Of a stretch of 64,000 bases of DNA, positions 1 to 64,000 are shown piece after piece. A program made the translations under genes and the position numbers. How positions within the stretch are numbered: the first letter of the stretch is position 1; each line of letters opens with the position of its first letter. The notes beneath the pieces are model-generated. The model had not been told where the DNA came from, searched no databases, and saw nothing but the letters and a program-made list of their open reading frames with translations. The stretch comes from Promicromonospora soli (GTDB lineage: Bacteria > Actinomycetota > Actinomycetes > Actinomycetales > Cellulomonadaceae): NCBI RefSeq assembly GCF_014653785.1, contig NZ_BNAS01000002.1, positions 470,807 to 534,806 on the forward strand, given 5' to 3'.

Positions 1-512
1 CGCTCGTGGCGTGGACCGCCGACCTCACCGGCGCGTTCCTCCGGGCGCAGGTCGAGGCGGGGGCCAGCGCGGTGCAGCTGTTCGACTCGTGGGCAGGGTC
101 GCTCTCGCTCGCGGACTACACCTCGCGGGTCGCCGCGTCGTCCACCCGGGCGCTGGCGCACATCGCGGACACCGGGGTGCCCGGCATCCACTTCGGCACC
201 GGCACCGGGCACCTGCTGCCCGCCATGCGTTCGGTCCTGGTCTCCGCGGGGATCGCGGACCACGCGGTGGGCATCGACTACCGGACGCCGCTCGACGAGG
301 CGGCCGACCTGCTCCCCGGCGTTCCCCTGCAGGGGAACATCGACCCGGCGCTGCTCGCCGCCCCCTGGGACGTGCTGGAGGCGCACGTACGGGACGTCGT
401 CTCCCGCGGGCTCAAGGCGCCCGGACACGTGGTCAACCTCGGCCATGGCGTGCCGCCGGAGACGGACCCGACGGTGCTGACCCGCGTGGTCGAGCTGGTG
501 CACTCGTTGTGA
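1..512 (+). CDS. hemE: Uroporphyrinogen decarboxylase, C-terminal part (5' end outside window)
   Basis: This is the last ~170 codons of uroporphyrinogen III decarboxylase, which removes the four acetate carboxyls of uroporphyrinogen III to give coproporphyrinogen III in the cytoplasm. The reading frame is open from position 3 with no start inside the window, so the gene is partial because of the window edge. The segment GNIDPALL and the C-terminal NLGHGVPPETDP are family signatures, and the protein ends a few helices later as HemE proteins normally do. It is the first visible gene of a co-directional haem cluster; hemG follows after a gap that holds a 20-bp-arm hairpin. Confidence 0.95.
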   Translation, partial: LVAWTADLTGAFLRAQVEAGASAVQLFDSWAGSLSLADYTSRVAASSTRALAHIADTGVPGIHFGTGTGHLLPAMRSVLVSAGIADHAVGIDYRTPLDEAADLLPGVPLQGNIDPALLAAPWDVLEAHVRDVVSRGLKAPGHVVNLGHGVPPETDPTVLTRVVELVHSL

Positions 513-554
513 GCTGCTGGGCGGCCGGGCCGGCGGCGGCCGGGCCAGCGGTCT

Positions 555-611
555 TTGACCATGCACTTGCTGCCATAACCGGGCCTCGGCCGGCAGCAAG
601 TGCATGGTCAA
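555..611. terminator. Perfect 20-bp-arm inverted repeat after hemE
   Basis: The arms TTGACCATGCACTTGCTGCC (555-574) and its exact complement (592-611) flank a 17-nt loop. It lies 42 nt after the hemE stop and 49 nt before the chosen hemG start. No T-tract follows, so it may attenuate or protect the 3' end of the transcript rather than be a classical terminator. It is unrelated in sequence to repeat families A-D, and no second copy was seen in the window. An upstream in-frame ATG at 604 lies inside the right arm and is an unlikely start. Confidence 0.75.
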
Positions 612-660
612 CGAGAGCGGCTCTCGCGGGCCTCGGTCTCCGACGCGCGATCTGGCCGAG

Positions 661-2361
661 ATGACCGAGATGACCGAGGCCGCCGACGCCGTCGTCGTCG
701 GTGCCGGGATCGCCGGGCTCGTCGCCGCGCACACGCTTTCGGCGCGAGGGCTGCGCGTGGTCGTGCTGGAGGCTGCCGACAGGGCGGGCGGGCCGATCCG
801 TGGCGGGTCGTTCGTGTCGCTGCCGGGGGTGCCCGTGGACCTCGGCGCGGAGTCGTTCGCGGTGCGAGGCGGCGTCGTCGAACGGCTGGCCGAGGAGCTC
901 GGGCTGACCGTCGAGAGCCCCGCCGGGCTCTCTGCCTGGGGTTATGCGGCCGGCCGCGCCTTTCCGCTGCCCGCCGCCGGGGTCCTCGGGATCCCCTCGC
1001 GGCCGTGGGCCGCGGACGTGCGGCGCGCGGTCGGCTGGCCGGGGGCGCTGCGCGGCTCGCTGGACCGGGTGGTGCCGTCGCGGTTCGTCGACACCACCGA
1101 CCTCGGGACGTTCGCGCGGTCGCGGCTCGGGTCCCGGGTGGCGGACCGATTGGTCACGCCGGTGGCGGCCGGGGTGCACTCGGCGCCGCTCGACCGGCTG
1201 GACGTCGCCGCCGTCGCGCCCGGGCTGCTGGACGCGTACGCGCGGACCGGATCCCTCTCGCGGGCGGTGGCGTCGCTGCGGGCGGCAGCTCCCCCTGGGT
1301 CCGCGGTGCGCGGGATCGACGGTGGCATCCATGCCCTGGTGAACGCCCTGGTGGAGCGCCTGGACGTCCGGTTGGGGGCGCGGGTCGTGGGCGTGGAGCG
1401 AGTGCCCGGCGGGGCTGGCACGACCGCGGGAGGCGGTGCTGTGCCCGGGGGGCAGGGCACTTCCGGGCAGGGCAGCTCTGGCCAGGACACTTCCGGCCAA
1501 GGCAGTGTGATGCAGGCCGGTGCCATGCAGGGCAGCGCCGGCCAGGGCACCACCGGCCACGGCACCACCGACTGGCTGGTGCGCACCGAGGGCGGCCAGG
1601 TGCTGCGCGCGCCGCGGCTGGTGCTGGCAACCCGCGCCGAGATCGGTCCGTTGCCCGCTGCCGGTCCCGAGGTCGGTCGGTTGCCTCGAGATCGGTCAAT
1701 CGATGGACCGATCTCGAGGCAACCGACCGATCTCGAAGCGGACTCCCACCAAGGGACCGAGCTCGCACCAGCGCAGCCCGGCATGCCCGCCGCCGCAGAG
1801 CCGAGCGAACTCACCCCGCCGCGCGCCCCCGAGCGCGGCGCGGACATCCGCCTGGTCACGCTGCTCCTGGAGGCGCCCGAGCTGGACGCGGCCCCGCGCG
1901 GTTCGGGGATGCTCGTGGCCCCGGGCATGACGCCGGGCGATGTCCGCGCCAAGGCGCTGACCCACGCGACGGCGAAGTGGCCGTGGCTTGCCCGGCGGGT
2001 GCACGACGCCGTCGGGCCGGGCTGGCACATCGTGCGACTCAGCTACGGCCGCATCGGCGAGCCGACGCCGGACCCCACCGCCGAGGAGGCCGCGCGCGAC
2101 GCTTCGGCGCTGCTCGGCGTCGACCTGACGGGGCGCGTGCGGGACAGCCTGCACCAGCGCTGGGACGGCGCGCTCCCCCCGCCGACGCCGGCCTATCGGG
2201 CCGCGATCAAGCGGTTCGAGCTGGCAGTCCTGACCGAGCCGGGCCTCGACGTCACAGGCGGCTGGATCGCTGGCACCGGCCTCGCGGCGATCGTCGGGCA
2301 CGCACAGGCCACGGCCGAGCGGCTGGGCGAGCGAACAGCGCGTTCTGACACAACGTTCTGA
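661..2361 (+). CDS. hemG: Protoporphyrinogen/coproporphyrinogen oxidase (HemY type) with low-complexity inserts
   Basis: FAD-dependent oxidase that aromatises coproporphyrinogen III or protoporphyrinogen IX. Actinobacterial HemY enzymes usually work on coproporphyrinogen. The N-terminus has the Rossmann FAD motif VVVGAGIAGLVAAH (about residues 11-24) followed by the second FAD contact LEAADRAGG, and the C-terminus has the family segment GGWIAGTGLAAIVGHAQATAE. ATG 661 (or 670) is preferred over ATG 604, which sits in a hairpin. The 566 residues exceed the usual ~470. The excess is two inserts: eight GQGTS-like pentapeptides (residues 264-303) encoded by a 15-bp tandem repeat, and a stretch around residues 327-400 that includes a translated copy of palindromic repeat B (residues 337-358). 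Both keep the frame. They lie around the strand ending VLATRA, so the enzyme is probably still functional, but this needs testing. Confidence 0.88.
   Translation: MTEMTEAADAVVVGAGIAGLVAAHTLSARGLRVVVLEAADRAGGPIRGGSFVSLPGVPVDLGAESFAVRGGVVERLAEELGLTVESPAGLSAWGYAAGRAFPLPAAGVLGIPSRPWAADVRRAVGWPGALRGSLDRVVPSRFVDTTDLGTFARSRLGSRVADRLVTPVAAGVHSAPLDRLDVAAVAPGLLDAYARTGSLSRAVASLRAAAPPGSAVRGIDGGIHALVNALVERLDVRLGARVVGVERVPGGAGTTAGGGAVPGGQGTSGQGSSGQDTSGQGSVMQAGAMQGSAGQGTTGHGTTDWLVRTEGGQVLRAPRLVLATRAEIGPLPAAGPEVGRLPRDRSIDGPISRQPTDLEADSHQGTELAPAQPGMPAAAEPSELTPPRAPERGADIRLVTLLLEAPELDAAPRGSGMLVAPGMTPGDVRAKALTHATAKWPWLARRVHDAVGPGWHIVRLSYGRIGEPTPDPTAEEAARDASALLGVDLTGRVRDSLHQRWDGALPPPTPAYRAAIKRFELAVLTEPGLDVTGGWIAGTGLAAIVGHAQATAERLGERTARSDTTF
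1450..1569 (+). repeat. Eight tandem 15-bp units inside hemG
   Basis: Eight consecutive 15-bp units run without gaps: GGGCAGGGCACTTCC, GGGCAGGGCAGCTCT, GGCCAGGACACTTCC, and five further variants ending GGCCACGGCACCACC. The unit is a multiple of three and starts on a codon boundary, so it encodes pentapeptides GQGTS, GQGSS, GQDTS, GQGSV, MQAGA, MQGSA, GQGTT, GHGTT. Changes in unit number would lengthen or shorten the protein without a frameshift. Confidence 0.95.
1669..1734. repeat. Palindromic repeat B, copy 1 (inside hemG)
   Basis: This 66-bp element has outer arms CGGTCGGTTGC / GCAACCGACCG and inner arms CGAGATCGGTC / GACCGATCTCG around a short centre. It matches the intergenic copy at 45554-45619 over all 66 positions, with differences mainly in compensating pairs. 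Its length (22 codons) keeps the hemG frame open. A degenerate half-copy precedes it at about 1639-1655. Confidence 0.92.
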
Positions 2362-2431
2362 CAGCCCGCCAGCAACCCTGTGAGATGGGCCTTCGGGTTT
2401 CCTCCCGGCGGGGGTTCGGGTGGAGACTGGG

Positions 2432-3517
2432 ATGGTGACCCCGCCCCCCCTGTCCGTCAGCACCCCTGGAAGCACTCCCGGAAGCGCCCAGGGCGACGCA
2501 GTGCCGATCCGCCTCGGCACGCGTGCGAGCGCCCTGGCCACGACCCAGAGCGGTCTGGTGGCCAGGCGCCTCGAGGAGCTGACCGGCCGTCCGGTCGAGC
2601 TGGTGCACATCAGGACCGAGGGTGACGTGAGCACCGGGAGCCTCGCGAGCCTCGGCGGTACCGGCGTCTTCGTGACGGCCCTGCGCGAAGCGCTGCTGGA
2701 CGGCCGCTGCGACGTCGCCGTCCACTCCCTCAAGGATCTCCCGACCACCCCCGCGCCGGACCTCACCTTCGTGACGCCCGAGCGCGAGGACCCGCGCGAC
2801 GCCCTGTGCGCGCGCGACGGGCTCACGCTCACGACGCTCCCGAGGGGCGGGCGCGTGGGCACTGGCTCGCCGCGCCGGGCCGCCCAGATCCGCGCCGCCC
2901 GGCCGGACCTCGACGTCGTCGACATCCGCGGCAACGTCGGCACCCGCCTCGACCGGGCGATCGGCCCCGACGCCGACCTCGACGCCGTAGTCCTCGCGTA
3001 CGCGGGTCTGGCGCGCCTGGGCCGCACCGAGGTGATCAGCGAGGTGCTCGACGTCGACGTGGTGGCCCCCGCGCCGGGGCAGGGCGCGCTGGCCGTGGAG
3101 GTCCGTACCGCCGACATCGTGTCCGACCCTTTGACGGGCACAGGCAAGCGCGGCGGAGCGGCGCCCCGCGTACCCGATCTCGCCGAGGCGATCCACCTGC
3201 TCGACCACCGTCCGACCCGCCTCGCTGTCCTCGCCGAGCGTTCGGTGCTGGCGCGGCTGGAGGCCGGCTGCGCGGCCCCGGTCGGTGCTCACGCCAGGGT
3301 GTCGGGCACCGTCCTCGAGCTGCGGGCCCTCGTGGCCGCAGTCGACGGTTCGGAGCAGATGTCGCGCAGCGGGGAGGCGCTGCTCTCCCAGGACGTCGCG
3401 CCCGAGGCCCTCGACGACGCCGCTCGCAGGCTGGGCACCTCCGTCGCCGAGAACCTGCTGGCCGACGGCGCAGAGCGGCTCGCACCGCTGAGCACGACCG
3501 TCCCGGAGAAGGCGTGA
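2432..3517 (+). CDS. hemC: Porphobilinogen deaminase (hydroxymethylbilane synthase)
   Basis: Polymerises four porphobilinogen molecules into hydroxymethylbilane, using a dipyrromethane cofactor. Family features in order are RLGTRASALATTQS near the N-terminus, VHSLKDLPT with the catalytic-region aspartate/lysine, the substrate-binding segment GTGSPRRAAQ, NVGTRLDR, and LEAGCAAPVG, whose cysteine attaches the cofactor. ATG 2432 is chosen because GGTGGAG lies 7 nt upstream; a GTG at 2420 is in frame but less well placed. The protein has 361 residues, slightly long because of a serine/threonine-rich N-terminal tail. The stop overlaps the hemD GTG start. Confidence 0.94.
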   Translation: MVTPPPLSVSTPGSTPGSAQGDAVPIRLGTRASALATTQSGLVARRLEELTGRPVELVHIRTEGDVSTGSLASLGGTGVFVTALREALLDGRCDVAVHSLKDLPTTPAPDLTFVTPEREDPRDALCARDGLTLTTLPRGGRVGTGSPRRAAQIRAARPDLDVVDIRGNVGTRLDRAIGPDADLDAVVLAYAGLARLGRTEVISEVLDVDVVAPAPGQGALAVEVRTADIVSDPLTGTGKRGGAAPRVPDLAEAIHLLDHRPTRLAVLAERSVLARLEAGCAAPVGAHARVSGTVLELRALVAAVDGSEQMSRSGEALLSQDVAPEALDDAARRLGTSVAENLLADGAERLAPLSTTVPEKA

Positions 3518-4299
3518 CCGAGCCGGTCCCTCCCACGGCCGAACCGCCCGGTCCGGCCGGGCAGCCCGCCGTCCTGGTCGCGCGCGCCCCGGAGCGAGCC
3601 TCCGGGCTGCTCGCGCTGCTGCGCGAGCGAGGGCTCGACCCGGTGGCGGCCCCCGTGATCGAGCGGGCGCCGGTCGAGGACCCGGCAGAGCTGGACGCCG
3701 CCCGCGAGCGCCTTGCCGACGGCGTGTACGCCTGGGTGGTGATCACGAGCGTCAACGCGGTGTACGCCCTGCTCGGCGCCCGCATCGGCGCCTCGCGCAC
3801 CGACACCCCGCCCAGCGACGTCGGACGCACCACCTGGTGGGCCGCCGTCGGGCCCGCGACGCAGCGCGCGCTCGCCCGGTACGACGTCGCCGCGGACCTC
3901 GTTCCGGAGACCGCTAGCGCCGCCGGGCTCGCCGACGCCTTCCCCCGCGCCTCCGCCGGCGCCCCGCGAGTCCTGCTCCCGCTCGGGGACCTCGCGTCCG
4001 ACACGCTGCGTACCGGCCTCGAGGCCAAGGGCTGGACGGTCGACACCGTCACCGCCTATCGGACGGTCGCCCGCGAGCTCCCGCAGGAGCTCCGGCGGCG
4101 GTACGACCTCGTCGTGGTCAGCTCGGGCTCTGCGGCCCGCCAGGTCGCGGCCCAGCTGGGCCCGCAGCGGGTGGTGGCGATCGGGGAGCCGTCGGCCGGC
4201 GCAGCGGGCGACGTCGGGCACACGGTGCTCGCGATCGCCGAAAGCCCCACGGACGAGGCCCTGGCCGACGCCGTGGCGCACGCACTCATCCGAACCTGA
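3514..4299 (+). CDS. hemD: Uroporphyrinogen-III synthase
   Basis: Cyclises hydroxymethylbilane with inversion of ring D to uroporphyrinogen III. The 261-residue protein begins at GTG 3514, which overlaps the hemC stop (GTGA), so translational coupling is likely. The HemD family is weakly conserved. Visible support is the two-lobe pattern: [21 protein letters not shown] at the start, [13 protein letters not shown] (the ITSxNAV motif), [11 protein letters not shown], then a second lobe with [22 protein letters not shown] and [13 protein letters not shown]. The position between hemC and hemB supports the call. The frame stays open far upstream inside hemC, but that extension is out-of-frame hemC sequence. 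Confidence 0.9.
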
Positions 4300-4379
4300 T
4301 GCACCCGTCGGGCGTTCGGGTCACCGTGATGACCCGGGTGCCTGACGACTCCGTGAGCCAAACAGAAAGAGGGACAACC

Positions 4380-5381
4380 GTGAGCACCACCGGGATCGTG
4401 TACCGGCCGCGTCGTCTGCGTGCCACTCCGGGCATGCGCCGCCTCGTCGCCGAGACCCGACTGCACCCCGCCGACCTGGTGCTGCCGCTCTTCGTCAAGG
4501 AGGGTCTGAGCGAGCCCGCGCCGCTGGCGAGCATGCCAGGGCAGGTGCAGCACACCGAGGACTCCCTGCTGGACGCCGTGCGGGCCGCGCGGGACGCGGG
4601 GCTGGGCGGCGTCATGCTGTTCGGCATCCCCGCGATCAAGGACGCGAGCGGCTCCCAGGGCGACGCCGTGGACGGGATCCTGCAGCGGGCGCTGCGGGCC
4701 TCGCGCAAGGTGCTGGACGAGGGGCTCGCTCCGGGCGCCCCCACCCCGGTCCTCATGGCCGACACCTGCCTCGACGAGTTCACCGACCACGGCCACTGCG
4801 GGGTCCTGACCGGCGACGGCGCGGTGGACAACGACGCGACCCTCGCCCGGTACGCCTCCATGGCGGTGGCGCAGGCGAGGGCAGGCGCGGACGTGATCTC
4901 GCCGTCGGGCATGATGGACGGCCAGGTGGCGATGATCCGCGACGCGCTGGACGACGCGGGCTTCATCGACACGAGCATCCTGGCCTACAGCGCCAAGTAC
5001 GCGAGCGCGTTCTACGGCCCGTTCCGGGAGGCCGTGGACTCGGAGCTCAAGGGCGACCGCAAGACCTACCAGATGGACTTCGCGAACGCCCGCGAGGGTC
5101 TGCGCGAAGCCGACCTGGACCTCGCCGAGGGGGCCGACATGGTGATCGTGAAGCCGGCCGGGTCCTACCTGGACGTCCTGCGCGCCGTCGCCGACCGGAG
5201 CGACGTGCCCGTTGCGGCGTACCAGGTGTCGGGCGAGTACGCGATGATCGAGGCGGCCGGCGCGAACGGCTGGATCGACCGCGACCGGGCCGTCCTGGAG
5301 TCGGTGACGAGCATCAAGCGGGCGGGCGCGGACGTGATCCTCACGTACTGGGCGCTCGAGCTCGCCGAGTGGATCAAGTGA
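4380..5381 (+). CDS. hemB: Delta-aminolevulinic acid dehydratase (porphobilinogen synthase)
   Basis: Condenses two 5-aminolevulinate molecules to porphobilinogen. The 333-residue protein shows [10 protein letters not shown] near the N-terminus, the metal-site segment [26 protein letters not shown], the Schiff-base lysine region [14 protein letters not shown], and [13 protein letters not shown]. In the metal site two of the three cysteines of zinc enzymes are kept while one is aspartate, a mixed zinc/magnesium pattern. GTG 4380 is chosen because AGAGGGA lies 6-7 nt upstream; an in-frame ATG at 4299 overlapping the hemD stop is an alternative that would add 27 atypical residues. Confidence 0.95.
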
Positions 5382-5392
5382 GGGCGGATCAA

Positions 5393-6805
5393 GTGATCGA
5401 ACCGATGAACGAGCCCGGGACCACCCTGGGGCAGGAACCGGCTGCCGAGGCCCACGGCCTGCGCCGCGTCCCGGAGCCGAACCACGCGGCGTTCCTGCGT
5501 GCGCAGGGCGCGATCCCGGGCGGCGTGAACTCGCCGGTCCGCGCGTACCGCAGCGTGGGCGGCGACCCGCGGTTCCTCGCCTCGGCCCGCGGCCCGTACG
5601 TCACGGACGTGGCGGGGCGCGAGTACGTGGACCTGGTCTGCTCGTGGGGTCCGGCGCTGCTGGGGCACGCGCACCCCGAGGTCGTCGCGGCGGTGCAGGA
5701 GGCCGCCGCGCTCGGCCTGTCGTTCGGCGCCCCGACGGTCGGGGAGGTCGACCTCGCGGAGGAGGTCCGCCGCCGCGTACCGGCTGCCGAGCGCGTCCGC
5801 CTCGTGTCCACGGGCACGGAGGCCACGATGACGGCGATCCGCCTCGCCCGAGGGTTTACGGGCCGGCCGCTGATCATCAAGTTCGCCGGCTGCTACCACG
5901 GGCACGTGGACGGGCTGCTGGCCGAGGCCGGGTCGGGAGTCGCGACGCTCGCGCTGCCTGGTTCGGCGGGCGTGACCGAGGCAGCGGCGGCCGAGACCCT
6001 GGTGCTGCCCTACAACGACCTCGCTGCCGTCGAGGCCGCGTTCTCGCAGCGCGGTTCCGAGATCGCCGCGGTCATCACCGAGGCGTCGCCCGCGAACATG
6101 GGCGTGGTGCCGCCCGCCGAGGGGTTCAACGAGGGCCTCCGGCGGATCACGTCGGCGCACGGCGCACTGTTCGTCATGGACGAGGTGCTCACCGGCTTCC
6201 GCGTGGGCCCGGCGGGCTGGTGGGGGCTGGAGAACGACGCCATCCGGGCCGCCGGGGGCGAGGGCTACACCCCCGACCTGTTCACGTTCGGCAAGGTCAT
6301 CGGCGGCGGGATGCCCGTGGCGGCGCTCGGCGGTGCGGCGGAGATCATGAACTATCTGGCGCCCCTGGGGCCCGTGTACCAGGCGGGCACGCTGTCCGGT
6401 AACCCCGTTGCGGTCGCCTCGGGTCTCGCGACCCTGCGGCTGGCCGACGCCGCCGTGTACGCCCGGGTGGACGAGGTGGCCGCCGCGCTGTCGGACGCCG
6501 TCGGCGAGGCTTTGACCGCCGAGGGTGTGGAGCACCGCGTGCAGCGCGCCGGATCGCTGTTCTCGGTGTTCTTCGGGCCGCTCGCCGCGGCGTCCGGGGT
6601 GCGCGACTACGCGCAGGCCCAAGCGCAGGAGACCTTCCGGTACACGGCGCTGTTCCACGCGATGCTCGAGGCCGGGGTCAACCTGCCGCCGTCGGTCTTC
6701 GAGGCCTGGTTCGTGTCCGCGGCGCACGACGACGCCGCGGTGAGCCGGATCCTCGACGCACTCCCGGGCGCGGCAAAGGCGGCGGCTGCCGCCACCCCGA
6801 GGTAG
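5393..6805 (+). CDS. hemL: Glutamate-1-semialdehyde 2,1-aminomutase
   Basis: PLP enzyme that converts glutamate-1-semialdehyde to 5-aminolevulinate, the committed C5-pathway precursor. Motifs include [41 protein letters not shown], the PLP aspartate in [10 protein letters not shown], and the catalytic lysine in [21 protein letters not shown] 5393 is chosen because GAGGGCGG lies 5 nt upstream; ATG 5405 and GTG 5369 are alternatives. The hemB stop and this start sit in the two units of a short duplication (GGATCAAGTGA at 5371 and 5386). It is the last gene of the haem operon; repeat C follows it. Confidence 0.95.
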
Positions 6806-6815
6806 CGCCTCCCGC

Positions 6816-6857
6816 TGGTCGAGCTTGTCGAGACCCCGGTCTCGACGGGCTCGACCA
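6816..6857. repeat. Palindromic repeat C, after hemL
   Basis: Arms TGGTCGAGCTTGTCGAGACC (6816-6835) and GGTCTCGACGGGCTCGACCA (6838-6857) pair with two mismatches. It begins 10 nt after the hemL stop and may end the haem transcript. Related copies or halves occur at 23531, 27834, 29895 and 50284. Confidence 0.88.
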
Positions 6858-6949
6858 CCGAGCCGCAGCCCATTGACCGCTGCCTGCCCTTCTGCCACGC
6901 TCTGCGCGCCGCGCGCACGGTGCGCGCGGTTCGAGATGAGGGAAAGAAC

Positions 6950-7249
6950 ATGGTCTTCTTCGGCTGGGGTAGCAAGAGCAAGACGGCGCCGCTGGACGCG
7001 GGGCGAGCCCTGGTGCTGCGGTACTCGTACTTCCACCTGTTCTGGTTGCTGCGGTTCTCGTGGGGCCTGAAGTACAGCCTCGCGACCGCCACCGAGGCAG
7101 GGTGGGCGACACGGCCGCTCTCGGACGACGAGGCCATGCAGCTCGACGCGCCCAACCGCCTGACGCTGAACCTGTGGTGGCGGTTCAGCCTCCTGCTGTT
7201 CGCGGCGCTGGCCGTTGTCGCCATCGTCATCGGCAACCTGACGCGCTGA
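6950..7249 (+). CDS. Small membrane protein of unknown function
   Basis: A 99-residue protein not recognised as a named family. It starts at ATG 6950 with GAGGGAAAG 2-10 nt upstream. The N-terminal half is aromatic (FFGWGS; RYSYFHLFWLLRFSWG), and one clear membrane segment (FSLLLFAALAVVAIVIG) lies at the C-terminus, so a single-pass membrane protein is likely. It sits between the haem operon and the copper operon on the same strand, with separate flanking elements on each side. No function can be assigned from sequence. Confidence 0.7.
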   Translation: MVFFGWGSKSKTAPLDAGRALVLRYSYFHLFWLLRFSWGLKYSLATATEAGWATRPLSDDEAMQLDAPNRLTLNLWWRFSLLLFAALAVVAIVIGNLTR

Positions 7250-7312
7250 CCGGGCCAGGCGGCCCGGTCGGACCACTTTCCGGTGTATCCGATCCGCGGG
7301 GTGCGGCGGCCA

Positions 7313-7346
7313 GCCGTCCACGTACGGCGCGCCGTACGTGGACGGC
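7313..7346. promoter_or_regulatory. Perfect 34-bp palindrome upstream of csoR
   Basis: GCCGTCCACGTACGGCG (7313-7329) is followed immediately by its exact reverse complement (7330-7346), with no loop. Because there is no loop it is better suited to a symmetric protein-binding site than to an RNA hairpin. It lies 18 bp upstream of the csoR -35 and 64 bp after the previous gene. It does not resemble the CsoR operator, so a second regulator is possible. Confidence 0.7.
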
Positions 7347-7363
7347 AGCCGCCACCTGCACAC

Positions 7364-7391
7364 TTGACTCACTACCCCCGTGGGGTATCTC
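7364..7391 (+). promoter_or_regulatory. csoR promoter with CsoR-type operator
   Basis: A -35 box TTGACT (7364-7369) and a -10-like TATCTC (7386-7391) are 16 bp apart. The spacer holds TACCCCCGTGGGGTA (7373-7387), a palindrome of the TACCCnnnnGGGTA type bound by copper-sensing CsoR repressors. The predicted transcription start is next to the csoR ATG at 7400, which implies a leaderless mRNA. Repression by apo-CsoR and release by Cu(I) is inferred from family knowledge. Confidence 0.85.
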
Positions 7392-7399
7392 ATGGACGC

Positions 7400-7774
7400 A
7401 TGACTGAGACGACGGAGACCACCGAGGCGGCAGTGGTCGCCGTCCCAGGCGGTCAGCATGAGCACGACGACGCGGCTGGAGAGCACGACGGGCCGCACGG
7501 CTACGCGTCCGACAAGACCGGGTACCTCAAGCGCATGCGCCGCATCGAGGGCCAGGTGCGCGGCATCGCGCGGATGATCGACGAGGACGTGTACTGCATC
7601 GACGTGCTCACCCAGGTCAGCGCCGTGACCAAGGCGCTGCAGGCCGTGAGCTTGGCGCTCGTGGAGGACCACCTGGGGCACTGCGTGGTGGACGCGGCGA
7701 AGGCGTCCGACGACGCGGGTGCCGCTAAGGTCCGTGAGGCGTCCGAGGCGATCGCCCGCCTCGTCCGCATGTGA
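7400..7774 (+). CDS. csoR: Copper-sensing transcriptional repressor CsoR
   Basis: A 124-residue all-helical repressor of the CsoR/RcnR family. After an acidic/histidine-containing N-terminal tail, the core reads YLKRMRRIEGQVRGIARMIDED, then the Cu(I) ligands Cys in VYCIDVL and His-Cys in EDHLGHCVV, giving the Cys-His-Cys set typical of CsoR. The tail (about 30 residues, HEHDDAAGEHDGPHG) is histidine-rich and could bind metal as well. It starts the operon csoR-copZ-copA and is preceded by its own operator, so autoregulation is likely. ATG 7400 is almost at the predicted transcription start. Confidence 0.94.
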   Translation: MTETTETTEAAVVAVPGGQHEHDDAAGEHDGPHGYASDKTGYLKRMRRIEGQVRGIARMIDEDVYCIDVLTQVSAVTKALQAVSLALVEDHLGHCVVDAAKASDDAGAAKVREASEAIARLVRM

Positions 7775-7857
7775 CCAGACGGCATGTCAACATCAGTCCG
7801 CATGCGACCATCGATCCGCGTGTGAACGCTAACCAGCCCGCAAACCGAGGAGACGAC

Positions 7858-8166
7858 ATGACCACCGTGACCAAGCTGGCCGTGACGGGCATGACCTGTG
7901 GGCACTGCGTGTCCGCCGTGACCAACGAGCTCCGGAGCGTCCCGGACGTCCAGGACGTGAGTGTCGAGCTGCGCGTCGGCGACGCCTCGCTGGTGCGCGT
8001 GATCTCCAAGCTGCCGCTCGCCGAGGCACCCCTGCGCGACGCCGTGGACGAGGCCGGCTACGAAGTGACCGACGTCGACGTCCTCGAGAACGCCGTCGCC
8101 GCCGAGTCCGCCGCGCAGGCCCCCGGGCGCCAGGCGCACCGCATGCTGCCGGTCATCTCGTCCTGA
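7858..8166 (+). CDS. copZ: Copper chaperone, HMA domain (CopZ-like)
   Basis: A 102-residue cytoplasmic protein with one heavy-metal-associated domain. MTCGHC near residues 12-17 carries the two cysteines that bind Cu(I), and the fold ends at about residue 70 (DEAGYEV). The C-terminal ~30 residues (alanine-rich) are extra compared with the ~68-residue CopZ. ATG 7858 has GAGGAG 5 nt upstream. It lies between csoR and copA and is expected to deliver copper to the CopA ATPase. Confidence 0.92.
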   Translation: MTTVTKLAVTGMTCGHCVSAVTNELRSVPDVQDVSVELRVGDASLVRVISKLPLAEAPLRDAVDEAGYEVTDVDVLENAVAAESAAQAPGRQAHRMLPVISS

Positions 8167-8195
8167 CGCTGCCCAGAACAACCCTGCCCAGAACC

Positions 8196-10520
8196 GTGAC
8201 CGCCGTTGAGCTGAAGCACCCGGTCGGCGAGGTCGAGCTCACCGTGTCGGGGATGACCTGCGCATCGTGCGTGGCCCGGGTCGAACGCAAGCTCAACCGG
8301 CTCGACGGCGTCACGGCGACCGTGAACCTGCCCCTGGAGTCGGCGCACGTGGTGCTCTCGGCGGAGGTCACCGACCAGGACCTGGTCGGCGCCGTCGAGT
8401 CCGCCGGGTACGGGGCGCGCGTGACGCGGCGTCGGGCGACGAACGGGGCCGGGGAGCCCCGGGCCGACGGCGAGGGCGGCGGGGCGCATGAGCCCGGCGC
8501 TGAGTACCGCGGCGAGGACCTGCTCCGCCGGCTGCGGATCTCGGCAGCGCTGACCGTCCCGGTGCTCGTGCTGTCGATGGTCCCGGCACTGTCGTTCCCC
8601 GGCAGCGAATGGGTGGTCGCAGCGCTCGCGCTGCCCGTCGTGGCGTGGGGCGCCTGGCCGTTCCACACCGCCGCCGCGCGGGCGGCCCGCCACGCGAGCT
8701 CCACGATGGACACGCTGGTGTCGATCGGCGTGATCGCGGCGACCCTGTGGTCGCTCTGGGTCCTGGTCGCCGACACGCTCCGGCCCGCGGAGGCCGACAT
8801 GGGCCCCGGCCTGTACTTCGAGGTCGGCGCCGTGGTCACCACGTTCCTCCTGGCCGGCCGGTACGCCGAGCACCGGTCCCGGCGCCGCGCGGGCGACGCC
8901 CTGCGCGCGCTCCTCAGCCTGGGCGCCAAGGACGCCGAGCGCGTAGCCCTGGGCCCGGACGGCGCGCCCCTGCGGCTGCCGGACGGCGGCTGGCGGACGG
9001 CCGCCGTTCCCGTCGCCGCCCTGCGGGTCGGCGACGTGTTCGCGGTGCGTCCCGGTGGGACGGTCGCCACGGACGGGACCGTGGTGGAGGGCAGCTCCGC
9101 CCTCGACACCTCCCTGGTCACCGGCGAGCCGGTGCCCGTGGACGTCACATCGGGCGACGACGTCGTGGGCGGCACGGTGAGCACGTCCGGCCACCTGCTG
9201 GTGCGCGCCACCCGCGTGGGCGAGGACACGATGCTGGCCCGGATCGGGCGGCTCGTGGCCCAGGCGCAGACGGGCAAGGCCCCCGTGGCGCGGCTCGCGG
9301 ACCGCATCTCCGCGGTGTTCGTGCCCGTGGTGCTGGCGCTGGCCGTGCTCACGCTGGCGGGCTGGCTGGCCCTGACCGGCGACGCCGAGGCGGCGTTCAC
9401 CGCCGCCGTCGCCGTCCTGATCATCGCGTGCCCCTGCGCGCTCGGCCTGGCCACGCCCACGGCGATCCTGGTCGGCACCGGCCGCGGTGCCCAGCTCGGC
9501 GTGCTGATCCGCGGGCCGGAGATCCTGGAGAGCACGCGCCGCGTGGACACCGTGGTGCTCGACAAGACCGGCACGGTCACCGAGGGTCGCATGCGGGTGG
9601 TCGACGTGTGGGGCGCCCCCGAGGTGCTGCGGTACGCGGCCGCCGTCGAGTCGCTCAGCGAGCATCCGATCGCGCAGGCGATCGCCGCGGCAGGACAGGC
9701 CGCGCCCGACCAGGACACGGAACCGCCCCTCGAGGTCACGGGCTTCACCGCGCACGCCGGCGGTGGCGTCGAGGGCCTGGTCCGGAGCGCGCACGCCGGC
9801 CTGGCCCCGGGCGGCGCGCTGAACACCCGCCGCGTGCTGGTGGGCCGCCCTGACTGGCTCGCCCAGCAGGGGGTGACGGTCCCGGACGAGGTGCGCTCCG
9901 CCGTCGGGCAGCAGGAGCAGGCCGGGGCAACCGCTGTGGCCGTGGCGTGGAACGGCACGGCGGGCGGGGTGATCGCGCTGCGCGACCCGGCCAAGCCGAC
10001 GTCGGCGCGGGCCGTGGCGGAGCTCCGGGAGCTGGGCCTGCGGCCCTACCTGCTGACGGGTGACTCCGCGGGTGCCGCCCGCGTGGCCGCCCGCGCCGTG
10101 GGCATCCCCGACGCGGACGTGATCGCCCGCGTGCTGCCCGCCGACAAGGCCGCGGTTGTGGCCCGGCTCCAGGCCGAGGGCCGCACGGTGGCGATGGTGG
10201 GCGACGGCGTGAACGACGCCGCCGCGCTCGCCACTGCCGACCTCGGCCTCGCGATGGGCACCGGAACCGACGTCGCCATCGAGGCGAGCGACATCACCCT
10301 GGTCCGCGGCGACCTGCGTGCCGCCGCGAGCGCCGTACGCCTGTCCCGGAAGACTCTGCGGATCATCAAGCAGAACCTGTTCTGGGCGTTCGCGTACAAC
10401 GTCGCGGCGATCCCGCTGGCGGCGGCCGGCCTGCTCAGCCCGATGATCGCGGGCGGCGCGATGGCGGCGAGCTCGGTCCTGGTGGTCACGAACTCCCTCC
10501 GCCTGCGCCGCGCCCAGTGA
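8196..10520 (+). CDS. copA: Cu(I)-exporting P1B-type ATPase
   Basis: A 774-residue copper efflux pump of the inner membrane. Domains in order are an N-terminal HMA domain with MTCASC (residues 20-25), transmembrane helices A-B and 1-2, the actuator motif TGEPVP, the transmembrane metal site CPC (residues 412-414, in IACPCALGLATP), the phosphorylation motif DKTGT (Asp456), the SEHP motif of P1B pumps, and GDGVND. The cytosolic tail is short. GTG 8196 follows copZ by 29 nt without a clear Shine-Dalgarno sequence. Just upstream is a direct repeat (GCCCAGAAC, 8170 and 8187). Palindromic repeat A copy 1 follows the stop. Confidence 0.95.
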   Translation: MTAVELKHPVGEVELTVSGMTCASCVARVERKLNRLDGVTATVNLPLESAHVVLSAEVTDQDLVGAVESAGYGARVTRRRATNGAGEPRADGEGGGAHEPGAEYRGEDLLRRLRISAALTVPVLVLSMVPALSFPGSEWVVAALALPVVAWGAWPFHTAAARAARHASSTMDTLVSIGVIAATLWSLWVLVADTLRPAEADMGPGLYFEVGAVVTTFLLAGRYAEHRSRRRAGDALRALLSLGAKDAERVALGPDGAPLRLPDGGWRTAAVPVAALRVGDVFAVRPGGTVATDGTVVEGSSALDTSLVTGEPVPVDVTSGDDVVGGTVSTSGHLLVRATRVGEDTMLARIGRLVAQAQTGKAPVARLADRISAVFVPVVLALAVLTLAGWLALTGDAEAAFTAAVAVLIIACPCALGLATPTAILVGTGRGAQLGVLIRGPEILESTRRVDTVVLDKTGTVTEGRMRVVDVWGAPEVLRYAAAVESLSEHPIAQAIAAAGQAAPDQDTEPPLEVTGFTAHAGGGVEGLVRSAHAGLAPGGALNTRRVLVGRPDWLAQQGVTVPDEVRSAVGQQEQAGATAVAVAWNGTAGGVIALRDPAKPTSARAVAELRELGLRPYLLTGDSAGAARVAARAVGIPDADVIARVLPADKAAVVARLQAEGRTVAMVGDGVNDAAALATADLGLAMGTGTDVAIEASDITLVRGDLRAAASAVRLSRKTLRIIKQNLFWAFAYNVAAIPLAAAGLLSPMIAGGAMAASSVLVVTNSLRLRRAQ

Positions 10521-10532
10521 CCACCGCTCTTT

Positions 10533-10593
10533 GTTGTGGGCGCGATCGTTGCGCCTAAAACGGGCGCGTAGTCGCAACGATCACGCCCACAAC
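10533..10593. repeat. Palindromic repeat A, copy 1 (between convergent genes)
   Basis: This 61-bp element has left arm GTTGTGGGCGCGATCGTTGC and right arm GCAACGATCACGCCCACAAC around CCTAAAACGGGC. Copies occur at 22318-22378 and 49335-49395; the latter in inverted orientation matches this one at 57 of 61 positions, including the loop. It lies 12 bp after the copA stop and 11 bp from the stop of the convergent ABC permease gene, so a bidirectional terminator role is likely. Confidence 0.93.
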
Positions 10594-10604
10594 CAAGGAG
10601 CGGG

Positions 10605-11441
10605 TCAGCGGAAGCGGCGGCCCTCGTCGTTCCGGTAGGACAGCACCGCCAGCACGACGAACAACAGGGTCCAACCGGCCAGGACCGGGAGCGCCAGGGG
10701 GTAGGCCTCGACGCCCGTTACGGCCTGGACCAGCAGGTCGCGGCCGGCGCGGGTGGGCGTGGCCTGCGAGATCGCGTCGAGCCAGTCCGGGAACAGCTGG
10801 GGCGGCAGGAACAGCCCGCCTGCGAAGGCCAACGGGAACAGGATGATCTGCACCACGGGCAGCGCCGCCTTGGCCGACAGTGAGTACCCGACAGCCATGC
10901 CGAGCAGCACGAACGGCACGGACACCGCCAGGATGGTCCCGATCCCGGCGAGCAGCTGCCCCGGGGTCACGGTGGCCGCCGTGAACAGCCAGCCGATGAT
11001 GATCAGCGGCACCAGGCCGAACAGCGAGAAGATCCCGCCGTTCAGCACGCGCGCCACCATCTGCGGGCCGGGCCCGGCGGGCAGCGACCGCAGGAACGGG
11101 TAGAACGGCAGCTGCCGGTCCTCGGCCACGCCCAGCCCGTAGGTGAAGAGGCTGGCCGAGCACACGGCGAACAGCCCGAGGGCGGCGACGGCGGTCGTCG
11201 CGAACAGGGGGTTGCCCGCGACCGCCGTCTGCGGCACGACGAAGAAGAACATGGACAGCGACGGGAACAGCACGTTCCCGAGCACCGCTATGGGGATCCG
11301 GACCGTCTCCAGGAACTGGTACTTGAGGTGCAGCCATGCCAGCGCCCAGAACGGCTGGGTGCCCGACGTCGCCCCACCCCACGAAGCGTCCTCGCTTCGC
11401 TGCGGGTCTTCGCGGGGGTTCGAGCTGGTCGTTGCGCTCAT
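10605..11441 (-). CDS. ABC-2 type transporter permease
   Basis: A 278-residue integral membrane protein with about six predicted helices, for example IPIAVLGNVLFPSLSMFFFV, LFGLVPLIIIGWLF and VLAGWTLLFVVLAVLSY. The ABC-2 type segment FPLAFAGGLFLPPQLFPDWL precedes the last helices, as in DrrB/YadH-type permeases. It overlaps the ATPase gene by 4 nt and is the last gene of a four-gene minus-strand operon. The substrate is unknown; such pairs export drugs, lipids or polysaccharide precursors. Confidence 0.88.
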   Translation of the reverse strand: MSATTSSNPREDPQRSEDASWGGATSGTQPFWALAWLHLKYQFLETVRIPIAVLGNVLFPSLSMFFFVVPQTAVAGNPLFATTAVAALGLFAVCSASLFTYGLGVAEDRQLPFYPFLRSLPAGPGPQMVARVLNGGIFSLFGLVPLIIIGWLFTAATVTPGQLLAGIGTILAVSVPFVLLGMAVGYSLSAKAALPVVQIILFPLAFAGGLFLPPQLFPDWLDAISQATPTRAGRDLLVQAVTGVEAYPLALPVLAGWTLLFVVLAVLSYRNDEGRRFR

Positions 11442-12286
11442 CGCAGTGTTCCTTCCGTAGCCTCGTGCCCGACGAGCTGCCCGAACGCCTCCTCCAGGGA
11501 TGCCCCGCGGATCTCCAGGTCGCGGAACTCGGTGCCGGAGGTGACCAGGTCGCGCACGAAGGCGTCCGAGTCGGCGACGAGGTGCTCCTGCCGCACCCCC
11601 GCGGCGTCGGTCAGCTGCACCCGGCGCGCGCCCACCCGGCTGAGGATGGTGCCGAGGGAGTCGTCCGCGAGCACGGCCCCGTGGTCGATCACGACCACGC
11701 GCTCGGCGAGCGCCTGCACCTCCTCCAGGTAGTGCGAGGTGAGCAGGACCGTGCCCCCGCCGGCGTGATACTCGCGGATGGCGTCCCAGAGCGCGGTGCG
11801 GCCGGACACGTCGAGCCCGGTGGTGGGCTCGTCGAGCAGCACCACGCCCGGCCGGCCCACCAGCGACATCGCGACGGCGAGCCGTCGCTTCTGCCCGCCG
11901 GACAGCGAACCGGTCTGGCGCTTGCCCAGGTCGGTGAGCCCGAACTGCTCCAGCAGCTCGGCCGTCGGCACGGGGTCGGGATAGTGGCCGCCCACGAAGT
12001 CGACCACCTCACGCACCCGCAGGGTTGCGGGTAGGCCCGTCTCCTGCGGGGTCAGACCGAGCACCGTGCGCGCCCGGGCATCCCGGGGGTCACGGCCGTG
12101 CAGGCGCACCACGCCGGCGTCGGGCCGTCGCTGGCCGCTGACCAGCGAGAGCAGCGTGGACTTGCCGGCCCCGTTGGGGCCGAGCAGGCCCACCAGCTCG
12201 CCGTGCCCCACCTCCAGCGAGACATCGTCGAGGGCGACGACGTCGCCGAAGCGCCGGGTCACCCCCCTGACCTCTACCGCACTCAT
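11438..12286 (-). CDS. ABC transporter ATP-binding protein (drug-exporter type)
   Basis: A 282-residue nucleotide-binding subunit. Walker A is GPNGAGKST, the Q-loop lies at LTPQETGLP, the signature is SLSGGQKRR, Walker B with catalytic Glu is VVLLDEPTTGLD, and the switch His is in LLTSHYLEEVQ. The C-terminal domain ends SLEEAFGQLVGHEA, as in DrrA/CcmA-type exporters. It overlaps both neighbours by 4 nt, which implies a stoichiometric complex with the permease at 10605-11441. Confidence 0.92.
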   Translation of the reverse strand: MSAVEVRGVTRRFGDVVALDDVSLEVGHGELVGLLGPNGAGKSTLLSLVSGQRRPDAGVVRLHGRDPRDARARTVLGLTPQETGLPATLRVREVVDFVGGHYPDPVPTAELLEQFGLTDLGKRQTGSLSGGQKRRLAVAMSLVGRPGVVLLDEPTTGLDVSGRTALWDAIREYHAGGGTVLLTSHYLEEVQALAERVVVIDHGAVLADDSLGTILSRVGARRVQLTDAAGVRQEHLVADSDAFVRDLVTSGTEFRDLEIRGASLEEAFGQLVGHEATEGTLR

Positions 12287-12585
12287 CCCTGTGCTCCCTT
12301 CAGAAGGTCCATCAGTGCCGCCTGGTAGTCCGCGAACGCGGCGCGGCCGGTGTCGGTGAGAGCCAGGTAGGTCGCAGGCATCCTGCCCTCGTGTGTCTTG
12401 GTGACCCGTACGTACCCGGCGTCCTCCAGCTTGCGCAGGTGGGTCGACAGGTTTCCGGCGGTCATGTCGAGCAGCTTCCGCAGCTTGGGGAAGGCCACCT
12501 CGTCGCCGCGGCCCAGGGCCGCGAGCGAGGCCACGACGCGCAGGCGGGCGGGGGCGTGGATCACGGGGTCGAGACCGTCAGGCAC
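12283..12585 (-). CDS. Winged-helix transcriptional regulator (ArsR/PadR-like)
   Basis: A 100-residue DNA-binding protein. The helix-turn-helix and wing read LRKLLDMTAGNLSTHLRKLEDAGYV and VTKTHEGRMPATYLALTDTGRAAF, matching the short winged-helix regulators often placed next to ABC exporters. GTG 12585 is chosen because GGAGGGCGG lies 6 nt upstream; this start overlaps the preceding gene by 8 nt. An upstream-extended frame is open but is antisense-like sequence. The palindrome at 13305-13327 in front of the operon is its probable operator. Confidence 0.88.
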   Translation of the reverse strand: MPDGLDPVIHAPARLRVVASLAALGRGDEVAFPKLRKLLDMTAGNLSTHLRKLEDAGYVRVTKTHEGRMPATYLALTDTGRAAFADYQAALMDLLKGAQG

Positions 12586-13285
12586 CCCGCCCACCGCCCT
12601 CCGTCCTCTGCGCGGGCCCGGGTGATCGACGCCGGGTGCGGATAACCTGCTCCACCGCGACCATGGCCAGGAAGCCGCCACCGCCGGCGACGGCCATCAC
12701 CAGGTACGTGTTCGGCATCCCCACCAACGCGGCGAGCACCGCCGTGACCAGCATCCACGCCCCGATGGCGAACATGCGGACCTCCTCGAAGAGCAGACCG
12801 CCCGCGATGTACATGAGGCCGACGATCAGGCACGCGAAGCCGTTCGCGGCGATCGCCTGGACCTCGGTCGACGCGCCCGCGTCGCCCATGGCGCCCAGCA
12901 TGACGGCGTAGGCCGTGAACGCGAGGAACCAGGTCCACCCGTACATCGCGCCGACCCGGGCGCTCGCGCCACGCAGGCCCGCGGTCTTGGTCACGCTGTG
13001 CACCACGGTGAACGCCACGGCGCCGACGATGCAGCCGGCGAGCACCCAGCCGGCCCAGACCTCCGGGGATCCCGTGTCGCGGGCCGTGATCCACATGGCC
13101 AGGTACCCGATCAGCCAGGCGAGGCCCCACGCGCCGAACAGCAGGCGGCCGTCGGGTTCGGTGGCGTCCCGGGCCGCCTCCTGCTGCTGCTGGATCATGC
13201 GCAGGGTCTCGGCGGGATCGAGGCCCGCGGGGTCGCCGGGTTGCGCCGGATCCGCTCCGCTGCCCGACGTCGGTTCGCTTGTCAT
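12578..13285 (-). CDS. Polytopic membrane protein of unknown function, first gene of ABC operon
   Basis: A 235-residue protein starting at ATG 13285 with GAGGTGAGG 6 nt upstream. The cytosolic N-terminus is Gly/Pro/Gln-rich (LRMIQQQQEAARDATEPDG), followed by about six hydrophobic segments, including GLAWLIGYLAMWITA, FLAFTAYAVMLGAM and MLVTAVLAALVGMPNTYLVM. It ends with basic residues. Similar membrane proteins accompany winged-helix/ABC modules in actinobacteria, but no function is known. It may sense the signal or partner with the exporter; that is inference. Confidence 0.75.
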   Translation of the reverse strand: MTSEPTSGSGADPAQPGDPAGLDPAETLRMIQQQQEAARDATEPDGRLLFGAWGLAWLIGYLAMWITARDTGSPEVWAGWVLAGCIVGAVAFTVVHSVTKTAGLRGASARVGAMYGWTWFLAFTAYAVMLGAMGDAGASTEVQAIAANGFACLIVGLMYIAGGLLFEEVRMFAIGAWMLVTAVLAALVGMPNTYLVMAVAGGGGFLAMVAVEQVIRTRRRSPGPAQRTEGGGRGA

Positions 13286-13304
13286 GGTGCACCTCACCTC
13301 TCAA

Positions 13305-13327
13305 ACTGGTTTGCACTGCAAACCAGT
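13305..13327. promoter_or_regulatory. Perfect palindromic operator in front of the ABC operon
   Basis: ACTGGTTTGCA-C-TGCAAACCAGT is an 11-1-11 perfect palindrome 20 bp upstream of the operon's first ATG (13285). The size and AT-rich half-site suit a homodimeric winged-helix repressor, most simply the one encoded at 12283-12585. Autoregulation is inferred. Confidence 0.8.
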
Positions 13328-13377
13328 CTCCACTGCGGCATGGCTGGAGCGCAAGAGGTTTCCGCGCGCCACTGCCC

Positions 13378-13887
13378 TCAGGCAGAAGCAAGGAGAGCGA
13401 GGTCCTCCGTGGGCGCCAACGCTCGAGCGCGCAGGATGTGCGAGGCGGCGGCCAGCAGGCGTGCGTTCGCATCGTGCGGCTGGACGACCACGCCGAGCTT
13501 CTCGGCGAACCAGTCCGACACCGCAGCCCACGAGTAGAGAGATGCATTGCCGGCGCCGACGGCGGCCGGGAATCCACCTGGCCCACGACGCCCAGCCGCA
13601 AGGAGCCTGACTGACTCGTGAGTTCGTCCCGAGCGTTCGGCGATCTGGCCGAGCGTAAGCAGGTCCTCCTCCTCGATCGCCACCGGGCGCAAGCCGGCAC
13701 GGACCGTGTCGTGAACGGCCGACACGATCGCATCCAGCAGTCGGGGCGCTTCCCTGGTCACGGCGATATACCCATGACCGTTCTCGGAACCCGGGGAGCA
13801 GTCGTCGAGGCCCGCCTCGAACAGCCTGTCGTAGTCGTCGTCCGACAGGTCACGGTCGAGGACCATCGTGAACTCGTACACCGGCAT
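13378..13887 (-). CDS. HTH-containing protein, putative antitoxin-like partner
   Basis: A 169-residue protein starting MPVYEFTMVL, with GAGGAGGG upstream of ATG 13887. Residues 1-75 form a mixed alpha/beta domain (LSDDDYDRLFEAGLDDCS; SAVHDTVRAGLRPVAIE) that resembles the small N-terminal domain of similar bacterial pairs. Residues about 80-110 are an HTH (LTLGQIAERSGRTHESVRLLAAG), followed by the wing-like GPGGFPAAVG and LYSWAAVSDWFAEKLGV, as in MerR-type or excisionase-type DNA binders. It begins 1 nt after the stop of the gene at 13889-14326. I infer an antitoxin-like autoregulator; the family is not one I can name. Confidence 0.62.
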   Translation of the reverse strand: MPVYEFTMVLDRDLSDDDYDRLFEAGLDDCSPGSENGHGYIAVTREAPRLLDAIVSAVHDTVRAGLRPVAIEEEDLLTLGQIAERSGRTHESVRLLAAGRRGPGGFPAAVGAGNASLYSWAAVSDWFAEKLGVVVQPHDANARLLAAASHILRARALAPTEDLALLASA

Positions 13888-13888
13888 G

Positions 13889-14326
13889 TCAGCCCTCCTC
13901 GTCGTGCAGGTGCTTCGCCACGAACCTGAGCAGGCTTCGCGCGTGGTTGTCAGCGTTCCGGGGTGTCGACCAGATCGCCTCGGTCGCATCGCACGTGGCA
14001 CATTTCAGCGCGCCCCAGCGGTGTCCCTTGTGTATCGGCACCACCTCAACGTTGTGCGGCAGCTCTCCAATCACCGCGTTTATCGCGTTCCTGGGATGGC
14101 GGCCTGCGCTGACCACCCCTATGAGCCTAACCTGGCCGTTGGAGATTTCCAACAGGTTCCGCTCAAGCAGGGTATTGAAGACGGGGCCATGCTTGCGGAC
14201 ATACAGGTGTCTCCTAGAGGTAGGCGTCATGCAGGGATAAACAGATGTCAGAACGATGGATCCGCCGTCGAACATCATCACCGTGCCATCGCTGGATGGC
14301 ATCTGTGGGAGCGTTTTGTTGCTCAT
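13889..14326 (-). CDS. Uncharacterised protein with CxxC/WSTPRN C-terminal motif, putative toxin-like partner
   Basis: A 145-residue protein not recognised as a named family. The C-terminal ~45 residues read GHRWGALKC-ATC-(8)-STPRNADNHARSLLR, a zinc-ribbon-like CxxC followed by a conserved Trp-Ser-Thr-Pro-Arg and an Asn-x-x-His-Ala helix. The N-terminal ~95 residues (TVMMFDGGSIVLTSVY; RHLYVRKHGPVFNTLLERNLLEI) are unassigned. Start ATG 14326 lacks a clear Shine-Dalgarno; ATG 14302 or nearby internal ATGs are alternatives. Base composition is visibly lower in GC than its surroundings, which suggests transfer. It is transcribed just ahead of the HTH gene, as in many toxin-first modules. Confidence 0.55.
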   Translation of the reverse strand: MSNKTLPQMPSSDGTVMMFDGGSIVLTSVYPCMTPTSRRHLYVRKHGPVFNTLLERNLLEISNGQVRLIGVVSAGRHPRNAINAVIGELPHNVEVVPIHKGHRWGALKCATCDATEAIWSTPRNADNHARSLLRFVAKHLHDEEG

Positions 14327-14437
14327 GAGCAATAGGTCGGTGACCGCGGCGGCACACCACGCGGGCTGTCCCGTTGTGCTCGCAACCCCCGGATTAAGCC
14401 TGGAGACCGCCGGCCCCCGCGCGATAGGTTCCCCCGC

Positions 14438-15931
14438 GTGACCGACGACGAGATGACGAAGAAGACCGACGCCGCGACGAACGAGCCGGGGGTGTCGAAG
14501 AAGCCCGAGCCCGCCGACGACCTCGTCACCACGCGCCACACCCTGCACACGCCGGAGGGCGACCTCTCCTACTCCGCGACGACCGGCCGGATCGTGCTGC
14601 GCGAGGAGGCCCACAAGGAGGAGAAGTACGACGGCCGCAAGCCCAAGGCCGAGGTCTCGATCACGTACTACACGCTCGACGAGGCCGACGTGACGCGCCG
14701 CCCGGTGACCTTCGCGTTCAACGGTGGACCCGGCTCGTCGTCGGTGTGGCTGCACCTGGGCCTGCTCGGCCCGCGCCGGGTCGACTCGGGCGACGTCGGC
14801 AACCTGACCGCGCCCCCGTACGGGCTGCTCGACAACCCGGAGACCCTGCTGCGCGTCTCCGACCTCGTGTTCATCGACCCCGTCTCGACGGGGTTCTCGC
14901 GCGCCACCGAGGGCGAGCAGGCCAAGCCGTTCCACGGCTTCACGGGCGACCTCGAGTCCGTCGGCGAGATCATCCGCCTGTGGACGAGCCGCCACGACCG
15001 GTGGATGAGCCCCAAGTTCCTCATCGGCGAGTCCTACGGCGGCACTCGTGGGGCAGCCCTCGCCGAGTACCTCCAGCAGCGTTTCGGCATGTTCCTCAAC
15101 GGCGTCATGCTGGTTGCTCCGGCGCTCAACCTGGAGGCCCTGTTCGACGGCGAGCACTCCAACCTGCCGCACCCGCTGTTCCTGCCGCTCTACGCCGCGA
15201 CGGCGCAGTATCACGGCCTCCTCGGCGAGCGGACGCTGGACGACGTCGTGGCCGAGGCCCGCGACTGGTCCGAGACCTACAGCTCCGTCCTGGCGCGGGG
15301 AGCGCGTGTCCCCGACGACGAGCGCGCCGCCGCCGTCACCAAGATCGCGTCCCTGACCGGGCTCAGCGAGGACTACGTCGACCGCGCGAACCTGCGCCTG
15401 GAGCACACCCGCGTCTACGCGGAGCTGCTGCGCGCGCGCCGCCTCGTCACCGGCCGCCTCGACACCCGGTTCACCGGCGCGGCGGACCACTACATCCACG
15501 AGCAGATGCCGTACGACCCGTTCCTGACGGCGACCTCCGGCCCGTACACCGCCGCGCTGCACCACTACCTGCGCGGCGAGCTCGAGTACGAGCACGACGC
15601 GATCTACGAGGTGCTGTCCCGTCAGGTGCACCCGTGGTCGTACAAGGAGTTCGAGGGCAAGGCGGTCGACGTCGCCGACAAGCTCGCGACGGCGATGATC
15701 CTCAACCCCCACCTCCAGGTGCACATCGCCATGGGGCGGTACGACGGCGGCGTCCCGGTCGAGGCCATCGAGTACAGCCTCGACCAGATGGCGATCCCGG
15801 CGTCCTACCGCGACCGCATCGAGACCCGGGTCTACCCGGCGGGCCACATGATGTACATCCACCCTGAGTCGCGGGTGGCGCAGGCGGCGGACCTGGCGGA
15901 CTTCGTCCGGCGCGCGTCCAACCGCGCCTGA
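14438..15931 (+). CDS. Peptidase S10 family, serine carboxypeptidase-like
   Basis: A 497-residue alpha/beta-hydrolase. The catalytic set is visible: oxyanion segment NGGPGSSS, nucleophile Ser in GESYGG, Asp in MGRYDGG and His in PAGHMMYIH. DLVFIDPVSTGFSRA is also typical of S10. There is no signal peptide, and the N-terminus is a charged, lysine/acid-rich tail, so a cytosolic enzyme is likely; many bacterial S10 members are cytosolic. The -10-like TAGGTT (14425-14430) lies 7 nt before GTG 14438, which suggests a leaderless mRNA. It is divergent from the lower-GC pair at 13378-14326. Confidence 0.9.
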   Translation: MTDDEMTKKTDAATNEPGVSKKPEPADDLVTTRHTLHTPEGDLSYSATTGRIVLREEAHKEEKYDGRKPKAEVSITYYTLDEADVTRRPVTFAFNGGPGSSSVWLHLGLLGPRRVDSGDVGNLTAPPYGLLDNPETLLRVSDLVFIDPVSTGFSRATEGEQAKPFHGFTGDLESVGEIIRLWTSRHDRWMSPKFLIGESYGGTRGAALAEYLQQRFGMFLNGVMLVAPALNLEALFDGEHSNLPHPLFLPLYAATAQYHGLLGERTLDDVVAEARDWSETYSSVLARGARVPDDERAAAVTKIASLTGLSEDYVDRANLRLEHTRVYAELLRARRLVTGRLDTRFTGAADHYIHEQMPYDPFLTATSGPYTAALHHYLRGELEYEHDAIYEVLSRQVHPWSYKEFEGKAVDVADKLATAMILNPHLQVHIAMGRYDGGVPVEAIEYSLDQMAIPASYRDRIETRVYPAGHMMYIHPESRVAQAADLADFVRRASNRA

Positions 15932-15938
15932 GGCCAGA

Positions 15939-15983
15939 GTGCAGCGCAGGGTGAGGGCCGAGCGAGGCACTCGCCCGGAGCGG
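15939..15983. repeat. Dispersed repeat D, copy 1
   Basis: This 45-bp stretch begins GTGCAGCGCAGGGTG and ends CGCCCGGAGCGG. It matches 28593-28640 with three substitutions and one 3-nt indel. It lies 7 nt after the S10 stop codon. Confidence 0.85.
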
Positions 15984-16063
15984 AACGTCGGTCTCAGGCG
16001 CCAACGGCATCGCCCTGAGGTCCCGCACGGCTCACGCTCAGCGGCGGCTGCTATAACGGGCGA

Positions 16064-16843
16064 GTGCTCTCCAATCGTCGCGTCGCCGCCGAGGTGTGGA
16101 TAGTGCTCGGGCTCAGCCTGGGCCAGTCCGCGGTGTACGCGCTCGTCAACATCGCGGCCCGGCTCACGGCGGGCCCGCCGCTCGCCGAGCAGACCGCCAC
16201 GCTCAACCCGAGCCAGTCCGAGCGCCCGTATCTGGACCTCGTCTACCAGCTGCTGAGCATCGGGTTCGCGCTCGTGCCGGTGGCGCTGGCGCTGTTCCTG
16301 CTCAGCGGGCAGGGCCGCAGCGCCGTCCGCAGCCTCGGCCTGGACCGGACCCGCCCTGGCCGCGACCTCGGGTGGGGCGTCGCGCTCGCCGCCGCGATCG
16401 GCATTCCCGGTCTCGCGTTCTACGCCCTCGGGCGGGCGCTGGGCATCACCGTCGAGGTGCAGGCCAGCGCCCTGGAGGCGTACTGGTGGACGGTCCCGGT
16501 GCTGCTGCTCAGCGCGTTGCAGAACGGCCTGCTGGAGGAGGTCGTCGCCGTCGGCTACCTGTACGAGCGCACGCGGGACCTCGGCTGGAGCCGGGTGAAG
16601 TTCATCGTCGCCAGCTCGCTCCTGCGCGGTTCGTACCACCTGTACCAGGGCATCGGGCCGTTCCTCGGGAACGTGGTGATGGGCGTGGTCTTCTCGTGGT
16701 TCTACACCTCGCGCAGGTTCCAGCCCGAGGGCCGGCACCGCCTGATCCCGCTGATCGTCGCGCACACGCTCCTCGACGTGGTGGCGTTCGTGGGCTACGC
16801 GCTCGTGCCCGCCGAGTGGCGCGAGGCCCTCGGCATCCGGTGA
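16064..16843 (+). CDS. CPBP family intramembrane glutamic endopeptidase-like protein
   Basis: A 259-residue polytopic membrane protein with six to eight helices. The CPBP/Rce1 motifs are present in altered form: motif 1 LLEEVVAVGYLYERT (the usual EExxxR has a later Arg), motif 2 GSYHLYQG (His of the FxxxH type) and motif 3 IVAHTLLDVVAF. These keep the key Glu-Glu and His residues expected for catalysis. -10-like TATAAC (16052-16057) is 6 nt before GTG 16064, which suggests leaderless expression. Family members process prenylated or bacteriocin-type substrates or act in immunity; the specific role here is unknown. Confidence 0.85.
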   Translation: MLSNRRVAAEVWIVLGLSLGQSAVYALVNIAARLTAGPPLAEQTATLNPSQSERPYLDLVYQLLSIGFALVPVALALFLLSGQGRSAVRSLGLDRTRPGRDLGWGVALAAAIGIPGLAFYALGRALGITVEVQASALEAYWWTVPVLLLSALQNGLLEEVVAVGYLYERTRDLGWSRVKFIVASSLLRGSYHLYQGIGPFLGNVVMGVVFSWFYTSRRFQPEGRHRLIPLIVAHTLLDVVAFVGYALVPAEWREALGIR

Positions 16844-16950
16844 GGGAGCGCGGGCGCGCGCCTGGGAGATCCCCGACCTGACCGGGGCATCCCGGGCGTC
16901 ACCCGTGGCCTTCCGGTCAAGGAAGAGCCAACCGTCCTAGACTCCCGAGT

Positions 16951-19518
16951 ATGTCCAACTCGCGCACCGGCCGGGCTGACGCCGGTGCCGACGTCTCCGA
17001 CGTGGCGCAGACAGTGCCCGAAGAGACCGGCCTCGTCCACGTCGTCGACACCCCGGAGCAGCGCGTGCGGCACCCCCGCGCGCTGGTCTGGATGATCGCG
17101 TGCGCAGTCGGCATCGCGGGCGTCATGTTCCTGTCGGTCGTCGCGCACGGCACCACGGCGGGGGTCACGGAGGACGTCCGGAGCTTCAACGACCTGCTGG
17201 CCGCGATCCTGTTCGTGCCGGTGGCGGTGCTGCAGGGTTTCGTCAGCCTGCTCGCACCGGTCGCCGTGACGATCGAGCTCGGCGTCCGGCGCCTGGGCCG
17301 GCAGATCGTCGAGTCCATCGTCGCGGCCGCCCTCGGGCTGCTGATCGGCGTGCTCACCACGATCCTGGTGCGCTACCTGGGCTCCGACGAGCTCGTGCGC
17401 GGCATGTCGGTGTGGGAGCGCGGCCCCGGGTACGTGCTGACCATCCCGGAGTACGCCGTGGCCCTGACCGCGATGCTCACGGTCGCCGGGCCCGCGACCC
17501 GGCGTCGGACCGTCCGCATCTCGTGGAACCTGATGTTCACCGCCTTGCTGATCGTGCTGATCACGGGCCAGGTGTCGCTGCCCGGTGTCCTTGTCGCGCT
17601 GCTGCTGGGCCGCCTCGCGGGCTCGACCGTGCAGTACGTGTCGGGCATCCGCAGCGAGCGCGCCTACGGACCCGACCTGGTCGAGGCAGTGCGGCGCGCC
17701 GGGTTCGCACCGATCTCGCTGGCCCGCGTGCACGCCCTGTCCGACCAGGGCGACGGCCATGCGTCCGTGTCCGGCCAGGCCGCCGACGCCGCGCCCGACG
17801 ACGACGCGCCCGACCACGGCGCGCCCGACGACCCGGCGGCGCGTGCCCTGGGGCGCGCCGGCGCCAACCGCGTGTACGCCCTGTACTGCGACGACAACGT
17901 GCGCCGAGACGTCATGGTGCTCGACGGCGACCGCCAGGTGGTCGGCCTCATCACGCGCCTGTGGCGGGCCTTGCGCCTGCGCGGCATCGAGGGACGGGCC
18001 GCGATCTCGCTCAAGGCCGTCGCCGAACGCACGGCCCTGCTCTCCTACGCCGCGTCCGCCGCCGGCGTCCGTACGCCCCGGCTCCTGGGGATCGGCGAGT
18101 TCGGCGACTCGATAGCGCTCGTCCTGGAGCACGCGTCCCAGGCCGTCTCGCTCCGTGACCTGCCCGACGACGAGGTGCACGACGACGTGCTCGCCGAGGC
18201 CTGGGACCAGCTCGCCCGTGCACACGCCGTGGGCCTCACGCACCGCGCGCTCACGCAGGACGTCCTGCTCACGCACCGCGACCCCGATGGCAGGCCGCAC
18301 GTCTGGATCACGGGCTGGGAGCAGGGCGACATCGCCTCGTCGCCGCTGTCGCGGCGCCTCGACCTGGTGCAGATGCTCGTGCTCATCGGGCTGCGGGTCG
18401 GCCCGCGCCGCGCCGTCGCCTCCGCGGTACGCGCCCTGCCCGGCGCCGACATCGCCGCGATCGGTCCTCTGATCCAGACGATCGCACTGCCCCGGACCAC
18501 CCGCGAGGAGGTGCGCCGGGTGAAGGGACTCGTCGGGGAGCTGCGAGAGGCCCTGGTGGAGCGCCTGCCCGAGGCCAGCGTGCAGCCGCAGCGCATCTCC
18601 CGGTTCAGCGCGCGCACGGTCCTCACCACGACGCTGATGATCATCGTCGTCGCCGTGGTCGTCACCACCATCAACTTCGAGGAGATCGCCCAGGCGGTGC
18701 GTGAGGCCAACCCGTGGTGGATCGCACTGGCTTTCGCGCTGGTCATCCTCACCTGGCTGGGCGCCGGCCTGACCCTCGTCGCGTTCTCCCCGACCCGCGT
18801 GCCGATCAGCCGGGCCACGCTCACGGCCGCCGCCGGCTCGTTCGTGGCGCTGGCGGCCCCCGCGGGGATCGGTCCGGCGGCACTCAACCTGCGGCTGCTG
18901 ACCCAGCGCGGGGTCTCGATGTCGATGGCCGTCGCCACCGTGGCCCTGGTGCAGGTGTCCCAGTTCGTCGTCACCGTGCTGCTGCTCGTGGGGCTCGCGA
19001 TCTTCACCGGGTCAGGTGCGCTCGTCGAGCTGCCGTCGCCCGCGGTGCTGATCACGCTGGCGGGTGTCGCGCTCGCCGTCGTCGCGACGCTGCTGGTGCC
19101 GCCGGTGCGCCGGTGGGGGCTGGGATTCATCGGGCCGAGGCTGCGCCAGGTGTGGCCACGCCTGGCCCAGATGCTGAGCCACCCGGGCCGCTTGGCGCTC
19201 GGTGTGGCCGGGAACCTCATCATGACGCTCGGCTACATCATCGCGCTGTGGTGCTGCCTCGTGGCCTTCGGGGAGTCGCTCTCGCTGGTCGACATCGCCC
19301 TCGTCAACCTGGTCGGCAACGCCCTCGGCGCCCTCATCCCGACGCCGGGCGGCCTGGGCGGCGTCGAGGGCGCCCTGACGGCCGGCCTGTCGGCTGGGGG
19401 TGTGCCGGCCACCATCGCGTTCTCCGCGACGATCCTGTACCGCCTGTGCACCTACTGGGGCCGCGTCCCGATCGGCTGGGTGGCGATGCGGTACCTGGAG
19501 CGCAAGGGCGACCTCTGA
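16951..19518 (+). CDS. Large membrane protein: LPG-synthase/flippase-like TM domain with internal kinase-like domain
   Basis: An 855-residue protein with three parts. About residues 45-230 are membrane helices (LVWMIACAVGIAGVMFLSVV onwards). Residues about 300-540 resemble an aminoglycoside/ABC1-type kinase (ISLKAVAERTALLSYAASAAGV, LVLEHASQAVSLRDL, GLTHRALTQDVLL, VWITGWEQGD). The canonical HxDxxxxN and DFG are replaced by THRALTQDVLL and TGWEQG, so it may be a pseudokinase. Residues about 560-855 are an UPF0104/MprF-like flippase domain ending with IPTPGGLGGVEGALTAGL. A -10 TAGACT lies 7 nt before ATG 16951, which suggests leaderless expression. It likely binds or translocates a lipid-linked molecule. 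Confidence 0.82.
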   Translation: MSNSRTGRADAGADVSDVAQTVPEETGLVHVVDTPEQRVRHPRALVWMIACAVGIAGVMFLSVVAHGTTAGVTEDVRSFNDLLAAILFVPVAVLQGFVSLLAPVAVTIELGVRRLGRQIVESIVAAALGLLIGVLTTILVRYLGSDELVRGMSVWERGPGYVLTIPEYAVALTAMLTVAGPATRRRTVRISWNLMFTALLIVLITGQVSLPGVLVALLLGRLAGSTVQYVSGIRSERAYGPDLVEAVRRAGFAPISLARVHALSDQGDGHASVSGQAADAAPDDDAPDHGAPDDPAARALGRAGANRVYALYCDDNVRRDVMVLDGDRQVVGLITRLWRALRLRGIEGRAAISLKAVAERTALLSYAASAAGVRTPRLLGIGEFGDSIALVLEHASQAVSLRDLPDDEVHDDVLAEAWDQLARAHAVGLTHRALTQDVLLTHRDPDGRPHVWITGWEQGDIASSPLSRRLDLVQMLVLIGLRVGPRRAVASAVRALPGADIAAIGPLIQTIALPRTTREEVRRVKGLVGELREALVERLPEASVQPQRISRFSARTVLTTTLMIIVVAVVVTTINFEEIAQAVREANPWWIALAFALVILTWLGAGLTLVAFSPTRVPISRATLTAAAGSFVALAAPAGIGPAALNLRLLTQRGVSMSMAVATVALVQVSQFVVTVLLLVGLAIFTGSGALVELPSPAVLITLAGVALAVVATLLVPPVRRWGLGFIGPRLRQVWPRLAQMLSHPGRLALGVAGNLIMTLGYIIALWCCLVAFGESLSLVDIALVNLVGNALGALIPTPGGLGGVEGALTAGLSAGGVPATIAFSATILYRLCTYWGRVPIGWVAMRYLERKGDL

Positions 19519-19540
19519 GCCGCGTCCAGCTGCGAACATG

Positions 19541-19575
19541 CGAAGGCCCGGCCCCTTGGGGGGACCGGGCCTTCG
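19541..19575. terminator. Bidirectional hairpin between the LPG-like gene and hup
   Basis: CGAAGGCCCGGCCCC and GGGGACCGGGCCTTCG pair across a short TTGG-type loop. It lies between convergent genes (stop at 19518 on plus, stop at 19604 on minus), so it can terminate both. Confidence 0.85.
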
Positions 19576-19603
19576 CGTCGCTGTAAAGATCAGCGGCGAA
19601 GCG

Positions 19604-19885
19604 TCACTTCGCGACGGCCTTCTTCAGCAGCGAGCCGGCGCTGATCTTGACACCGAAGTTCGCCGGAATCGAGATCTCCTCGCCGGTGCGCGGGTTGCGG
19701 CCCGTGCGGGCGGCACGCTCGACGCGCTCGGCCGAGAGGAAGCCCGTCACCTTGACGGCCTCGCCCTTGGCGAGCGACTCGATCAGCACCTCCTGGAAGG
19801 CGTTGAGCGCGGCCTCGGCCTCGGTCTTGTTGATCTCAGCCTTGCTGGCGATGGCCGAGACGAGCTCGGACTTGTTGAGCGACAT
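19604..19885 (-). CDS. hup: DNA-binding protein HU
   Basis: A 93-residue nucleoid protein starting MSLNKSELVSAIA. The beta-arm segment has GRNPRTGEEI, the HU/IHF signature, and the length matches HU (90-95 residues). It lacks the long lysine/alanine tail of mycobacterial HupB, so it is the short type. ATG 19885 has AAGGGA about 6 nt upstream; a longer in-frame start at 19906 is less likely. It binds DNA non-specifically as a homodimer. Confidence 0.96.
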   Translation of the reverse strand: MSLNKSELVSAIASKAEINKTEAEAALNAFQEVLIESLAKGEAVKVTGFLSAERVERAARTGRNPRTGEEISIPANFGVKISAGSLLKKAVAK

Positions 19886-20159
19886 GCGGTTCCCTTCTTC
19901 GGTCACGTCGTGCGGCGGTACCCGCCCGACGACGAGGCCCCATACTGCCAGCAGATCGGCAGGAATTCGCGGAGAACGGGCACTTGACCGGCGAGTCGTG
20001 GATAACTTTCTGCTCTCAGAGCACGCGTACCTGTGTACGACCCTGTGGACGACGACGGTGAACCGCCTCCCGGGGCAGTGTCACCCCGCATTATTCGATG
20101 ACTTCCGCAACCCATAGCGGTCTACCGTTCCAGTAGTGCTGCGCTAATGAGAGGAAATC

Positions 20160-21593
20160 GTGGAGAAACCGCCGTCCGAGGTCCCAGCCACCGTCGAGGG
20201 CGCTGTGAACACCGCCGACGAGGCCGCGGAATCCGTCGCACCCACCCCTGAAAACGCACCGCACTCGCGCCGCAACCTCGTCGTGCTGGTGTTCAGCAAC
20301 CTCCTGGCCGGGGTCGGCGTCGCATCCGGTGCCGCCGTCGGCGCGCTGCTCGCCGAGAGCCTGGGTGGCACGTCCATGGCCGGTCTCGCGCAGGCCGTCG
20401 GCGTGCTCGCCGCCGCGGTCGCCTCGATCCCGCTGGCGACACTCGCGCAGCTCCGCGGACGCCGCTGGGCCCTGTCGCTGGGCTACGCGCTGTCCACGGT
20501 CGGCGCGCTGCTCATCGTGACGGCGGCCGTGCTGGGCCAGCTCGTCGTGCTGCTGGTCGGCCTCACGCTCTACGGCGTCGCGAACGCGACCAACCTGCAG
20601 TCCCGGTACGCAGCCGCCGACAACGCCGGTTCGGGCACGCGTGCCCGGACCATGTCGATAGTCCTGTGGTCCACGACCGTCGGCTCGGTCGTGGGACCCA
20701 ACCTCGCGGCGCCGGGCGCGGTCGTAGGCAGCGGGTTCGGCGTGCCCGACCTCGGCGGCCCCTACCTGTTCTCGGTCGTCGCGTACCTCCTGGCCGGGCT
20801 CCTGCTCGCCGCCCTGTACCGGGATCCGGCCGGCGCCGTGGTGGGCCGGGTGACCGGCGGTGGGGCCGCCGGGCACGGGCGGACGACGAGCCGCGCCGTC
20901 GGGCAAGGCCGCGGGCACGACGACGGGGCGCTGCGTGCCGAACCGCGGACCGGCGCCCTCGCCGCGCTGCGGTGGGCGTCGGCGCACCCGCGGGCGCGGT
21001 TCGCCGTGGTGACCACCGCCGTGGCGCACAGCGTGATGATCATGGTGATGGTGATGACGCCCGTGCACATGCAGCACGGCGGGATGTCGCTGCAGCTCGT
21101 CGGCATCGTGATCAGCCTGCACGTGCTCGGGATGTTCGCTCTCAGTCCCGTGTTCGGGTGGCTGGCCGACCGCTTCGGCCCGCTGCGCGTCGCCGTCGGC
21201 GGCATGGTGCTGCAGGGTGCGGCGGTCACCCTCGGGTTCACTGCCGCGGCCCTGACCCCAGCCGCCGGAGTGCATGCCGGGCACGGTGCCACCGGCCCGG
21301 CCATCAACACGGAGGTGCTCACGGCGGTAGCGCTCGTGCTGCTCGGGCTGGGCTGGTCGGCGTGCGTGATCGCGTCGTCGGCGGTGCTGGCGTCCGTGGC
21401 GGAGCCGCACGTCAAGCTGCCGCTGCAGGGCGCGACCGACGCGCTGATGAACTACTTCGGCGCGGGCTCCGCCGCGCTCGCCGGGCCGCTGCTCGCCTGG
21501 GGCGGGTTCCAGGCGGTGAACACGGCCGGCGCGATCCTGCTGGTGCCTGCCGTCGTGACCGTGATCCTGGCCGCCCGGGCGCCGAAGCCCTGA
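20160..21593 (+). CDS. Major facilitator superfamily transporter
   Basis: A 477-residue, 12-helix MFS protein. GTG 20160 has GAGAGGA 4-10 nt upstream. The N-terminal tail is acidic; the loop between helices 2 and 3 has LAQLRGRRWALSLGY, and the middle loop is glycine/arginine-rich. The segment starting HSVMIMVMVMTPVHMQHGG is methionine/histidine-rich. Such a segment is common in this group of exporters, but metal handling is also possible because a CopC-like gene is convergent with it (4-bp gap). The substrate is not known. Confidence 0.85.
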   Translation: MEKPPSEVPATVEGAVNTADEAAESVAPTPENAPHSRRNLVVLVFSNLLAGVGVASGAAVGALLAESLGGTSMAGLAQAVGVLAAAVASIPLATLAQLRGRRWALSLGYALSTVGALLIVTAAVLGQLVVLLVGLTLYGVANATNLQSRYAAADNAGSGTRARTMSIVLWSTTVGSVVGPNLAAPGAVVGSGFGVPDLGGPYLFSVVAYLLAGLLLAALYRDPAGAVVGRVTGGGAAGHGRTTSRAVGQGRGHDDGALRAEPRTGALAALRWASAHPRARFAVVTTAVAHSVMIMVMVMTPVHMQHGGMSLQLVGIVISLHVLGMFALSPVFGWLADRFGPLRVAVGGMVLQGAAVTLGFTAAALTPAAGVHAGHGATGPAINTEVLTAVALVLLGLGWSACVIASSAVLASVAEPHVKLPLQGATDALMNYFGAGSAALAGPLLAWGGFQAVNTAGAILLVPAVVTVILAARAPKP

Positions 21594-21597
21594 CCCG

Positions 21598-22296
21598 TCA
21601 CGGCTTCGGCTTGTCTTCCGGGTTGTCGTTGGGCTTCTCGGCGTCCGGGTCCTCGGGGTCGGGCTCGTTGGCCTGGCGCAGCTTGTCGTTCTCGAGGATC
21701 TTGCGGCGCATCATCACCACGACGCCGAGCACGACGAGCACCGACGCGAGAATCCCGCCGGTCACCGCGAGCCCGCTGAGACCCGCGCCGTCTCCGGCAC
21801 CGGCCAGCTCGGTCGGCATGCTCGGCTGGTCGGTCGCGTCGGCGGGCTGCGCCGCGTCCGGCTGGGCCGTGTCGGTCGGCTCGGCCTCACCCTCCACCAC
21901 GTAGGTGAGCTCGCCTTCGATCGGGTGACCGTCGGAGGAGACGACGTGCCACGCGACGTCGTACTTGCCCGGGGGCAGGTCGGGGGCGAGCTGGGCGGTC
22001 ACCACCTCGTCGGTGACCTGGATGTCGTGGCCCTGCGCCGTGGTGCCGTCGGGGCCGACCAGGGTGACCTCGATGCCCGTGTCGAGCGGCGGCGCGCTGA
22101 AGGTGAGCGAGATGCTCGTCGGCTGCTCGTCGAGCGTGGCGCCGTCCTCCGGGTCGGACGACAGGAGCTGGTCGTGAGCGCTCGCCGGGCCGGCCACCAG
22201 CAAGAGGGCGGCGAACGTCAGGACCGCCGCAAACACAGTGATCACTCGGACGACGAGACGACGGTTCACGGGCCGAGCAACGGAGACAGCAGGCAT
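21598..22296 (-). CDS. CopC-domain (YcnJ/CopC-like) membrane-anchored copper-binding protein
   Basis: A 232-residue protein with an N-terminal signal peptide (VFAAVLTFAALLLVAGPASA) ending at AHDQLLSSDP, so the mature N-terminal His lies at the cleavage site, as in CopC-type copper sites. The domain continues with SISLTFSAPPLDTGIEV and GKYDVAWHVVSSDGHPIEGELTY, whose DGHP supplies a second His. A Ser/Pro/Ala linker leads to a single C-terminal helix (GGILASVLVVLGVVVMM) and a charged tail. -10 TAGGGT lies 6 nt before ATG 22296. It probably binds Cu(II) outside the membrane. Confidence 0.88.
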   Translation of the reverse strand: MPAVSVARPVNRRLVVRVITVFAAVLTFAALLLVAGPASAHDQLLSSDPEDGATLDEQPTSISLTFSAPPLDTGIEVTLVGPDGTTAQGHDIQVTDEVVTAQLAPDLPPGKYDVAWHVVSSDGHPIEGELTYVVEGEAEPTDTAQPDAAQPADATDQPSMPTELAGAGDGAGLSGLAVTGGILASVLVVLGVVVMMRRKILENDKLRQANEPDPEDPDAEKPNDNPEDKPKP

Positions 22297-22317
22297 AACG
22301 GCACCCTACCCGTCCGT

Positions 22318-22378
22318 GTTGTGGGCGTGATCGTTGCAACCTTCTGTCCGTTGTAGGCGCAACGATCGCGCCCACAAC
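22318..22378. repeat. Palindromic repeat A, copy 2 (after nadE)
   Basis: This 61-bp element has GTTGTGGGCGTGATCGTTGC / GCAACGATCGCGCCCACAAC. Read on the minus strand its first 30 bases match copy 1 at 29 positions; the loop is more diverged. It starts 2 nt after the nadE stop (minus strand), where it can act as terminator. Confidence 0.9.
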
Positions 22379-22380
22379 GG

Positions 22381-24456
22381 TCAGGACAACGGGACCTTTT
22401 TCAGTTCTGCCAGCCAGGCCGCGGCCGTCGCGTCCGAGGGCATTCGCCAGTCGCCGCGCGGCGACATCGTGCCGCCCGGCGACACCTTCGGGCCGTTCGG
22501 CAGGGCCGACCGCTTGAACTGCGAGGCGAAGAACCGCCGCACGAACACATCGAGCCAGTGCCGGATCGTCGCCAGGTCGTAGGCGGTGCGCAGCGCGGCG
22601 GGAAAGCCGGGAGGCCAGTCGCCGGCGTCCACCGCACGCCAGGCGTGCCAGGCAAGGAACGCGATCTTGGACGGCCGGTAGCCGCGCCGCAGCACGTGGA
22701 ACAGGGTGAAGTCCTGCAGGGAGTACGGGCCCACCATCGCCTCCGTGGACTGCGGCGTCTCGCCCTCCTCGTGAGGGATCAGCTCGGGCGTGATCTCCTG
22801 CTCGACGATCTCGGTCAGGACGGCGTTGACGGGGCTGCTCGCCTCCGCCGCGAACTGCCCGCTGTCGACGGTCCAGCGGATGAGGTGCTGGATCAACGTC
22901 TTCGGCACGCCCGCGTTCACCGCGTAGTGCGACATCTGGTCGCCCACGCCGTAGGTGCACCAGCCGAGCGCCAGCTCCGAGAGGTCGCCCGTGCCGAGCA
23001 CTATCCCGCCGCGGTGGTTCGCGAGCCGGAACAGATAGTCCGTGCGCAGCCCGGCCTGGACGTTCTCGAAGGTGACGTCGTACTGCTTGGCTCCGTCGGA
23101 GAACGGGTGGTCCAGGTCGCGCAGCATCTGCTCGGCGGCAGGCCGGATGTCGAGCTCCTGGAACGTCACGCCCAGGGACTCGGCGAGCCGGATGGCGCGG
23201 TCCTTCGTCTCCTTGCCCGTCGCGAAGCCCGGCATCGTGAACGCGTGGATGTCGGTGCGCGGCCGGCCCAGCCGGTCCATCGCCTTGGCCGCGACGATCA
23301 GCGCGTGCGTCGAGTCCAGACCACCGCTGACGCCGATCACCACCTTCGGCTGCCCGATGGCGCGCAGGCGCTGCTCGAGCCCGGTGACCTGGATGTTGTA
23401 CGCCTCGTAGCAGTCCAGGGCGAGGCGCTCGGCGTCGTCCGGCACGAAGGGGAATCGGTCCACCTTGCGGCGCAGACCGATGTCGCCCTGCGGCGGGTGC
23501 ACGCTGAACGTGATCTCCCGGAACCCTCCGTTGGTCGAGCCTGTCGAGGCCCCCGCCGCTCCCATCCCCAGCCCGCGCCGGTTGTCGTCGAAGGTGCCCT
23601 GCCGCAGGCGCTCCTGGCGCAGCCTGTCCAGGTCGACGTCGACCACCGTGGCGCGCGCGCCGTCGGGGAACCGCTCGGTCTCGCCGAGCAGGTCGCCGGC
23701 CTCGTAGACCATGGTCTGGCCGTCCCAGGACAGGTCCGTGCTGGACTCGCCCTGGCCGGCCGCCGTGTAGACGTACGCGGCGTTGCAGCGGTAGCTCCCG
23801 CTGCGGACGATCAGACGGCGATCCTCGGCGCGCGCCACGGTGATGGGGCTCGCCGACAGGTTCAGCAGCACCGTCGCACCCGCGAGAGCCGCCAGCGCAC
23901 TCGGCGGTACGGGCACCCACATGTCCTCGCAGACCTCGACGTGGACGTCGAGCCCCGGCACGTCGTCGGCCCGGAAGATGAGGTCCGAGCCGATCGGCAC
24001 CTCCTCACCGAGCAGGGTGAAGGTCCCGCGGTGCTCGTCGCCGGACGCGAACTGCCGCTTCTCGTAGAACTCGCGGTAGTTCGGCAGGTAGGACTTGGGC
24101 GCGACGCCGAGAATCCGCCCGCGGTGCACGACGACGGCGACGTTCAGCAGGCGGCTGCCGACCAGCAGCGGCGCGCCGACGACGAGCATCGTGGTGAGGT
24201 CGCGGCTCGCATCCCGGATGACCCCGAGCGCCTCGAGCACGGCCTCCAGGAGGGTGTCCTGCATGAGCAGGTCGTCGATCGCGTAGCCGCTCAGGCACAG
24301 CTCGGGGAACACCGCGACGGCCACCCCGTCGTCGTGGAGCTGCCTCGCCTGGTCCAGGACCGCTGCGGCGTTGGCCGCGGGGTCTGCGACGGCGACGGGG
24401 ATGGTGCAGGCCGCGACCCGGGCGAACCCGTGGGCGTAGGCGGAGTAGAAGTCCAC
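22381..24456 (-). CDS. nadE: Glutamine-dependent NAD+ synthetase
   Basis: A 691-residue two-domain enzyme that uses glutamine to amidate nicotinic acid adenine dinucleotide to NAD+. The N-terminal nitrilase-like glutaminase has Glu52 (FPELCLSGY), Lys in PKSYLPNYREFYEKR and nucleophile Cys in VEVCEDMW. The C-terminal synthetase has the P-loop GVSGGLDSTHAL and GTGDLSELALGWCTYG. GTG 24456 is chosen because -10 TAGACT lies 7 nt upstream; a longer start at 24546 would overlap the divergent globin gene. Between the domains a half-copy of repeat C is translated in frame (ASTGSTNG, 23531-23550). Repeat A copy 2 follows. Confidence 0.95.
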   Translation of the reverse strand: MDFYSAYAHGFARVAACTIPVAVADPAANAAAVLDQARQLHDDGVAVAVFPELCLSGYAIDDLLMQDTLLEAVLEALGVIRDASRDLTTMLVVGAPLLVGSRLLNVAVVVHRGRILGVAPKSYLPNYREFYEKRQFASGDEHRGTFTLLGEEVPIGSDLIFRADDVPGLDVHVEVCEDMWVPVPPSALAALAGATVLLNLSASPITVARAEDRRLIVRSGSYRCNAAYVYTAAGQGESSTDLSWDGQTMVYEAGDLLGETERFPDGARATVVDVDLDRLRQERLRQGTFDDNRRGLGMGAAGASTGSTNGGFREITFSVHPPQGDIGLRRKVDRFPFVPDDAERLALDCYEAYNIQVTGLEQRLRAIGQPKVVIGVSGGLDSTHALIVAAKAMDRLGRPRTDIHAFTMPGFATGKETKDRAIRLAESLGVTFQELDIRPAAEQMLRDLDHPFSDGAKQYDVTFENVQAGLRTDYLFRLANHRGGIVLGTGDLSELALGWCTYGVGDQMSHYAVNAGVPKTLIQHLIRWTVDSGQFAAEASSPVNAVLTEIVEQEITPELIPHEEGETPQSTEAMVGPYSLQDFTLFHVLRRGYRPSKIAFLAWHAWRAVDAGDWPPGFPAALRTAYDLATIRHWLDVFVRRFFASQFKRSALPNGPKVSPGGTMSPRGDWRMPSDATAAAWLAELKKVPLS
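23531..23550. repeat. Half-copy of repeat C inside nadE
   Basis: TTGGTCGAGCCTGTCGAGGC matches the left arm of repeat C (consensus TGGTCGAGCTTGTCGAGACC). On the nadE strand it is translated as ASTGSTN, in the linker between the glutaminase and synthetase domains. The histidine kinase tail at 27834-27883 carries the same STGST peptide. Confidence 0.8.
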
Positions 24457-24544
24457 GAGGTCGAGTCTATGGATCTGCGCGCTGGGCTCGCCGTGGTGAG
24501 AGTTCGGCCTGTCCGCAGGAGGTCCCGTGCGTAGGCTGATCGGC
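24457..24544. promoter_or_regulatory. Divergent promoter region of nadE and the truncated globin gene
   Basis: -10-like boxes lie 7 nt from each start: TAGACT for nadE (minus strand) and TAGGCT (24532-24537) for the globin. Both imply leaderless mRNAs. An AGGAGG at 24517-24522 lies 4 nt before GTG 24527, so a slightly longer globin start cannot be excluded. Confidence 0.6.
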
Positions 24545-25000
24545 ATGACGCCGGAGCCCTCGCTCTACGACTCACTGGGTGGCATGCCCGCCCTCCGCCG
24601 ACTCAGCGACGCGTTCTACGAACGGGTTCTGGCCGACGAGCTGCTCGCGCCCGTGTTCGCGAACTTCAGCCCGCGCCACGTCGAGCATGTCGCTGTGTGG
24701 CTGGCCGAGGTGTTCAGCGGACCGGCGGAGTTCACGACGTCGCTCGGCGGCCACCAGTCGCTGTTGCACAGCCATCTCGGTCTCGGGATCCGCGACGAGC
24801 ACCGGCAGCGCTGGCTCGAGCTGATGTCGGCGGCCGTAGATGACACCTTCCCGGACTCACCGGACCTGCACGCCCCGCTCATGTCCTACTTCGATTGGGG
24901 CACGGCCATCGCGCAGCAGGTCTCCCAGGACCCGGTCGGCACCGACCTCGGCGACCCAGGCCCGACGCCGCGCTGGGGCCGCGAGGGCTTGCAGACCTGA
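24545..25000 (+). CDS. Truncated haemoglobin (trHb group II-like)
   Basis: A 151-residue small globin. SLYDSLGGMPALRRLSDAFYERVLAD matches the A/B helix start and B-helix Tyr of trHbs, LLAPVFANFSPRHVEHVAVWLAEVFSGP the CD/E region, and HSHLGLGI supplies the proximal His region before the G helix (HRQRWLELMSAAVDDT). Typical roles are oxygen or NO chemistry. ATG 24545 is chosen for its -10-like TAGGCT; GTG 24527 is an alternative. It is divergent from nadE. Confidence 0.88.
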   Translation: MTPEPSLYDSLGGMPALRRLSDAFYERVLADELLAPVFANFSPRHVEHVAVWLAEVFSGPAEFTTSLGGHQSLLHSHLGLGIRDEHRQRWLELMSAAVDDTFPDSPDLHAPLMSYFDWGTAIAQQVSQDPVGTDLGDPGPTPRWGREGLQT

Positions 25001-25085
25001 GGCTGGAGGCGACGTTCTGGCAGAGGTCCGCCCTCGCGACCATCGGCCGCTCGACCGTCTCGTTACCTGGGGCAATGATGTACCC

Positions 25086-26321
25086 ATGACAACCCGCTCC
25101 AGCATCGCCATCACCCATGCCTACGTGGTCCCGGTCGCCGCCGAGCCCATCGAGGACGGGACGGTCCTCATCCAGGACGGCGTGATCACCGCCGTCGGGC
25201 AGGGCGTCGCGATTCCCGAGGGCACCGAGACCATCGACGCCCGGGGCAAGTGGCTCCTGCCGGGATTCGTCGAGGCGCACGGGCACCTGGGCGTCCACGA
25301 GGAGGGCGAGGGGTGGGCCGGCCAGGACACCAACGAGATGACCGACCCCGACGGCTCCGCGCTGCGCGCGCTCGACGCCATCAACGTGGACGACGAGGGG
25401 TTCCGCGACGCGCTGGCCGGCGGCGTGACGACGGCGGTCATCAAGCCGGGTTCGGGCAACCCGATCGGCGGCCAGACCGTCGCGATCAAGACCTGGGGCG
25501 GCCGCACGGTCGACGAGCAGATCGTCAGCGACAGCGTGTCGGTGAAGTCGGCCCTCGGCGAGAACCCGAAGCGCATCTACGGGGACAAGAAGCAGCTCCC
25601 GTCGACGCGCTTGGGTGTCACCAACGTGATCCGCAAGGCCTTCGTCGATGCCCAGAACTACGTAGCGAAGCGCGACGCCGCGGCGGCCGAGGGCAAGCCG
25701 TTCGAGCGCGACCTCGGCAAGGAGACCCTGGCCCGCGTCCTGGCCGGCGAGCTCGCCTGGGACCAGCACACGCACCGCGCGGACGACATCGCGACGGCGA
25801 TCCGCCTGTCGGAGGAGTTCGGCTACCGGCTCGTCATCAATCACGGCACCGACGGCCACAAGGTCGCCGACGTCCTCGCAGAGAAGGACATCCCCGTCAT
25901 CTACGGCCCGATGTTCACCTCGCGCTCGAAGGTCGAGCTCCGCGACCGTTCGATCGTCAACCTGGTCAAGATGGCCGACGCCGGCGTGCGCGTCGCCATC
26001 ACCACCGACCACCCCGTCATCCCGATCAACTTCCTGGTGCACCAGGCGACGTTCGCCCTCCGCGACGGGCTGCCCTGGACCACCGCTCTGGCGGCGATCA
26101 CCTCCAGCCCGGCGTCGATCCTCGGCCTCGACACCCGGGTGGGCACCATCAGGGAGGGGCTCGACGGCGACGTCGTGCTCTGGTCGGGCGACCCCCTCGA
26201 CACCACCGCCCGCGCCGAGCGCGTCTTCATCACCGGCACCGAGGTCTACGCCTGGGACCCGGCCGCCGACGGCGGTCGCGGCGCCGGCCGCGTGGTCGAG
26301 CGCTCGGCGCGCTTCGCCTGA
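25086..26321 (+). CDS. Amidohydrolase (imidazolonepropionase-like)
   Basis: A 411-residue metal-dependent hydrolase. After a beta-sandwich start (AYVVPVAAEPIEDGTVLIQDG), the metal ligands appear as HGHLGVHE (HxH), DQHTHRADD, INHGTDGHK and the catalytic-type Asp in TTDHPVIP. GLDGDVVLWSGDPLD is the usual C-terminal return to the composite domain. There is no signal peptide. ATG 25086 lies 6 nt after AATGAT, a weak -10, so leaderless expression is possible. The natural substrate is not predictable; relatives act on cyclic amides or dipeptides. Confidence 0.86.
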   Translation: MTTRSSIAITHAYVVPVAAEPIEDGTVLIQDGVITAVGQGVAIPEGTETIDARGKWLLPGFVEAHGHLGVHEEGEGWAGQDTNEMTDPDGSALRALDAINVDDEGFRDALAGGVTTAVIKPGSGNPIGGQTVAIKTWGGRTVDEQIVSDSVSVKSALGENPKRIYGDKKQLPSTRLGVTNVIRKAFVDAQNYVAKRDAAAAEGKPFERDLGKETLARVLAGELAWDQHTHRADDIATAIRLSEEFGYRLVINHGTDGHKVADVLAEKDIPVIYGPMFTSRSKVELRDRSIVNLVKMADAGVRVAITTDHPVIPINFLVHQATFALRDGLPWTTALAAITSSPASILGLDTRVGTIREGLDGDVVLWSGDPLDTTARAERVFITGTEVYAWDPAADGGRGAGRVVERSARFA

Positions 26322-26329
26322 GGCCCGCC

Positions 26330-26361
26330 GAAGTAGAACCAGGGCGAAGTAGAACCAGGGC
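26330..26361 (+). repeat. Two tandem 16-bp units
   Basis: GAAGTAGAACCAGGGC occurs twice head to tail (26330-26345, 26346-26361), followed by another GAAG. It sits 8 nt after the amidohydrolase stop, in the gap before the histidine kinase. No other copy was noticed. Confidence 0.9.
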
Positions 26362-26438
26362 GAAGCGGCACTCCGGTACGACACGCGCCGGCACCGCGGT
26401 CCGACGCGGCGGGCCCGGGCGCGGCGTAGCGTGCGAGC

Positions 26439-27932
26439 ATGCTGGGCACCACTCGTCCGAACAGCGCCGCACCCGCGGACCCTCCCCCCGCCGGGCCGTT
26501 CGACCGCATCCGGCCGCGCGCGTTCGTCGCTATCGCCGTGGCGGTCGCCTCCAACGTGGGTTCGCTCGGCGCCGCACGAGGCCAGTCGTGGACAACGGAG
26601 CCCGGCCTGGCCGGAGCGCTCCTGCTGCTGGTCGCGCCCGCGGCGCTGCTGTTCCTCCTGCCACGCCGCCCCGCGCTCGCGACGGCCCTGTCCGTCGTCG
26701 CGACCATCACGTTCCTGCTGCTCGGGTACCCGTGGGGCCCGGTCTTCCTCGGGCCGGTCGCCGTGCTGGTCGGCGTCATGCTCAGCGGTGACGCGCGCCG
26801 GGCCCGGCTGATCGCGTGGTCGGGCGCCGGCCTGCTCGCCGGGGGAGTCGCAGCGTCCGCCGTGCTGCTCGCCCCGCGCATCGAGCGGTCCCTGGTTGAC
26901 CAGCCCGTGAACCCGCACGGCAACTGGGGACGCGGTCCTGGTTCCTACGGGCCCGCCTGGGGCGGTTGGGACGGCTCGTGGTTCCTGACGCCGGGCGCGC
27001 TCATCGCTGGGGCCGCGTGGCTCACCGTCGTGCTGCTGATCGCGAGCGCCGCCCGGGACCGGATCACACGCCGGGTGGCTGCCCGGGCCGCTGCCCGGGA
27101 GACGGCCGCCGAGCGCGAGCGCACCGCCGTCGCCTCCGAGCGCCTGCGGATCGCGCGCGAGCTGCACGACGTCCTCGCCCACTCACTATCCGCCATCAAC
27201 GTCCAGGCCGGAGTGGGCCTGCACCTGCTCGAGAGGAACCCCGGACAGGCGCGCGAGGCCCTGTCCAACATCCGCGACACCAGCAAGGAAGCGCTCGCCG
27301 AGGTCCGTACGGTGCTGGGGATAGTCCGCGAGGGCACGTCCCCGCCGGCGCCCGGCCCGCTGCCCGACGCCGGAGTCGCCATCGGGGCCCCCGTCGGCCC
27401 CGGCAGCGAAGGGGGGAGGCCGACGGGGTGGGGCGACGCCGCGCCGCTCGCCCCGACCTGGGACCTCACCGGGCTGCGCCAGCTGGCCGACCAAGCCCGC
27501 GCGGAGGGGCTCGACGTCGCCGTCGACCTCGCACCGGACGTCCGGGACCTGCCCGACCACGTCGCCGGCGTCGTGCACCGCGTGGTCCAGGAGTCACTGA
27601 CCAACGTGCGCCGGCACGCGCCCTCGGCCCGCCGGGTCACCCTGCGGGTGACCAGGGGCGACGGCGTCGAGGTGGTGGTGGCCGACGACGGCGTGGTCTC
27701 CGGCGGGCCGATCGAGCCCGGCTACGGGCTGCTCGGGATGCGCGAGCGGGTCGAGGGCGCCGGCGGCACGCTCACCGCCGGGCCCCGCGGGGACGGGACC
27801 GGCTGGGAGGTCCGGGCCAGGCTCCCGGCACCGCTGGTGGAGCCGGTCGAGACCCGGTCACAGGTTTCGACGGGCTCAACCGGCGCGCCCGCCACGCCGT
27901 CAGAAACACCGGAGACCGGAGAGACCGCATGA
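26439..27932 (+). CDS. NarL-family sensor histidine kinase
   Basis: A 497-residue sensor with four or five N-terminal membrane helices (residues about 28-205), a linker (RVAARAAARETAAERERTAV), the HisKA_3 dimer/phosphoacceptor segment RIARELHDVLAHSLS with His243, and an HATPase domain containing VQESLTNVRRHA, VADDGV and GYGLLGMRERVEGAGG. It belongs to the LiaS/NarX-like group that autophosphorylates and signals to a LuxR-type regulator. -10 TAGCGT is 6 nt before ATG 26439. The last ~40 residues follow the catalytic domain and are largely a translated repeat C (VEPVET, STGST), with no conserved role. It overlaps the regulator by 4 nt. Confidence 0.93.
   Translation: MLGTTRPNSAAPADPPPAGPFDRIRPRAFVAIAVAVASNVGSLGAARGQSWTTEPGLAGALLLLVAPAALLFLLPRRPALATALSVVATITFLLLGYPWGPVFLGPVAVLVGVMLSGDARRARLIAWSGAGLLAGGVAASAVLLAPRIERSLVDQPVNPHGNWGRGPGSYGPAWGGWDGSWFLTPGALIAGAAWLTVVLLIASAARDRITRRVAARAAARETAAERERTAVASERLRIARELHDVLAHSLSAINVQAGVGLHLLERNPGQAREALSNIRDTSKEALAEVRTVLGIVREGTSPPAPGPLPDAGVAIGAPVGPGSEGGRPTGWGDAAPLAPTWDLTGLRQLADQARAEGLDVAVDLAPDVRDLPDHVAGVVHRVVQESLTNVRRHAPSARRVTLRVTRGDGVEVVVADDGVVSGGPIEPGYGLLGMRERVEGAGGTLTAGPRGDGTGWEVRARLPAPLVEPVETRSQVSTGSTGAPATPSETPETGETA
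27834..27883. repeat. Repeat C copy inside the histidine kinase tail
   Basis: Arms CTGGTGGAGCCGGTCGAGACC and GTTTCGACGGGCTCAACCGG form an imperfect inverted repeat. It is translated as VEPVETRSQVSTGST at the C-terminus. Confidence 0.8.
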
Positions 27933-28615
27933 TCGACGTCCTGCTCGCCGACGACCAGGCCCTGGTGCGCGGCGGGTTCCGCGCCCTGATCGACTCCGAG
28001 GACGACATGCGCGTCGTCGCCCAGGCCGCGACCGGCGACGACGCCGTGGCGCTCACCCTCGAGCACGTGCCCCAGGTGGTACTCATGGACATCCGCATGC
28101 CCGGCCTGGACGGGCTCGAGGCGACGCGGCGGATCATCGCCGAGCCCCGGGCGGCGGGTGTGCACGTCGTGGTCGTGACGACGTTCGAGCTGGACGAGTA
28201 CGTCACGGAGGCGATCCGGGCCGGGGCCTCGGGGTTCCTGGTCAAGGACACCGAGCCGGCGGAGCTGGTGCGGGCCGTGCGGGTGGCGGCGTCGGGCAAC
28301 GCGCTGCTCTCGCCCTCGGTGACGCGACGGTTGCTGGCCAAGGTCGCCGAGGCGACCCGCACCGTTCGGCCGGTGCCCGCGCTCGCCGACCTGACGCCGC
28401 GCGAACGCGAGGTGCTCGTCGAGGTGGCGGGCGGGCTCGCGAACGACGAGATCGCCTCCAAGCTCTACCTCTCGGAGTCGACGGTGAAGACGCACGTCTC
28501 CCGGGTGCTGATGAAGACCGGCTCACGCGACCGCGCGCAGCTCGTGGTGCTCGCGTACGAGGCAGGCCTGGTGCGCCCCGGGTGGGCCGGAGGTGCAGCG
28601 CAGGGTGGGGGCTGA
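27929..28615 (+). CDS. NarL/LuxR-type response regulator
   Basis: A 228-residue regulator paired with the kinase upstream (ATGA overlap). The receiver domain has acidic pair DD in LADDQALV, phosphoacceptor Asp54 in VVLMDIRMPG, Thr in VVTTFE and Lys in FLVKDTEPAEL. The C-terminal HTH reads LTPREREVLVEVAGGLANDEIASKLYLSESTVKTHVSRVLMKTGSRDR in overlapping segments. The final AAQGGG and the stop codon are supplied by repeat D copy 2, so the repeat sets the end of the protein. Confidence 0.94.
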   Translation: MIDVLLADDQALVRGGFRALIDSEDDMRVVAQAATGDDAVALTLEHVPQVVLMDIRMPGLDGLEATRRIIAEPRAAGVHVVVVTTFELDEYVTEAIRAGASGFLVKDTEPAELVRAVRVAASGNALLSPSVTRRLLAKVAEATRTVRPVPALADLTPREREVLVEVAGGLANDEIASKLYLSESTVKTHVSRVLMKTGSRDRAQLVVLAYEAGLVRPGWAGGAAQGGG

Positions 28616-28640
28616 GGAACGAGGCACCCGCCCGGAGCGG
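28593..28640. repeat. Dispersed repeat D, copy 2 (contains a stop codon)
   Basis: This 48-bp element begins GTGCAGCGCAGGGTG and ends CGCCCGGAGCGG, homologous to 15939-15983. The sequence GTGGGCCGGAGGTGC flanks it on both sides (28582-28596 and 28671-28685), a 15-bp direct repeat. Confidence 0.85.
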
Positions 28641-28804
28641 GGCCGCAGGCCCACCCGGTATCGGCGGAGCGTGGGCCGGAGGTGCCGACCCGGCACCACG
28701 GGGGTACGTGAGCAGGTACGCGGGGGTGACGACCCCGGCGTCGGGCAGCGGCAGCCTGGTGGTGTGGCCGGAACGACCGGCCGAACCGAATGCTGGAGGT
28801 CGAC

Positions 28805-29209
28805 ATGCTCACCGCGACGACAGAGGTCCTCGCCAACGGGCCCCACTACGGCTGGGGCGGACCCGGCCCGTTCTTCTTCATCTTCCCGCTGCTGTGGTTC
28901 CTCCTGTTCGCGACAGTGATCTTCCTGATCGCGCGGCGCGCCCGGCGGGGTCCGCGCGGCGGATGGGGCGGCCCCTGGGCCGCGCACGCGTCGGCGGGCG
29001 CCGACCCCGTGACGCTGCTCGGCAACCGCTTCGCCCGCGGGGAGATCGACGAGGCCGAGTACCGGTCCCGTCTCGCCGTGCTCCGCTCGGCGGGCCCCGC
29101 GCCGAGCGCAGGTCCGAGCCCCCACCCGAGCGCCGGCCCGACGGCGACCGACGCACCTCCCGCGGCCCCCACGCCGCAGGACCAGCCGCCGGCCGACGAC
29201 AACCGCTGA
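28805..29209 (+). CDS. SHOCT-domain small membrane protein
   Basis: A 134-residue protein. ATG 28805 has CTGGAGG 5 nt upstream. A Gly/Pro-rich start and a membrane segment (FIFPLLWFLLFATVIFLIARR) are followed by the SHOCT-like motif DPVTLLGNRFARGEIDEAEYRSRLAVL, a short C-terminal oligomerisation element. The tail is Pro/Ala-rich. The function is unknown; such proteins often accompany two-component loci. A hairpin terminator follows. Confidence 0.82.
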   Translation: MLTATTEVLANGPHYGWGGPGPFFFIFPLLWFLLFATVIFLIARRARRGPRGGWGGPWAAHASAGADPVTLLGNRFARGEIDEAEYRSRLAVLRSAGPAPSAGPSPHPSAGPTATDAPPAAPTPQDQPPADDNR

Positions 29210-29229
29210 CGCTTCCCGCCGATGTGTCG

Positions 29230-29261
29230 GACGCTCAGGTCATCCCGATGACCTGAGCGTC
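29230..29261. terminator. Hairpin terminator after the SHOCT gene
   Basis: GACGCTCAGGTCAT and ATGACCTGAGCGTC pair perfectly (14 bp) around a 4-nt loop, 20 nt after the stop. A T-rich run does not follow. Confidence 0.85.
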
Positions 29262-29412
29262 TGGCATGTGGGACGGTTCGGGCAGAAAGCCGGTGCCCGA
29301 GCCGGGCTGTCACTGGGCAGCGATGGCGTTCCGCTGCGGCCGTGGCGCTAGACTCGCGGGCGAGTGCGCCGACCCGCACTGTTCTGAATCGTTGACGTGA
29401 GGGAAGTAGATC

Positions 29413-29880
29413 GTGAGCACCAGCAAGAACTGGGCAACCGCCGCACTGGTCTCCTGTGCACTTCTGTTGTCCGGATGTGCGGCCCTCGAGGACATGGCCA
29501 GCGACTTCACGCCCACCGGCGAGGAGGTCCCGCAGGCCGCCCCGTCGCCCGTGGCCGAGGGCCCCGTCAGCACCGGCGAGTACGACCTCGTCGAGTCGTG
29601 CAACGCGTTCTTCACCGGCCCGCTCGTGTCGAACATCACGGCGGCAGCACCGGCCGTCCAGGCCCCGCTGGACGAGGAGCGGACCGGCGCCGTCAGCGGT
29701 ATCAGCCAGACCATCGGCCTGCTCATCGGCAAGGCCGACGAGGTCAGCATCGGCCACCTCGAGGCGGTCCGTGCGCCGTTCGACCAGGCGCTCGACGGCT
29801 CCATCGCCCGGCCCAGGGCGGTCACAGGTGCGATCAAGGACTACCAGGCCGCATGCAAGGAAGCCGGCTTCAAGGGCTGA
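29413..29880 (+). CDS. Putative lipoprotein of unknown function
   Basis: A 155-residue protein with a lipoprotein signal peptide (residues 1-22; lipobox LLSGC at the cleavage Cys), then a low-complexity Pro/Glu stretch and a helical region (GISQTIGLLIGKADEVSIGHL). It is predicted to be anchored to the outer face of the membrane. GTG 29413 has GAGGGA 7 nt upstream. A -10 TAGACT near 29349 lies about 64 nt upstream, so this mRNA has a leader. The family is not recognised. Confidence 0.75.
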   Translation: MSTSKNWATAALVSCALLLSGCAALEDMASDFTPTGEEVPQAAPSPVAEGPVSTGEYDLVESCNAFFTGPLVSNITAAAPAVQAPLDEERTGAVSGISQTIGLLIGKADEVSIGHLEAVRAPFDQALDGSIARPRAVTGAIKDYQAACKEAGFKG

Positions 29881-29894
29881 CGTGGGAGCCCCTT

Positions 29895-29932
29895 GGTCGG
29901 GCTTGTCGAGACCGGTCTCGACAAGCCCGACC
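29895..29932. repeat. Repeat C, perfect 38-bp palindrome between convergent genes
   Basis: GGTCGGGCTTGTCGAGACC is followed directly by its exact reverse complement. The position between stops at 29880 (plus) and 29953 (minus) suggests a bidirectional terminator. Confidence 0.92.
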
Positions 29933-29952
29933 CACGGATGGACCGGCCGGCC

Positions 29953-32022
29953 CTAGTTCCCCGTCAGGAACTTGTGCATCACCGGGCCCGCCGTCGTCGA
30001 GCCGAGCTCACCCTCCTCGATGAACACGACCGCCGCCAGGTCGTCCGCGATAGCGAGCATCCAGACGTGTGCCTTGTTGCCGTCGCCGAACTGGGCGGTG
30101 CCCGTCTTGGCGCCGACGATCCCGGGCACGTCCTGCAGCGCCGTGGCCGAGCCCTCGCGCACCACGCCGCCCATGAGGTCGCGCAGCGTGGCGGCCTCGT
30201 CGGCGGTCAGGTCGCCCGACGGCGTCTCGGCCGCCTCCTCGCCGGACGGCTCCACGAGCCACGGAGACACCGTGTGGCCTGCGGAGACGCTCGCGGCCAC
30301 GGTGGCCATCGCGAGCGGGGTCGCCAGCACCTGACCCTGCCCGATCATCGACGCCGCATGCTCAGTGCCCGCCGCCTCGGCCGGCACGTCGCCGAACGTA
30401 GCCGCGGCGCCGAAGGCCTCGGCGTCGACGCCCAGGCCGAGCGACGCCGCGGCGTCGTGCAGCTGCTGCTGCGAGATCGCACTGTGCTGCGAGATGAAGG
30501 CGGTGTTGCACGAGTTCGCGAACACGGTCCGGAACGGCACGGCGTCGCCCATCGCGGACTGCGGGTACCCCGGCACGTTCTGGAACTCGCGGCCCTCGAC
30601 GTCGATCGTCGCGGTGCAGGGCAGCGTGGTGTCCGGCGTCGTCCCGGAGCGGAGCATCGCCAGGGACGTCGCGATCTTGAACGTGGAGCCCGGCGGGTAC
30701 TGCCCGAGGGTCGCCGTGTTGTACCCCTCGGAGCCCGGCCCCGACGCCACCGCGAGCACCTCGCCGGTCGACGGCTTGATCGCGACGATCGCGCTCGCCA
30801 GCTTGTCGATATCTGCCAGCGCAGCCTCGGCGCGCTGCTGCGTCTCCAGGTCGAGCGTGACCGATACCGGCTCGCCGTCCTTCTTCTCGATGGTGAACGC
30901 CTCGCGGCCCTCGCCGCCCTCGGTCGGCTCGATGGTCACCGCCAGGCCGGGTACGCCGCGCAGCTGCTCGTCGTAGGCGGCCTGCAGGCCGGAGAGCCCC
31001 ACCGTGTCGCCCGGCTTGATCTTGCCCTTGGAGTCCTCGACGATCTCCGCCGTGGCCTCGCCGACCGAGCCGAGCAGTGGCTCCGCGAAGTCGCGCTCCC
31101 GCGCGAGCGGCAGCTCGTCCGGGATCCCGACCACACCGTCGATCGCCATGGCGGCGTCGAAGTCGTACTCCGGGTCGTTCTCGCGGATCGTGATGACCTC
31201 GACGAACGCCTTCGCACCGGCGGACTCGACCCGCGCGGCGATGTCGTCGGTCGTGGCCCGGTCGAAGTCGAAGACGTTCCCGAGCTTCGCCGCTGCGGTG
31301 TCCCAGCCCGGGCGGGTCTTGTCGATGCCTACGTGGTGCACGGGGGTGAGGCCCACCAGCGTCTCGCCGCTCGTCGTGACGATCTCGCCGCGCGCCGGTT
31401 CGGTGCGCTCGACGGCGAGCCGCTCGCCCGGCTCCAGGCCAGGCACCAGCAAGCCCGTCTCCCACGCGGCCTCCCAGGTCCCGGCCTCGCCGTCCGTCGC
31501 ACCGGGGTAGGTGAGCTGAGCGACGGTCTCGTACTCCCAGGCGGTCTTCGCCGCCACGGGCCACGTCCAGGCGAACGTCGCCGTGGCGGTAGCCGTGCCG
31601 TCGTCGCCCTCCTTCAGCGGCGTGACGCTCTTGACCGTGACGGTCCCGGCGTCCTCGCCGACGGCGGCCACGAGCTGCTCGAACACCTGGGCGTACTGCT
31701 CGTCGGGCGACGCCGACGTCTCCATGGTGAGCGGAAAGTCCGCGGGTTTGCCCGCCTGGAGCGCGGCAGCGAGCTCCTCAGCGGCCGGCTCGGGCTCAGG
31801 GATGGGCGGTTCGCGAAACAGGTACCAGACCCCGCCGCCCGCAGCCAGGAGAAGGACGACGAGGGCGACGACGATCAGCGCCACGCGGCCCTTCCGCCGG
31901 GGCGCCAGAGCGGGAGGAAGCAGCGGCCCGCCTCCCGGCGGCGTCGGAGCGTACCCACCTGGCGGTTGCGGGACGGGTGCATGACCATCCGCCGGCAGGT
32001 GAGGTGAAGGGTATCCGCTCAT
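29953..32022 (-). CDS. Penicillin-binding protein, MecA-N/NTF2-like plus transpeptidase
   Basis: A 689-residue class B PBP. A proline-rich cytosolic tail, a membrane anchor (VALIVVALVVLLLAAGGGVWYLF, residues about 47-70), an NTF2-like MecA_N domain (about 80-200), a dimerisation domain and the transpeptidase domain follow in order. Active-site motifs are SxxK in PPGSTFKIAT, SxN in FANSCNTAF and KTG in GAKTGTAQFG. It cross-links peptidoglycan outside the membrane and could have low beta-lactam affinity like MecA relatives, which is inference. -10 TAGGCT lies 7 nt before ATG 32022. Confidence 0.93.
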   Translation of the reverse strand: MSGYPSPHLPADGHAPVPQPPGGYAPTPPGGGPLLPPALAPRRKGRVALIVVALVVLLLAAGGGVWYLFREPPIPEPEPAAEELAAALQAGKPADFPLTMETSASPDEQYAQVFEQLVAAVGEDAGTVTVKSVTPLKEGDDGTATATATFAWTWPVAAKTAWEYETVAQLTYPGATDGEAGTWEAAWETGLLVPGLEPGERLAVERTEPARGEIVTTSGETLVGLTPVHHVGIDKTRPGWDTAAAKLGNVFDFDRATTDDIAARVESAGAKAFVEVITIRENDPEYDFDAAMAIDGVVGIPDELPLARERDFAEPLLGSVGEATAEIVEDSKGKIKPGDTVGLSGLQAAYDEQLRGVPGLAVTIEPTEGGEGREAFTIEKKDGEPVSVTLDLETQQRAEAALADIDKLASAIVAIKPSTGEVLAVASGPGSEGYNTATLGQYPPGSTFKIATSLAMLRSGTTPDTTLPCTATIDVEGREFQNVPGYPQSAMGDAVPFRTVFANSCNTAFISQHSAISQQQLHDAAASLGLGVDAEAFGAAATFGDVPAEAAGTEHAASMIGQGQVLATPLAMATVAASVSAGHTVSPWLVEPSGEEAAETPSGDLTADEAATLRDLMGGVVREGSATALQDVPGIVGAKTGTAQFGDGNKAHVWMLAIADDLAAVVFIEEGELGSTTAGPVMHKFLTGN

Positions 32023-32082
32023 GCCCAGGAGCCTAAGGGGCAGGTCATGATCATCACGGTTAATTTCCTGGGTGAAATGAGA

Positions 32083-32116
32083 CGGGGCCGCCGAACCCCC
32101 TGGATCTGCGGCCCCG
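32083..32116. terminator. Hairpin between the sigma factor and PBP genes
   Basis: CGGGGCCGC and GCGGCCCCG pair around a 16-nt loop. On the minus strand it is followed by TCTCATTTCACC, so it is well placed to terminate the sigma/YCII transcript. Confidence 0.75.
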
Positions 32117-32225
32117 CCCTGCCCCGCCACGCGTCCCGGATCCCCCCAGCAGTCCCGGGGCGCGTGGCGAGCCTTCGTTGGTAAGGAGAGACGGCGCCCA
32201 GGGTTCGTGACCGGGGCAACAGACT

Positions 32226-33482
32226 TCACCCGCTCGCCGCGCCCCGGTCCGCCAGGAACGCCCGCAAGGCGGGGTCGGTCGTGAGCGAGCGTGCCTTGTC
32301 GTAGGCGGCGCGGGCGGCGTCCCCCGCGCCGGCCTGAGCCAAGAGGTGCGCCCGGGTGGCCCACAGCGGCTGGAACCTGCTCGACGCCGGGTCCGACGCC
32401 GCCACCTCGTCCAGCTCGGCCAGCCCGGCCTCCGCACCCTCGACCCGCGCGACGGCTGCCGCGAGCGCGACCCACCCGCCGAGCGTGGGGGCGACGCGGA
32501 GCAGCGCCCGGTGCAGGGTGACCAGCGCCGGCCAGTCGGTGCGCCCGGTTCGTGCCCGCGCGCAGTGCACCGACTGGATGGCGGCCTCGAGCCGGAACCG
32601 GCCGGGCGGCCCAGCCGGCTCGGTCTCGGACCCGGCGAGGGCGCGGCGCAGCAGCGCCTCGCCGCGCTCGATCAGCGCGGCGTCCCAGCGGGTGACGTCC
32701 TGCTCGTCGAGCGGCACGAAGGCTCCGTCGGCCTCGCGTGCGCCAGCACGCGCCAACGAGAAGCAGAGCAGCGCTGCCAGGCCGAGCACCTCCCGATCGG
32801 GCAGCAGGTCCGCCAGCAGCAGGGCGAGGGTGAGTGCGTCGCCGGTGAGCGATCCGCGGACCTCCGGGGCGGCGCCCCGCCAGTCGATCGCGTACGCGCC
32901 GTACACCGCCTCCAGCACGGGTGGCAGCCGGTCGGGCGCCTCCTCGCGGCCAGGGATGCGGAACGGGATGCGCGCATCGCGGATGCGGCGCTTGGCCCGG
33001 ACCAGGCGCTGCGCCATCGTGGGCGCGGGTACGGCGAACGCCGCCGCGATGTCGCGGGCATCGACGCCGAGCACGGTCTGCAGCATGAGCGGCGTGCGGA
33101 TGCCGGCCTCGATCGCGGGGTGGGCGCAGACGAACATGAGCTCCAGGCGGCGGTCCCCGATCGCGTCCGGGTCGGGTTCCTCGGGCGGGACGGCGGGTTC
33201 AGGCCCGGCGTCGGGCGGCGCCGAGGTGCGGTAGGCGGTGGAGCGGTACAGGTCGCGCAGCCGGTTCCGGGCGACGGTGAGCAGCCAGCCCTCGGGGTTC
33301 TGCGGCACCCCGTCGTCGGGCCAGTGCCGCAGGGCGCGTTCGAAGGCCTCGGCGAGGGCGTCCTCGGCGCGCTGGATGTCGCCGTCGCGGGCCGCGAGCA
33401 GGGCCAGCAGGCGGCCGTACGACGTGCGTGCCGCCACCTCCGCGGCGGCCCGCACGTCAGCCGGGTCGGTCAGCGCGTCCAC
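32226..33482 (-). CDS. ECF sigma factor of the ECF42 type (DUF6596/TPR-like tail)
   Basis: A 418-residue sigma factor. Region 2 reads RAEDALAEAFERALRHWPDDGVPQNPEGWLLTVARNRLRDLYR in overlapping segments, and region 4 follows at MLQTVLGVDARDIAAAFAVPAPTMAQRLVRAKRRIRD. The long C-terminal half is helical and TPR-like (GGWVALAAAVARVEGAEAGL), as in ECF42 members. GTG 33482 overlaps the YCII gene by 13 nt, so they are coupled. ECF42 sigma factors are known to sit next to YCII genes and have no anti-sigma factor; the regulating signal is unknown. Confidence 0.93.
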   Translation of the reverse strand: MDALTDPADVRAAAEVAARTSYGRLLALLAARDGDIQRAEDALAEAFERALRHWPDDGVPQNPEGWLLTVARNRLRDLYRSTAYRTSAPPDAGPEPAVPPEEPDPDAIGDRRLELMFVCAHPAIEAGIRTPLMLQTVLGVDARDIAAAFAVPAPTMAQRLVRAKRRIRDARIPFRIPGREEAPDRLPPVLEAVYGAYAIDWRGAAPEVRGSLTGDALTLALLLADLLPDREVLGLAALLCFSLARAGAREADGAFVPLDEQDVTRWDAALIERGEALLRRALAGSETEPAGPPGRFRLEAAIQSVHCARARTGRTDWPALVTLHRALLRVAPTLGGWVALAAAVARVEGAEAGLAELDEVAASDPASSRFQPLWATRAHLLAQAGAGDAARAAYDKARSLTTDPALRAFLADRGAASG

Positions 33483-33841
33483 GCGCCGTTCTCGAAGTGG
33501 GTGGCGGACGGACGCACCTCCACGGCGCCCCACTGGACCGACGGCGCCTTCTGCGCCCAGGCGAGCGCGGCGTCGAGGTCCGGCACGTCGACGACGAACG
33601 TGCCGCCCAGCTGCTCCTTCGTCTCGGCGAAGGGGCCGTCCTGGATGCGCAGCTCGCCGTCGCGCACCGTGACGGTAGTGGTGGACGACGACGGCTGCAG
33701 CACCTCCGCCGAGATGAGCACCCCGGCCTGGTCGAGCGCCGTGGCATAGGCGTCGAACTCGCGCTCGCCCTCTTCCCAGCCGCCGGGGCCGAGGTCCTCC
33801 GGCGTCATCTCCGGGTAGTGCAGCAGGATCGTGTATCGCAT
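33470..33841 (-). CDS. YCII-related (DGPF) domain protein
   Basis: A 123-residue protein beginning MRYTILLHYPEMTPED. VTVRDGELRIQDGPFAETKEQLGG is the DGPF signature, followed by a dimeric ferredoxin-like end (VVDVPDLDAALAWAQKAP). It is the standard partner and probable target of the ECF42 sigma factor gene that overlaps its 3' end. Its biochemical activity is not established. Confidence 0.92.
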   Translation of the reverse strand: MRYTILLHYPEMTPEDLGPGGWEEGEREFDAYATALDQAGVLISAEVLQPSSSTTTVTVRDGELRIQDGPFAETKEQLGGTFVVDVPDLDAALAWAQKAPSVQWGAVEVRPSATHFENGAWTR

Positions 33842-33957
33842 GGTTCTGTCCTCCGGTCGGTGTCTGTCTGACACCGTGGTGACGATCCCGCGGTTGCCCG
33901 ATCGACAGGTTCGCACAACTCGTCGGACACGAATCGGGCTCGCCCGGGGCGCGGCTC

Positions 33958-33989
33958 GGGCCGGGGCGCCCCCTGGTGCGCCCCGGCCC
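33958..33989. terminator. Strong GC hairpin after the gene at 34012
   Basis: GGGCCGGGGCGC and GCGCCCCGGCCC pair (12 bp) around an 8-nt loop, just beyond the minus-strand stop at 34012. No T-tract follows. Confidence 0.7.
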
Positions 33990-34011
33990 GGTCACTGTTC
34001 AGCCGGGTGAG

Positions 34012-34719
34012 TCAGGCAGGTGTCGGCGCCGCCTTCACAACCGGGCCCCACGCCAGCGGGTCGAGCGTGCGGGCGTCGTCCTCCGCGTTCCCGGCCCAGC
34101 GGCGCGCATCGGCGATGGTCGCCTCGAGCAGGTCACGAAGGCGTGCGTCGACGTCGGGCACGAAGGCCTCCGAGATGCCCTGCACCGCGGTGGAGACCAC
34201 GCTCGGCGCGGCGTCGCGCACGAACCGCTTGGGCCGCACGCTGGTGCCGGCGCAGAACCGCTCTGCCCACGCCGCCGTCTTCGGCACGGCTGCCAGCGCG
34301 TCCTTGCTCTCGGGCGCGAGCGTGCCTGCCGGGCGGTCCTCCAGGACGTCGAGCATGCGCTCGGAGCCGAGGATCGCGACGGCCAGCGTCTGCTGACGGT
34401 CGGCGGGCGAGACCGGCAGCGCCGTCTGTGCGGCGCGCAGCGCGATGCGCACGTCCCAGCGCGGGTCGGTGCTCGTCAGGCCGATGACCGACGGGATGAG
34501 TGGCGCGAGCTGCGGGCGTGCGTGGTCCGCCGTCAGGTCGTTCACCGCACGGGCCAGCATCGCGATCAGCGGGTGCGTACAGGCGGGGTGGTCACTCCAC
34601 TTCTCGCCTGCGAGGAAGGAGGCAAGCTCCATGAAGCACGCGCCCTTCTTGGGGTTACGGTGCTTCCCACGGCCCAGCATGGGCAAGATGTCGTACGTTC
34701 CAGCTTCGGTTCCGGTCAC
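34012..34719 (-). CDS. Conserved hypothetical protein
   Basis: A 235-residue protein, not recognised as a named family. The N-terminal segment GACFMELASFLAGEKWSDHPACTHP and the later LARAVNDLTAD are Cys/His-containing and look conserved. The rest is Ala-rich and helical, without signal peptide or membrane segments. GTG 34719 has GGGGGTGGAA upstream. It stands alone, with a hairpin after its stop. The CF, HPxCTHP pattern could bind metal, but this is speculative. Confidence 0.65.
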   Translation of the reverse strand: MTGTEAGTYDILPMLGRGKHRNPKKGACFMELASFLAGEKWSDHPACTHPLIAMLARAVNDLTADHARPQLAPLIPSVIGLTSTDPRWDVRIALRAAQTALPVSPADRQQTLAVAILGSERMLDVLEDRPAGTLAPESKDALAAVPKTAAWAERFCAGTSVRPKRFVRDAAPSVVSTAVQGISEAFVPDVDARLRDLLEATIADARRWAGNAEDDARTLDPLAWGPVVKAAPTPA

Positions 34720-34845
34720 GATTCCACCCCCGAATTGGGTCCGCTACTAGTTCCAGTGTGCGTCTCCTGTGACGTAGATCGCAATAGTGAGGCTGTGAAC
34801 TGCCTGAATCTCGCCCGCCCTGCCCCTCGCGGGGCGGGTCACGCG

Positions 34846-34910
34846 CCACCTCAGGCCGTCCGAGGCCACCTCAGGCCACCTCAGACCCACCTCAGCCGCC
34901 GGTCTGAGGT
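34846..34910. repeat. Four direct CCACCTCAG repeats with an inverted half-site
   Basis: CCACCTCAG occurs at 34846, 34866, 34876 and 34887, and an inverted CTGAGGT at 34904-34910. This lies in the 305-bp gene-free stretch 34720-35024, upstream of the small gene at 35025. The rest of the stretch shows no other structure. The two closest repeats are 10 and 11 bp apart, near one helical turn, so cooperative binding by a regulator is possible. Confidence 0.6.
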
Positions 34911-35024
34911 ACCCCGCCGCTCAGGACTGCCCGACCTCCCGATCCGCAGGCCCACGCCTCAGGACGAGTGTCTTCCTCATCAGCCGGACGGGCACACCGC
35001 CCGCCGGGGACATCCGGAGGAATC

Positions 35025-35255
35025 ATGTCGCTGTGGGGACCCGCGCTCGACGCGGAGATCGAGTACCGCCAGACCCAGGCCAAGAAGTCCTGGGGTGGCA
35101 AGCAGACGAGCTGGTCGGCCCGCACGGACCGCATCTCTCGTCGCGAGAAGGCCCAGGAGGAGCGGCCGGCGCGGCCGAGCCGCACCGAGCAGATCAAGAA
35201 GGGCATCGCGGGCATGCGCCCGGTGAGCACGCCCGCTCGCGGCCTGTTCGCGTGA
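35025..35255 (+). CDS. Small basic protein of unknown function
   Basis: A 76-residue hydrophilic protein (MSLWGPALDAEIEYRQTQAKK...) with many Arg/Lys and a short Trp-containing stretch (KKSWGGKQTSWSAR). ATG 35025 has a strong GGAGGA 4-5 nt upstream. It has no membrane segment or known motif. It lies just before the large LuxR regulator, and the CCACCTCAG repeats precede it. Confidence 0.6.
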   Translation: MSLWGPALDAEIEYRQTQAKKSWGGKQTSWSARTDRISRREKAQEERPARPSRTEQIKKGIAGMRPVSTPARGLFA

Positions 35256-35320
35256 TCCAGGTGAAGGCAGGAGCGCAAAAGGCCGGGGGGATTGTCGGTG
35301 ACCGGTGGCACGATGTGCAT

Positions 35321-38300
35321 GTGCGACGGTCCACGACGATCCCCCTGGTCTCCCGGCAGGAGCAGGTCGCCTCTCTCCTGCTGGCAGTGGGGCGCGCCTC
35401 GGCGGGCCGTCCCGGCTTCGCGCTCGTCGGTGGCGACGCCGGCGTCGGCAAGACGCGTCTGATCAGCCACGTCGCCGAGGCGGCGGAGCAGGCGGGGGCG
35501 AGCGCCGTCGTCGTGCACTGTGTGGACCTGGGGCAGGTGGGCATCCCGTACCTGCCGTTCACCGAGGCCCTGACCCAGCTACAGGCCGGCGCCGCCGGGC
35601 CGGAGGCCGCCGCGCGGGTTACCGAGCTCGTGGCGGAGCGGCCGGCGCTGTGGCGCCTGCTGGAGCCGGGCGGGACCGGCGATGCCGACCACGACGAGCG
35701 GCTCCAGCTCTTCGAGGGCATCGGGCGCAGCCTCGCTCTCTCCGGCGTGCCCGAGCGACCGCTCGTGCTGGTGATCGAGGACGCGCACTGGGCCGACGCG
35801 TCGACGCGCGACGTGCTGCGGTTCCTCGCGGCCCGCGCCCGCTCCGAGAACGTCCTGATCGTGGTGACCTACCGGTCGGACGACGTCGACCGGCGTCATC
35901 CGCTGCGCCCGCTGCTCGCCGAGCTGTCTCGGCTGGAGCACGTCGAGCGGATCGACCTGCAGCCCTTCAACGAGGACGAGCTGCGCGAGTTCACCACTGC
36001 CCTGGCCGGCCGGCCGCTGGCGCCCGCGGGGTTCGCCGAGGTGCTGGACCGGTCGGAGGGCAACGCATTCTTCGCGGAGGAGCTCCTGGACGCAGGCCCG
36101 GACTCGGCCAGCCTGCCCTGGACGCTCACCGAGGTGCTCCGCACCCGGCTCGAACGGCTGGACCCGGAGGTGCAGCAGGTGCTGCGCATCGCGTCGGTCG
36201 CCGGCCGCCGGGTGCGCGAGGAGCTGCTCCGGGCCGCCGCCGCGCGCTGGGGCAAGCTGGACGTCGACGCCGCACTGCGCGAGGCCGTCACCGCGCAGGT
36301 CCTCGTCGTGTCGGGCGCGCACCTGGAGTTCCGGCACGCGCTGCTTGCCGAGGCTCTCTATGCCGACCTCCTGCCGGGCGAACGGTCAGCGGTACACCGT
36401 GCCTACCTCGCGGTGATCGAGCAGGACGGGCCTGACGGCATGCCGATCGGCAGCGCCGCCGAACGCGCCCACCACGCCTTCGAGGGCCACGATCTGCCCG
36501 CGGCGCTGAGCGCTTCCCGGGACGCCGCCCTGCAGGCGCGCCAGCTGCTCGCCCCGGAGGAGGAGCTGAGGCACTGGGAGCAGGTGCTGGCCCTGTGGGA
36601 ATCCGTGCCGGACGCCGAGGAGCGGATCGGCCGCGACCGGGTTGACGTCGCACTCTCGGCGGGCGAGGCGGCCGCCAGGGCGGGTGACCCGATGCGCGCG
36701 GTCAAGCTGACGCAGCGCGCGGTCGACGGCGTCGACGACCCCGTGCGGCGAGCCGGACTGCAGCACGTGCTGGTGCACCGGTACCTCGACCTGCCGGACT
36801 GGGACGAGGTGCCCGGCCGGCTCGAAGCCGCGGTGGCGGAGCTGCGGGCCGCGCTCGAGATCCTGCCGGAGCGCAGCCCGGAACGGATCTGGACGAACGC
36901 ACTGCTGGCGCGGGTCACGATGATCATCGACCTGGACGACGACGCGCGCGGGCACGCCGCGTGCGCCATCGACGAGGCGCGGAAGATCGGCCAGTCCGGC
37001 GCCCTCGCCGACGCCCTGTCTACCCTCGCGGTGCTCGACGTCGCCGACCCCGACCGGGCCGCCGCGCTCCTCGACGAGGCCCGCACCGCCGCCGCCGACG
37101 CCGGTGACGTGCTCACGGAGATGCGCGCGCTCTACAACGCCGCGGCCAACCGCTTCTACGCGGGCGACCTCGCCCCCGCCGAGCAGCGCGTGGGGCAAGC
37201 GCTCGCCCGGGCCGAGGAGCTCGGCCTGGCGTGGAGCACGTACACCGTCAACCTGCGGATCCTGCAGGAGATCATGCTGTACTTCCGCGGTGACCTGACG
37301 CCGCGCCCGACCGAGGGCGTCCCCGCGACGTCCAAGCAGGTCATGGACGCGAGCCGGATGTACGCGGCGGTCGCCCGCGGCGACGACGACGTGATTGCCC
37401 GCGGCGAGGCCCTGTTCGACCACTGGCGGAGCGACGGCATGATCGCGCTCCTCGGCGGCGGCTGCCTCGTCGATGCCCTCACCTGGGCCGGGCGGTACGA
37501 CGACGCTGCGGCACTGGCGGAGCGGATCACGACCCACCTCGGCGAGGTGTGGTCCGAGCTGTTTCTCGCCCGGATCTGGCTGTCCTCGCTCGCGATCGCC
37601 GCGCTGGCCGACGCCGCGGAGGCGGACCGGTCCGCCGGACGCGCCGGCGCCCCCGGCTCGGCCGCAGCTACCGCTGTCGTGGCCCGCGCGGCCGAGCGGC
37701 TGGACCGCGGCGACTCGCTCCTGGCGACCGCCCGGGAGACGGCCCAGCGGGGACGTCCACGCGGCGGCGTGCTCGGGCCTGAGGGGCAGGCCTGGCTGCA
37801 GCGGGCCGCCGCGGAGAACGCCCGCCTGCACGCGGTGGTGGGCCACGCCCCGGGAGCGGCAGGCGCCTACTCCGAGGGCGGCGAGTCCGTGTCCGGCGAG
37901 CTGTGGCGGGAGGCCGCCGCCAGCTGGCAGGACACGGTGAACGCGTTCGACTTCGGGTATCGCTACGAGGTGGCGCGCTCGCGCTACCGCTGGGCCGAAG
38001 CCCTGCTCGGCGCCGGCGAGCGCGAAGCGGCGGAGGTCGAGGCCGCCGAGGCGCTCTCGGAGGCGGAGGACATGGGCGCGAGGCCCCTGGCCGACGCCGT
38101 CCGTGCGCTGGCCCGGCGTGCGCGGCTCGACCTGCCTGGGGTACGCCGCGCGACGGCGTCGACCCTCACCGAGCGGGAGGAGGAGGTGCTCGGCCTGGTC
38201 GCGCAGGGGCTGTCGAACCGGCAGATCGGCGAGCGGCTGTTCATCTCGACAAAGACGGTGAGCGTCCACGTGTCCAACCTGCTGGCCAAGCTCGGCGCCT

Positions 38301-38356
38301 CGGGGCGCGCCGAAGCGGTGAGCCTCGCGCACCAGCGTGGGCTGCTCGAAGTGTGA
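35321..38356 (+). CDS. Large ATP-binding LuxR-type regulator (LAL/AAA-HTH)
   Basis: About 1011 residues. An N-terminal AAA-like ATPase has Walker A GGDAGVGKTRL and Walker B LVLVIEDAHWAD. A long helical TPR-like middle follows, and a C-terminal LuxR HTH ends LTEREEEVLGLVAQGLSNRQIGERLFISTKTVSVHVSNLLAKLG. This is the LAL layout, where ATP binding and a ligand change DNA binding. The start is uncertain: GTG 35321 and GTG 35315 are in frame and neither has a clear Shine-Dalgarno. The activated genes are not known; neighbours are candidates. Confidence 0.88.
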   Translation: MRRSTTIPLVSRQEQVASLLLAVGRASAGRPGFALVGGDAGVGKTRLISHVAEAAEQAGASAVVVHCVDLGQVGIPYLPFTEALTQLQAGAAGPEAAARVTELVAERPALWRLLEPGGTGDADHDERLQLFEGIGRSLALSGVPERPLVLVIEDAHWADASTRDVLRFLAARARSENVLIVVTYRSDDVDRRHPLRPLLAELSRLEHVERIDLQPFNEDELREFTTALAGRPLAPAGFAEVLDRSEGNAFFAEELLDAGPDSASLPWTLTEVLRTRLERLDPEVQQVLRIASVAGRRVREELLRAAAARWGKLDVDAALREAVTAQVLVVSGAHLEFRHALLAEALYADLLPGERSAVHRAYLAVIEQDGPDGMPIGSAAERAHHAFEGHDLPAALSASRDAALQARQLLAPEEELRHWEQVLALWESVPDAEERIGRDRVDVALSAGEAAARAGDPMRAVKLTQRAVDGVDDPVRRAGLQHVLVHRYLDLPDWDEVPGRLEAAVAELRAALEILPERSPERIWTNALLARVTMIIDLDDDARGHAACAIDEARKIGQSGALADALSTLAVLDVADPDRAAALLDEARTAAADAGDVLTEMRALYNAAANRFYAGDLAPAEQRVGQALARAEELGLAWSTYTVNLRILQEIMLYFRGDLTPRPTEGVPATSKQVMDASRMYAAVARGDDDVIARGEALFDHWRSDGMIALLGGGCLVDALTWAGRYDDAAALAERITTHLGEVWSELFLARIWLSSLAIAALADAAEADRSAGRAGAPGSAAATAVVARAAERLDRGDSLLATARETAQRGRPRGGVLGPEGQAWLQRAAAENARLHAVVGHAPGAAGAYSEGGESVSGELWREAAASWQDTVNAFDFGYRYEVARSRYRWAEALLGAGEREAAEVEAAEALSEAEDMGARPLADAVRALARRARLDLPGVRRATASTLTEREEEVLGLVAQGLSNRQIGERLFISTKTVSVHVSNLLAKLGASGRAEAVSLAHQRGLLEV

Positions 38357-38446
38357 CCAGAACACGGCAGGCTACCTGCCCGACGCAAAAGGGACACATC
38401 CGGTACATCTATCGCGCCCACCGAGTTCTCTCGCAATACTGAGTAG

Positions 38447-40642
38447 ATGCCGACGGACCTCCAGGCGTTGCGAGACCTCGAGCACGTCGGTCTCGGCGCT
38501 CCCACTGCGGACGAGGCCTTTGACCGGTTTGCCCGTCTGGTTCGGCGCCACCTGCAGGTGCCGGCCGCCGTCGTCTACTTCGTGGTTCGCGACGGGCAGG
38601 TCCTCGCCGGCGCGTCCGGGGTGCCGGAGCCCATGCAGTCGAACCGCCTGCTGCAGTACCCGGGCAAGCTCACGAGCGTCATCGCGACGCGCGGTGAGCC
38701 GGTCGTGACGTCGGACGCCCGCGTGGATCCCTTGCTGCACGACAACTATCTCGTCCGCGAGATGGGCCTGGTCGCGCTCGCCGGCTACCCCGTCTTCGAC
38801 ATGCGTGGACGTGCCGTCGGGGCGCTGTGCGCCGTGGTGGACGAGCCACGCGAGTGGTCGGACGACGACCTGGCCTCCCTCGCCGACCTCGCCGCCGCCT
38901 GTACCGCCGAGCTGCGCCTGCGCGCCGAGCGGGAGCGCGCGCGCCGCATCCAGGAGACGGCGGTCAGGGCGAACCGCCGCAGCCGGTTCCTGCTCTCCCT
39001 CAGCGAGGCGTTCGCGAACGCGAACACGATGGACCAGGTCGAAGAGGTGATCATCGAGGTCGCCACCGCCGGGATCGGCGCGCGGTACTGCGCGTTCGCC
39101 GTGACCGACGCCGACGGGCGGGGCATCACCTACCGGTCCCTCGTCCACGCCGAACCGCAGTTCCCGCAGCGGCTGCGGCAGGCCAAGCTGGAGGACGAGC
39201 GTCCCCTGGCCGAGGCGGCCCGTACCGGCCGTCCCCTGTTCTTCCGGACCAGCGACGAGATGTTCTCGGCGTACCCCGCGGTCAAGGATCTCTGCGACCC
39301 GGAGGTCGGCGCCCGGGCATTCCTTCCCGTCGTGACGGCCGGCGCCGTGGTCGCCGTCATCGCGCTGGCCTGGGATCGCGACCGGGGGCCGGACAAGGAC
39401 TCGTACGCGCTCCAGACCGGCCTCGCCCACTACACCGGCCACGCCCTGGAACGCGCCCGGCTCCTGGAGGAGCGCCGCGAGTCCGCGAAGACGCTGCAGC
39501 GGGCGATGCTCAGCCGCCTGCCCGAGGTGCCGCACCTCGACATGGCGGCGACCTATGCGCCGGCCACGCGCTCCGACCAGATCGGCGGCGACTGGTACGA
39601 CGCCGTGGCTGTGGACGACGACGCGACCATGTTCATGATCGGCGACGTGACCGGCCACGACATGCGCGCTGCGGCGAAGATGGGCCAGCTCAGGTCCCTG
39701 CTGCGCGCTTTCGCGTGGAGCCACGACGAGTCGCCGTCGGCCCTGTTGTCGCTGCTCGACAAGGCCAACTCGGGCCTAGGGCTGCTGGCCAGCGGGACCG
39801 CCGTGGTGGCCCGGCTGGAACGCGTCGCCGGGGCCTACCAGCTCATCTGGTCCACCGCCGGCCACCCGCCGCCCCTCGTGCTCCGCGAGGACGGCACCGT
39901 GGAGCGCCTGGCGGTGCTGCCCGACATGATGCTGGGCGTGCGGCCGACGGCGAAGCGAACCGACCACGTCACCACGCTGCACCCCGGCGACACCCTCCTG
40001 CTCTACACGGACGGGCTCGCCGAGCAGCGCGGCACCACCCCCGACGAGTGGTTGAACCGCCTGCAGATGACGCTCGGCGCGCTCGGCGAGACGGCGACCG
40101 CCGCGCTTCCTGTCACCCTTGTGCGCCGCCTCGCCTCGGACGACCAGCGCGACGACGTCGCCGTGCTCGCCGTCCGCGTGCGGGCCGCGGCCCCGTCGGG
40201 CCCGCCGTCGCCCGGGCGCCCCGCCACGGCGGAGCGCAAGCTGGCCCCGTCGCTGTGCGACGTCGGCCCGGCCCGCATCTGGGTCGACGACGTTCTGGAG
40301 AGCTGCGGCGTGCCGATGCCCTTGCGCCGCACGGTGATGCTGCTGACGTCGGAGGTGCTGACCAACGCCGTCGACCACGGGCAGGCGCCGTTCACGGCCA
40401 CCGTCGAGGTGGACATGGACCGGCTTCGGGTCGGGGTGCGGGACTCGTCGACCGTGCAGCCCGAGCTGCGCGACCCGACGGTCACCGAGTTCGGCGGGCG
40501 CGGCGTGCAGTTCCTCGAGCGGCTGGCCTCCCGGTGGGGCGTGGACCGGCACGGTGGGGCAGGTCCGAGCCACATGCAGGGCGGGCCGCGCGAGGACCGG
40601 CGGACGGGCAAGACAGTCTGGTTCGAGCTCGACCTCGGGTGA
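38447..40642 (+). CDS. GAF-GAF-PP2C (SpoIIE)-HATPase phosphatase/anti-sigma-like protein
   Basis: A 731-residue signalling protein. Two GAF domains (about 20-165 and 190-335; ending RARLLEERRESAKTLQRAML) lead to a SpoIIE-type PP2C domain with DQIGGDWYDAV, MFMIGDVTGHDMRAAAKMGQ, TAGHPPPL and LLYTDGLAEQR. A C-terminal HATPase (VMLLTSEVLTNAVDHG and GGRGVQFLERLASRWG) resembles RsbW-type kinases. Phosphatase and kinase-like modules in one chain suggest a partner-switching controller of a sigma factor. No STAS or RsbV gene is nearby. ATG 38447 lies 6 nt after a weak -10 (AATACT). Confidence 0.92.
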   Translation: MPTDLQALRDLEHVGLGAPTADEAFDRFARLVRRHLQVPAAVVYFVVRDGQVLAGASGVPEPMQSNRLLQYPGKLTSVIATRGEPVVTSDARVDPLLHDNYLVREMGLVALAGYPVFDMRGRAVGALCAVVDEPREWSDDDLASLADLAAACTAELRLRAERERARRIQETAVRANRRSRFLLSLSEAFANANTMDQVEEVIIEVATAGIGARYCAFAVTDADGRGITYRSLVHAEPQFPQRLRQAKLEDERPLAEAARTGRPLFFRTSDEMFSAYPAVKDLCDPEVGARAFLPVVTAGAVVAVIALAWDRDRGPDKDSYALQTGLAHYTGHALERARLLEERRESAKTLQRAMLSRLPEVPHLDMAATYAPATRSDQIGGDWYDAVAVDDDATMFMIGDVTGHDMRAAAKMGQLRSLLRAFAWSHDESPSALLSLLDKANSGLGLLASGTAVVARLERVAGAYQLIWSTAGHPPPLVLREDGTVERLAVLPDMMLGVRPTAKRTDHVTTLHPGDTLLLYTDGLAEQRGTTPDEWLNRLQMTLGALGETATAALPVTLVRRLASDDQRDDVAVLAVRVRAAAPSGPPSPGRPATAERKLAPSLCDVGPARIWVDDVLESCGVPMPLRRTVMLLTSEVLTNAVDHGQAPFTATVEVDMDRLRVGVRDSSTVQPELRDPTVTEFGGRGVQFLERLASRWGVDRHGGAGPSHMQGGPREDRRTGKTVWFELDLG

Positions 40643-40714
40643 ACTTCGCCGGCGACTTCGGTCAGGATCGAATCCGCCAGGAGGGTGTCAGTGGTGCCGC
40701 GTACGGTGTGAGCT

Positions 40715-41734
40715 ATGGCACAGACAGCGTCACCCAAGCAGAGCACCGGTGAGGCCCGCACCGGGGACGAGCTCTCCGCGCAGCTCGAGGTGTACCGCCG
40801 GGAGCTCACCGGATACTGCTACCGCCTGCTGGGCGGCACGTTCGACGCCGACGACGCGGTCCAGGAGACCCTCCTGCGCGCGTGGCGCTCGTACGAGCGG
40901 TTCGAGGGCCGCTCCTCACTGCGCACCTGGCTGTACCGGATCGCCACCAACGTGTGCTTCGACCAGCTCGGGTCCAGCCGCGCCAAGCGCGAGCGCCCCA
41001 TGGGCCTCGGCGCTGCGGCCGACCCGGTCGAGGAGAGCCTCGCGGCAGTGCTGCCCGAGTACGCATGGGTCGAGCCGGTACCCACCGAGCACGTGCTCCC
41101 GGGTGCGGGCGACCCAGCGGACACCGCCGTCGCACGGGAGTCCGTGCGGCTCGCGTTCGTCGCCGCGCTGCAGCACCTGCCGGCCAAGCAGCGCGCGGTG
41201 CTCATCCTGCGCGAGGTGCTGCGCTGGCCCGCGACGGAGGTCGCCACGCTGCTCGACACCTCGGTGGCCTCGGTGAACAGCGCGCTGCAGCGGGCGCGGG
41301 CCACGCTCGCCGACAAGGCGCCGGACCGGTCCGGTACCTCGGAGTCGGCCGAGCCGGCGTCGGCCGACGAGTCCGAGCTGCTGGAGCGGTACGTCGCGGC
41401 GTTCGAGCGGTACGACATGACCGCGCTGGCCAACCTGCTCCGCGAGGACGCGGTGATGAACATGCCGCCGTACTCGATGTGGCTGGAGGGCATCGAGAAC
41501 ATCCAGGCCTGGATGACCGGTCCGGGCAACGGCTGCGAGGGATCGCGCTGTGTGCCGATCCATGTCAACGGCACCCCGGGGTTCGCGCAGTACCGCCCCG
41601 ACCCGAAGGGGGGCCACTTCCCGTGGGGCATCGTGGTGCTGGAGAACGACGGCCGGCACATCACCGGCATCACCACCTTCATCGACACCGAGAAGTGGTT
41701 CCCCCGGTTCGGCCTGCCGGACCACATCGACTGA
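40715..41734 (+). CDS. ECF sigma factor with SnoaL-like C-terminal domain (SigG/ECF56-like)
   Basis: A 339-residue sigma factor. Region 2 is DADDAVQETLLRAWRSYERFEGRSSLRTWLYRIATNVCFD, and region 4 is LQHLPAKQRAVLILREVLRWPATEVATLLDTSVASVNSALQRARATL (quoted in pieces as ALQHLPAKQRAVLILREVL and VASVNSALQRAR). The last ~130 residues (YVAAFERYDMTALANLLREDAVMNMPPYS onward) form a SnoaL/NTF2-like domain, as in ECF56/SigG types that lack an anti-sigma factor. -10 TACGGT lies 7 nt before ATG 40715. The SpoIIE-like protein upstream could be functionally linked, but no evidence shows it. Confidence 0.92.
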   Translation: MAQTASPKQSTGEARTGDELSAQLEVYRRELTGYCYRLLGGTFDADDAVQETLLRAWRSYERFEGRSSLRTWLYRIATNVCFDQLGSSRAKRERPMGLGAAADPVEESLAAVLPEYAWVEPVPTEHVLPGAGDPADTAVARESVRLAFVAALQHLPAKQRAVLILREVLRWPATEVATLLDTSVASVNSALQRARATLADKAPDRSGTSESAEPASADESELLERYVAAFERYDMTALANLLREDAVMNMPPYSMWLEGIENIQAWMTGPGNGCEGSRCVPIHVNGTPGFAQYRPDPKGGHFPWGIVVLENDGRHITGITTFIDTEKWFPRFGLPDHID

Positions 41735-41758
41735 GCATTTGGCAATACCCTCACAAGG

Positions 41759-42220
41759 GTGACTGTGCGATCCGTGGTGGTCGGCGTTGACCACAAGCAC
41801 CCGGAACTGGCTCGGCGAGCAGCGTCGCTCGTCCAGTCCCTGGGTGGAAGCCTGATCGAGCTCGTATGCGTGTGGGTCGACGAGACGGCAGTCTCGGACT
41901 CGCGGGGATTCACCGTGTCGGTGGATCCGGACATTGCCGTGTCCTCCGACGCGTACGGGGCCGACGTCCTGGCGGGGCTGAACCGGGCGATGGCCGACGT
42001 CGGCCTGCCGTGGACCGCCCTGCGCGGCGCCGGCGACCCCGCGACCGAGCTGGCTCGCGTGGCCGACGAGATGGGGGCCGCGATGATCGTCGTCGGCACC
42101 CGGCAGCCCGGCCTGCGCGGCTGGGCGACGAACCTCGTGGGCGGGACCGTCGCCGGACGGCTCATCCACAACCAGCCGCGCCCCGTGCTGGTCCTCCCGG
42201 AGACGACGTCGGCCTCGTGA
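41759..42220 (+). CDS. Universal stress protein (UspA family)
   Basis: A 153-residue alpha/beta protein. It starts VRSVVVGVDHKHPELARRAASL with the usual beta1 and the ATP-contact Asp, and ends GTRQPGLRGWATNLVGGTVAGRLIHNQPRPVLVLP with the ATP-binding Gly-rich loop. GTG 41759 is 7 nt after -10-like TACCCT. It overlaps the CrcB gene by 4 nt, so co-expression with fluoride channels is likely. Confidence 0.88.
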   Translation: MTVRSVVVGVDHKHPELARRAASLVQSLGGSLIELVCVWVDETAVSDSRGFTVSVDPDIAVSSDAYGADVLAGLNRAMADVGLPWTALRGAGDPATELARVADEMGAAMIVVGTRQPGLRGWATNLVGGTVAGRLIHNQPRPVLVLPETTSAS

Positions 42221-42738
42221 GCGATAGGTTCTTCCAAGACCTGTCGAGCGTCCACGAGGGGGCACGCCGCGTGACCCGAGCACCGCACCGAGACTGGCGG
42301 TACGTCGGACTCGTCGCGCTCGGCGGAGCCGCCGGCTCGCTTGGCCGGTACCTGCTGGGCGGGTGGGCGGGGGCGCTCCTGACGCCGCTGACCGTCCTGT
42401 TCCCGAGCACGGCCGACACGGTGCTCTGGTTCCCGATCGGGACGCTCGTGGTCAATGTGGTCGGCGCGCTCGCCCTGGGATACCTCCTGGAGGCGCTCGC
42501 CCGCCGCGGCCGCGAGACCGTACGACGCCGCAAGATCCGCATCGGGATCGGGACCGGCGTGATCGGCGGCTTCACTACCTACTCGACCCTGGCGCTGGAG
42601 ACCCAGCAGCTGCTGGCCGATGGGCTCGGCTGGCTTGCCCTGCTGTACGTGGTCCTGTCTCTCGCCGGCGGCACGGCGGCGTGCCTCGGCGGGATCGCGA
42701 TCGCGGCGCGCGCCGCCCGACGTCGGAAGGGCAGGTAA
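42217..42738 (+). CDS. crcB: Fluoride ion channel CrcB/Fluc, subunit 1
   Basis: A 173-residue four-helix protein. GGAAGSLGRYLLG, VVNVVGALALGYLL and GGFTTYSTLALE are the Fluc signatures (Asn for dimer packing and the Phe/Thr track). GTG 42217 overlaps the USP stop (GTGA); GTG 42271 is an alternative that removes 18 residues. Fluc channels work as dual-topology dimers, and actinobacteria often encode two subunits. Confidence 0.93.
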   Translation: MSDRFFQDLSSVHEGARRVTRAPHRDWRYVGLVALGGAAGSLGRYLLGGWAGALLTPLTVLFPSTADTVLWFPIGTLVVNVVGALALGYLLEALARRGRETVRRRKIRIGIGTGVIGGFTTYSTLALETQQLLADGLGWLALLYVVLSLAGGTAACLGGIAIAARAARRRKGR

Positions 42739-42742
42739 CGGG

Positions 42743-43138
42743 ATGATCGAGCTCCTCGTGGTGGCCGTCGGCGGTGGCGTGGGCGCCGCCGCCCGGTTCA
42801 TGGTCGACGGCGAGATCCGCGCCCGACACTCCGGTGGGTTCCCGTGGGGGACGTTCGTCGTGAACGTCGTGGGCTCGTTCCTCATCGGGGTGTTCTCGAC
42901 GCTGTTCTTCACGCTGACGCACTACGGCGTGGCCGCGGAAGACGCCCGCATGCTTCGGTTCGCCCTGACGACCGGCCTGTGCGGCGGGTTCACCACGTTT
43001 TCCACAGCCACTGTGGAGTCGATCCGCCTGGCCCAGTCCGGCCGGATGCGCCTCGCGCTGGCGAACGCCCTGGGCACGCTCGGACTGACGGTCGCGGCCG
43101 CAGGGCTCGGCATAGCGGTGGGCGGGGTGTTCGGCTGA
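42743..43138 (+). CDS. crcB: Fluoride ion channel CrcB/Fluc, subunit 2
   Basis: A 131-residue four-helix Fluc protein with GGGVGAAARFMVDGE, FVVNVVGSFLIGVF and GGFTTFSTATVESIRLAQSG. ATG 42743 has GGAAGGGCAGG upstream and follows subunit 1 by 4 nt. The two likely form a heterodimeric or antiparallel pair. No crcB/fluoride riboswitch motif is visible upstream. Confidence 0.94.
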   Translation: MIELLVVAVGGGVGAAARFMVDGEIRARHSGGFPWGTFVVNVVGSFLIGVFSTLFFTLTHYGVAAEDARMLRFALTTGLCGGFTTFSTATVESIRLAQSGRMRLALANALGTLGLTVAAAGLGIAVGGVFG

Positions 43139-43162
43139 CCGGGATGGGCCGCTCGAGCCGCT

Positions 43163-43582
43163 CTACCCCACGTCGGCCTCGTCGGCCTCGTCGGCCTCGT
43201 CGATCTCGAACCAGCCGAGGAACAGCGAGGCCAGCGACGTCCACTCGCCGAGCGGCCGATCGCCCACAAAGCGGGCCGCTTCCTCGGGCGTACGGTTTGA
43301 CAACGCGATGTCGACGATGAAATGACCGCCGCCTTCCTTCCAGACGACGGCCGCATTTGTCCGCCGGTTCGACTCCCTGATCCCTGCCCAGAGCTCGCTC
43401 TCCGGCCTCTGCGCTCGCTCGATGGACGGGTAGTCGCTCGTGTGTTCCCAGTGCGACCACGCGTGGCTCAGCGCACGCTCGAGATCGGCCTGCGCGGAGG
43501 CGACGCGCGTTTCACCGACGGCCGCCATGCCCAGGCCGAGGCCCTCGATGACCTCGTTCACCTGCTGTTGTCTGCTTGCCAT
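43163..43582 (-). CDS. Hypothetical protein with C-terminal DEA repeats
   Basis: A 139-residue soluble protein of unknown family (SHAWSHWEHTSDYPSIERAQ; KEGGGHFIVDIALSNRTPEE). The C-terminus DEADEADEAD is encoded by a 9-bp repeat: GTCGGCCTC at 43172, 43181 and 43190, then a variant at 43199. The repeat number could vary without breaking the frame. It is convergent with crcB. Confidence 0.65.
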   Translation of the reverse strand: MASRQQQVNEVIEGLGLGMAAVGETRVASAQADLERALSHAWSHWEHTSDYPSIERAQRPESELWAGIRESNRRTNAAVVWKEGGGHFIVDIALSNRTPEEAARFVGDRPLGEWTSLASLFLGWFEIDEADEADEADVG

Positions 43583-43719
43583 GTCCGGACCTTACGCCCA
43601 CACCTCATTCCGGGCCCCAGGCGCAATCGCACGCCGTACCCGCCGCCGTACGCCTGGCGATGTGCGGCTCTCGGTCCGCGACAGCACGCGTGTCGGTGGG
43701 CCGTGGCAGGCTTCGCTGC

Positions 43720-44652
43720 ATGAGCCTCATGCTCCTCGACTCCGCCTCGCTGTACTTCCGCGCATTTTTCGGAGTGCCCGACTCGCTGCGCGCGCCCGAC
43801 GGCATGCCGGTGAACGCCGTCCGCGGCCTGCTGGACACCATCGCCTGGCTTGTCACGACCCATGGTCCCGACCGCATGGTCGCGTGCTGGGACGACGACT
43901 GGCGCCCCGCCTTCCGCGTCGAGGCCATCCCGAGCTACAAGGCGCACCGCGTCGCGCAGGAGGTGCCAGGCACCACGGGCATCGAAGAGGTACCCGAGAC
44001 GCTGCTCGCCCAGGTTCCGGTCATCGTGGACCTGCTGGCGGCACTCGGCATCGCGCGCGTGGGTGTGCCCGGCTACGAGGCCGACGACGTCATCGGAACC
44101 CTGACCACCCGCGCTGTCGAGCAGGACGCGGGACCGGTGGACATCGTCACGGGCGACCGCGACCTGTTCCAGCTGGTCGACGACGCCGCCGGCGTCCGGG
44201 TGCTGTACCCCGCGCGCGGCATCCGCGACCCCGACGTGGTGAACGAGGAGCGGCTGGCCGAGAAGTACGGCGTCGCGTCGGGGCAGGCCTACGCGGACAT
44301 GGCGACGCTCCGGGGCGACCCCAGCGACGGCCTGCCGGGCGTGCCCGGCATCGGCGAGAAGACGGCGGCGAAGCTGCTCGCCCAGTACGGCACGCTGGCC
44401 GGGATCCTCGCGGCCCGGGACGCCGGCGACAAGGGCCTGACCTCGACGCTGCGTCACCGTCTGCTGGAGTCCGACGCCTATCTGCAGGTCGCACCCATCG
44501 TCGTGCAGGTGGCACGGGACGTGCCGCTGCCCGCATTCGATCCGACGATCCCCACGGCGCCCGCAGACCCCGACGCGCTGGAGGCACTGACTGCGCAGTG
44601 GGGCCTGAAGTCCAGCGTGGAGCGGGTGCGGACGGCGTTCGGCTGGGCCTGA
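43720..44652 (+). CDS. Stand-alone 5'-3' exonuclease (FEN domain)
   Basis: A 310-residue protein matching the 5'-nuclease part of DNA polymerase I without a polymerase domain. MLLDSASLYFRAFFG, CWDDDWRPAFR, PGYEADDVIGTL and DIVTGDRDLFQLVDD hold the metal-binding acidic residues, and GVPGIGEKTAAKLLAQYG is the helix-hairpin/H3TH. Such proteins remove RNA primers or flaps. -10-like CAGGCT lies 7 nt before ATG 43720. Confidence 0.93.
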   Translation: MSLMLLDSASLYFRAFFGVPDSLRAPDGMPVNAVRGLLDTIAWLVTTHGPDRMVACWDDDWRPAFRVEAIPSYKAHRVAQEVPGTTGIEEVPETLLAQVPVIVDLLAALGIARVGVPGYEADDVIGTLTTRAVEQDAGPVDIVTGDRDLFQLVDDAAGVRVLYPARGIRDPDVVNEERLAEKYGVASGQAYADMATLRGDPSDGLPGVPGIGEKTAAKLLAQYGTLAGILAARDAGDKGLTSTLRHRLLESDAYLQVAPIVVQVARDVPLPAFDPTIPTAPADPDALEALTAQWGLKSSVERVRTAFGWA

Positions 44653-44696
44653 TTTCCCTACGTGTCAGACGTGCCGGCCACTGAAGGCGAGGTGCG

Positions 44697-45479
44697 TCAG
44701 GAGCTGATCGCCGCGTCGTAGCGGTCCAGGACTACCTGCACCAGGCGCGGGTCGGCCTTTTCGGCGGCCGCCGGGCCGGCGACCGGGTCGGTCACGACGT
44801 CGGCGCCCGCCTCCAGCACACGGTCCAGGAAGTACCCGGGTGCGAGCAGGTAGGACACGACGATCACGCGTGCGGCGCCGGGAGCTCCCGATGAACCAGC
44901 GGCTCCCGGAGCACCAGCCGCCCCGCCGGCAGCCCGCGCCGCGGCCACCGCGGCGGGTACGCGCGGTTCCGCGCCCGCCCCGTACGACGGCGTCACGAAG
45001 CGTCCCAGTCGCTGGGCCAGGGCGCTCGTCACCTCCTCGACGGCTGTCGCAGCAGCCGCCACCGAGGATCCGGCGGCGGCGAGCACCACGGCGTCGTCGG
45101 ACTTGAACGGGCCGTGCGCCGCCTCGGCCGCGGCGTACCGGTCGGCCAGGATGTCGACGAGCAGGGGGTGCGGCCCGAGCGGCTCGGCAGCGACCGCCAC
45201 GCCGCCGTCGGACGCGTTGACCGCGGCGACGGCCTGCGCGATGTCATGCCGCACGTGGTACCCCGTCGACAGGAGCAGCGGCACGACGACGGCGGCGCCC
45301 GCGTCGCGCACCGCCCCGGCCAGGACCTCGCCGACCTCCGGCTTCTGCACGTCCACGAACGCCTCGCGCACGTCGAGCCCCGGCCGGGCCGCGCGGACGC
45401 CGTCGAGCAGGGCGCGCACGGCGGCCTGACCTGCAGGATCGTCGGTCCCATGGGACGTCCCGACCAGTACCGCGCTCAT
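44697..45479 (-). CDS. CbiX-type sirohydrochlorin chelatase
   Basis: A 260-residue chelatase that inserts Fe2+ or Co2+ into sirohydrochlorin (siroheme or cobalamin route). SAVLVGTSHGTDDPAGQ carries the first metal-coordinating His, and LLLSTGYHVRHDIAQAV carries the further histidines. The second half is degenerate with an Ala/Gly-rich linker (GGAAGAPGAAGSSGAPG). ATG 45479 has GGGAGAG 5 nt upstream. A longer frame reaching 45671 would read through repeat B, so it is rejected. It is downstream of ppc on the same strand. Confidence 0.9.
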   Translation of the reverse strand: MSAVLVGTSHGTDDPAGQAAVRALLDGVRAARPGLDVREAFVDVQKPEVGEVLAGAVRDAGAAVVVPLLLSTGYHVRHDIAQAVAAVNASDGGVAVAAEPLGPHPLLVDILADRYAAAEAAHGPFKSDDAVVLAAAGSSVAAAATAVEEVTSALAQRLGRFVTPSYGAGAEPRVPAAVAAARAAGGAAGAPGAAGSSGAPGAARVIVVSYLLAPGYFLDRVLEAGADVVTDPVAGPAAAEKADPRLVQVVLDRYDAAISS

Positions 45480-45553
45480 CGTCTCTCCCATCGGTCCACC
45501 GGATAGTCCCTCGAATGGTGCCCCAGGTCGGTCAATTGCACTGCGGCATCTCT

Positions 45554-45619
45554 GAGTTCGGTCGGTTGCACCGAGATCGGTCCGTTGATGGACCGATCTC
45601 GGTGCAACCGACCGAACTC
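45554..45619. repeat. Palindromic repeat B, copy 2 (between ppc and cbiX)
   Basis: This 66-bp element, homologous to hemG 1669-1734, has outer arms CGGTCGGTTGCACCGAG / CTCGGTGCAACCGACCG. It lies between the ppc stop (45668, minus strand) and the chelatase start, so it may end the ppc transcript or separate the two genes. Confidence 0.92.
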
Positions 45620-45667
45620 GCTGGCAGGCCCGCGCAACCAGCCGCCCGCGCCGCCGGCCCGCCCGGG

Positions 45668-48355
<2,688 letters not shown>

Positions 48356-48417
48356 GGGCTAGAGCCTAGGACCAGATTGCCAATACCCGTTCATCGCGTC
48401 CGGTTGTTGGTCTGGTC

Positions 48418-49326
48418 ATGACCTGTCCGACTCTGGTTGGCTGTCTCCCTGTGACCGGCTATGACACAGAGTTCCTCGGTTTCACCGTCCCGCTCCCGGT
48501 CTCCCCCGTCGAGGTTCGTGTGCTCGACTACACACATTTCTCCGTCCTGCTCGACCCGGACCGCCGGCTCGCCGCGGCCACGGCCTGCACCGTCGACGGC
48601 GCCACGCTCCTGGCCCTGCGCCGCTCCGGCCGGTGGCGGCTGGACGGCCGTGTCCCCACCGGCGAACAGTCGGGTAGCGAGCTGTACTCCGGCAACCCGC
48701 TCGACCGCGGTCACCTCGTGCGTCGCCTCGATCCCGTGTGGGGCGACGCCGAGACCGCTGCCCGGGCCAACCACGACACGTTCACCTATACGAATGCCGC
48801 GCCGCAGGTGAACAGGTTCAACCAGTCGAAGGAGCTCTGGAACGGGCTGGAGGACCACGTGCTCAAGTACGCGGCCGCCCACGACCACCGCCTGGCTGTC
48901 CAGACCGGGCCCGTCTTCGCGGCCGACGACCCGCCCTACCGGGGCGTCCGCATCCCGCGCCTGTTCTGGAAGGTCGTCGCGTGGGTAGGCCCGGGCGATG
49001 TGCTGCAGGCGACCGGTTTCGTGCTGGACCAGACCCCGCAGCTCGACGACGCGCGCCTCCAGGAGATCACTGCCCAGGCTCTGGCCAGGGACGACATCCC
49101 GCCACTGGGCCCGTTCCGGACCTACCAGGTTCCGGTGTCCGACGTCGCGGCGCTGACCCGCCTGGGCCTTGGCCCCCTGCCCGGGTCGGACGTGCTCGCG
49201 GAGCCGCCACCGACGCCGTCGGGCAGCCGGCCGACTGACATCACCATCCACCGGCTCCCGCGGGCGCGGGCCTGGTCGGAGATCCGGACCCCCGACCAGA
49301 TAGCCCTCCCCCTCCCGCCGAGCTAG
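48418..49326 (+). CDS. NUC family DNA/RNA non-specific endonuclease, cytosolic
   Basis: A 302-residue member of the EndoG/Serratia nuclease family. The catalytic motif is NPLDRGHLVRRLDP (His general base) with the Mg2+ ligand Asn in YTNAAPQVNRFNQ. There is no signal peptide or membrane segment, unlike secreted NUC nucleases. ATG 48418 is assumed; GTG 48451 is a weaker alternative. The start lies 62 nt from the ppc start, with no obvious -35 of its own. No inhibitor gene is visible nearby, so its control is unclear. Confidence 0.88.
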   Translation: MTCPTLVGCLPVTGYDTEFLGFTVPLPVSPVEVRVLDYTHFSVLLDPDRRLAAATACTVDGATLLALRRSGRWRLDGRVPTGEQSGSELYSGNPLDRGHLVRRLDPVWGDAETAARANHDTFTYTNAAPQVNRFNQSKELWNGLEDHVLKYAAAHDHRLAVQTGPVFAADDPPYRGVRIPRLFWKVVAWVGPGDVLQATGFVLDQTPQLDDARLQEITAQALARDDIPPLGPFRTYQVPVSDVAALTRLGLGPLPGSDVLAEPPPTPSGSRPTDITIHRLPRARAWSEIRTPDQIALPLPPS

Positions 49327-49334
49327 CCCTCTTT

Positions 49335-49395
49335 GTTGCGGGCGCGATCGTTGCGACTACACGCCCGTTTTAGGCGCAACGATCCCGCCCACAAC
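49335..49395. repeat. Palindromic repeat A, copy 3 (between convergent genes)
   Basis: Left arm GTTGCGGGCGCGATCGTTGC pairs with GCAACGATCCCGCCCACAAC. In inverted orientation it matches copy 1 at 57 of 61 positions, including the loop. It lies 8 nt after the nuclease stop and 7 nt from the stop of the minus-strand SDR gene. Confidence 0.93.
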
Positions 49396-49402
49396 CAACG
49401 GG

Positions 49403-50266
49403 TCAGAGGTTGTCCTGCCAGTGGTGCTGTGGCGCGTAGCCGAGGATGCGGCGGGCCTTGTCGATGCTCAGGAGCGTCTCCCGGCCCTGCAGCGGGCGCT
49501 TGACCGGCACATCGGGGAACACCTCGGCCGCGAGATCTGCCGACTCCCGCTCCATCACCGTGTCCTCGTTTGCGATCACGAACGCCTCGAACCCCGTGAA
49601 GTCCGCCTCCAGGGCTCGGCGCACGGCCTGCGCGCCGTCCCGTCCGTCGATGTAGCCCCACAGGTTCCAGCGCCGAGCCGTGGCGTCGTCCTGCCAGGAC
49701 GGGAAGGCGGCGTAGTCGCTCGGCCGCATCACGTTGGAGAAGCGCAGCGCCGCGACCTTCAGCTCGGGGTCCCATCGCGTGAAGTGCTTGCCCATCTCCT
49801 CCTCGAGCGACTTGCCGAGCGAGTAGGTGGACTGCGGCAGCACGTCGTACTCCTCGTCCACCGGCAGGTACGGCGGCGGCACGTCGAACGGCAGGCCGAG
49901 CACCGTCTCGGACGACGCCGTCACGACGTTCCGGATGCCCACGACCTGGGCGGCCCGCAGCACGTTGTACGTGCTGGGCACGTTGTTGCGGAAGGTCGCG
50001 GCGTTGGTCGCCAGACCAGGTGCGGGGATCGCGGACAGGTGCACGACGGCGTCGGCCGCCCGCCCCTCGTCCACGCCGGACAGCAGCTCGATCACCTGGC
50101 CGAGGTCCGTCAGGTCCGCGACGGTGAAGCGGCCCGGGCTGCCGGCCGGGGGCGCCACACGGTCGGTCGAGACCACGTCGTAGCCCGAGTCCGCCAGGTG
50201 CTCCACCACGAACTGGCCGAGCTTCCCGCTCGCACCCGTCACCACTACCCGCTGCTTCGTTGCCAT
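49403..50266 (-). CDS. NAD(P)-dependent epimerase/dehydratase-like SDR
   Basis: A 287-residue extended SDR. The Rossmann motif VVVTGASGKLGQF, the Ser in TASSETVLG and the Tyr-Lys pair in YSLGKSLEEE are visible. DDATARRWNLWGYIDGRDGAQAVRRALE is typical of sugar-nucleotide epimerase-like members. ATG 50266 has -10-like CAGGAT 7 nt upstream. The substrate is not known. Confidence 0.88.
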   Translation of the reverse strand: MATKQRVVVTGASGKLGQFVVEHLADSGYDVVSTDRVAPPAGSPGRFTVADLTDLGQVIELLSGVDEGRAADAVVHLSAIPAPGLATNAATFRNNVPSTYNVLRAAQVVGIRNVVTASSETVLGLPFDVPPPYLPVDEEYDVLPQSTYSLGKSLEEEMGKHFTRWDPELKVAALRFSNVMRPSDYAAFPSWQDDATARRWNLWGYIDGRDGAQAVRRALEADFTGFEAFVIANEDTVMERESADLAAEVFPDVPVKRPLQGRETLLSIDKARRILGYAPQHHWQDNL

Positions 50267-50283
50267 GCGTCCGATCCTGCCAG

Positions 50284-50297
50284 TTGGTCTCGACAAG
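50284..50297. repeat. Half-copy of repeat C
   Basis: TTGGTCTCGACAAG is the complement of a repeat C right-arm segment, in the gap between the SDR start and the nfo stop. Confidence 0.55.
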
Positions 50298-50309
50298 CAG
50301 CGGATGGGG

Positions 50310-51095
50310 TCAGCCCAGGCGTTCGCGCAGCCAGGCGATGTCCGGGGCCATGTCGCCCTTGGTCTCGCAGATGACGGGGGCGTCCGCCGCCGCGATCACA
50401 CCTACCAACAGCTCCTCGGGAATGGTGCCCTCGCCGAAGTGGGTGTGCCGGTCCGCGCCCGACCCTGCGGGGTCGCGCGAGTCGTTCGCATGCACCAGGT
50501 CGATGCGGCCCGTGATTGCGCGAACCTGGTCGACGGCCGTCGCGAGGTCGAACCCGCTGGCCCAGGCGTGGCACGTGTCGAGGGTGAACCCGACGTTGTC
50601 CCCGCCGTTGGCCGTGGCGATCGCCGCCCACAGCTGCTCGATCCGCTCCAGGCGGCGGGACATGGAGTAGTCGCCGCCCGCTGTGTTCTCGATGAGCACC
50701 GGGACGTCGGTCTCGAGGGCGTCGATGGCCTTGCGCCAGTTGTCGAACCCCTTGGCCGGCTCGTCGTTCGCGGTGACATGCCCGCCGTGCACCACCACGC
50801 CCTTGGCGCCGATCGCGCCGGCGCCGTCCATGATCTGCTGCAGCAGCTTGCGGCTCGGGATACGGATCCGGTTGTTGGTCGACGCCACGTTGATCACGTA
50901 CGGCGCGTGCACGTAGAGGTCCAGGCCGGCCGCCGCGGCGTCGGCGCGGAGCGCCTCCGCACCGCCCTCGTACGGAAGGTCCGGGACCTTCCACGCCTGC
51001 GGGTCGCTGAGGAACACCTGCACCGTGTCCGCGCCGAGCGTCTTCGCCGCGCCGATCGCGTCGGTCAGGTCCACGTGTGCGCCGATCTTCACCAT
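50310..51095 (-). CDS. nfo: Endonuclease IV (AP endonuclease)
   Basis: A 261-residue TIM-barrel AP endonuclease for base-excision repair. Zn ligands and motifs are visible: KIGAHVDLT, LYVHAPYVIN, VVVHGGHVT, VLIENTAGGD, TLDTCHAWASGFD, VHANDSRDPAGSGADRH (with HTHFGEG after it) and ICETKG. ATG 51095 lies 6 nt after -10 TAGGGT, so the mRNA is probably leaderless. Confidence 0.95.
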   Translation of the reverse strand: MVKIGAHVDLTDAIGAAKTLGADTVQVFLSDPQAWKVPDLPYEGGAEALRADAAAAGLDLYVHAPYVINVASTNNRIRIPSRKLLQQIMDGAGAIGAKGVVVHGGHVTANDEPAKGFDNWRKAIDALETDVPVLIENTAGGDYSMSRRLERIEQLWAAIATANGGDNVGFTLDTCHAWASGFDLATAVDQVRAITGRIDLVHANDSRDPAGSGADRHTHFGEGTIPEELLVGVIAAADAPVICETKGDMAPDIAWLRERLG

Positions 51096-51150
51096 GGCCC
51101 CACCCTAGAACGGCTCACCGACACGCGACGGCGGGGCGGCTGCCTGCGGC

Positions 51151-51197
51151 GGCCGACGACGGCCGACGACGTGCGACGGCCGACGACGGCCGACGAC
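51151..51197 (+). repeat. GGCCGACGAC minisatellite after the first propeller gene
   Basis: GGCCGACGAC occurs at 51151, 51161, 51178 and 51188, in two pairs separated by GTGCGAC. It lies just beyond the stop (51199-51201) of the minus-strand propeller gene and upstream of nfo. Confidence 0.9.
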
Positions 51198-51198
51198 G

Positions 51199-52854
51199 TC
51201 AACCGATCCCGCGGATGCCGACCGGGGTGACCTCCAGCAGGTTGCCGTCCACCGCGACCAGCCGGGCGGCCTGACTCTGGCTGACGACGCCGGCCGCGGT
51301 CCCGTCCCAGACCAGCGCGCCCGACGCGGCGTCGAGCGACACCAGCCCGGACCCACGGGACTCGCCCCGCAGCACGAGGAGCACGGACTGCCCGTCGCTG
51401 AAGGCCTGGGACACGTACGCGTTGCCGTAGCGCCAGTCGTCCACGCCCTCGGCGGGATCCCACGCCCACCGCAGGTCGCCAGTGGCGAGGTCCAGTCCGT
51501 GGACCCTCCCGTCCCAGACCGTGAAGGCCACTGCCATCCCGGCGACCTGGGCGAGGAACTGCGGGCTTCCGGCCTCTATCGCGGCTTCCCAGCGCCGTGT
51601 CCCGTCAGCCGAATAGGACAGCAGGTGCTGCCCGGACCGGTCGGCTGCGAGGAGCGTCGCCGCATCGGGCTCGTCCGTGGTCTGCGGACGGCTCACCCGC
51701 CCGGCGATCTCGCCGACGACGTCACCGTCGGGGGAGAACAGCAGGCTGTTCATCGTGCCGTCGGACGCGCGGACGATCGTCTGCGCGACATACCCGCCTG
51801 TGTCGAGGCTGAACACCGAGCTCGACCCCGGCTCACCGTCCCTGGTGAGCACCACACCGTCCGAGGTGACTGCAGCGCGGAGGCCGCAGCCCCGCACGTC
51901 GACGAGATCCGCCTCGATCTGCGCGCCGAACGCATCGGGGTCGAGCTGGTCGGTGGTCCTCGACCCGTCCCAGAGCACGCCGAGCCCGACCCAGCAGGCC
52001 TCGGCCGCCATCGCCCGGAACGGAACGGTCACGCTCCAGCGCACCTCGCCCGTTACCGCGTCCTCGGCACGCAGGAGCAGGTCCCGGCCGCCCTCGATCG
52101 TCAGGGTGCATCCCATGTCGGTGCACTCGGCGGTGCCCAGGTCCACAGGTGTCCGGGGCCCGACTCGCTTGGCGCGCAGCACGGTCGCGTCCGGCCCGGG
52201 GCGGGGGCTCCCGTACCGCCCCGCGTCCCCGGCTTCGAGCACCCGAGGGGCCGAGGCCACACCGTCGGGCCCCACGGTGATGACTGCACGGCTCGCGCCA
52301 GAACCCTGCAGGCATACCAGGGCCGACGCCGCTATCTCGGATGCCCCCGGGTAACCGGTCGGCCCGCAGTCCGGGTCCACGCCGAGCGGGACGGTCCAAG
52401 CCTCCTCGCCGGATGCCGGGTCCAGTGCGACCAGCTCGCCGTCGGACTCGAAGACGAGCAGGTCGCCGAGGGCGGCCACCTTGGTCCGGCTTCGGTCCGC
52501 GAAGGCCCCGAGGGAACCGACCTCGCCCTCCCAAGCCCACGTCTGCCGCATGGGCGTGGACACGTCCACGACACCCCCGCGGACGTCGCGTATCCGCTCC
52601 ATCCGGGCGTTGTCCCGCACGCCGTCGACGACGAACCCCGTCCCGAGCGCGATCGCCAGCACCGCTGCGACCGGCCCGAGCGTACGTAGTCCGCGGCCCA
52701 GGCCGGACACCGGCGGCCGGCTCGCCGCTGAGTCGTTCTCGTCCGGGACTTCCGTGCCGCCGGGACGCGGCGGGGCGACGGGCGCGTCCGGGTCGCCCGC
52801 ATCGTCGACCAGGTCGAAGACGAACGCATCGCCCCCGCCCGGATCAGTTGCCAT
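51199..52854 (-). CDS. Membrane-anchored PQQ-type beta-propeller protein, paralogue 1
   Basis: A 551-residue type II membrane protein. N-terminal cytosolic peptide DAFVFDLVDD, a membrane helix (GPVAAVLAIALGTGFVVDGV), a juxtamembrane MERIRDVRGGVVDV, then a 6-8-bladed propeller made of GxLVALDPASGEEAWTVPLG-type PQQ/BamB blades. Three cysteine pairs are visible (DPDCG/LVCLQG; ECTDMGC; EACW/VRGCGL), suggesting disulfides outside the cell. It ends with TPVGIRGIG. ATG 52854 lies 7 nt after -10 TACTCT. Confidence 0.9.
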   Translation of the reverse strand: MATDPGGGDAFVFDLVDDAGDPDAPVAPPRPGGTEVPDENDSAASRPPVSGLGRGLRTLGPVAAVLAIALGTGFVVDGVRDNARMERIRDVRGGVVDVSTPMRQTWAWEGEVGSLGAFADRSRTKVAALGDLLVFESDGELVALDPASGEEAWTVPLGVDPDCGPTGYPGASEIAASALVCLQGSGASRAVITVGPDGVASAPRVLEAGDAGRYGSPRPGPDATVLRAKRVGPRTPVDLGTAECTDMGCTLTIEGGRDLLLRAEDAVTGEVRWSVTVPFRAMAAEACWVGLGVLWDGSRTTDQLDPDAFGAQIEADLVDVRGCGLRAAVTSDGVVLTRDGEPGSSSVFSLDTGGYVAQTIVRASDGTMNSLLFSPDGDVVGEIAGRVSRPQTTDEPDAATLLAADRSGQHLLSYSADGTRRWEAAIEAGSPQFLAQVAGMAVAFTVWDGRVHGLDLATGDLRWAWDPAEGVDDWRYGNAYVSQAFSDGQSVLLVLRGESRGSGLVSLDAASGALVWDGTAAGVVSQSQAARLVAVDGNLLEVTPVGIRGIG

Positions 52855-52861
52855 GGGGCCG

Positions 52862-52867
52862 AGAGTA
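52862..52867 (-). promoter_or_regulatory. -10 box of propeller paralogue 1
   Basis: TACTCT on the minus strand, 7 nt before ATG 52854. Same context as in paralogues 2-4 (AT-TACNCT-cgNccNc-ATG type). A leaderless mRNA is predicted. Confidence 0.7.
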
Positions 52868-52929
52868 TGCCTGGCAGGTCCCAGTCACACCCAAGAGGCG
52901 CGGCCGCTCATTCGGCCCGGCCCACTCAC

Positions 52930-54597
52930 TCACCCCAGCCCGCGGACGCCGGCGGGCGTGACCTCCAGCAGGTTGCCGTCCACGGCGATCAGCGACTTGT
53001 CGAACTCCTGGGCCGTGGCGTCGGTGACGGCCTCCTGCGCGTGCTGCTCCCAGACCACCTCGCCCGAGTCCACATCGAGCGACACCAGCCCTGCGCGGCC
53101 GGAGCCGTTCTCGGTGAGGAGGAGGACGGACTGCCCGTCGGTGAAGGTCCGGGACACGTACAGGTCCTCGAGGTGCGTACCGTCGGCGTCGGCCGAGCTG
53201 TCCCACACCCACCGCTCGTCGCCGGTGGCGACGTCCAGCCCGTGCACCGTCCCGGAGCCCGTCATGACCACCGCCGTCCCGTCCACCTGAGCGAGGAAGA
53301 GCTGGGTGTCCGCCGCCGGCGTCTGGACCACCTCCCAGCGCAGCGTCGTGTCCGTCTCGTAGGCCCGCAGGCGCGGCCCGGACGCCACCAGGAACGTGGC
53401 CGGCCCCGACCCGTCCGTCACACCAGGTTCCAGCGCATGGCCTGCTATCTCGCCGACACGGTCACCGTCGGCGGCGTACAGGACGGTCCCCGCCGTGCCC
53501 TCGAAGGTGGACTCGGTGAACCCGCCCCCGGCGAGGCTGGTCACGCCGCCCATCCCGGGCTCGATCGTCGTGCCGAGCGGCACCCCGTCCGCGGTCACGG
53601 CGGCCTCGATCCCGCAGCCGTACAGCTGCACCAGATCGGCCGCGATCCGCGCACCGAAGGCGCCGGGGTCGAGCATCTGCTCGAAGTCCACCCAGTTGTC
53701 CGAGCCGTCCCAGGACGTGCCGAGCCAGTTGTTGCACTGGTCGGCGCGCGTAGACCGGAACGGGACAGTCACGCTCCAGCGCTCCTCGCCCGTGACCGCA
53801 TCCTCGGCGCGGAGCACCAGGCCCTGGCCCGCCTCGACGGTCCCGGTGCACTCACCCATGTCGTTGCACACCGCGTCCCCGACGTCCACCGCCGATCCGT
53901 CCCGCTTCGCACGCAGCACCGTCCCGCCTGGCCCGGACCGGGGTTCCCCAAATTTCCGCGTGTCGGCAGAGTCGAGCGCCCGCGGGGCCCGGACCACGCC
54001 CCCGGGCCCGACCACCGTGACCTCGCGGTCGGCGCCGGCGCCCTGGAGACACACCAGGGCCGACGTCGCCACGTTCTCCCACCCGGCGGCACCGAACGGT
54101 CCGCAGTCGGGGTCCTCGCCCAGGGGTACGGTCCACGCCTCGTCGCCAGTAGCCGGGTTCAGGGCGATCAGCTCGCCCTCGGACCGGAACACGAGCATGT
54201 CGCCGAGCACGGCCACCTCGTTCCGCCGCCCCTCGTCGATGGCCTCGCGGGAACCGACGAGGCCCTCCCACTTCCACGTTTCCTTCAGCGGGGAGGAGAC
54301 GTCTGCGACACCCCCGCGGACGTCGCGCATCCGTTCCATCCGCGCGTCGTCCCGCACGCCGTCGACCGCCAGTCCGGTGCCGAGGGCGACGGCGAGGAGC
54401 GCCGCGACGGGCGCGATCGTTCGCAGCTTCCCACCCGGCCCGCCCGACGTCGGCGGCTCGCCGCTCCCGAGTTCGTCACCGTCCGGATCTTCCCCGCCAT
54501 CAGCACCGGTGCGGGTGAGCTGTGCCTCGGGACCGGCCGTGCCGTCGTCGACCAGGTCGAAGACGAACGCACCGCCCTCGACCGGGTCGCGTGCCAT
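52930..54597 (-). CDS. Membrane-anchored PQQ-type beta-propeller protein, paralogue 2
   Basis: A 555-residue protein with GAFVFDLVDD at residues 9-18, a membrane helix (VAALLAVALGTGLAVDGV), the juxtamembrane MERMRDVRGGVADV and the propeller (GELIALNPATGDEAWTVPLG). The cysteine pairs are DPDCG/LVCLQG, AVCNDMGEC and QCNNW/LYGCGI. It ends with TPAGVRGLG. ATG 54597 lies 7 nt after -10 TACCCT. The close match to paralogue 1 across the whole length indicates tandem duplication. Confidence 0.9.
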   Translation of the reverse strand: MARDPVEGGAFVFDLVDDGTAGPEAQLTRTGADGGEDPDGDELGSGEPPTSGGPGGKLRTIAPVAALLAVALGTGLAVDGVRDDARMERMRDVRGGVADVSSPLKETWKWEGLVGSREAIDEGRRNEVAVLGDMLVFRSEGELIALNPATGDEAWTVPLGEDPDCGPFGAAGWENVATSALVCLQGAGADREVTVVGPGGVVRAPRALDSADTRKFGEPRSGPGGTVLRAKRDGSAVDVGDAVCNDMGECTGTVEAGQGLVLRAEDAVTGEERWSVTVPFRSTRADQCNNWLGTSWDGSDNWVDFEQMLDPGAFGARIAADLVQLYGCGIEAAVTADGVPLGTTIEPGMGGVTSLAGGGFTESTFEGTAGTVLYAADGDRVGEIAGHALEPGVTDGSGPATFLVASGPRLRAYETDTTLRWEVVQTPAADTQLFLAQVDGTAVVMTGSGTVHGLDVATGDERWVWDSSADADGTHLEDLYVSRTFTDGQSVLLLTENGSGRAGLVSLDVDSGEVVWEQHAQEAVTDATAQEFDKSLIAVDGNLLEVTPAGVRGLG

Positions 54598-54604
54598 GCG
54601 GTCG

Positions 54605-54610
54605 AGGGTA
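54605..54610 (-). promoter_or_regulatory. -10 box of propeller paralogue 2
   Basis: TACCCT on the minus strand, 7 nt before ATG 54597. A leaderless mRNA is predicted. Confidence 0.7.
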
Positions 54611-54641
54611 TGCCGGGGAGGTCAGGGTTACATCCGAAACC

Positions 54642-56339
54642 TCATCCGAGACCGCGGACGCCGGTCGAGGTGACCTCCAGCAGGTTGCCGTCCACCGCCA
54701 CCAGGTCGCCCGAAACGCCCCGTTCGACCACGTCGCCGTTGCGCGGGTCGAACGCGGTGGTCGCCCCGCCACCGGCCTGGTGCCAGACCACCTCGCCCGA
54801 GCCGGCGTCGAGCACCACCATGCCGCGGGCTCCGCCGCTCTCCACCACGTTCAGCAGCAGCACGAGCTCGCCGTCGGTGAACGCCTGCGCCACGTTGGCG
54901 CTCCCGAAGTAGCCGCCGTCCGAGCCCGACTCGGCGCCGGAGCCGTCCCAGAGCCACTTGTCCTCGCCCGTGGCCAGGTCCAGGCCGCGCACGGTCCCGG
55001 CCCCGCTCGTGATCACCACCGTCTCGCCCACCTGGGCGAGGAACTCCTGCCCGCCCGACTGGAGCGTGATGTCCCAGCGCACGGTCCCGTCCGCCTCGTG
55101 GGCTGTCATCCGCCGTCTGGGTTCGTCGATGGCGATCAGCGTGGCCGCACCCGCCTCGTCCGTGGACCGCGCGGGGATCACGTACCCGCTGATCTCGCCG
55201 ACCACGTCGCCGGCGTCGTCGTACAGGGTGGTTCGCGGCACGTCGCTCCAGGTCGTGCCCAGGTACCCGCCCGAACCGAGCCCGTCCACGAAGCTCAGGC
55301 CCGGCGGGAACGCGGCGCCGAGGAGCACGCCGTCGGGTGTGACAGCCGACTGGACGCCGCAGCCCTGCAGGTTGATGAGGTCGGCCCAGACCCGGGCGCC
55401 GAAGGCGTCGGGGGCGAGCTGCCCGTTGAGATCCACCCGGTTCTCCGAGCCGCCCCACTCCGCGCCGTACGTGGTGGTGCACTGCAAAGCCGGCGTCGCC
55501 CGGAACGGTATCGTCACGCTCCAGCGCACCTCGCCCGTGACCGCGTCCTCCGCGCGGAGGACCAGATCCCGCCCGGTCCGGATGATCCCGGTGCACTCTC
55601 CCGCCCCGTTGCACCGGGTGTCGCGGTCCACCGCCGACACGGGCCCCACGCGCATCGCGCGCAGCACCGTTCCGTCCGGCCCGGTGTGGGGCGACCCGTG
55701 CTCCCGCGATTCCGCGGCGTCGAGCACCCGCGGCGCCGACGCCGCGCCGCCGGGCCCGACCACCATCGCCGCGCGGCTTGCGCCGCGCCCCTCCAGGCAC
55801 ACCAGCGACGGCGTCCTCGGGTCCTCCCACACCGGTGAGACCACCGGCCCGCACTCCGGGTCCTCGCCGAGCGGGATGGTCCAGGTCTCCTCGCCCGTGG
55901 CAGGGTCCAGCGCGACCAGCTCACCCTTGGACTCGAACACCAGCTCGTCGCCGAGCACCGCGACATCGGTGGTGCCCTCGCCGACGTCGACCGCACCGCT
56001 CCAGGCCCAGACCTGATCCAGCGGCGAGGCCAGGTCCGTCACGCCCCCGGGGACGTCACGCATCCGCTCCATCCGCGCGCCGTCGCGGGCGCCGTCGACC
56101 GCGAGCCCGGTGCCGAGCACTATCGCGAGGACCGCCGCCACCGGCGCGGCACCTCGCCACGTCCAGCCCGGGCGGGCCGGGACCGGCGGCTCGCCCGACC
56201 AGGCCTCGTCGCCGTCAGCGCCGGCCCGGCCGTACGCGCCGTCCGCGCCGTCCGGGCGTGTCGGCACATCGAGGCCGACGGCGTCGTCGTCGACCAGATC
56301 GAAGACGAACGCCTCACCCTCGTCCGGGTCGCGCGCCAT
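54642..56339 (-). CDS. Membrane-anchored PQQ-type beta-propeller protein, paralogue 3
   Basis: A 565-residue protein with EAFVFDLVDDDAV at the start, a membrane helix (APVAAVLAIVLGTGLAVDGA), MERMRDVPGGVTDL and a propeller (GELVALDPATGEETWTIPLG). Cysteine pairs are DPECG/LVCLEG, RCNGAGEC and QCTTT/LQGCGV. It ends with TSTGVRGLG. ATG 56339 lies 7 nt after -10 TACGCT. The N-terminal tail is longer and acidic (DGADGAYGRAGADGDE). Confidence 0.9.
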   Translation of the reverse strand: MARDPDEGEAFVFDLVDDDAVGLDVPTRPDGADGAYGRAGADGDEAWSGEPPVPARPGWTWRGAAPVAAVLAIVLGTGLAVDGARDGARMERMRDVPGGVTDLASPLDQVWAWSGAVDVGEGTTDVAVLGDELVFESKGELVALDPATGEETWTIPLGEDPECGPVVSPVWEDPRTPSLVCLEGRGASRAAMVVGPGGAASAPRVLDAAESREHGSPHTGPDGTVLRAMRVGPVSAVDRDTRCNGAGECTGIIRTGRDLVLRAEDAVTGEVRWSVTIPFRATPALQCTTTYGAEWGGSENRVDLNGQLAPDAFGARVWADLINLQGCGVQSAVTPDGVLLGAAFPPGLSFVDGLGSGGYLGTTWSDVPRTTLYDDAGDVVGEISGYVIPARSTDEAGAATLIAIDEPRRRMTAHEADGTVRWDITLQSGGQEFLAQVGETVVITSGAGTVRGLDLATGEDKWLWDGSGAESGSDGGYFGSANVAQAFTDGELVLLLNVVESGGARGMVVLDAGSGEVVWHQAGGGATTAFDPRNGDVVERGVSGDLVAVDGNLLEVTSTGVRGLG

Positions 56340-56346
56340 GCGGCTG

Positions 56347-56352
56347 AGCGTA
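56347..56352 (-). promoter_or_regulatory. -10 box of propeller paralogue 3
   Basis: TACGCT on the minus strand, 7 nt before ATG 56339. A leaderless mRNA is predicted. Confidence 0.7.
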
Positions 56353-56427
56353 ACCCCGGGCGGGGGCTCGTTTCAGGCCTCGCCTGCCGCCCTGCGCCGT
56401 GCCTCCGGCTCAGGCGGCTCCGGGACC

Positions 56428-58020
56428 TCATCCCAGGCCCGTCAGGCCGTCCGTGGTCATCTCGACGATGTGCCCGTCGACGGCGAGCGCCATGCCGGTC
56501 ATCGGCACGTCCCAGAGCTGCTCGCCGGTACTCAGGTCGAGTGCCACGAGCAGCCCGCCACCGGTGCGCTGCCGCGGCCGATACTCAAGGGCCACGATCT
56601 CGCCGTCCGTCAGGGTGCGGTAGCTCGACAGCCCGGACACTTCCTCGCTGCCCCAGGACCAGAGCCGCACGCCGGTCGCGCGGTCCAGGCCTGCCACCCG
56701 GCCGCTGCGGTTCACTACCACCACGTCACGCGCGGCGAGCAGCACGCTCTGGCTGAGCCGGTCGGTCCAGGCCACCGTCCCGTCCTTGCGCATGGCCTCG
56801 AACCCGTGGGATCCCGAGAAGACGAACCACAGGTCGTCGGGGGCATCGGGCGACGTGGCCGGGATCCGCACAAAACCGTCCAGGGTGCGGACGATCTGGC
56901 CGAACTCGTCCACGACGACGGAGTTCGTCGCGTCCCCCTGCAGGGTGTAGCGGCCGGGCTCCAGCTCGTTCACCCACGGCGACGAGCTCGGGTCGGTGCG
57001 CACAGCGAGATCGAGCCGCACACCCGGCAGCGACAGCGTCGCCGATATGCCGCAGCCGTCCAGGACGACGGTCTCCGCCCCCGAGCGGACGGTGACATGG
57101 TCCGTGTCGACCACAGGGCCGGCGTCGCCGGTGCCGGGGTCGATCCGCTGGCAGTTGATCGTGTGCACCGGGGTGAACGCGACGGTGCTCGCCCAGCGTT
57201 CGGCGCCCGTCGCGGCGTCCTCCGCGATGACGAGCACGTCGCGCCCGTCGGTCAGGACCGACGGCGTGCACACACCCGTCGGCCGGCACACCACGTCCTC
57301 GGTCTCGTCGCCGGTCCGGGTCACCCGCACCGCCATGCCGTCGGGCCCGGGGAAGATCTGCTCGCCGTCGGCCAGGTCCGCGGCCCGGGACCGGGTGCTG
57401 CCGTCGGGGGCGATCGTCAGCACGTCCCGCGCGTCGTCAGGGCCGTGCACGCACACCAGCACGTCGGTCGACGCCGAACCGTCGTAGCCGCTCGGCCCGC
57501 ACTGGGACCTCTCGTCCAGGGGGACCCGCCAGACGATCTCGCCCGAGCCGGGGTCGATCGCCACGACGTCCTCGAACCCGGCCGGCTCCGGTCCGGCCGC
57601 CCCGGACGAGGCGTCGACCGTATAGCTCTGCGCGCTCCCCGGGAGCAGCACCAGCAGCCCGTCCATGGTCACCAGCTGCTGGTCCACGAACGCGTCCTGA
57701 CCCCCCTGAGGGGGGAAGTCGAACGGCAGGGTCCATATCTCCTCGGGCGGACCATCGAGCGAGGCCACGCCTGCCGGCGAGGTACGCATCAGCTCCGCGC
57801 GCCGATGGTCCCGCACGAGGTCGGCCGCGACCATCGCGACCACCACAGCTGCGACCACCGAGGCGGCGACCAGCCAGGTACGCCGCGACAACCGGGGCAG
57901 CCGGAGCCGACGCCGGGCCGGGGGACCGTCCGAGGCGTCGCCGTCGGATCCCGGGGCGGCGTCCCTGTTGCCCTCGACCAGGTCGAAAACAACGGGGTCC
58001 TGCTCGTCGTGCCGCTCCAT
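56428..58020 (-). CDS. Membrane-anchored PQQ-type beta-propeller protein, paralogue 4
   Basis: A 530-residue, more diverged member. N-terminus DPVVFDLVEGNRD, membrane helix (WLVAASVVAAVVVAMVAADLV), juxtamembrane RRAELMRTSPAGV, and a propeller (TIDPGSGEIVW-like blades, ATGVRLWSWG). Cysteine pairs persist (RSQCGPSGYDG/LVCVHG; DVVCRPTGVCT; NCQRI/LDGCGI). It ends with TTDGLTGLG. ATG 58020 lies 6 nt after -10 TAGGCT. Confidence 0.88.
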   Translation of the reverse strand: MERHDEQDPVVFDLVEGNRDAAPGSDGDASDGPPARRRLRLPRLSRRTWLVAASVVAAVVVAMVAADLVRDHRRAELMRTSPAGVASLDGPPEEIWTLPFDFPPQGGQDAFVDQQLVTMDGLLVLLPGSAQSYTVDASSGAAGPEPAGFEDVVAIDPGSGEIVWRVPLDERSQCGPSGYDGSASTDVLVCVHGPDDARDVLTIAPDGSTRSRAADLADGEQIFPGPDGMAVRVTRTGDETEDVVCRPTGVCTPSVLTDGRDVLVIAEDAATGAERWASTVAFTPVHTINCQRIDPGTGDAGPVVDTDHVTVRSGAETVVLDGCGISATLSLPGVRLDLAVRTDPSSSPWVNELEPGRYTLQGDATNSVVVDEFGQIVRTLDGFVRIPATSPDAPDDLWFVFSGSHGFEAMRKDGTVAWTDRLSQSVLLAARDVVVVNRSGRVAGLDRATGVRLWSWGSEEVSGLSSYRTLTDGEIVALEYRPRQRTGGGLLVALDLSTGEQLWDVPMTGMALAVDGHIVEMTTDGLTGLG

Positions 58021-58026
58021 GACGGG

Positions 58027-58032
58027 AGCCTA
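58027..58032 (-). promoter_or_regulatory. -10 box of propeller paralogue 4
   Basis: TAGGCT on the minus strand, 6 nt before ATG 58020. A leaderless mRNA is predicted. Confidence 0.7.
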
Positions 58033-58090
58033 CTCGCGTGACCCCCTTCGATCGCCTGAGGCTACGGGTCGGGCCCGTTCTCCGGTCGGC

Positions 58091-59857
58091 TCAGCCGAGC
58101 CCCACGACACCCCGCTGCGTGATCTGCGCGAGGTAGCCGTCGACGGCTACCAGCTGCGTGTACGGGGTGTCCTGCTCGATCTCCCACCGCACCGAACCGT
58201 CACGGAGGTCGATAGCGAGCAGCCGCAGGCCGGTGCCCTCACCGCCCGGGTCCGCCGCCACCGGGAGCAGCAGGGTGTCGCCGTCCGTATAGGCCCCGAA
58301 GACTACGGAGTCCGCGGTCCGGCCCATGCCGCCGAGCGAGAGCACGTCGGGGTCGATCGTCCAGCGGTCCGCGCCCGTGCCGAGGTCGATGGCGCGCACC
58401 GCCCCCGGGTCGTCGACGACGACGGCGGTGCCGGACACCTGGGCCAGCAGCGCCGTGGCCCAGAGATCGGGGGCGGTCCAGACCCGCGCGCCCGCGTCGC
58501 CCTCGTCGGTGGAGCGTGCCTCCGTGCGCACGCCGACGCGCTCCAGCAGCAGCCCCGGGTCGCGGCCGTCGGTGGCCCAGGGCAGGAGGGCCTGGCCTTC
58601 GAGGGTGACAGTGCCGCCGTCCGGCAGGTGCACGACGTCGTTGGGCGCGCCGCCTTCGGTGGGCTCCGTGCCGGGCCGGACCCAGCCGCCGTCGGGCAGG
58701 GAACCGAACGAGGCGGAGTCCACGCCGTAGGCCGGCGGGTCCGCGGGGTCCTCCGGGTCGTCGAGGCGCGTGCCGTCGAGCAGGAACGCCGCCGAGACGC
58801 CGCAGCCCTCGACCTCGATGACGTCGCCGTGCAGGTCCCAGCCCAGGGAGCCGGCGACGTCGAGCGCCGGGGCGTTGTCGCTGTAGGTGACGCAGCCCTC
58901 GGGCCGCGGCGCACCGAAGGCGACGGTCTCGCTCCAGCGCTCCGTGCCGGTGGCGGCGTCCTCCTGGCGGACGACCAGGTCCGGACCGACGAAGCCCTTC
59001 GGGAGGTGGGGGACGCCCAGCTTGTCGACCAGCGCGGGCCGCGGCTCCTGGTCGCCGCCCCTCAGCTCGAAGGAGACCAGACCACCGCCGGCCGCGGGAG
59101 CGACCACGGCCGCCGGGTCGAGCTCCCGGGTCGTCGCCGTACCGTCCGGGTCGATGACCGTGACGGCCTGCTCCTTGCCGTCACCGGAGGCGGTGACGCA
59201 GACCAGGGGGTCGGCCGGCTCCACGGCGCCGCCGCGTCCGCCGCTGCCGATGTGCGTCGCCGAGCCGCAGTCCGGGTTCTCGCCGACCTCGACGGTCCAG
59301 AGCACCTCGCCCGACGCCGGGTCCACGCCGCGGACCTTCTCGTCGCCGGCGATCGCGAGGATGCCCGGCATCTCGATCAGGGTCGCCGCGATGGGGTTGT
59401 CGAGGTCGATCGACCACTGCTCGGTTGGCTTGGTCTCCAGGCTCCGCACGCCACCGGGGGCGGCGACGAGCGCCCGCTCGCGCAGCTGCGCGTTCACCAG
59501 GACCCCAGCCGTCACCGCGAGCACGACCACGACGGCCGTGCCGCCGGCCAGCAGCACCTTGCCGCGCCGCGTGGTGGGCAGCCGCCGTCGGACGGCCGCC
59601 CCTCCACGCCGCGCCGTCTGCCCGACGGCGGTGCGGGCGCCCGCGAGCGCCAGCGCGACCCGGCTGGGGCCTCGCGGGGCGGGCTCCTCGGCGGGCTTCG
59701 CCTCGCCGTCAGCCCCGTCATCGGCGGGGTCGACGCCGTCCGGGTCGGCCCCGCCGTCGGACGCTCCGGGCACCTCGTCGATGAGGTCGAAGGTGTGTAC
59801 CGTCTCCGGATCGTGGGTTCCGGACCCGGTGTCGTCGTGCTGGGTGCGTTCAGTCAC
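58091..59857 (-). CDS. Membrane-anchored PQQ-type beta-propeller protein, paralogue 5 (ABC operon)
   Basis: A 588-residue member starting at GTG 59857 (VTERTQHDD). N-terminus HTFDLIDEV, a long Pro/Ala/Asp-rich linker (GASDGGADPDGVDPADDGAD), a basic stretch and a membrane helix (VLLAGGTAVVVVLAVTAGVLV), then a propeller (GVDPASGEVLWTVEVG). Two cysteine pairs are kept (NPDCGS/LVCVTA and GCVTY/VEGCGV), while the middle pair is absent. It ends with TQRGVVGLG. GTG 59857 overlaps the ABC permease stop by 4 nt, so, unlike the other four, it is translated from the natAB-like operon. Confidence 0.88.
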   Translation of the reverse strand: MTERTQHDDTGSGTHDPETVHTFDLIDEVPGASDGGADPDGVDPADDGADGEAKPAEEPAPRGPSRVALALAGARTAVGQTARRGGAAVRRRLPTTRRGKVLLAGGTAVVVVLAVTAGVLVNAQLRERALVAAPGGVRSLETKPTEQWSIDLDNPIAATLIEMPGILAIAGDEKVRGVDPASGEVLWTVEVGENPDCGSATHIGSGGRGGAVEPADPLVCVTASGDGKEQAVTVIDPDGTATTRELDPAAVVAPAAGGGLVSFELRGGDQEPRPALVDKLGVPHLPKGFVGPDLVVRQEDAATGTERWSETVAFGAPRPEGCVTYSDNAPALDVAGSLGWDLHGDVIEVEGCGVSAAFLLDGTRLDDPEDPADPPAYGVDSASFGSLPDGGWVRPGTEPTEGGAPNDVVHLPDGGTVTLEGQALLPWATDGRDPGLLLERVGVRTEARSTDEGDAGARVWTAPDLWATALLAQVSGTAVVVDDPGAVRAIDLGTGADRWTIDPDVLSLGGMGRTADSVVFGAYTDGDTLLLPVAADPGGEGTGLRLLAIDLRDGSVRWEIEQDTPYTQLVAVDGYLAQITQRGVVGLG

Positions 59858-61071
59858 GCCCCGAGGGTAGTGCCCCGGTCCCCGGCCAGGGCCGTCTTCC
59901 ACGTGACCCGGCCGCCGGTCTGCATGAGCGCCCCGCGATAGGCGCGCTCGCTCAGCAGCACCGCGCCGAACGTCGCCGCCACCAGGATGAGGAGCGACAC
60001 CAGCGGCTCCCACCACAGGGCGTCCCCGTTGAGGACACGCACGGGCATCGACACGATGGAGGCCGGCGGGATGTAGGAAAGGACCCGTTCGAGCACGCCG
60101 TCGGCCGAGAACGTCACCACGTAGACGGCCATCAGCAGCATCATCAGGGGGCTCGTCGTGTACTGGAGGTCCTCGGTGCGGGACGCGAGCGAGCCCGCCA
60201 CCGCGTAGAGGGCCGCCACCGCGACGAACCCGACGGTGAAGAAGACGACGAACCACAGCATGGTGGCCGTCATCGCGGGCAGCATGGCCGACAGGTCGGT
60301 GAACGAGATGCCGACGAGCCCGATGGCGGCGAGCAGGAGGTTCTGCGACAGCGCGATCACCGAGCTGCCGATGATCTTGCCCGCCAGCAGCTGCCGCAGG
60401 GGCACCGCCGTCGCGATGATCTCGACGAGCCGGGACTGCTTCTCCTCGATCACGCTGCCCGCGATCATCGCGCCCGAGCCCACCGCACCCATGAAGAACA
60501 GGAACGCGAGCACGAATCCGGCCGCGAAGACGATCTCCGGGTCCACCGGGTTGCCGTCGAGCCGTTCGGTCCCGATCTCGCTGCCCGCCGTGAGGGCTTC
60601 GACGGTGGTTCCGGCGTCCGTCGCCCGCTCGGCCATGACCTGCTCGCGCACCGTGGTCTCGACCAGGTCGGCGAGGTCCGTGTCGGGTTCCCGCCAGCCG
60701 GACAGGGTCCAGCCCGCCGCGCCGTCGGTGGCCGCTGCGCCGTCGGTGCCGGAGCTGAGCCACGCGTCGGCGGTCTCGTCCTCGAGCGCAGCCTCGGCCG
60801 CGGCCGCGTCGTCCACCCGCACCACGCTGAGCGCGATCCGCTGGTCCGACGCCGTGGCGTCCTCGGCGGCGGACTCGAGTGCGGTCGCCGCGGCCTCGTC
60901 GCCGGCGACGACTGCGACGTCGAACGACTCGGTGCGGCTGTCCATGTAGGACGTGAAGCCGATCAGCCCGCCGATCATCGCGATGGTGACCGCGAGACCG
61001 ATCAGGAACCCCTTGTTGAGCGCCCGCACCACGATCTCGCGGGTCGCCACCACCATCCATGCGTTCCTCAT
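59854..61071 (-). CDS. ABC-2 permease (NatB-like)
   Basis: A 405-residue permease. An N-terminal helix (VRALNKGFLIGLAVTIAMIGGLIGF) and a ~190-residue extracytosolic domain precede five C-terminal helices (FAAGFVLAFLFFMGAVGSGAMIAGSVIEEK onward). VIEEKQSRLVEIIATAVPLRQLLAGKII is the NatB/YhaP-like hallmark. It overlaps the ATPase (ATGA) and the propeller gene (4 nt). Confidence 0.9.
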   Translation of the reverse strand: MRNAWMVVATREIVVRALNKGFLIGLAVTIAMIGGLIGFTSYMDSRTESFDVAVVAGDEAAATALESAAEDATASDQRIALSVVRVDDAAAAEAALEDETADAWLSSGTDGAAATDGAAGWTLSGWREPDTDLADLVETTVREQVMAERATDAGTTVEALTAGSEIGTERLDGNPVDPEIVFAAGFVLAFLFFMGAVGSGAMIAGSVIEEKQSRLVEIIATAVPLRQLLAGKIIGSSVIALSQNLLLAAIGLVGISFTDLSAMLPAMTATMLWFVVFFTVGFVAVAALYAVAGSLASRTEDLQYTTSPLMMLLMAVYVVTFSADGVLERVLSYIPPASIVSMPVRVLNGDALWWEPLVSLLILVAATFGAVLLSERAYRGALMQTGGRVTWKTALAGDRGTTLGA

Positions 61072-61967
61072 GAGGTCACCTCGCGGTAGATCTGGGCCAG
61101 CGTGGGCCGTACGGGCGAGAACTCCTGGACCGCACCCCGCTCGAGGGCGGCGGACAGGAGGCGGGTGGCCGCGGCGTCGTCGTGCACCTCGACCAGCGCG
61201 GACGAGCCGTCCACGTCCACTGCCAGAACGCCCGGCACGCCACGTACGAACCCAGCGTCGCCCGACAGCACCAGCCGGTGCCGCGTGAAGCCCTTTGTCC
61301 GCAGCTCGTCCGGGGTGCCGCTCGCGAGAACCCTTCCGCCGCCGAGGATGACGAGGCGCTCGCACAGCCGCTCCACGAGGTCGAGCTGGTGCGAGCTGAA
61401 CAGCACCGGGACCCCGCGCCGCGTGTGCTCGCGGAGCAGGTCGGCCATGGCGTCGACGGCCGCCGGGTCCAGGCCGCTGAACGGCTCGTCCAGGACGAGC
61501 GCCTTCGGCTGTCCCATGATCGCCGCGACGATCTGCACGCGCTGCTGATTACCGAGCGAGAGCTTCTCGACGTGGTCCTTGGCCCGGCCCGCGAGCCCCA
61601 GCCGGTCGAGATGCTCCAGCACCTCGCGCCGGGCCACCGGCGCCGCGATACCCCGCAGGCGCGCCAGGTAGACGAGCTGCTCCAGCACAGGCTGTTTCGG
61701 GTAGAGGCCGCGCTCCTCGGGCATGTACCCGAACTCACGGCGGTCGTGCCGGGTCACGGGTGCGCCGCCGAACCGCACCTCGCCCCGCGTGATCGCCAGG
61801 ACTCCCATGATCATCCGCATTGTCGTCGTCTTGCCCGCGCCGTTCCCGCCCACGAACCCCGTGAGCAGGCCCGACGACGCCGTGAAGCTCACGCCGTCGA
61901 CCGCCCGCCGGGGTGTGTCGCCCGAGGCGAACACGCGGGTCAGGTCCCGCACCTCCAGATCGCTCAT
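61068..61967 (-). CDS. ABC ATP-binding protein (NatA-like)
   Basis: A 299-residue nucleotide-binding protein. Walker A GGNGAGKTT, signature LSLGNQQRV, Walker B ALVLDEPFSGLD and switch His in FSSHQLDLVERL are visible; the C-terminal domain ends LAQIYREVTS. ATG 61967 lies 7 nt after -10 TAGCGT. It is the first gene of the three-gene operon with the permease and propeller paralogue 5. Confidence 0.93.
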   Translation of the reverse strand: MSDLEVRDLTRVFASGDTPRRAVDGVSFTASSGLLTGFVGGNGAGKTTTMRMIMGVLAITRGEVRFGGAPVTRHDRREFGYMPEERGLYPKQPVLEQLVYLARLRGIAAPVARREVLEHLDRLGLAGRAKDHVEKLSLGNQQRVQIVAAIMGQPKALVLDEPFSGLDPAAVDAMADLLREHTRRGVPVLFSSHQLDLVERLCERLVILGGGRVLASGTPDELRTKGFTRHRLVLSGDAGFVRGVPGVLAVDVDGSSALVEVHDDAAATRLLSAALERGAVQEFSPVRPTLAQIYREVTS

Positions 61968-62352
61968 GGCCACCACGCTATGGGCCCGACGGCGGCGGCG
62001 GATCCGCCGCAAGGCGGAACCGGCCTCCGCCGAGCGATGGGTCGGCGGGGCGCCCGGATCGGCGGGTCATAGGAAACATCGTCGGGTGTCTTTGTCGCGC
62101 CAAAAGGGCGGGCGAAAAATCCCGCCAATACATCTGATGAGCTGGTATTACAGACCCCGGTTGCCGCCAAGTACCGGCCACGTATTATCCGGAACGCCAC
62201 TTGGAGCTGGAGCGGCGCTGAATAGGTCGACTACCCGTCCACGGAGGAATGAGAAACGCGCCCCGGAGGATGATTCGCGGTTCGGTTCATACGGATCGGA
62301 GCGTCACGTGAGAGAAGCAGAGTAATGCCAGAGCCCGCAGGGGGAGCTAAGC
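61968..62352. other. Gene-free, relatively AT-rich region
   Basis: This 385-bp stretch between natA (divergent start) and the secreted protein gene has visibly lower GC, with runs such as GGCGAAAAATCCCGCC and ATTATCC. It holds the divergent promoters. A 62-codon frame (start ATG 62137) has no Shine-Dalgarno sequence or -10 support and is not called. No other feature was seen. Confidence 0.6.
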
Positions 62353-62898
62353 GTGCGTAAGCGTTTGATCGTCACAGGAACGGCCGCAGCACTGGTGCTG
62401 ACGGCCGGCATCGTGGGTGCCGTAGCAGTACAGCCGCCGGAGCAGGAGCGGCAGACAGCAACCGGGGCGTCCGAGCCCGACGCGCTGCAGGGACTACCGC
62501 CGATGATGCTGAAGCACGAGCCCGTGTCCAGCCCGGCGGAGAACGGCACGGTCGACGTGCACGGGAAGAAGAAGCCCGAGCCGCCGAAGAACCCGTTCAC
62601 GTATGCGCCGGCGCCTAAGCCGGAGTCCACGAGTCCCACGTACGCAGTCCGGCCGACCAGCCGATTCACCATCACGCCTCAGCCGGGTACCGGCTTCGGG
62701 AGTGGCGTCCGCCCTGTCAGGCCGTCGTACCCCATCGACCCGCCCGGCCTGCGGCCGACGAACCCGCCGACACCGAGGCCGACGCCTCGGCCGTCGCCCA
62801 CTCCGTCGCCCACGCTCACTCCGTCGCCGAGCCCGAGCCCGTCGTCGAGCCCTTCACCGGAACCGTCGGCGAGCCCTTCAGAAGAATCGGCCGAATAG
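62353..62898 (+). CDS. Secreted or membrane-anchored proline-rich protein
   Basis: A 181-residue protein. A signal/anchor helix (LIVTGTAAALVLTAGIVGAVAV, residues 5-26) is followed by an extended Pro/Ser/Thr-rich region, ending in repeats of TPRPTPRPSPTPSPT and SPSPSPSSSPSPEPS type. Such tails span the cell wall. GTG 62353 has GGGGAG 6 nt upstream. No enzymatic domain is seen; a surface spacer or adhesion-related role is possible. Confidence 0.75.
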   Translation: MRKRLIVTGTAAALVLTAGIVGAVAVQPPEQERQTATGASEPDALQGLPPMMLKHEPVSSPAENGTVDVHGKKKPEPPKNPFTYAPAPKPESTSPTYAVRPTSRFTITPQPGTGFGSGVRPVRPSYPIDPPGLRPTNPPTPRPTPRPSPTPSPTLTPSPSPSPSSSPSPEPSASPSEESAE

Positions 62899-63091
62899 TC
62901 CGATTTCCCGGATAGGCATTACGGGGCAGCGTCAAAGGCAAAGAAGCGAAGCTCTGCGTGCGCCTCGCTACTTTGCGCATTCTCGGATGGAGCCCGAGAA
63001 TTCACCCTGGGCGGCATCTCAAAGTCGCCACCCGCGCATTAGTCTGAACCGCATGACTCAAGGCGGCCAGCGGTCCGGCGCCTGGTCTTAG

Positions 63092-64000
63092 TTAGATCGG
63101 CTTGAGTCGTGCGATCAGGCCCGCAATGCCGTCCTTGAACTGGCGCCCCACAGAGGGCCCGATCGCGGGGCCCGCGCCATCGGTCGCGTCGGCGAACGCG
63201 GCCGGGATCGCCTCCCACATGTCCTTCGCGCGCTGGACGAGCCAGTCGGGGTCGACAGCAAGGTCGGCGGCCGCTTTCTCCAGCTCGCGCCAGCCGATAC
63301 GCCTGATCCCGTACTCGCCGCCGAGCTTCATGGCAAGTTTGCCCTGGTAGAAGACCTCCCGGTCGTCCATGACAAGCGCAGCGGACATCAAGTCGTAGAG
63401 CGGCGCAAGGGTGGCGCTGCCCCCCGCGTGGATGAGTGCGTAGTTCTTCGCGTGCGCATCTGTGCCAGCAGTCAGCCAGTTGAAGACCGTCGCCTCAGCG
63501 AACCTCTGGCGCACTCGCTCCAGCCGCCGAGGCGTGCTGACCCTGCCGAACAGACCGGCGATGTCACCTGCGGAAGGCCCGCCATCGGCCTGGTATTTGA
63601 GAGTCCGGGGTAGGCCGAGTGCCTGACACACGTCCTCCTGATGCACCCGTCGTGGAGGCAGGCCCGATGCCCAACCTGGACCCGACTCGTCCGTGCGATC
63701 GAAGCGCTCGACGACGACCGCCAGCTCCTCGCCGAAGGTGCAGAGTTCGATCCCCGCCGTTTGGAGCCCTAGCGCGTGCGCCGCGCGCATCGTCACGTAC
63801 TCAGCGGCATCGCTGTCGGCCAGGCGCGCAACACCCACCTTGAAGATGTGGGTGCTCGGCTCCCGACCCGTCGGCAGCCCCCAGCCCCCGTCAGCCCGAC
63901 GGGCGAGTGCAAACTTCCCCTGTTGACCGCCGAGTGACCAGCGTCCGCCGGTTTCCACGAAGTCCCATGCACTGTCGTCCTGGCGAAGGACCCGGAGATG
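63092..64000 (-). CDS. hipA: HipA-family kinase toxin, N-terminus outside window
   Basis: About 303 residues of a HipA-type Ser/Thr kinase, open to the window edge (the frame reads HLRVLRQDDSAWDF at 64000-63959). The ATP-site and catalytic motifs are SLGGQQGKFALA near the start, GTDAHAKNYALI (catalytic Asp and Asn) and LAPLYDLMSA (Mg2+ Asp). The family phosphorylates tRNA synthetases and is neutralised by a HipB antitoxin, usually encoded just upstream. Such a gene would lie beyond 64000 and is not visible. The extent is limited by the window. Confidence 0.88.
   Translation of the reverse strand, partial: HLRVLRQDDSAWDFVETGGRWSLGGQQGKFALARRADGGWGLPTGREPSTHIFKVGVARLADSDAAEYVTMRAAHALGLQTAGIELCTFGEELAVVVERFDRTDESGPGWASGLPPRRVHQEDVCQALGLPRTLKYQADGGPSAGDIAGLFGRVSTPRRLERVRQRFAEATVFNWLTAGTDAHAKNYALIHAGGSATLAPLYDLMSAALVMDDREVFYQGKLAMKLGGEYGIRRIGWRELEKAAADLAVDPDWLVQRAKDMWEAIPAAFADATDGAGPAIGPSVGRQFKDGIAGLIARLKPI

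Follow-up and report, generated by a model that had tools for sequence, protein, structure and literature searches.

A 64,000-nucleotide window of the genome of Promicromonospora, a soil bacterium, contains five adjacent paralogous open reading frames (ORFs) at positions 51199–59857, all on the minus strand, confirming the tandem reported in a preliminary description of the locus. We named the genes in order of transcription: p1 (58091–59857; the paralogue numbered 5 in that description), p2 (56428–58020), p3 (54642–56339), p4 (52930–54597), and p5 (51199–52854). Each encodes an N-terminal tail, a membrane helix, and a propeller, and p1, which has a GTG start, also encodes an arginine-rich helix between the tail and the membrane helix. 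The array is flanked by the deoxyribonuclease IV gene nfo (50310–51095, minus strand), which lies outside the system. Upstream, here and in relatives, are genes for an ABC-2 permease (PF12698; 59854–61086, start codon approximate) and an ABC ATPase (PF00005 and DrrA1-3_C; 61068–61967), both on the minus strand and putatively linked to the array in function. The GTG start of p1 overlaps the permease stop codon by 4 nt (GTGA). Neither this transporter nor the promoter-like element that precedes each array gene appeared in the preliminary description.

A profile search found relatives in other genera whose tails carry the peptide. Strong matches came only from a single taxonomic family among the sampled genomes, and 55 genomes of other families gave no match. 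From 140 profile-matching ORFs, many of them the same genome retrieved twice, we retained 87 after removing those below 35 bits, those shorter than 440 residues, and those with identical last 200 residues. In 79 of the 87, a start was assigned by a rule that itself requires a relaxed version of the motif; this set underlies the hexamer, codon, tree, and conservation analyses, and its conservation figures are partly circular. Motif frequency was instead counted in the 75 of 87 for which the hexamer by itself defined the start, leaving out three masked rows, one at a contig edge, and eight without a hexamer; among these eight, an [IVF][DE]-type peptide was visible by eye in six and absent in two. 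In a quick tree (no bootstrap), p1 to p5 fell into separate orthologue groups. Orthologues of p1, p2, and p3 were present in 11, 12, and 12 genomes, respectively, and the p5 group in only 7. The p3, p4, and p5 proteins cluster together (identity to p4 is 56% for p5 and 54% for p3), and p1 and p2 are only 31–34% identical to the other paralogues.

Propeller fold and cysteine pattern

All five proteins scored above the gathering cut-off of Pfam PQQ_2 (36.1, 57, 46.4, 45.8, and 39.9 bits for p1 to p5; cut-off 27.6), in keeping with the PQQ-type propeller first proposed, and PQQ_2 matched 29 of 29 members scanned at E 0.01. The single membrane helix following a short tail was also recovered. Structure models of p4 (pLDDT 83.7; residues 1–48 and 50–55 below 50; helix at 58–90; 33 strands) and p1 (pLDDT 77.9; residues 1–64 below 50) both have a disordered tail and then a long helix. 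Among the fold neighbours identified with Foldseek were designed propellers, BamB, and mycobacterial Rv3035 (rank 42). The superpositions were of low quality (rmsd about 9 Å; TM about 0.36 by query, 0.52 by BamB), which leaves the number of blades uncertain.

The number of cysteines agrees with the three pairs originally described, with two in one paralogue: p2 to p5 have six cysteines and p1 has four. In p4 numbering, the presumed pairs would be C165–C183, C244–C250, and C288–C328. Among relatives, 77 of 79 have an even number (76 of 78 if a partly masked row is left out), none of the 79 has a cysteine in the first 60 residues, and four cysteine positions are conserved at 95–100%. The further proposal that these pairs form disulfides outside the cell is supported indirectly by the even counts. 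The MRDV-type juxtamembrane stretch, said to be degenerate in two paralogues, reads MRDV in p3 and p4 and IRDV in p5, and its degeneracy lies where it had been placed, in p2 (MRTSPAGV) and p1 (LVAAPGGV). The GIG/GLG end holds for all five paralogues but is found in only 54 of 87 relatives.

BamB is a non-enzymatic propeller that acts as a binding scaffold at the membrane; it is a lipoprotein with a lipobox cysteine near its N-terminus. The array proteins share its repeat family (PF13360, PQQ_2) and have BamB as a fold neighbour, but they lack the lipobox cysteine and instead have a membrane helix, a cytosolic FDL tail, and conserved cysteine pairs. Their scores against the BamB equivalog TIGR03300 (19.8–35.7 bits) are below its cut-off of 285.2. 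Membrane kinases of the PknD type combine an inside part, one membrane helix, and an outside propeller. By description the array proteins would have the same layout, but no kinase domain was found in them and their inside part is a short disordered tail. The Rv3212 family (NF050114; cut-off 150) was matched weakly by p1 (residues 102–187, 18 bits) and p3 (residues 422–463, 19.9 bits), and not by p2, p4, or p5 at E 0.01. Rv3035, to which the array proteins are likened by fold only, is likewise an actinobacterial extracytoplasmic propeller. According to PMC12802301, its Mycobacterium marinum orthologue MMAR_1667 is a predicted lipoprotein with a predicted eight-bladed propeller and interacts with FecB and the arabinosyltransferase AftB, which offers a precedent for an extracytoplasmic propeller as an envelope scaffold.

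A short peptide in the cytosolic tails

The residues F-D-L are invariant across p1 to p5, as the preliminary description had observed. The tail motif is TFDLIDE in p1 (FDLI at 59780–59791), VFDLVEG in p2 (FDLV at 57976–57987), and VFDLVDD in p3, p4, and p5 (FDLV at 56292–56303, 54550–54561, and 52807–52818), all on the minus strand. Across the family, the peptide takes the form hydrophobic-[DE]-L-[VI], with acidic residues after it, and begins at about position 9–22 (9–14 or 22).

The peptide recurs in the tails beyond chance. When start calling made no use of the peptide, 72 of 75 tails had [FVIY][DE]L[VIATS] among their first 30 residues (56 of 56 from Promicromonospora and 16 of 19 from other genera), compared with 105 of 11,200 and 22 of 3,800 shuffled controls, respectively. 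Searching whole tails left the real counts unchanged and gave 223 of 11,200 and 67 of 3,800 in the controls. The peptide is thus neither confined to the five copies nor freely varying in related genomes, the two outcomes that had been named in advance as evidence against it. The three non-matching tails, all from outside the genus, have FDPV, FEFV, or no peptide.

Other genera keep the peptide while the linker drifts, but its core is relaxed in some Isoptericola. In two further genomes of this genus, FDL was kept in three of seven copies and replaced by FDV in four, and an FDI core occurs in one Isoptericola copy; this L-to-V/I relaxation is loose for a strict docking motif. The majority residue accounts for 84.5% at motif columns, 34% in the linker, and 45% in the propeller, a partly circular comparison because a relaxed version of the motif had been used to select the 79 rows. 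A second match to the peptide was found in 4 of 79 tails, compared with 51 of 7,900 shuffled remainders. In two Antribacter-clade proteins this is a second full FELV/FDLV copy with acidic residues, at positions 93 and 64, and two copies in one tail fit a docking peptide.

We searched the Promicromonospora genome for the peptide with a DNA pattern and with an N-terminus profile, and as an N-terminal tail it was found only in six propellers. Five of the eight DNA-pattern matches were family members (p2 falls outside that pattern). Judged from reading their translations, the other three were a Na+/H+-antiporter-like protein with an internal motif, an apparently antisense frame, and a ZIP-like transporter, and were rejected as tail-bearing membrane proteins. 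The six propellers ranked first with the profile (p1 at E 0.069, the other five at E 1e-5 or lower). Five others followed at E 0.23 or worse; four were inspected and in none of them is the match an N-terminal tail, and the fifth is the Na+/H+-antiporter-like protein already named.

Promoter-like elements at the start codons

A −10-like TANNNT hexamer precedes each array gene on the minus strand: TACCCT (59864–59869), 6 nt before the p1 start and within the 3′ end of the permease gene; TAGGCT (58027–58032), 6 nt before p2; and TACGCT (56347–56352), TACCCT (54605–54610), and TACTCT (52862–52867), 7 nt before p3, p4, and p5. In the set of 79 relatives, the hexamer ends 6–7 nt before the start codon in 68; none had it at any of 18 further offsets, and shuffling gave a mean of 0.2 at offset 7. 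In 7 of the 11 without it, the rule had picked an in-frame start upstream of the likely one. Four of seven new Isoptericola copies have the hexamer at the same 6- to 7-nt spacing.

This short, fixed distance makes it probable that each gene has its own promoter and is transcribed as a leaderless mRNA. As described in PMC3160421 and PMC3898074, leaderless actinobacterial genes have TANNNT just before the start codon, about 12–13 bp upstream, the same hexamer and distance as in the array. What sets the array family apart is that most tandem members have their own hexamer; the mechanism is not different. The neighbouring genes nfo, ABC ATPase, and ppc also look leaderless.

A proposed docking peptide and its alternatives

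We favor, at a probability of about one half, a reading in which the proteins are extracytoplasmic binding scaffolds that share a cytosolic docking peptide. Its starting points, namely the fold family, disordered tail, helix, cysteine pattern, peptide conservation, orthologue groups, and promoter-like element, were computed directly. Each protein would span the membrane once, with its N-terminus inside and its C-terminus outside. Outside, a disulfide-stapled, non-enzymatic PQQ/BamB-type propeller of about eight blades may offer a surface to which another envelope protein or a wall polymer binds. Inside, one short docking peptide in the disordered tail would bind a single cytosolic partner shared by every copy. 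On this view the lineages would be long-established outside specificities that all connect to that partner, and each copy would presumably have a promoter of its own and a leaderless mRNA. The propeller itself is of a known kind; what is unusual is a position-fixed cytosolic peptide that is kept while most of the stretch to the membrane drifts. A peptide that stays conserved while the disordered region around it varies is what a docking motif would look like. Against docking, no partner gene was found, and the strict form is missing from 3 of 19 tails outside the genus.

A tentative extension, with the odds against it, is that the FDL-acidic peptide is an undescribed docking motif that wires diversified propeller sensors, here five lineages, to one cytosolic hub. 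The failure to find the peptide tail on any unrelated membrane protein of this genome counts against a general hub. If a hub exists, the array would be a family of receptors lacking an output domain of their own: the outside would diversify while an inside peptide of 4–7 residues stays nearly fixed. The setting, several lineages side by side, each preceded by a promoter-like element, is unusual, and our search of open-licence PMC papers found no relevant literature on such an array. Docking predicts one partner common to the peptides of all copies; finding it would define a link from surface binding proteins to the cell interior in a group of Gram-positive soil bacteria.

Alternatively, the peptide could act without a dedicated partner, as an expression, membrane-insertion, or turnover signal of a leaderless mRNA, with the propellers acting alone outside; the array would then be an ordinary expansion of envelope propellers. 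We consider this unlikely. The peptide does lie at a fixed short distance from mostly leaderless-type starts, and synonymous codons are somewhat more uniform at the motif than elsewhere (of 163 conserved columns, those for valine rank 1 and 10 and that for leucine ranks 31). However, the codons track the amino acid, with GAC alternating with GAG, GTC with ATC, and TTC with ATC/GTC; the leaderless-looking neighbours start without the peptide; and the second full copies in two tails are far from the start. An operator or other DNA-level cause was also considered: TCGACCTGGTCGA reads as an inverted repeat in some copies, but in other genera the codons follow the amino acid. Third codon positions at the motif are mildly more uniform than average, and we rejected a DNA-level reading as the main cause.

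The propellers could also serve the adjacent ABC-2 exporter as extracytoplasmic accessory subunits, with the FDL peptide contacting its cytosolic side, which we judge rather improbable. Besides the overlap of p1 with the permease gene, 11 of the 13 Promicromonospora genomes examined have the ATPase–permease pair ahead of the propellers (one of the remaining two is cut by a contig end and the second is a fragmented draft with another order of pieces). The pair also precedes propellers in three Isoptericola genomes, in Antribacter soli (1.4 kb ahead of the first propeller found), and in a genome related to it (3.4 kb ahead). Outside the genus, permease identity in such arrangements is only 53–64%. 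Five other genomes have propellers and permeases only 31–37% identical, yet four propellers from genomes with such low-identity permeases retain the peptide or a close form. One of these four lies beside a nuclease gene, near nfo, without such a transporter, making plain conservation of gene order an adequate null. Conversely, permease homologues (29–41%) occur in four genomes without propellers at E 0.001.

Shared ancestry accounts for part of the similarity among paralogues. That recent tandem duplication alone explains the shared features, with no selection on the peptide, fits the clustering of p3 to p5 and the narrow distribution of the p5 group but is very unlikely, being largely contradicted by the peptide counts, by the widespread orthologue groups of p1, p2, and p3 and the low identity of p1 and p2, and by a linker that diverged while the peptide did not. 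A defense-system role was set aside, as PADLOC gave no match for the five propellers. PQQ-dependent dehydrogenases have a vicinal Cys-Cys at the PQQ site. The most improbable reading is that the array proteins are such dehydrogenases or other quinoprotein enzymes: PF01011 was matched by 15 of 29 members at E 0.01, and p3, p4, and p5 (28.1, 28, and 30.2 bits) slightly exceed its cut-off of 26.7 with no single stretch passing by itself, but 0 of 79 relatives have vicinal cysteines and p1 to p5 reach 14.9–24.9 bits against the TIGR03075 cut-off of 480, which together argue against an enzyme.

Array architecture and cysteine pattern

The preliminary description of five tandem paralogs with a shared FDL peptide was confirmed, F-D-L being identical in all five. 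The genes, termed p1 to p5 in transcription order, lie on the minus strand at 58091-59857 (p1, GTG start), 56428-58020 (p2), 54642-56339 (p3), 52930-54597 (p4), and 51199-52854 (p5), with gaps of 44-88 nt. The peptide lies in the predicted cytosolic tail, ahead of a single membrane helix. A sixth family member is encoded elsewhere in the genome (locus L030, 7319-8971). Eight Promicromonospora loci align with p1 across residues 1-587, their best segments being 61-76% identical to it, and a ninth matches part of p1 (60%). Across the array, GC skew reaches its minimum (-0.10 and -0.12 at 52001-56000, in 2-kb steps).

All five proteins exceeded the PQQ_2 cut-off. Structure models cover p1 and p4. 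In the p4 model (mean pLDDT 83.7), the tail is disordered up to residue 55; a helix at 58-90 includes the membrane segment, and the 33 predicted strands would roughly make up eight blades of four strands each. The p1 model (mean pLDDT 77.9) has a disordered tail up to residue 64, an additional arginine-rich helix (65-90), and then a long helix (96-131). Designed Cake propellers and BamB headed the solved fold neighbors in a structure comparison, in which Rv3035 ranked 42nd; superposition on the fold neighbors was poor (TM by query ~0.36). PDB matches by sequence profile search were mostly designed propellers, BamB, and quinoproteins. Among studied extracytoplasmic propellers of actinobacteria, the nearest precedent that we found is MMAR_1667/Rv3035, which has been reported together with FecB and an arabinosyltransferase, AftB (PMC12802301). 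Our literature search of open-licence papers found no published description of the FDL-tail propeller architecture, which is a variation on an already known propeller type.

We kept 87 distinct relatives, 79 of which received a motif-based start. An even number of cysteines was found in 77 of these 79 (six in 50, four in 23, and two in 4, one of them partly masked), and residues 1-60 contain none. Cysteines at positions 165, 183, 288, and 328 (p4 numbering) occur in 95-100% of the 79, and those at 244 and 250 in 63% and 42%. Seven copies from two added Isoptericola genomes each have four cysteines after the helix. The pattern fits two core disulfides plus one optional, with putative pairing.

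Putative start signals

A TANNNT hexamer lies 6-7 nt ahead of each start on the minus strand: 59864-59869 (p1, inside the permease gene), 58027-58032 (p2), 56347-56352 (p3), 54605-54610 (p4), and 52862-52867 (p5). Among the 79 motif-called genes, the spacing is 6 nt in 45 and 7 nt in 23; the 18 remaining offsets between 0 and 19 yielded none, and shuffled controls averaged 0.2 at offset 7. Four of the seven new Isoptericola copies have the hexamer. According to two studies, a TANNNT-type signal marks leaderless genes in Actinobacteria, where 19.2% of genes on average are leaderless (PMC3160421), and in M. tuberculosis TANNNT lies upstream of 73% of the primary starts (PMC3898074). The five hexamers are thus likely separate leaderless promoters within the array. 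With a putative start signal of its own in front of every gene, p1-p5 probably do not form just a single operon. The element is not special to the propeller family, since neighboring nfo (16/16), ABC ATPase (15/17), and ppc (6/8) genes show it too; it was absent from the permease (0/15), epimerase (0/13), nuclease (0/12), and HipA (0/1) genes.

Conservation and possible role of the FDL peptide

Because motif-based starts would make motif counts circular, we called starts from the hexamer alone, which 75 of the 87 relatives received. [FVIY][DE]L[VIATS] occurred within the first 30 residues of 72 of these 75 tails (56/56 in Promicromonospora, 16/19 in other genera); the other three have FDPV, FEFV, and no recognizable form. 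Shuffled tails matched in 105/11200 (Promicromonospora) and 22/3800 (other genera) cases. The peptide is therefore neither confined to these copies nor freely varying in relatives, the two outcomes that would have refuted the preliminary description. In the 79-row alignment, the majority residue averaged 84.5% in motif columns (a partly circular figure, given the motif-based starts), 34% in the linker, and 45% in the propeller. Other genera have FDLV, FELV, IELV, VELV, FDLI, or IDLT, mostly with a basic head before and acidic residues after, and two proteins of one Antribacter clade contain two full copies per tail (L014:12360-14180 and L031:10251-12086). The new Isoptericola copies have FDLV (3/7) or FDV (4/7), and one from the earlier sample has FDI, so the core is better written as hydrophobic-[DE]-[L, less often V/I].

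The genome that carries the array was searched with a DNA pattern encoding F-[DE]-L-[VIM]-[DE]-[DE], which p2 does not fit. There were eight matches, five within the propeller family; none of the other three is an N-terminal tail ahead of a single membrane helix, and the reversed pattern gave none. An N-terminus profile search ranked the six propellers first, and none of five weaker matches is an N-terminal tail. Within the reach of both searches, the peptide is a feature of the propeller family and not of a wider membrane-protein class in this genome.

We conclude that the constraint on the peptide is real. Most likely, with a probability of roughly one half, the propellers are extracytoplasmic binding scaffolds that share a predicted inside docking peptide: the propeller would bind outside the membrane, and the common FDL peptide would serve for docking inside the cell. 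A role of the FDL segment in expression, insertion, or turnover is somewhat unlikely; codons at the motif track amino-acid changes, and third codon positions there show a mild excess of uniformity.

Transporter neighborhood, range, and lineages

Directly upstream of the array lie minus-strand genes for an ABC ATPase (61068-61967; PF00005) and an ABC-2 permease (59854-61086; PF12698), which pair as an exporter; the permease stop codon shares 4 nt (GTGA) with the p1 start. Downstream lies the deoxyribonuclease IV gene, nfo. We examined 13 Promicromonospora genomes, and the order ATPase, permease, propellers is present in 11 of them; of the other two, one is interrupted by a contig end (G007) and one is a fragmented draft with the pieces in a different order (G009). 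It also recurs in three Isoptericola genomes (L111, L112, L113; the two added ones placed in the genus by their genus label), in Antribacter soli (L014), and in a related genome (L031), with 1.4 kb and 3.4 kb, respectively, between the permease and the first propeller found in the latter two. In G015, a permease of the same type (55%) lies about 10-12 kb away on the propeller's contig, and in five genomes with propellers the permeases are only 31-37% identical. We interpret this linkage as conservation of gene order, with or without a functional meaning, and consider it unlikely that the propellers are accessory subunits of the exporter.

A propeller match at E 0.001 was found in 24 of 39 near genomes: 13/13 in the genus (own genome included), 8/12 in the rest of the family, and 3/14 in other families, with weak E-values (7e-7 to 2e-4). 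A single-protein search at E 1e-8 in 59 genomes of the order gave four positives, all from the same family (own included), and 0/55 from other families. The range seen in the genomes sampled is one taxonomic family.

A quick-build tree of the 79 rows contains p1 (11 rows), p2 (12), p3 (12), p4 (10), and p5 (7) groups; the p1 group has two Antribacter-type sisters, three more Promicromonospora array rows sit outside the p3-p5 groups, and the L030 copy is sister to a P. iranensis copy (L019). The p1, p2, and p3 lineages are therefore old within the genus, and p4 and p5 are patchier. The eleven contiguous Promicromonospora loci have 3 to 5 copies each. It is highly improbable that the shared features reflect recent duplication without selection. 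Least probable is that the propellers are enzymes.

Beyond the transporter genes lies a gene for a HipA C-terminal-like protein (63092-63958; PF07804). Between it and the ATPase gene, a plus-strand frame (62353-62898) appears to encode a small protein; its N-terminus is signal-like, and its other end is repetitive and rich in proline and serine.
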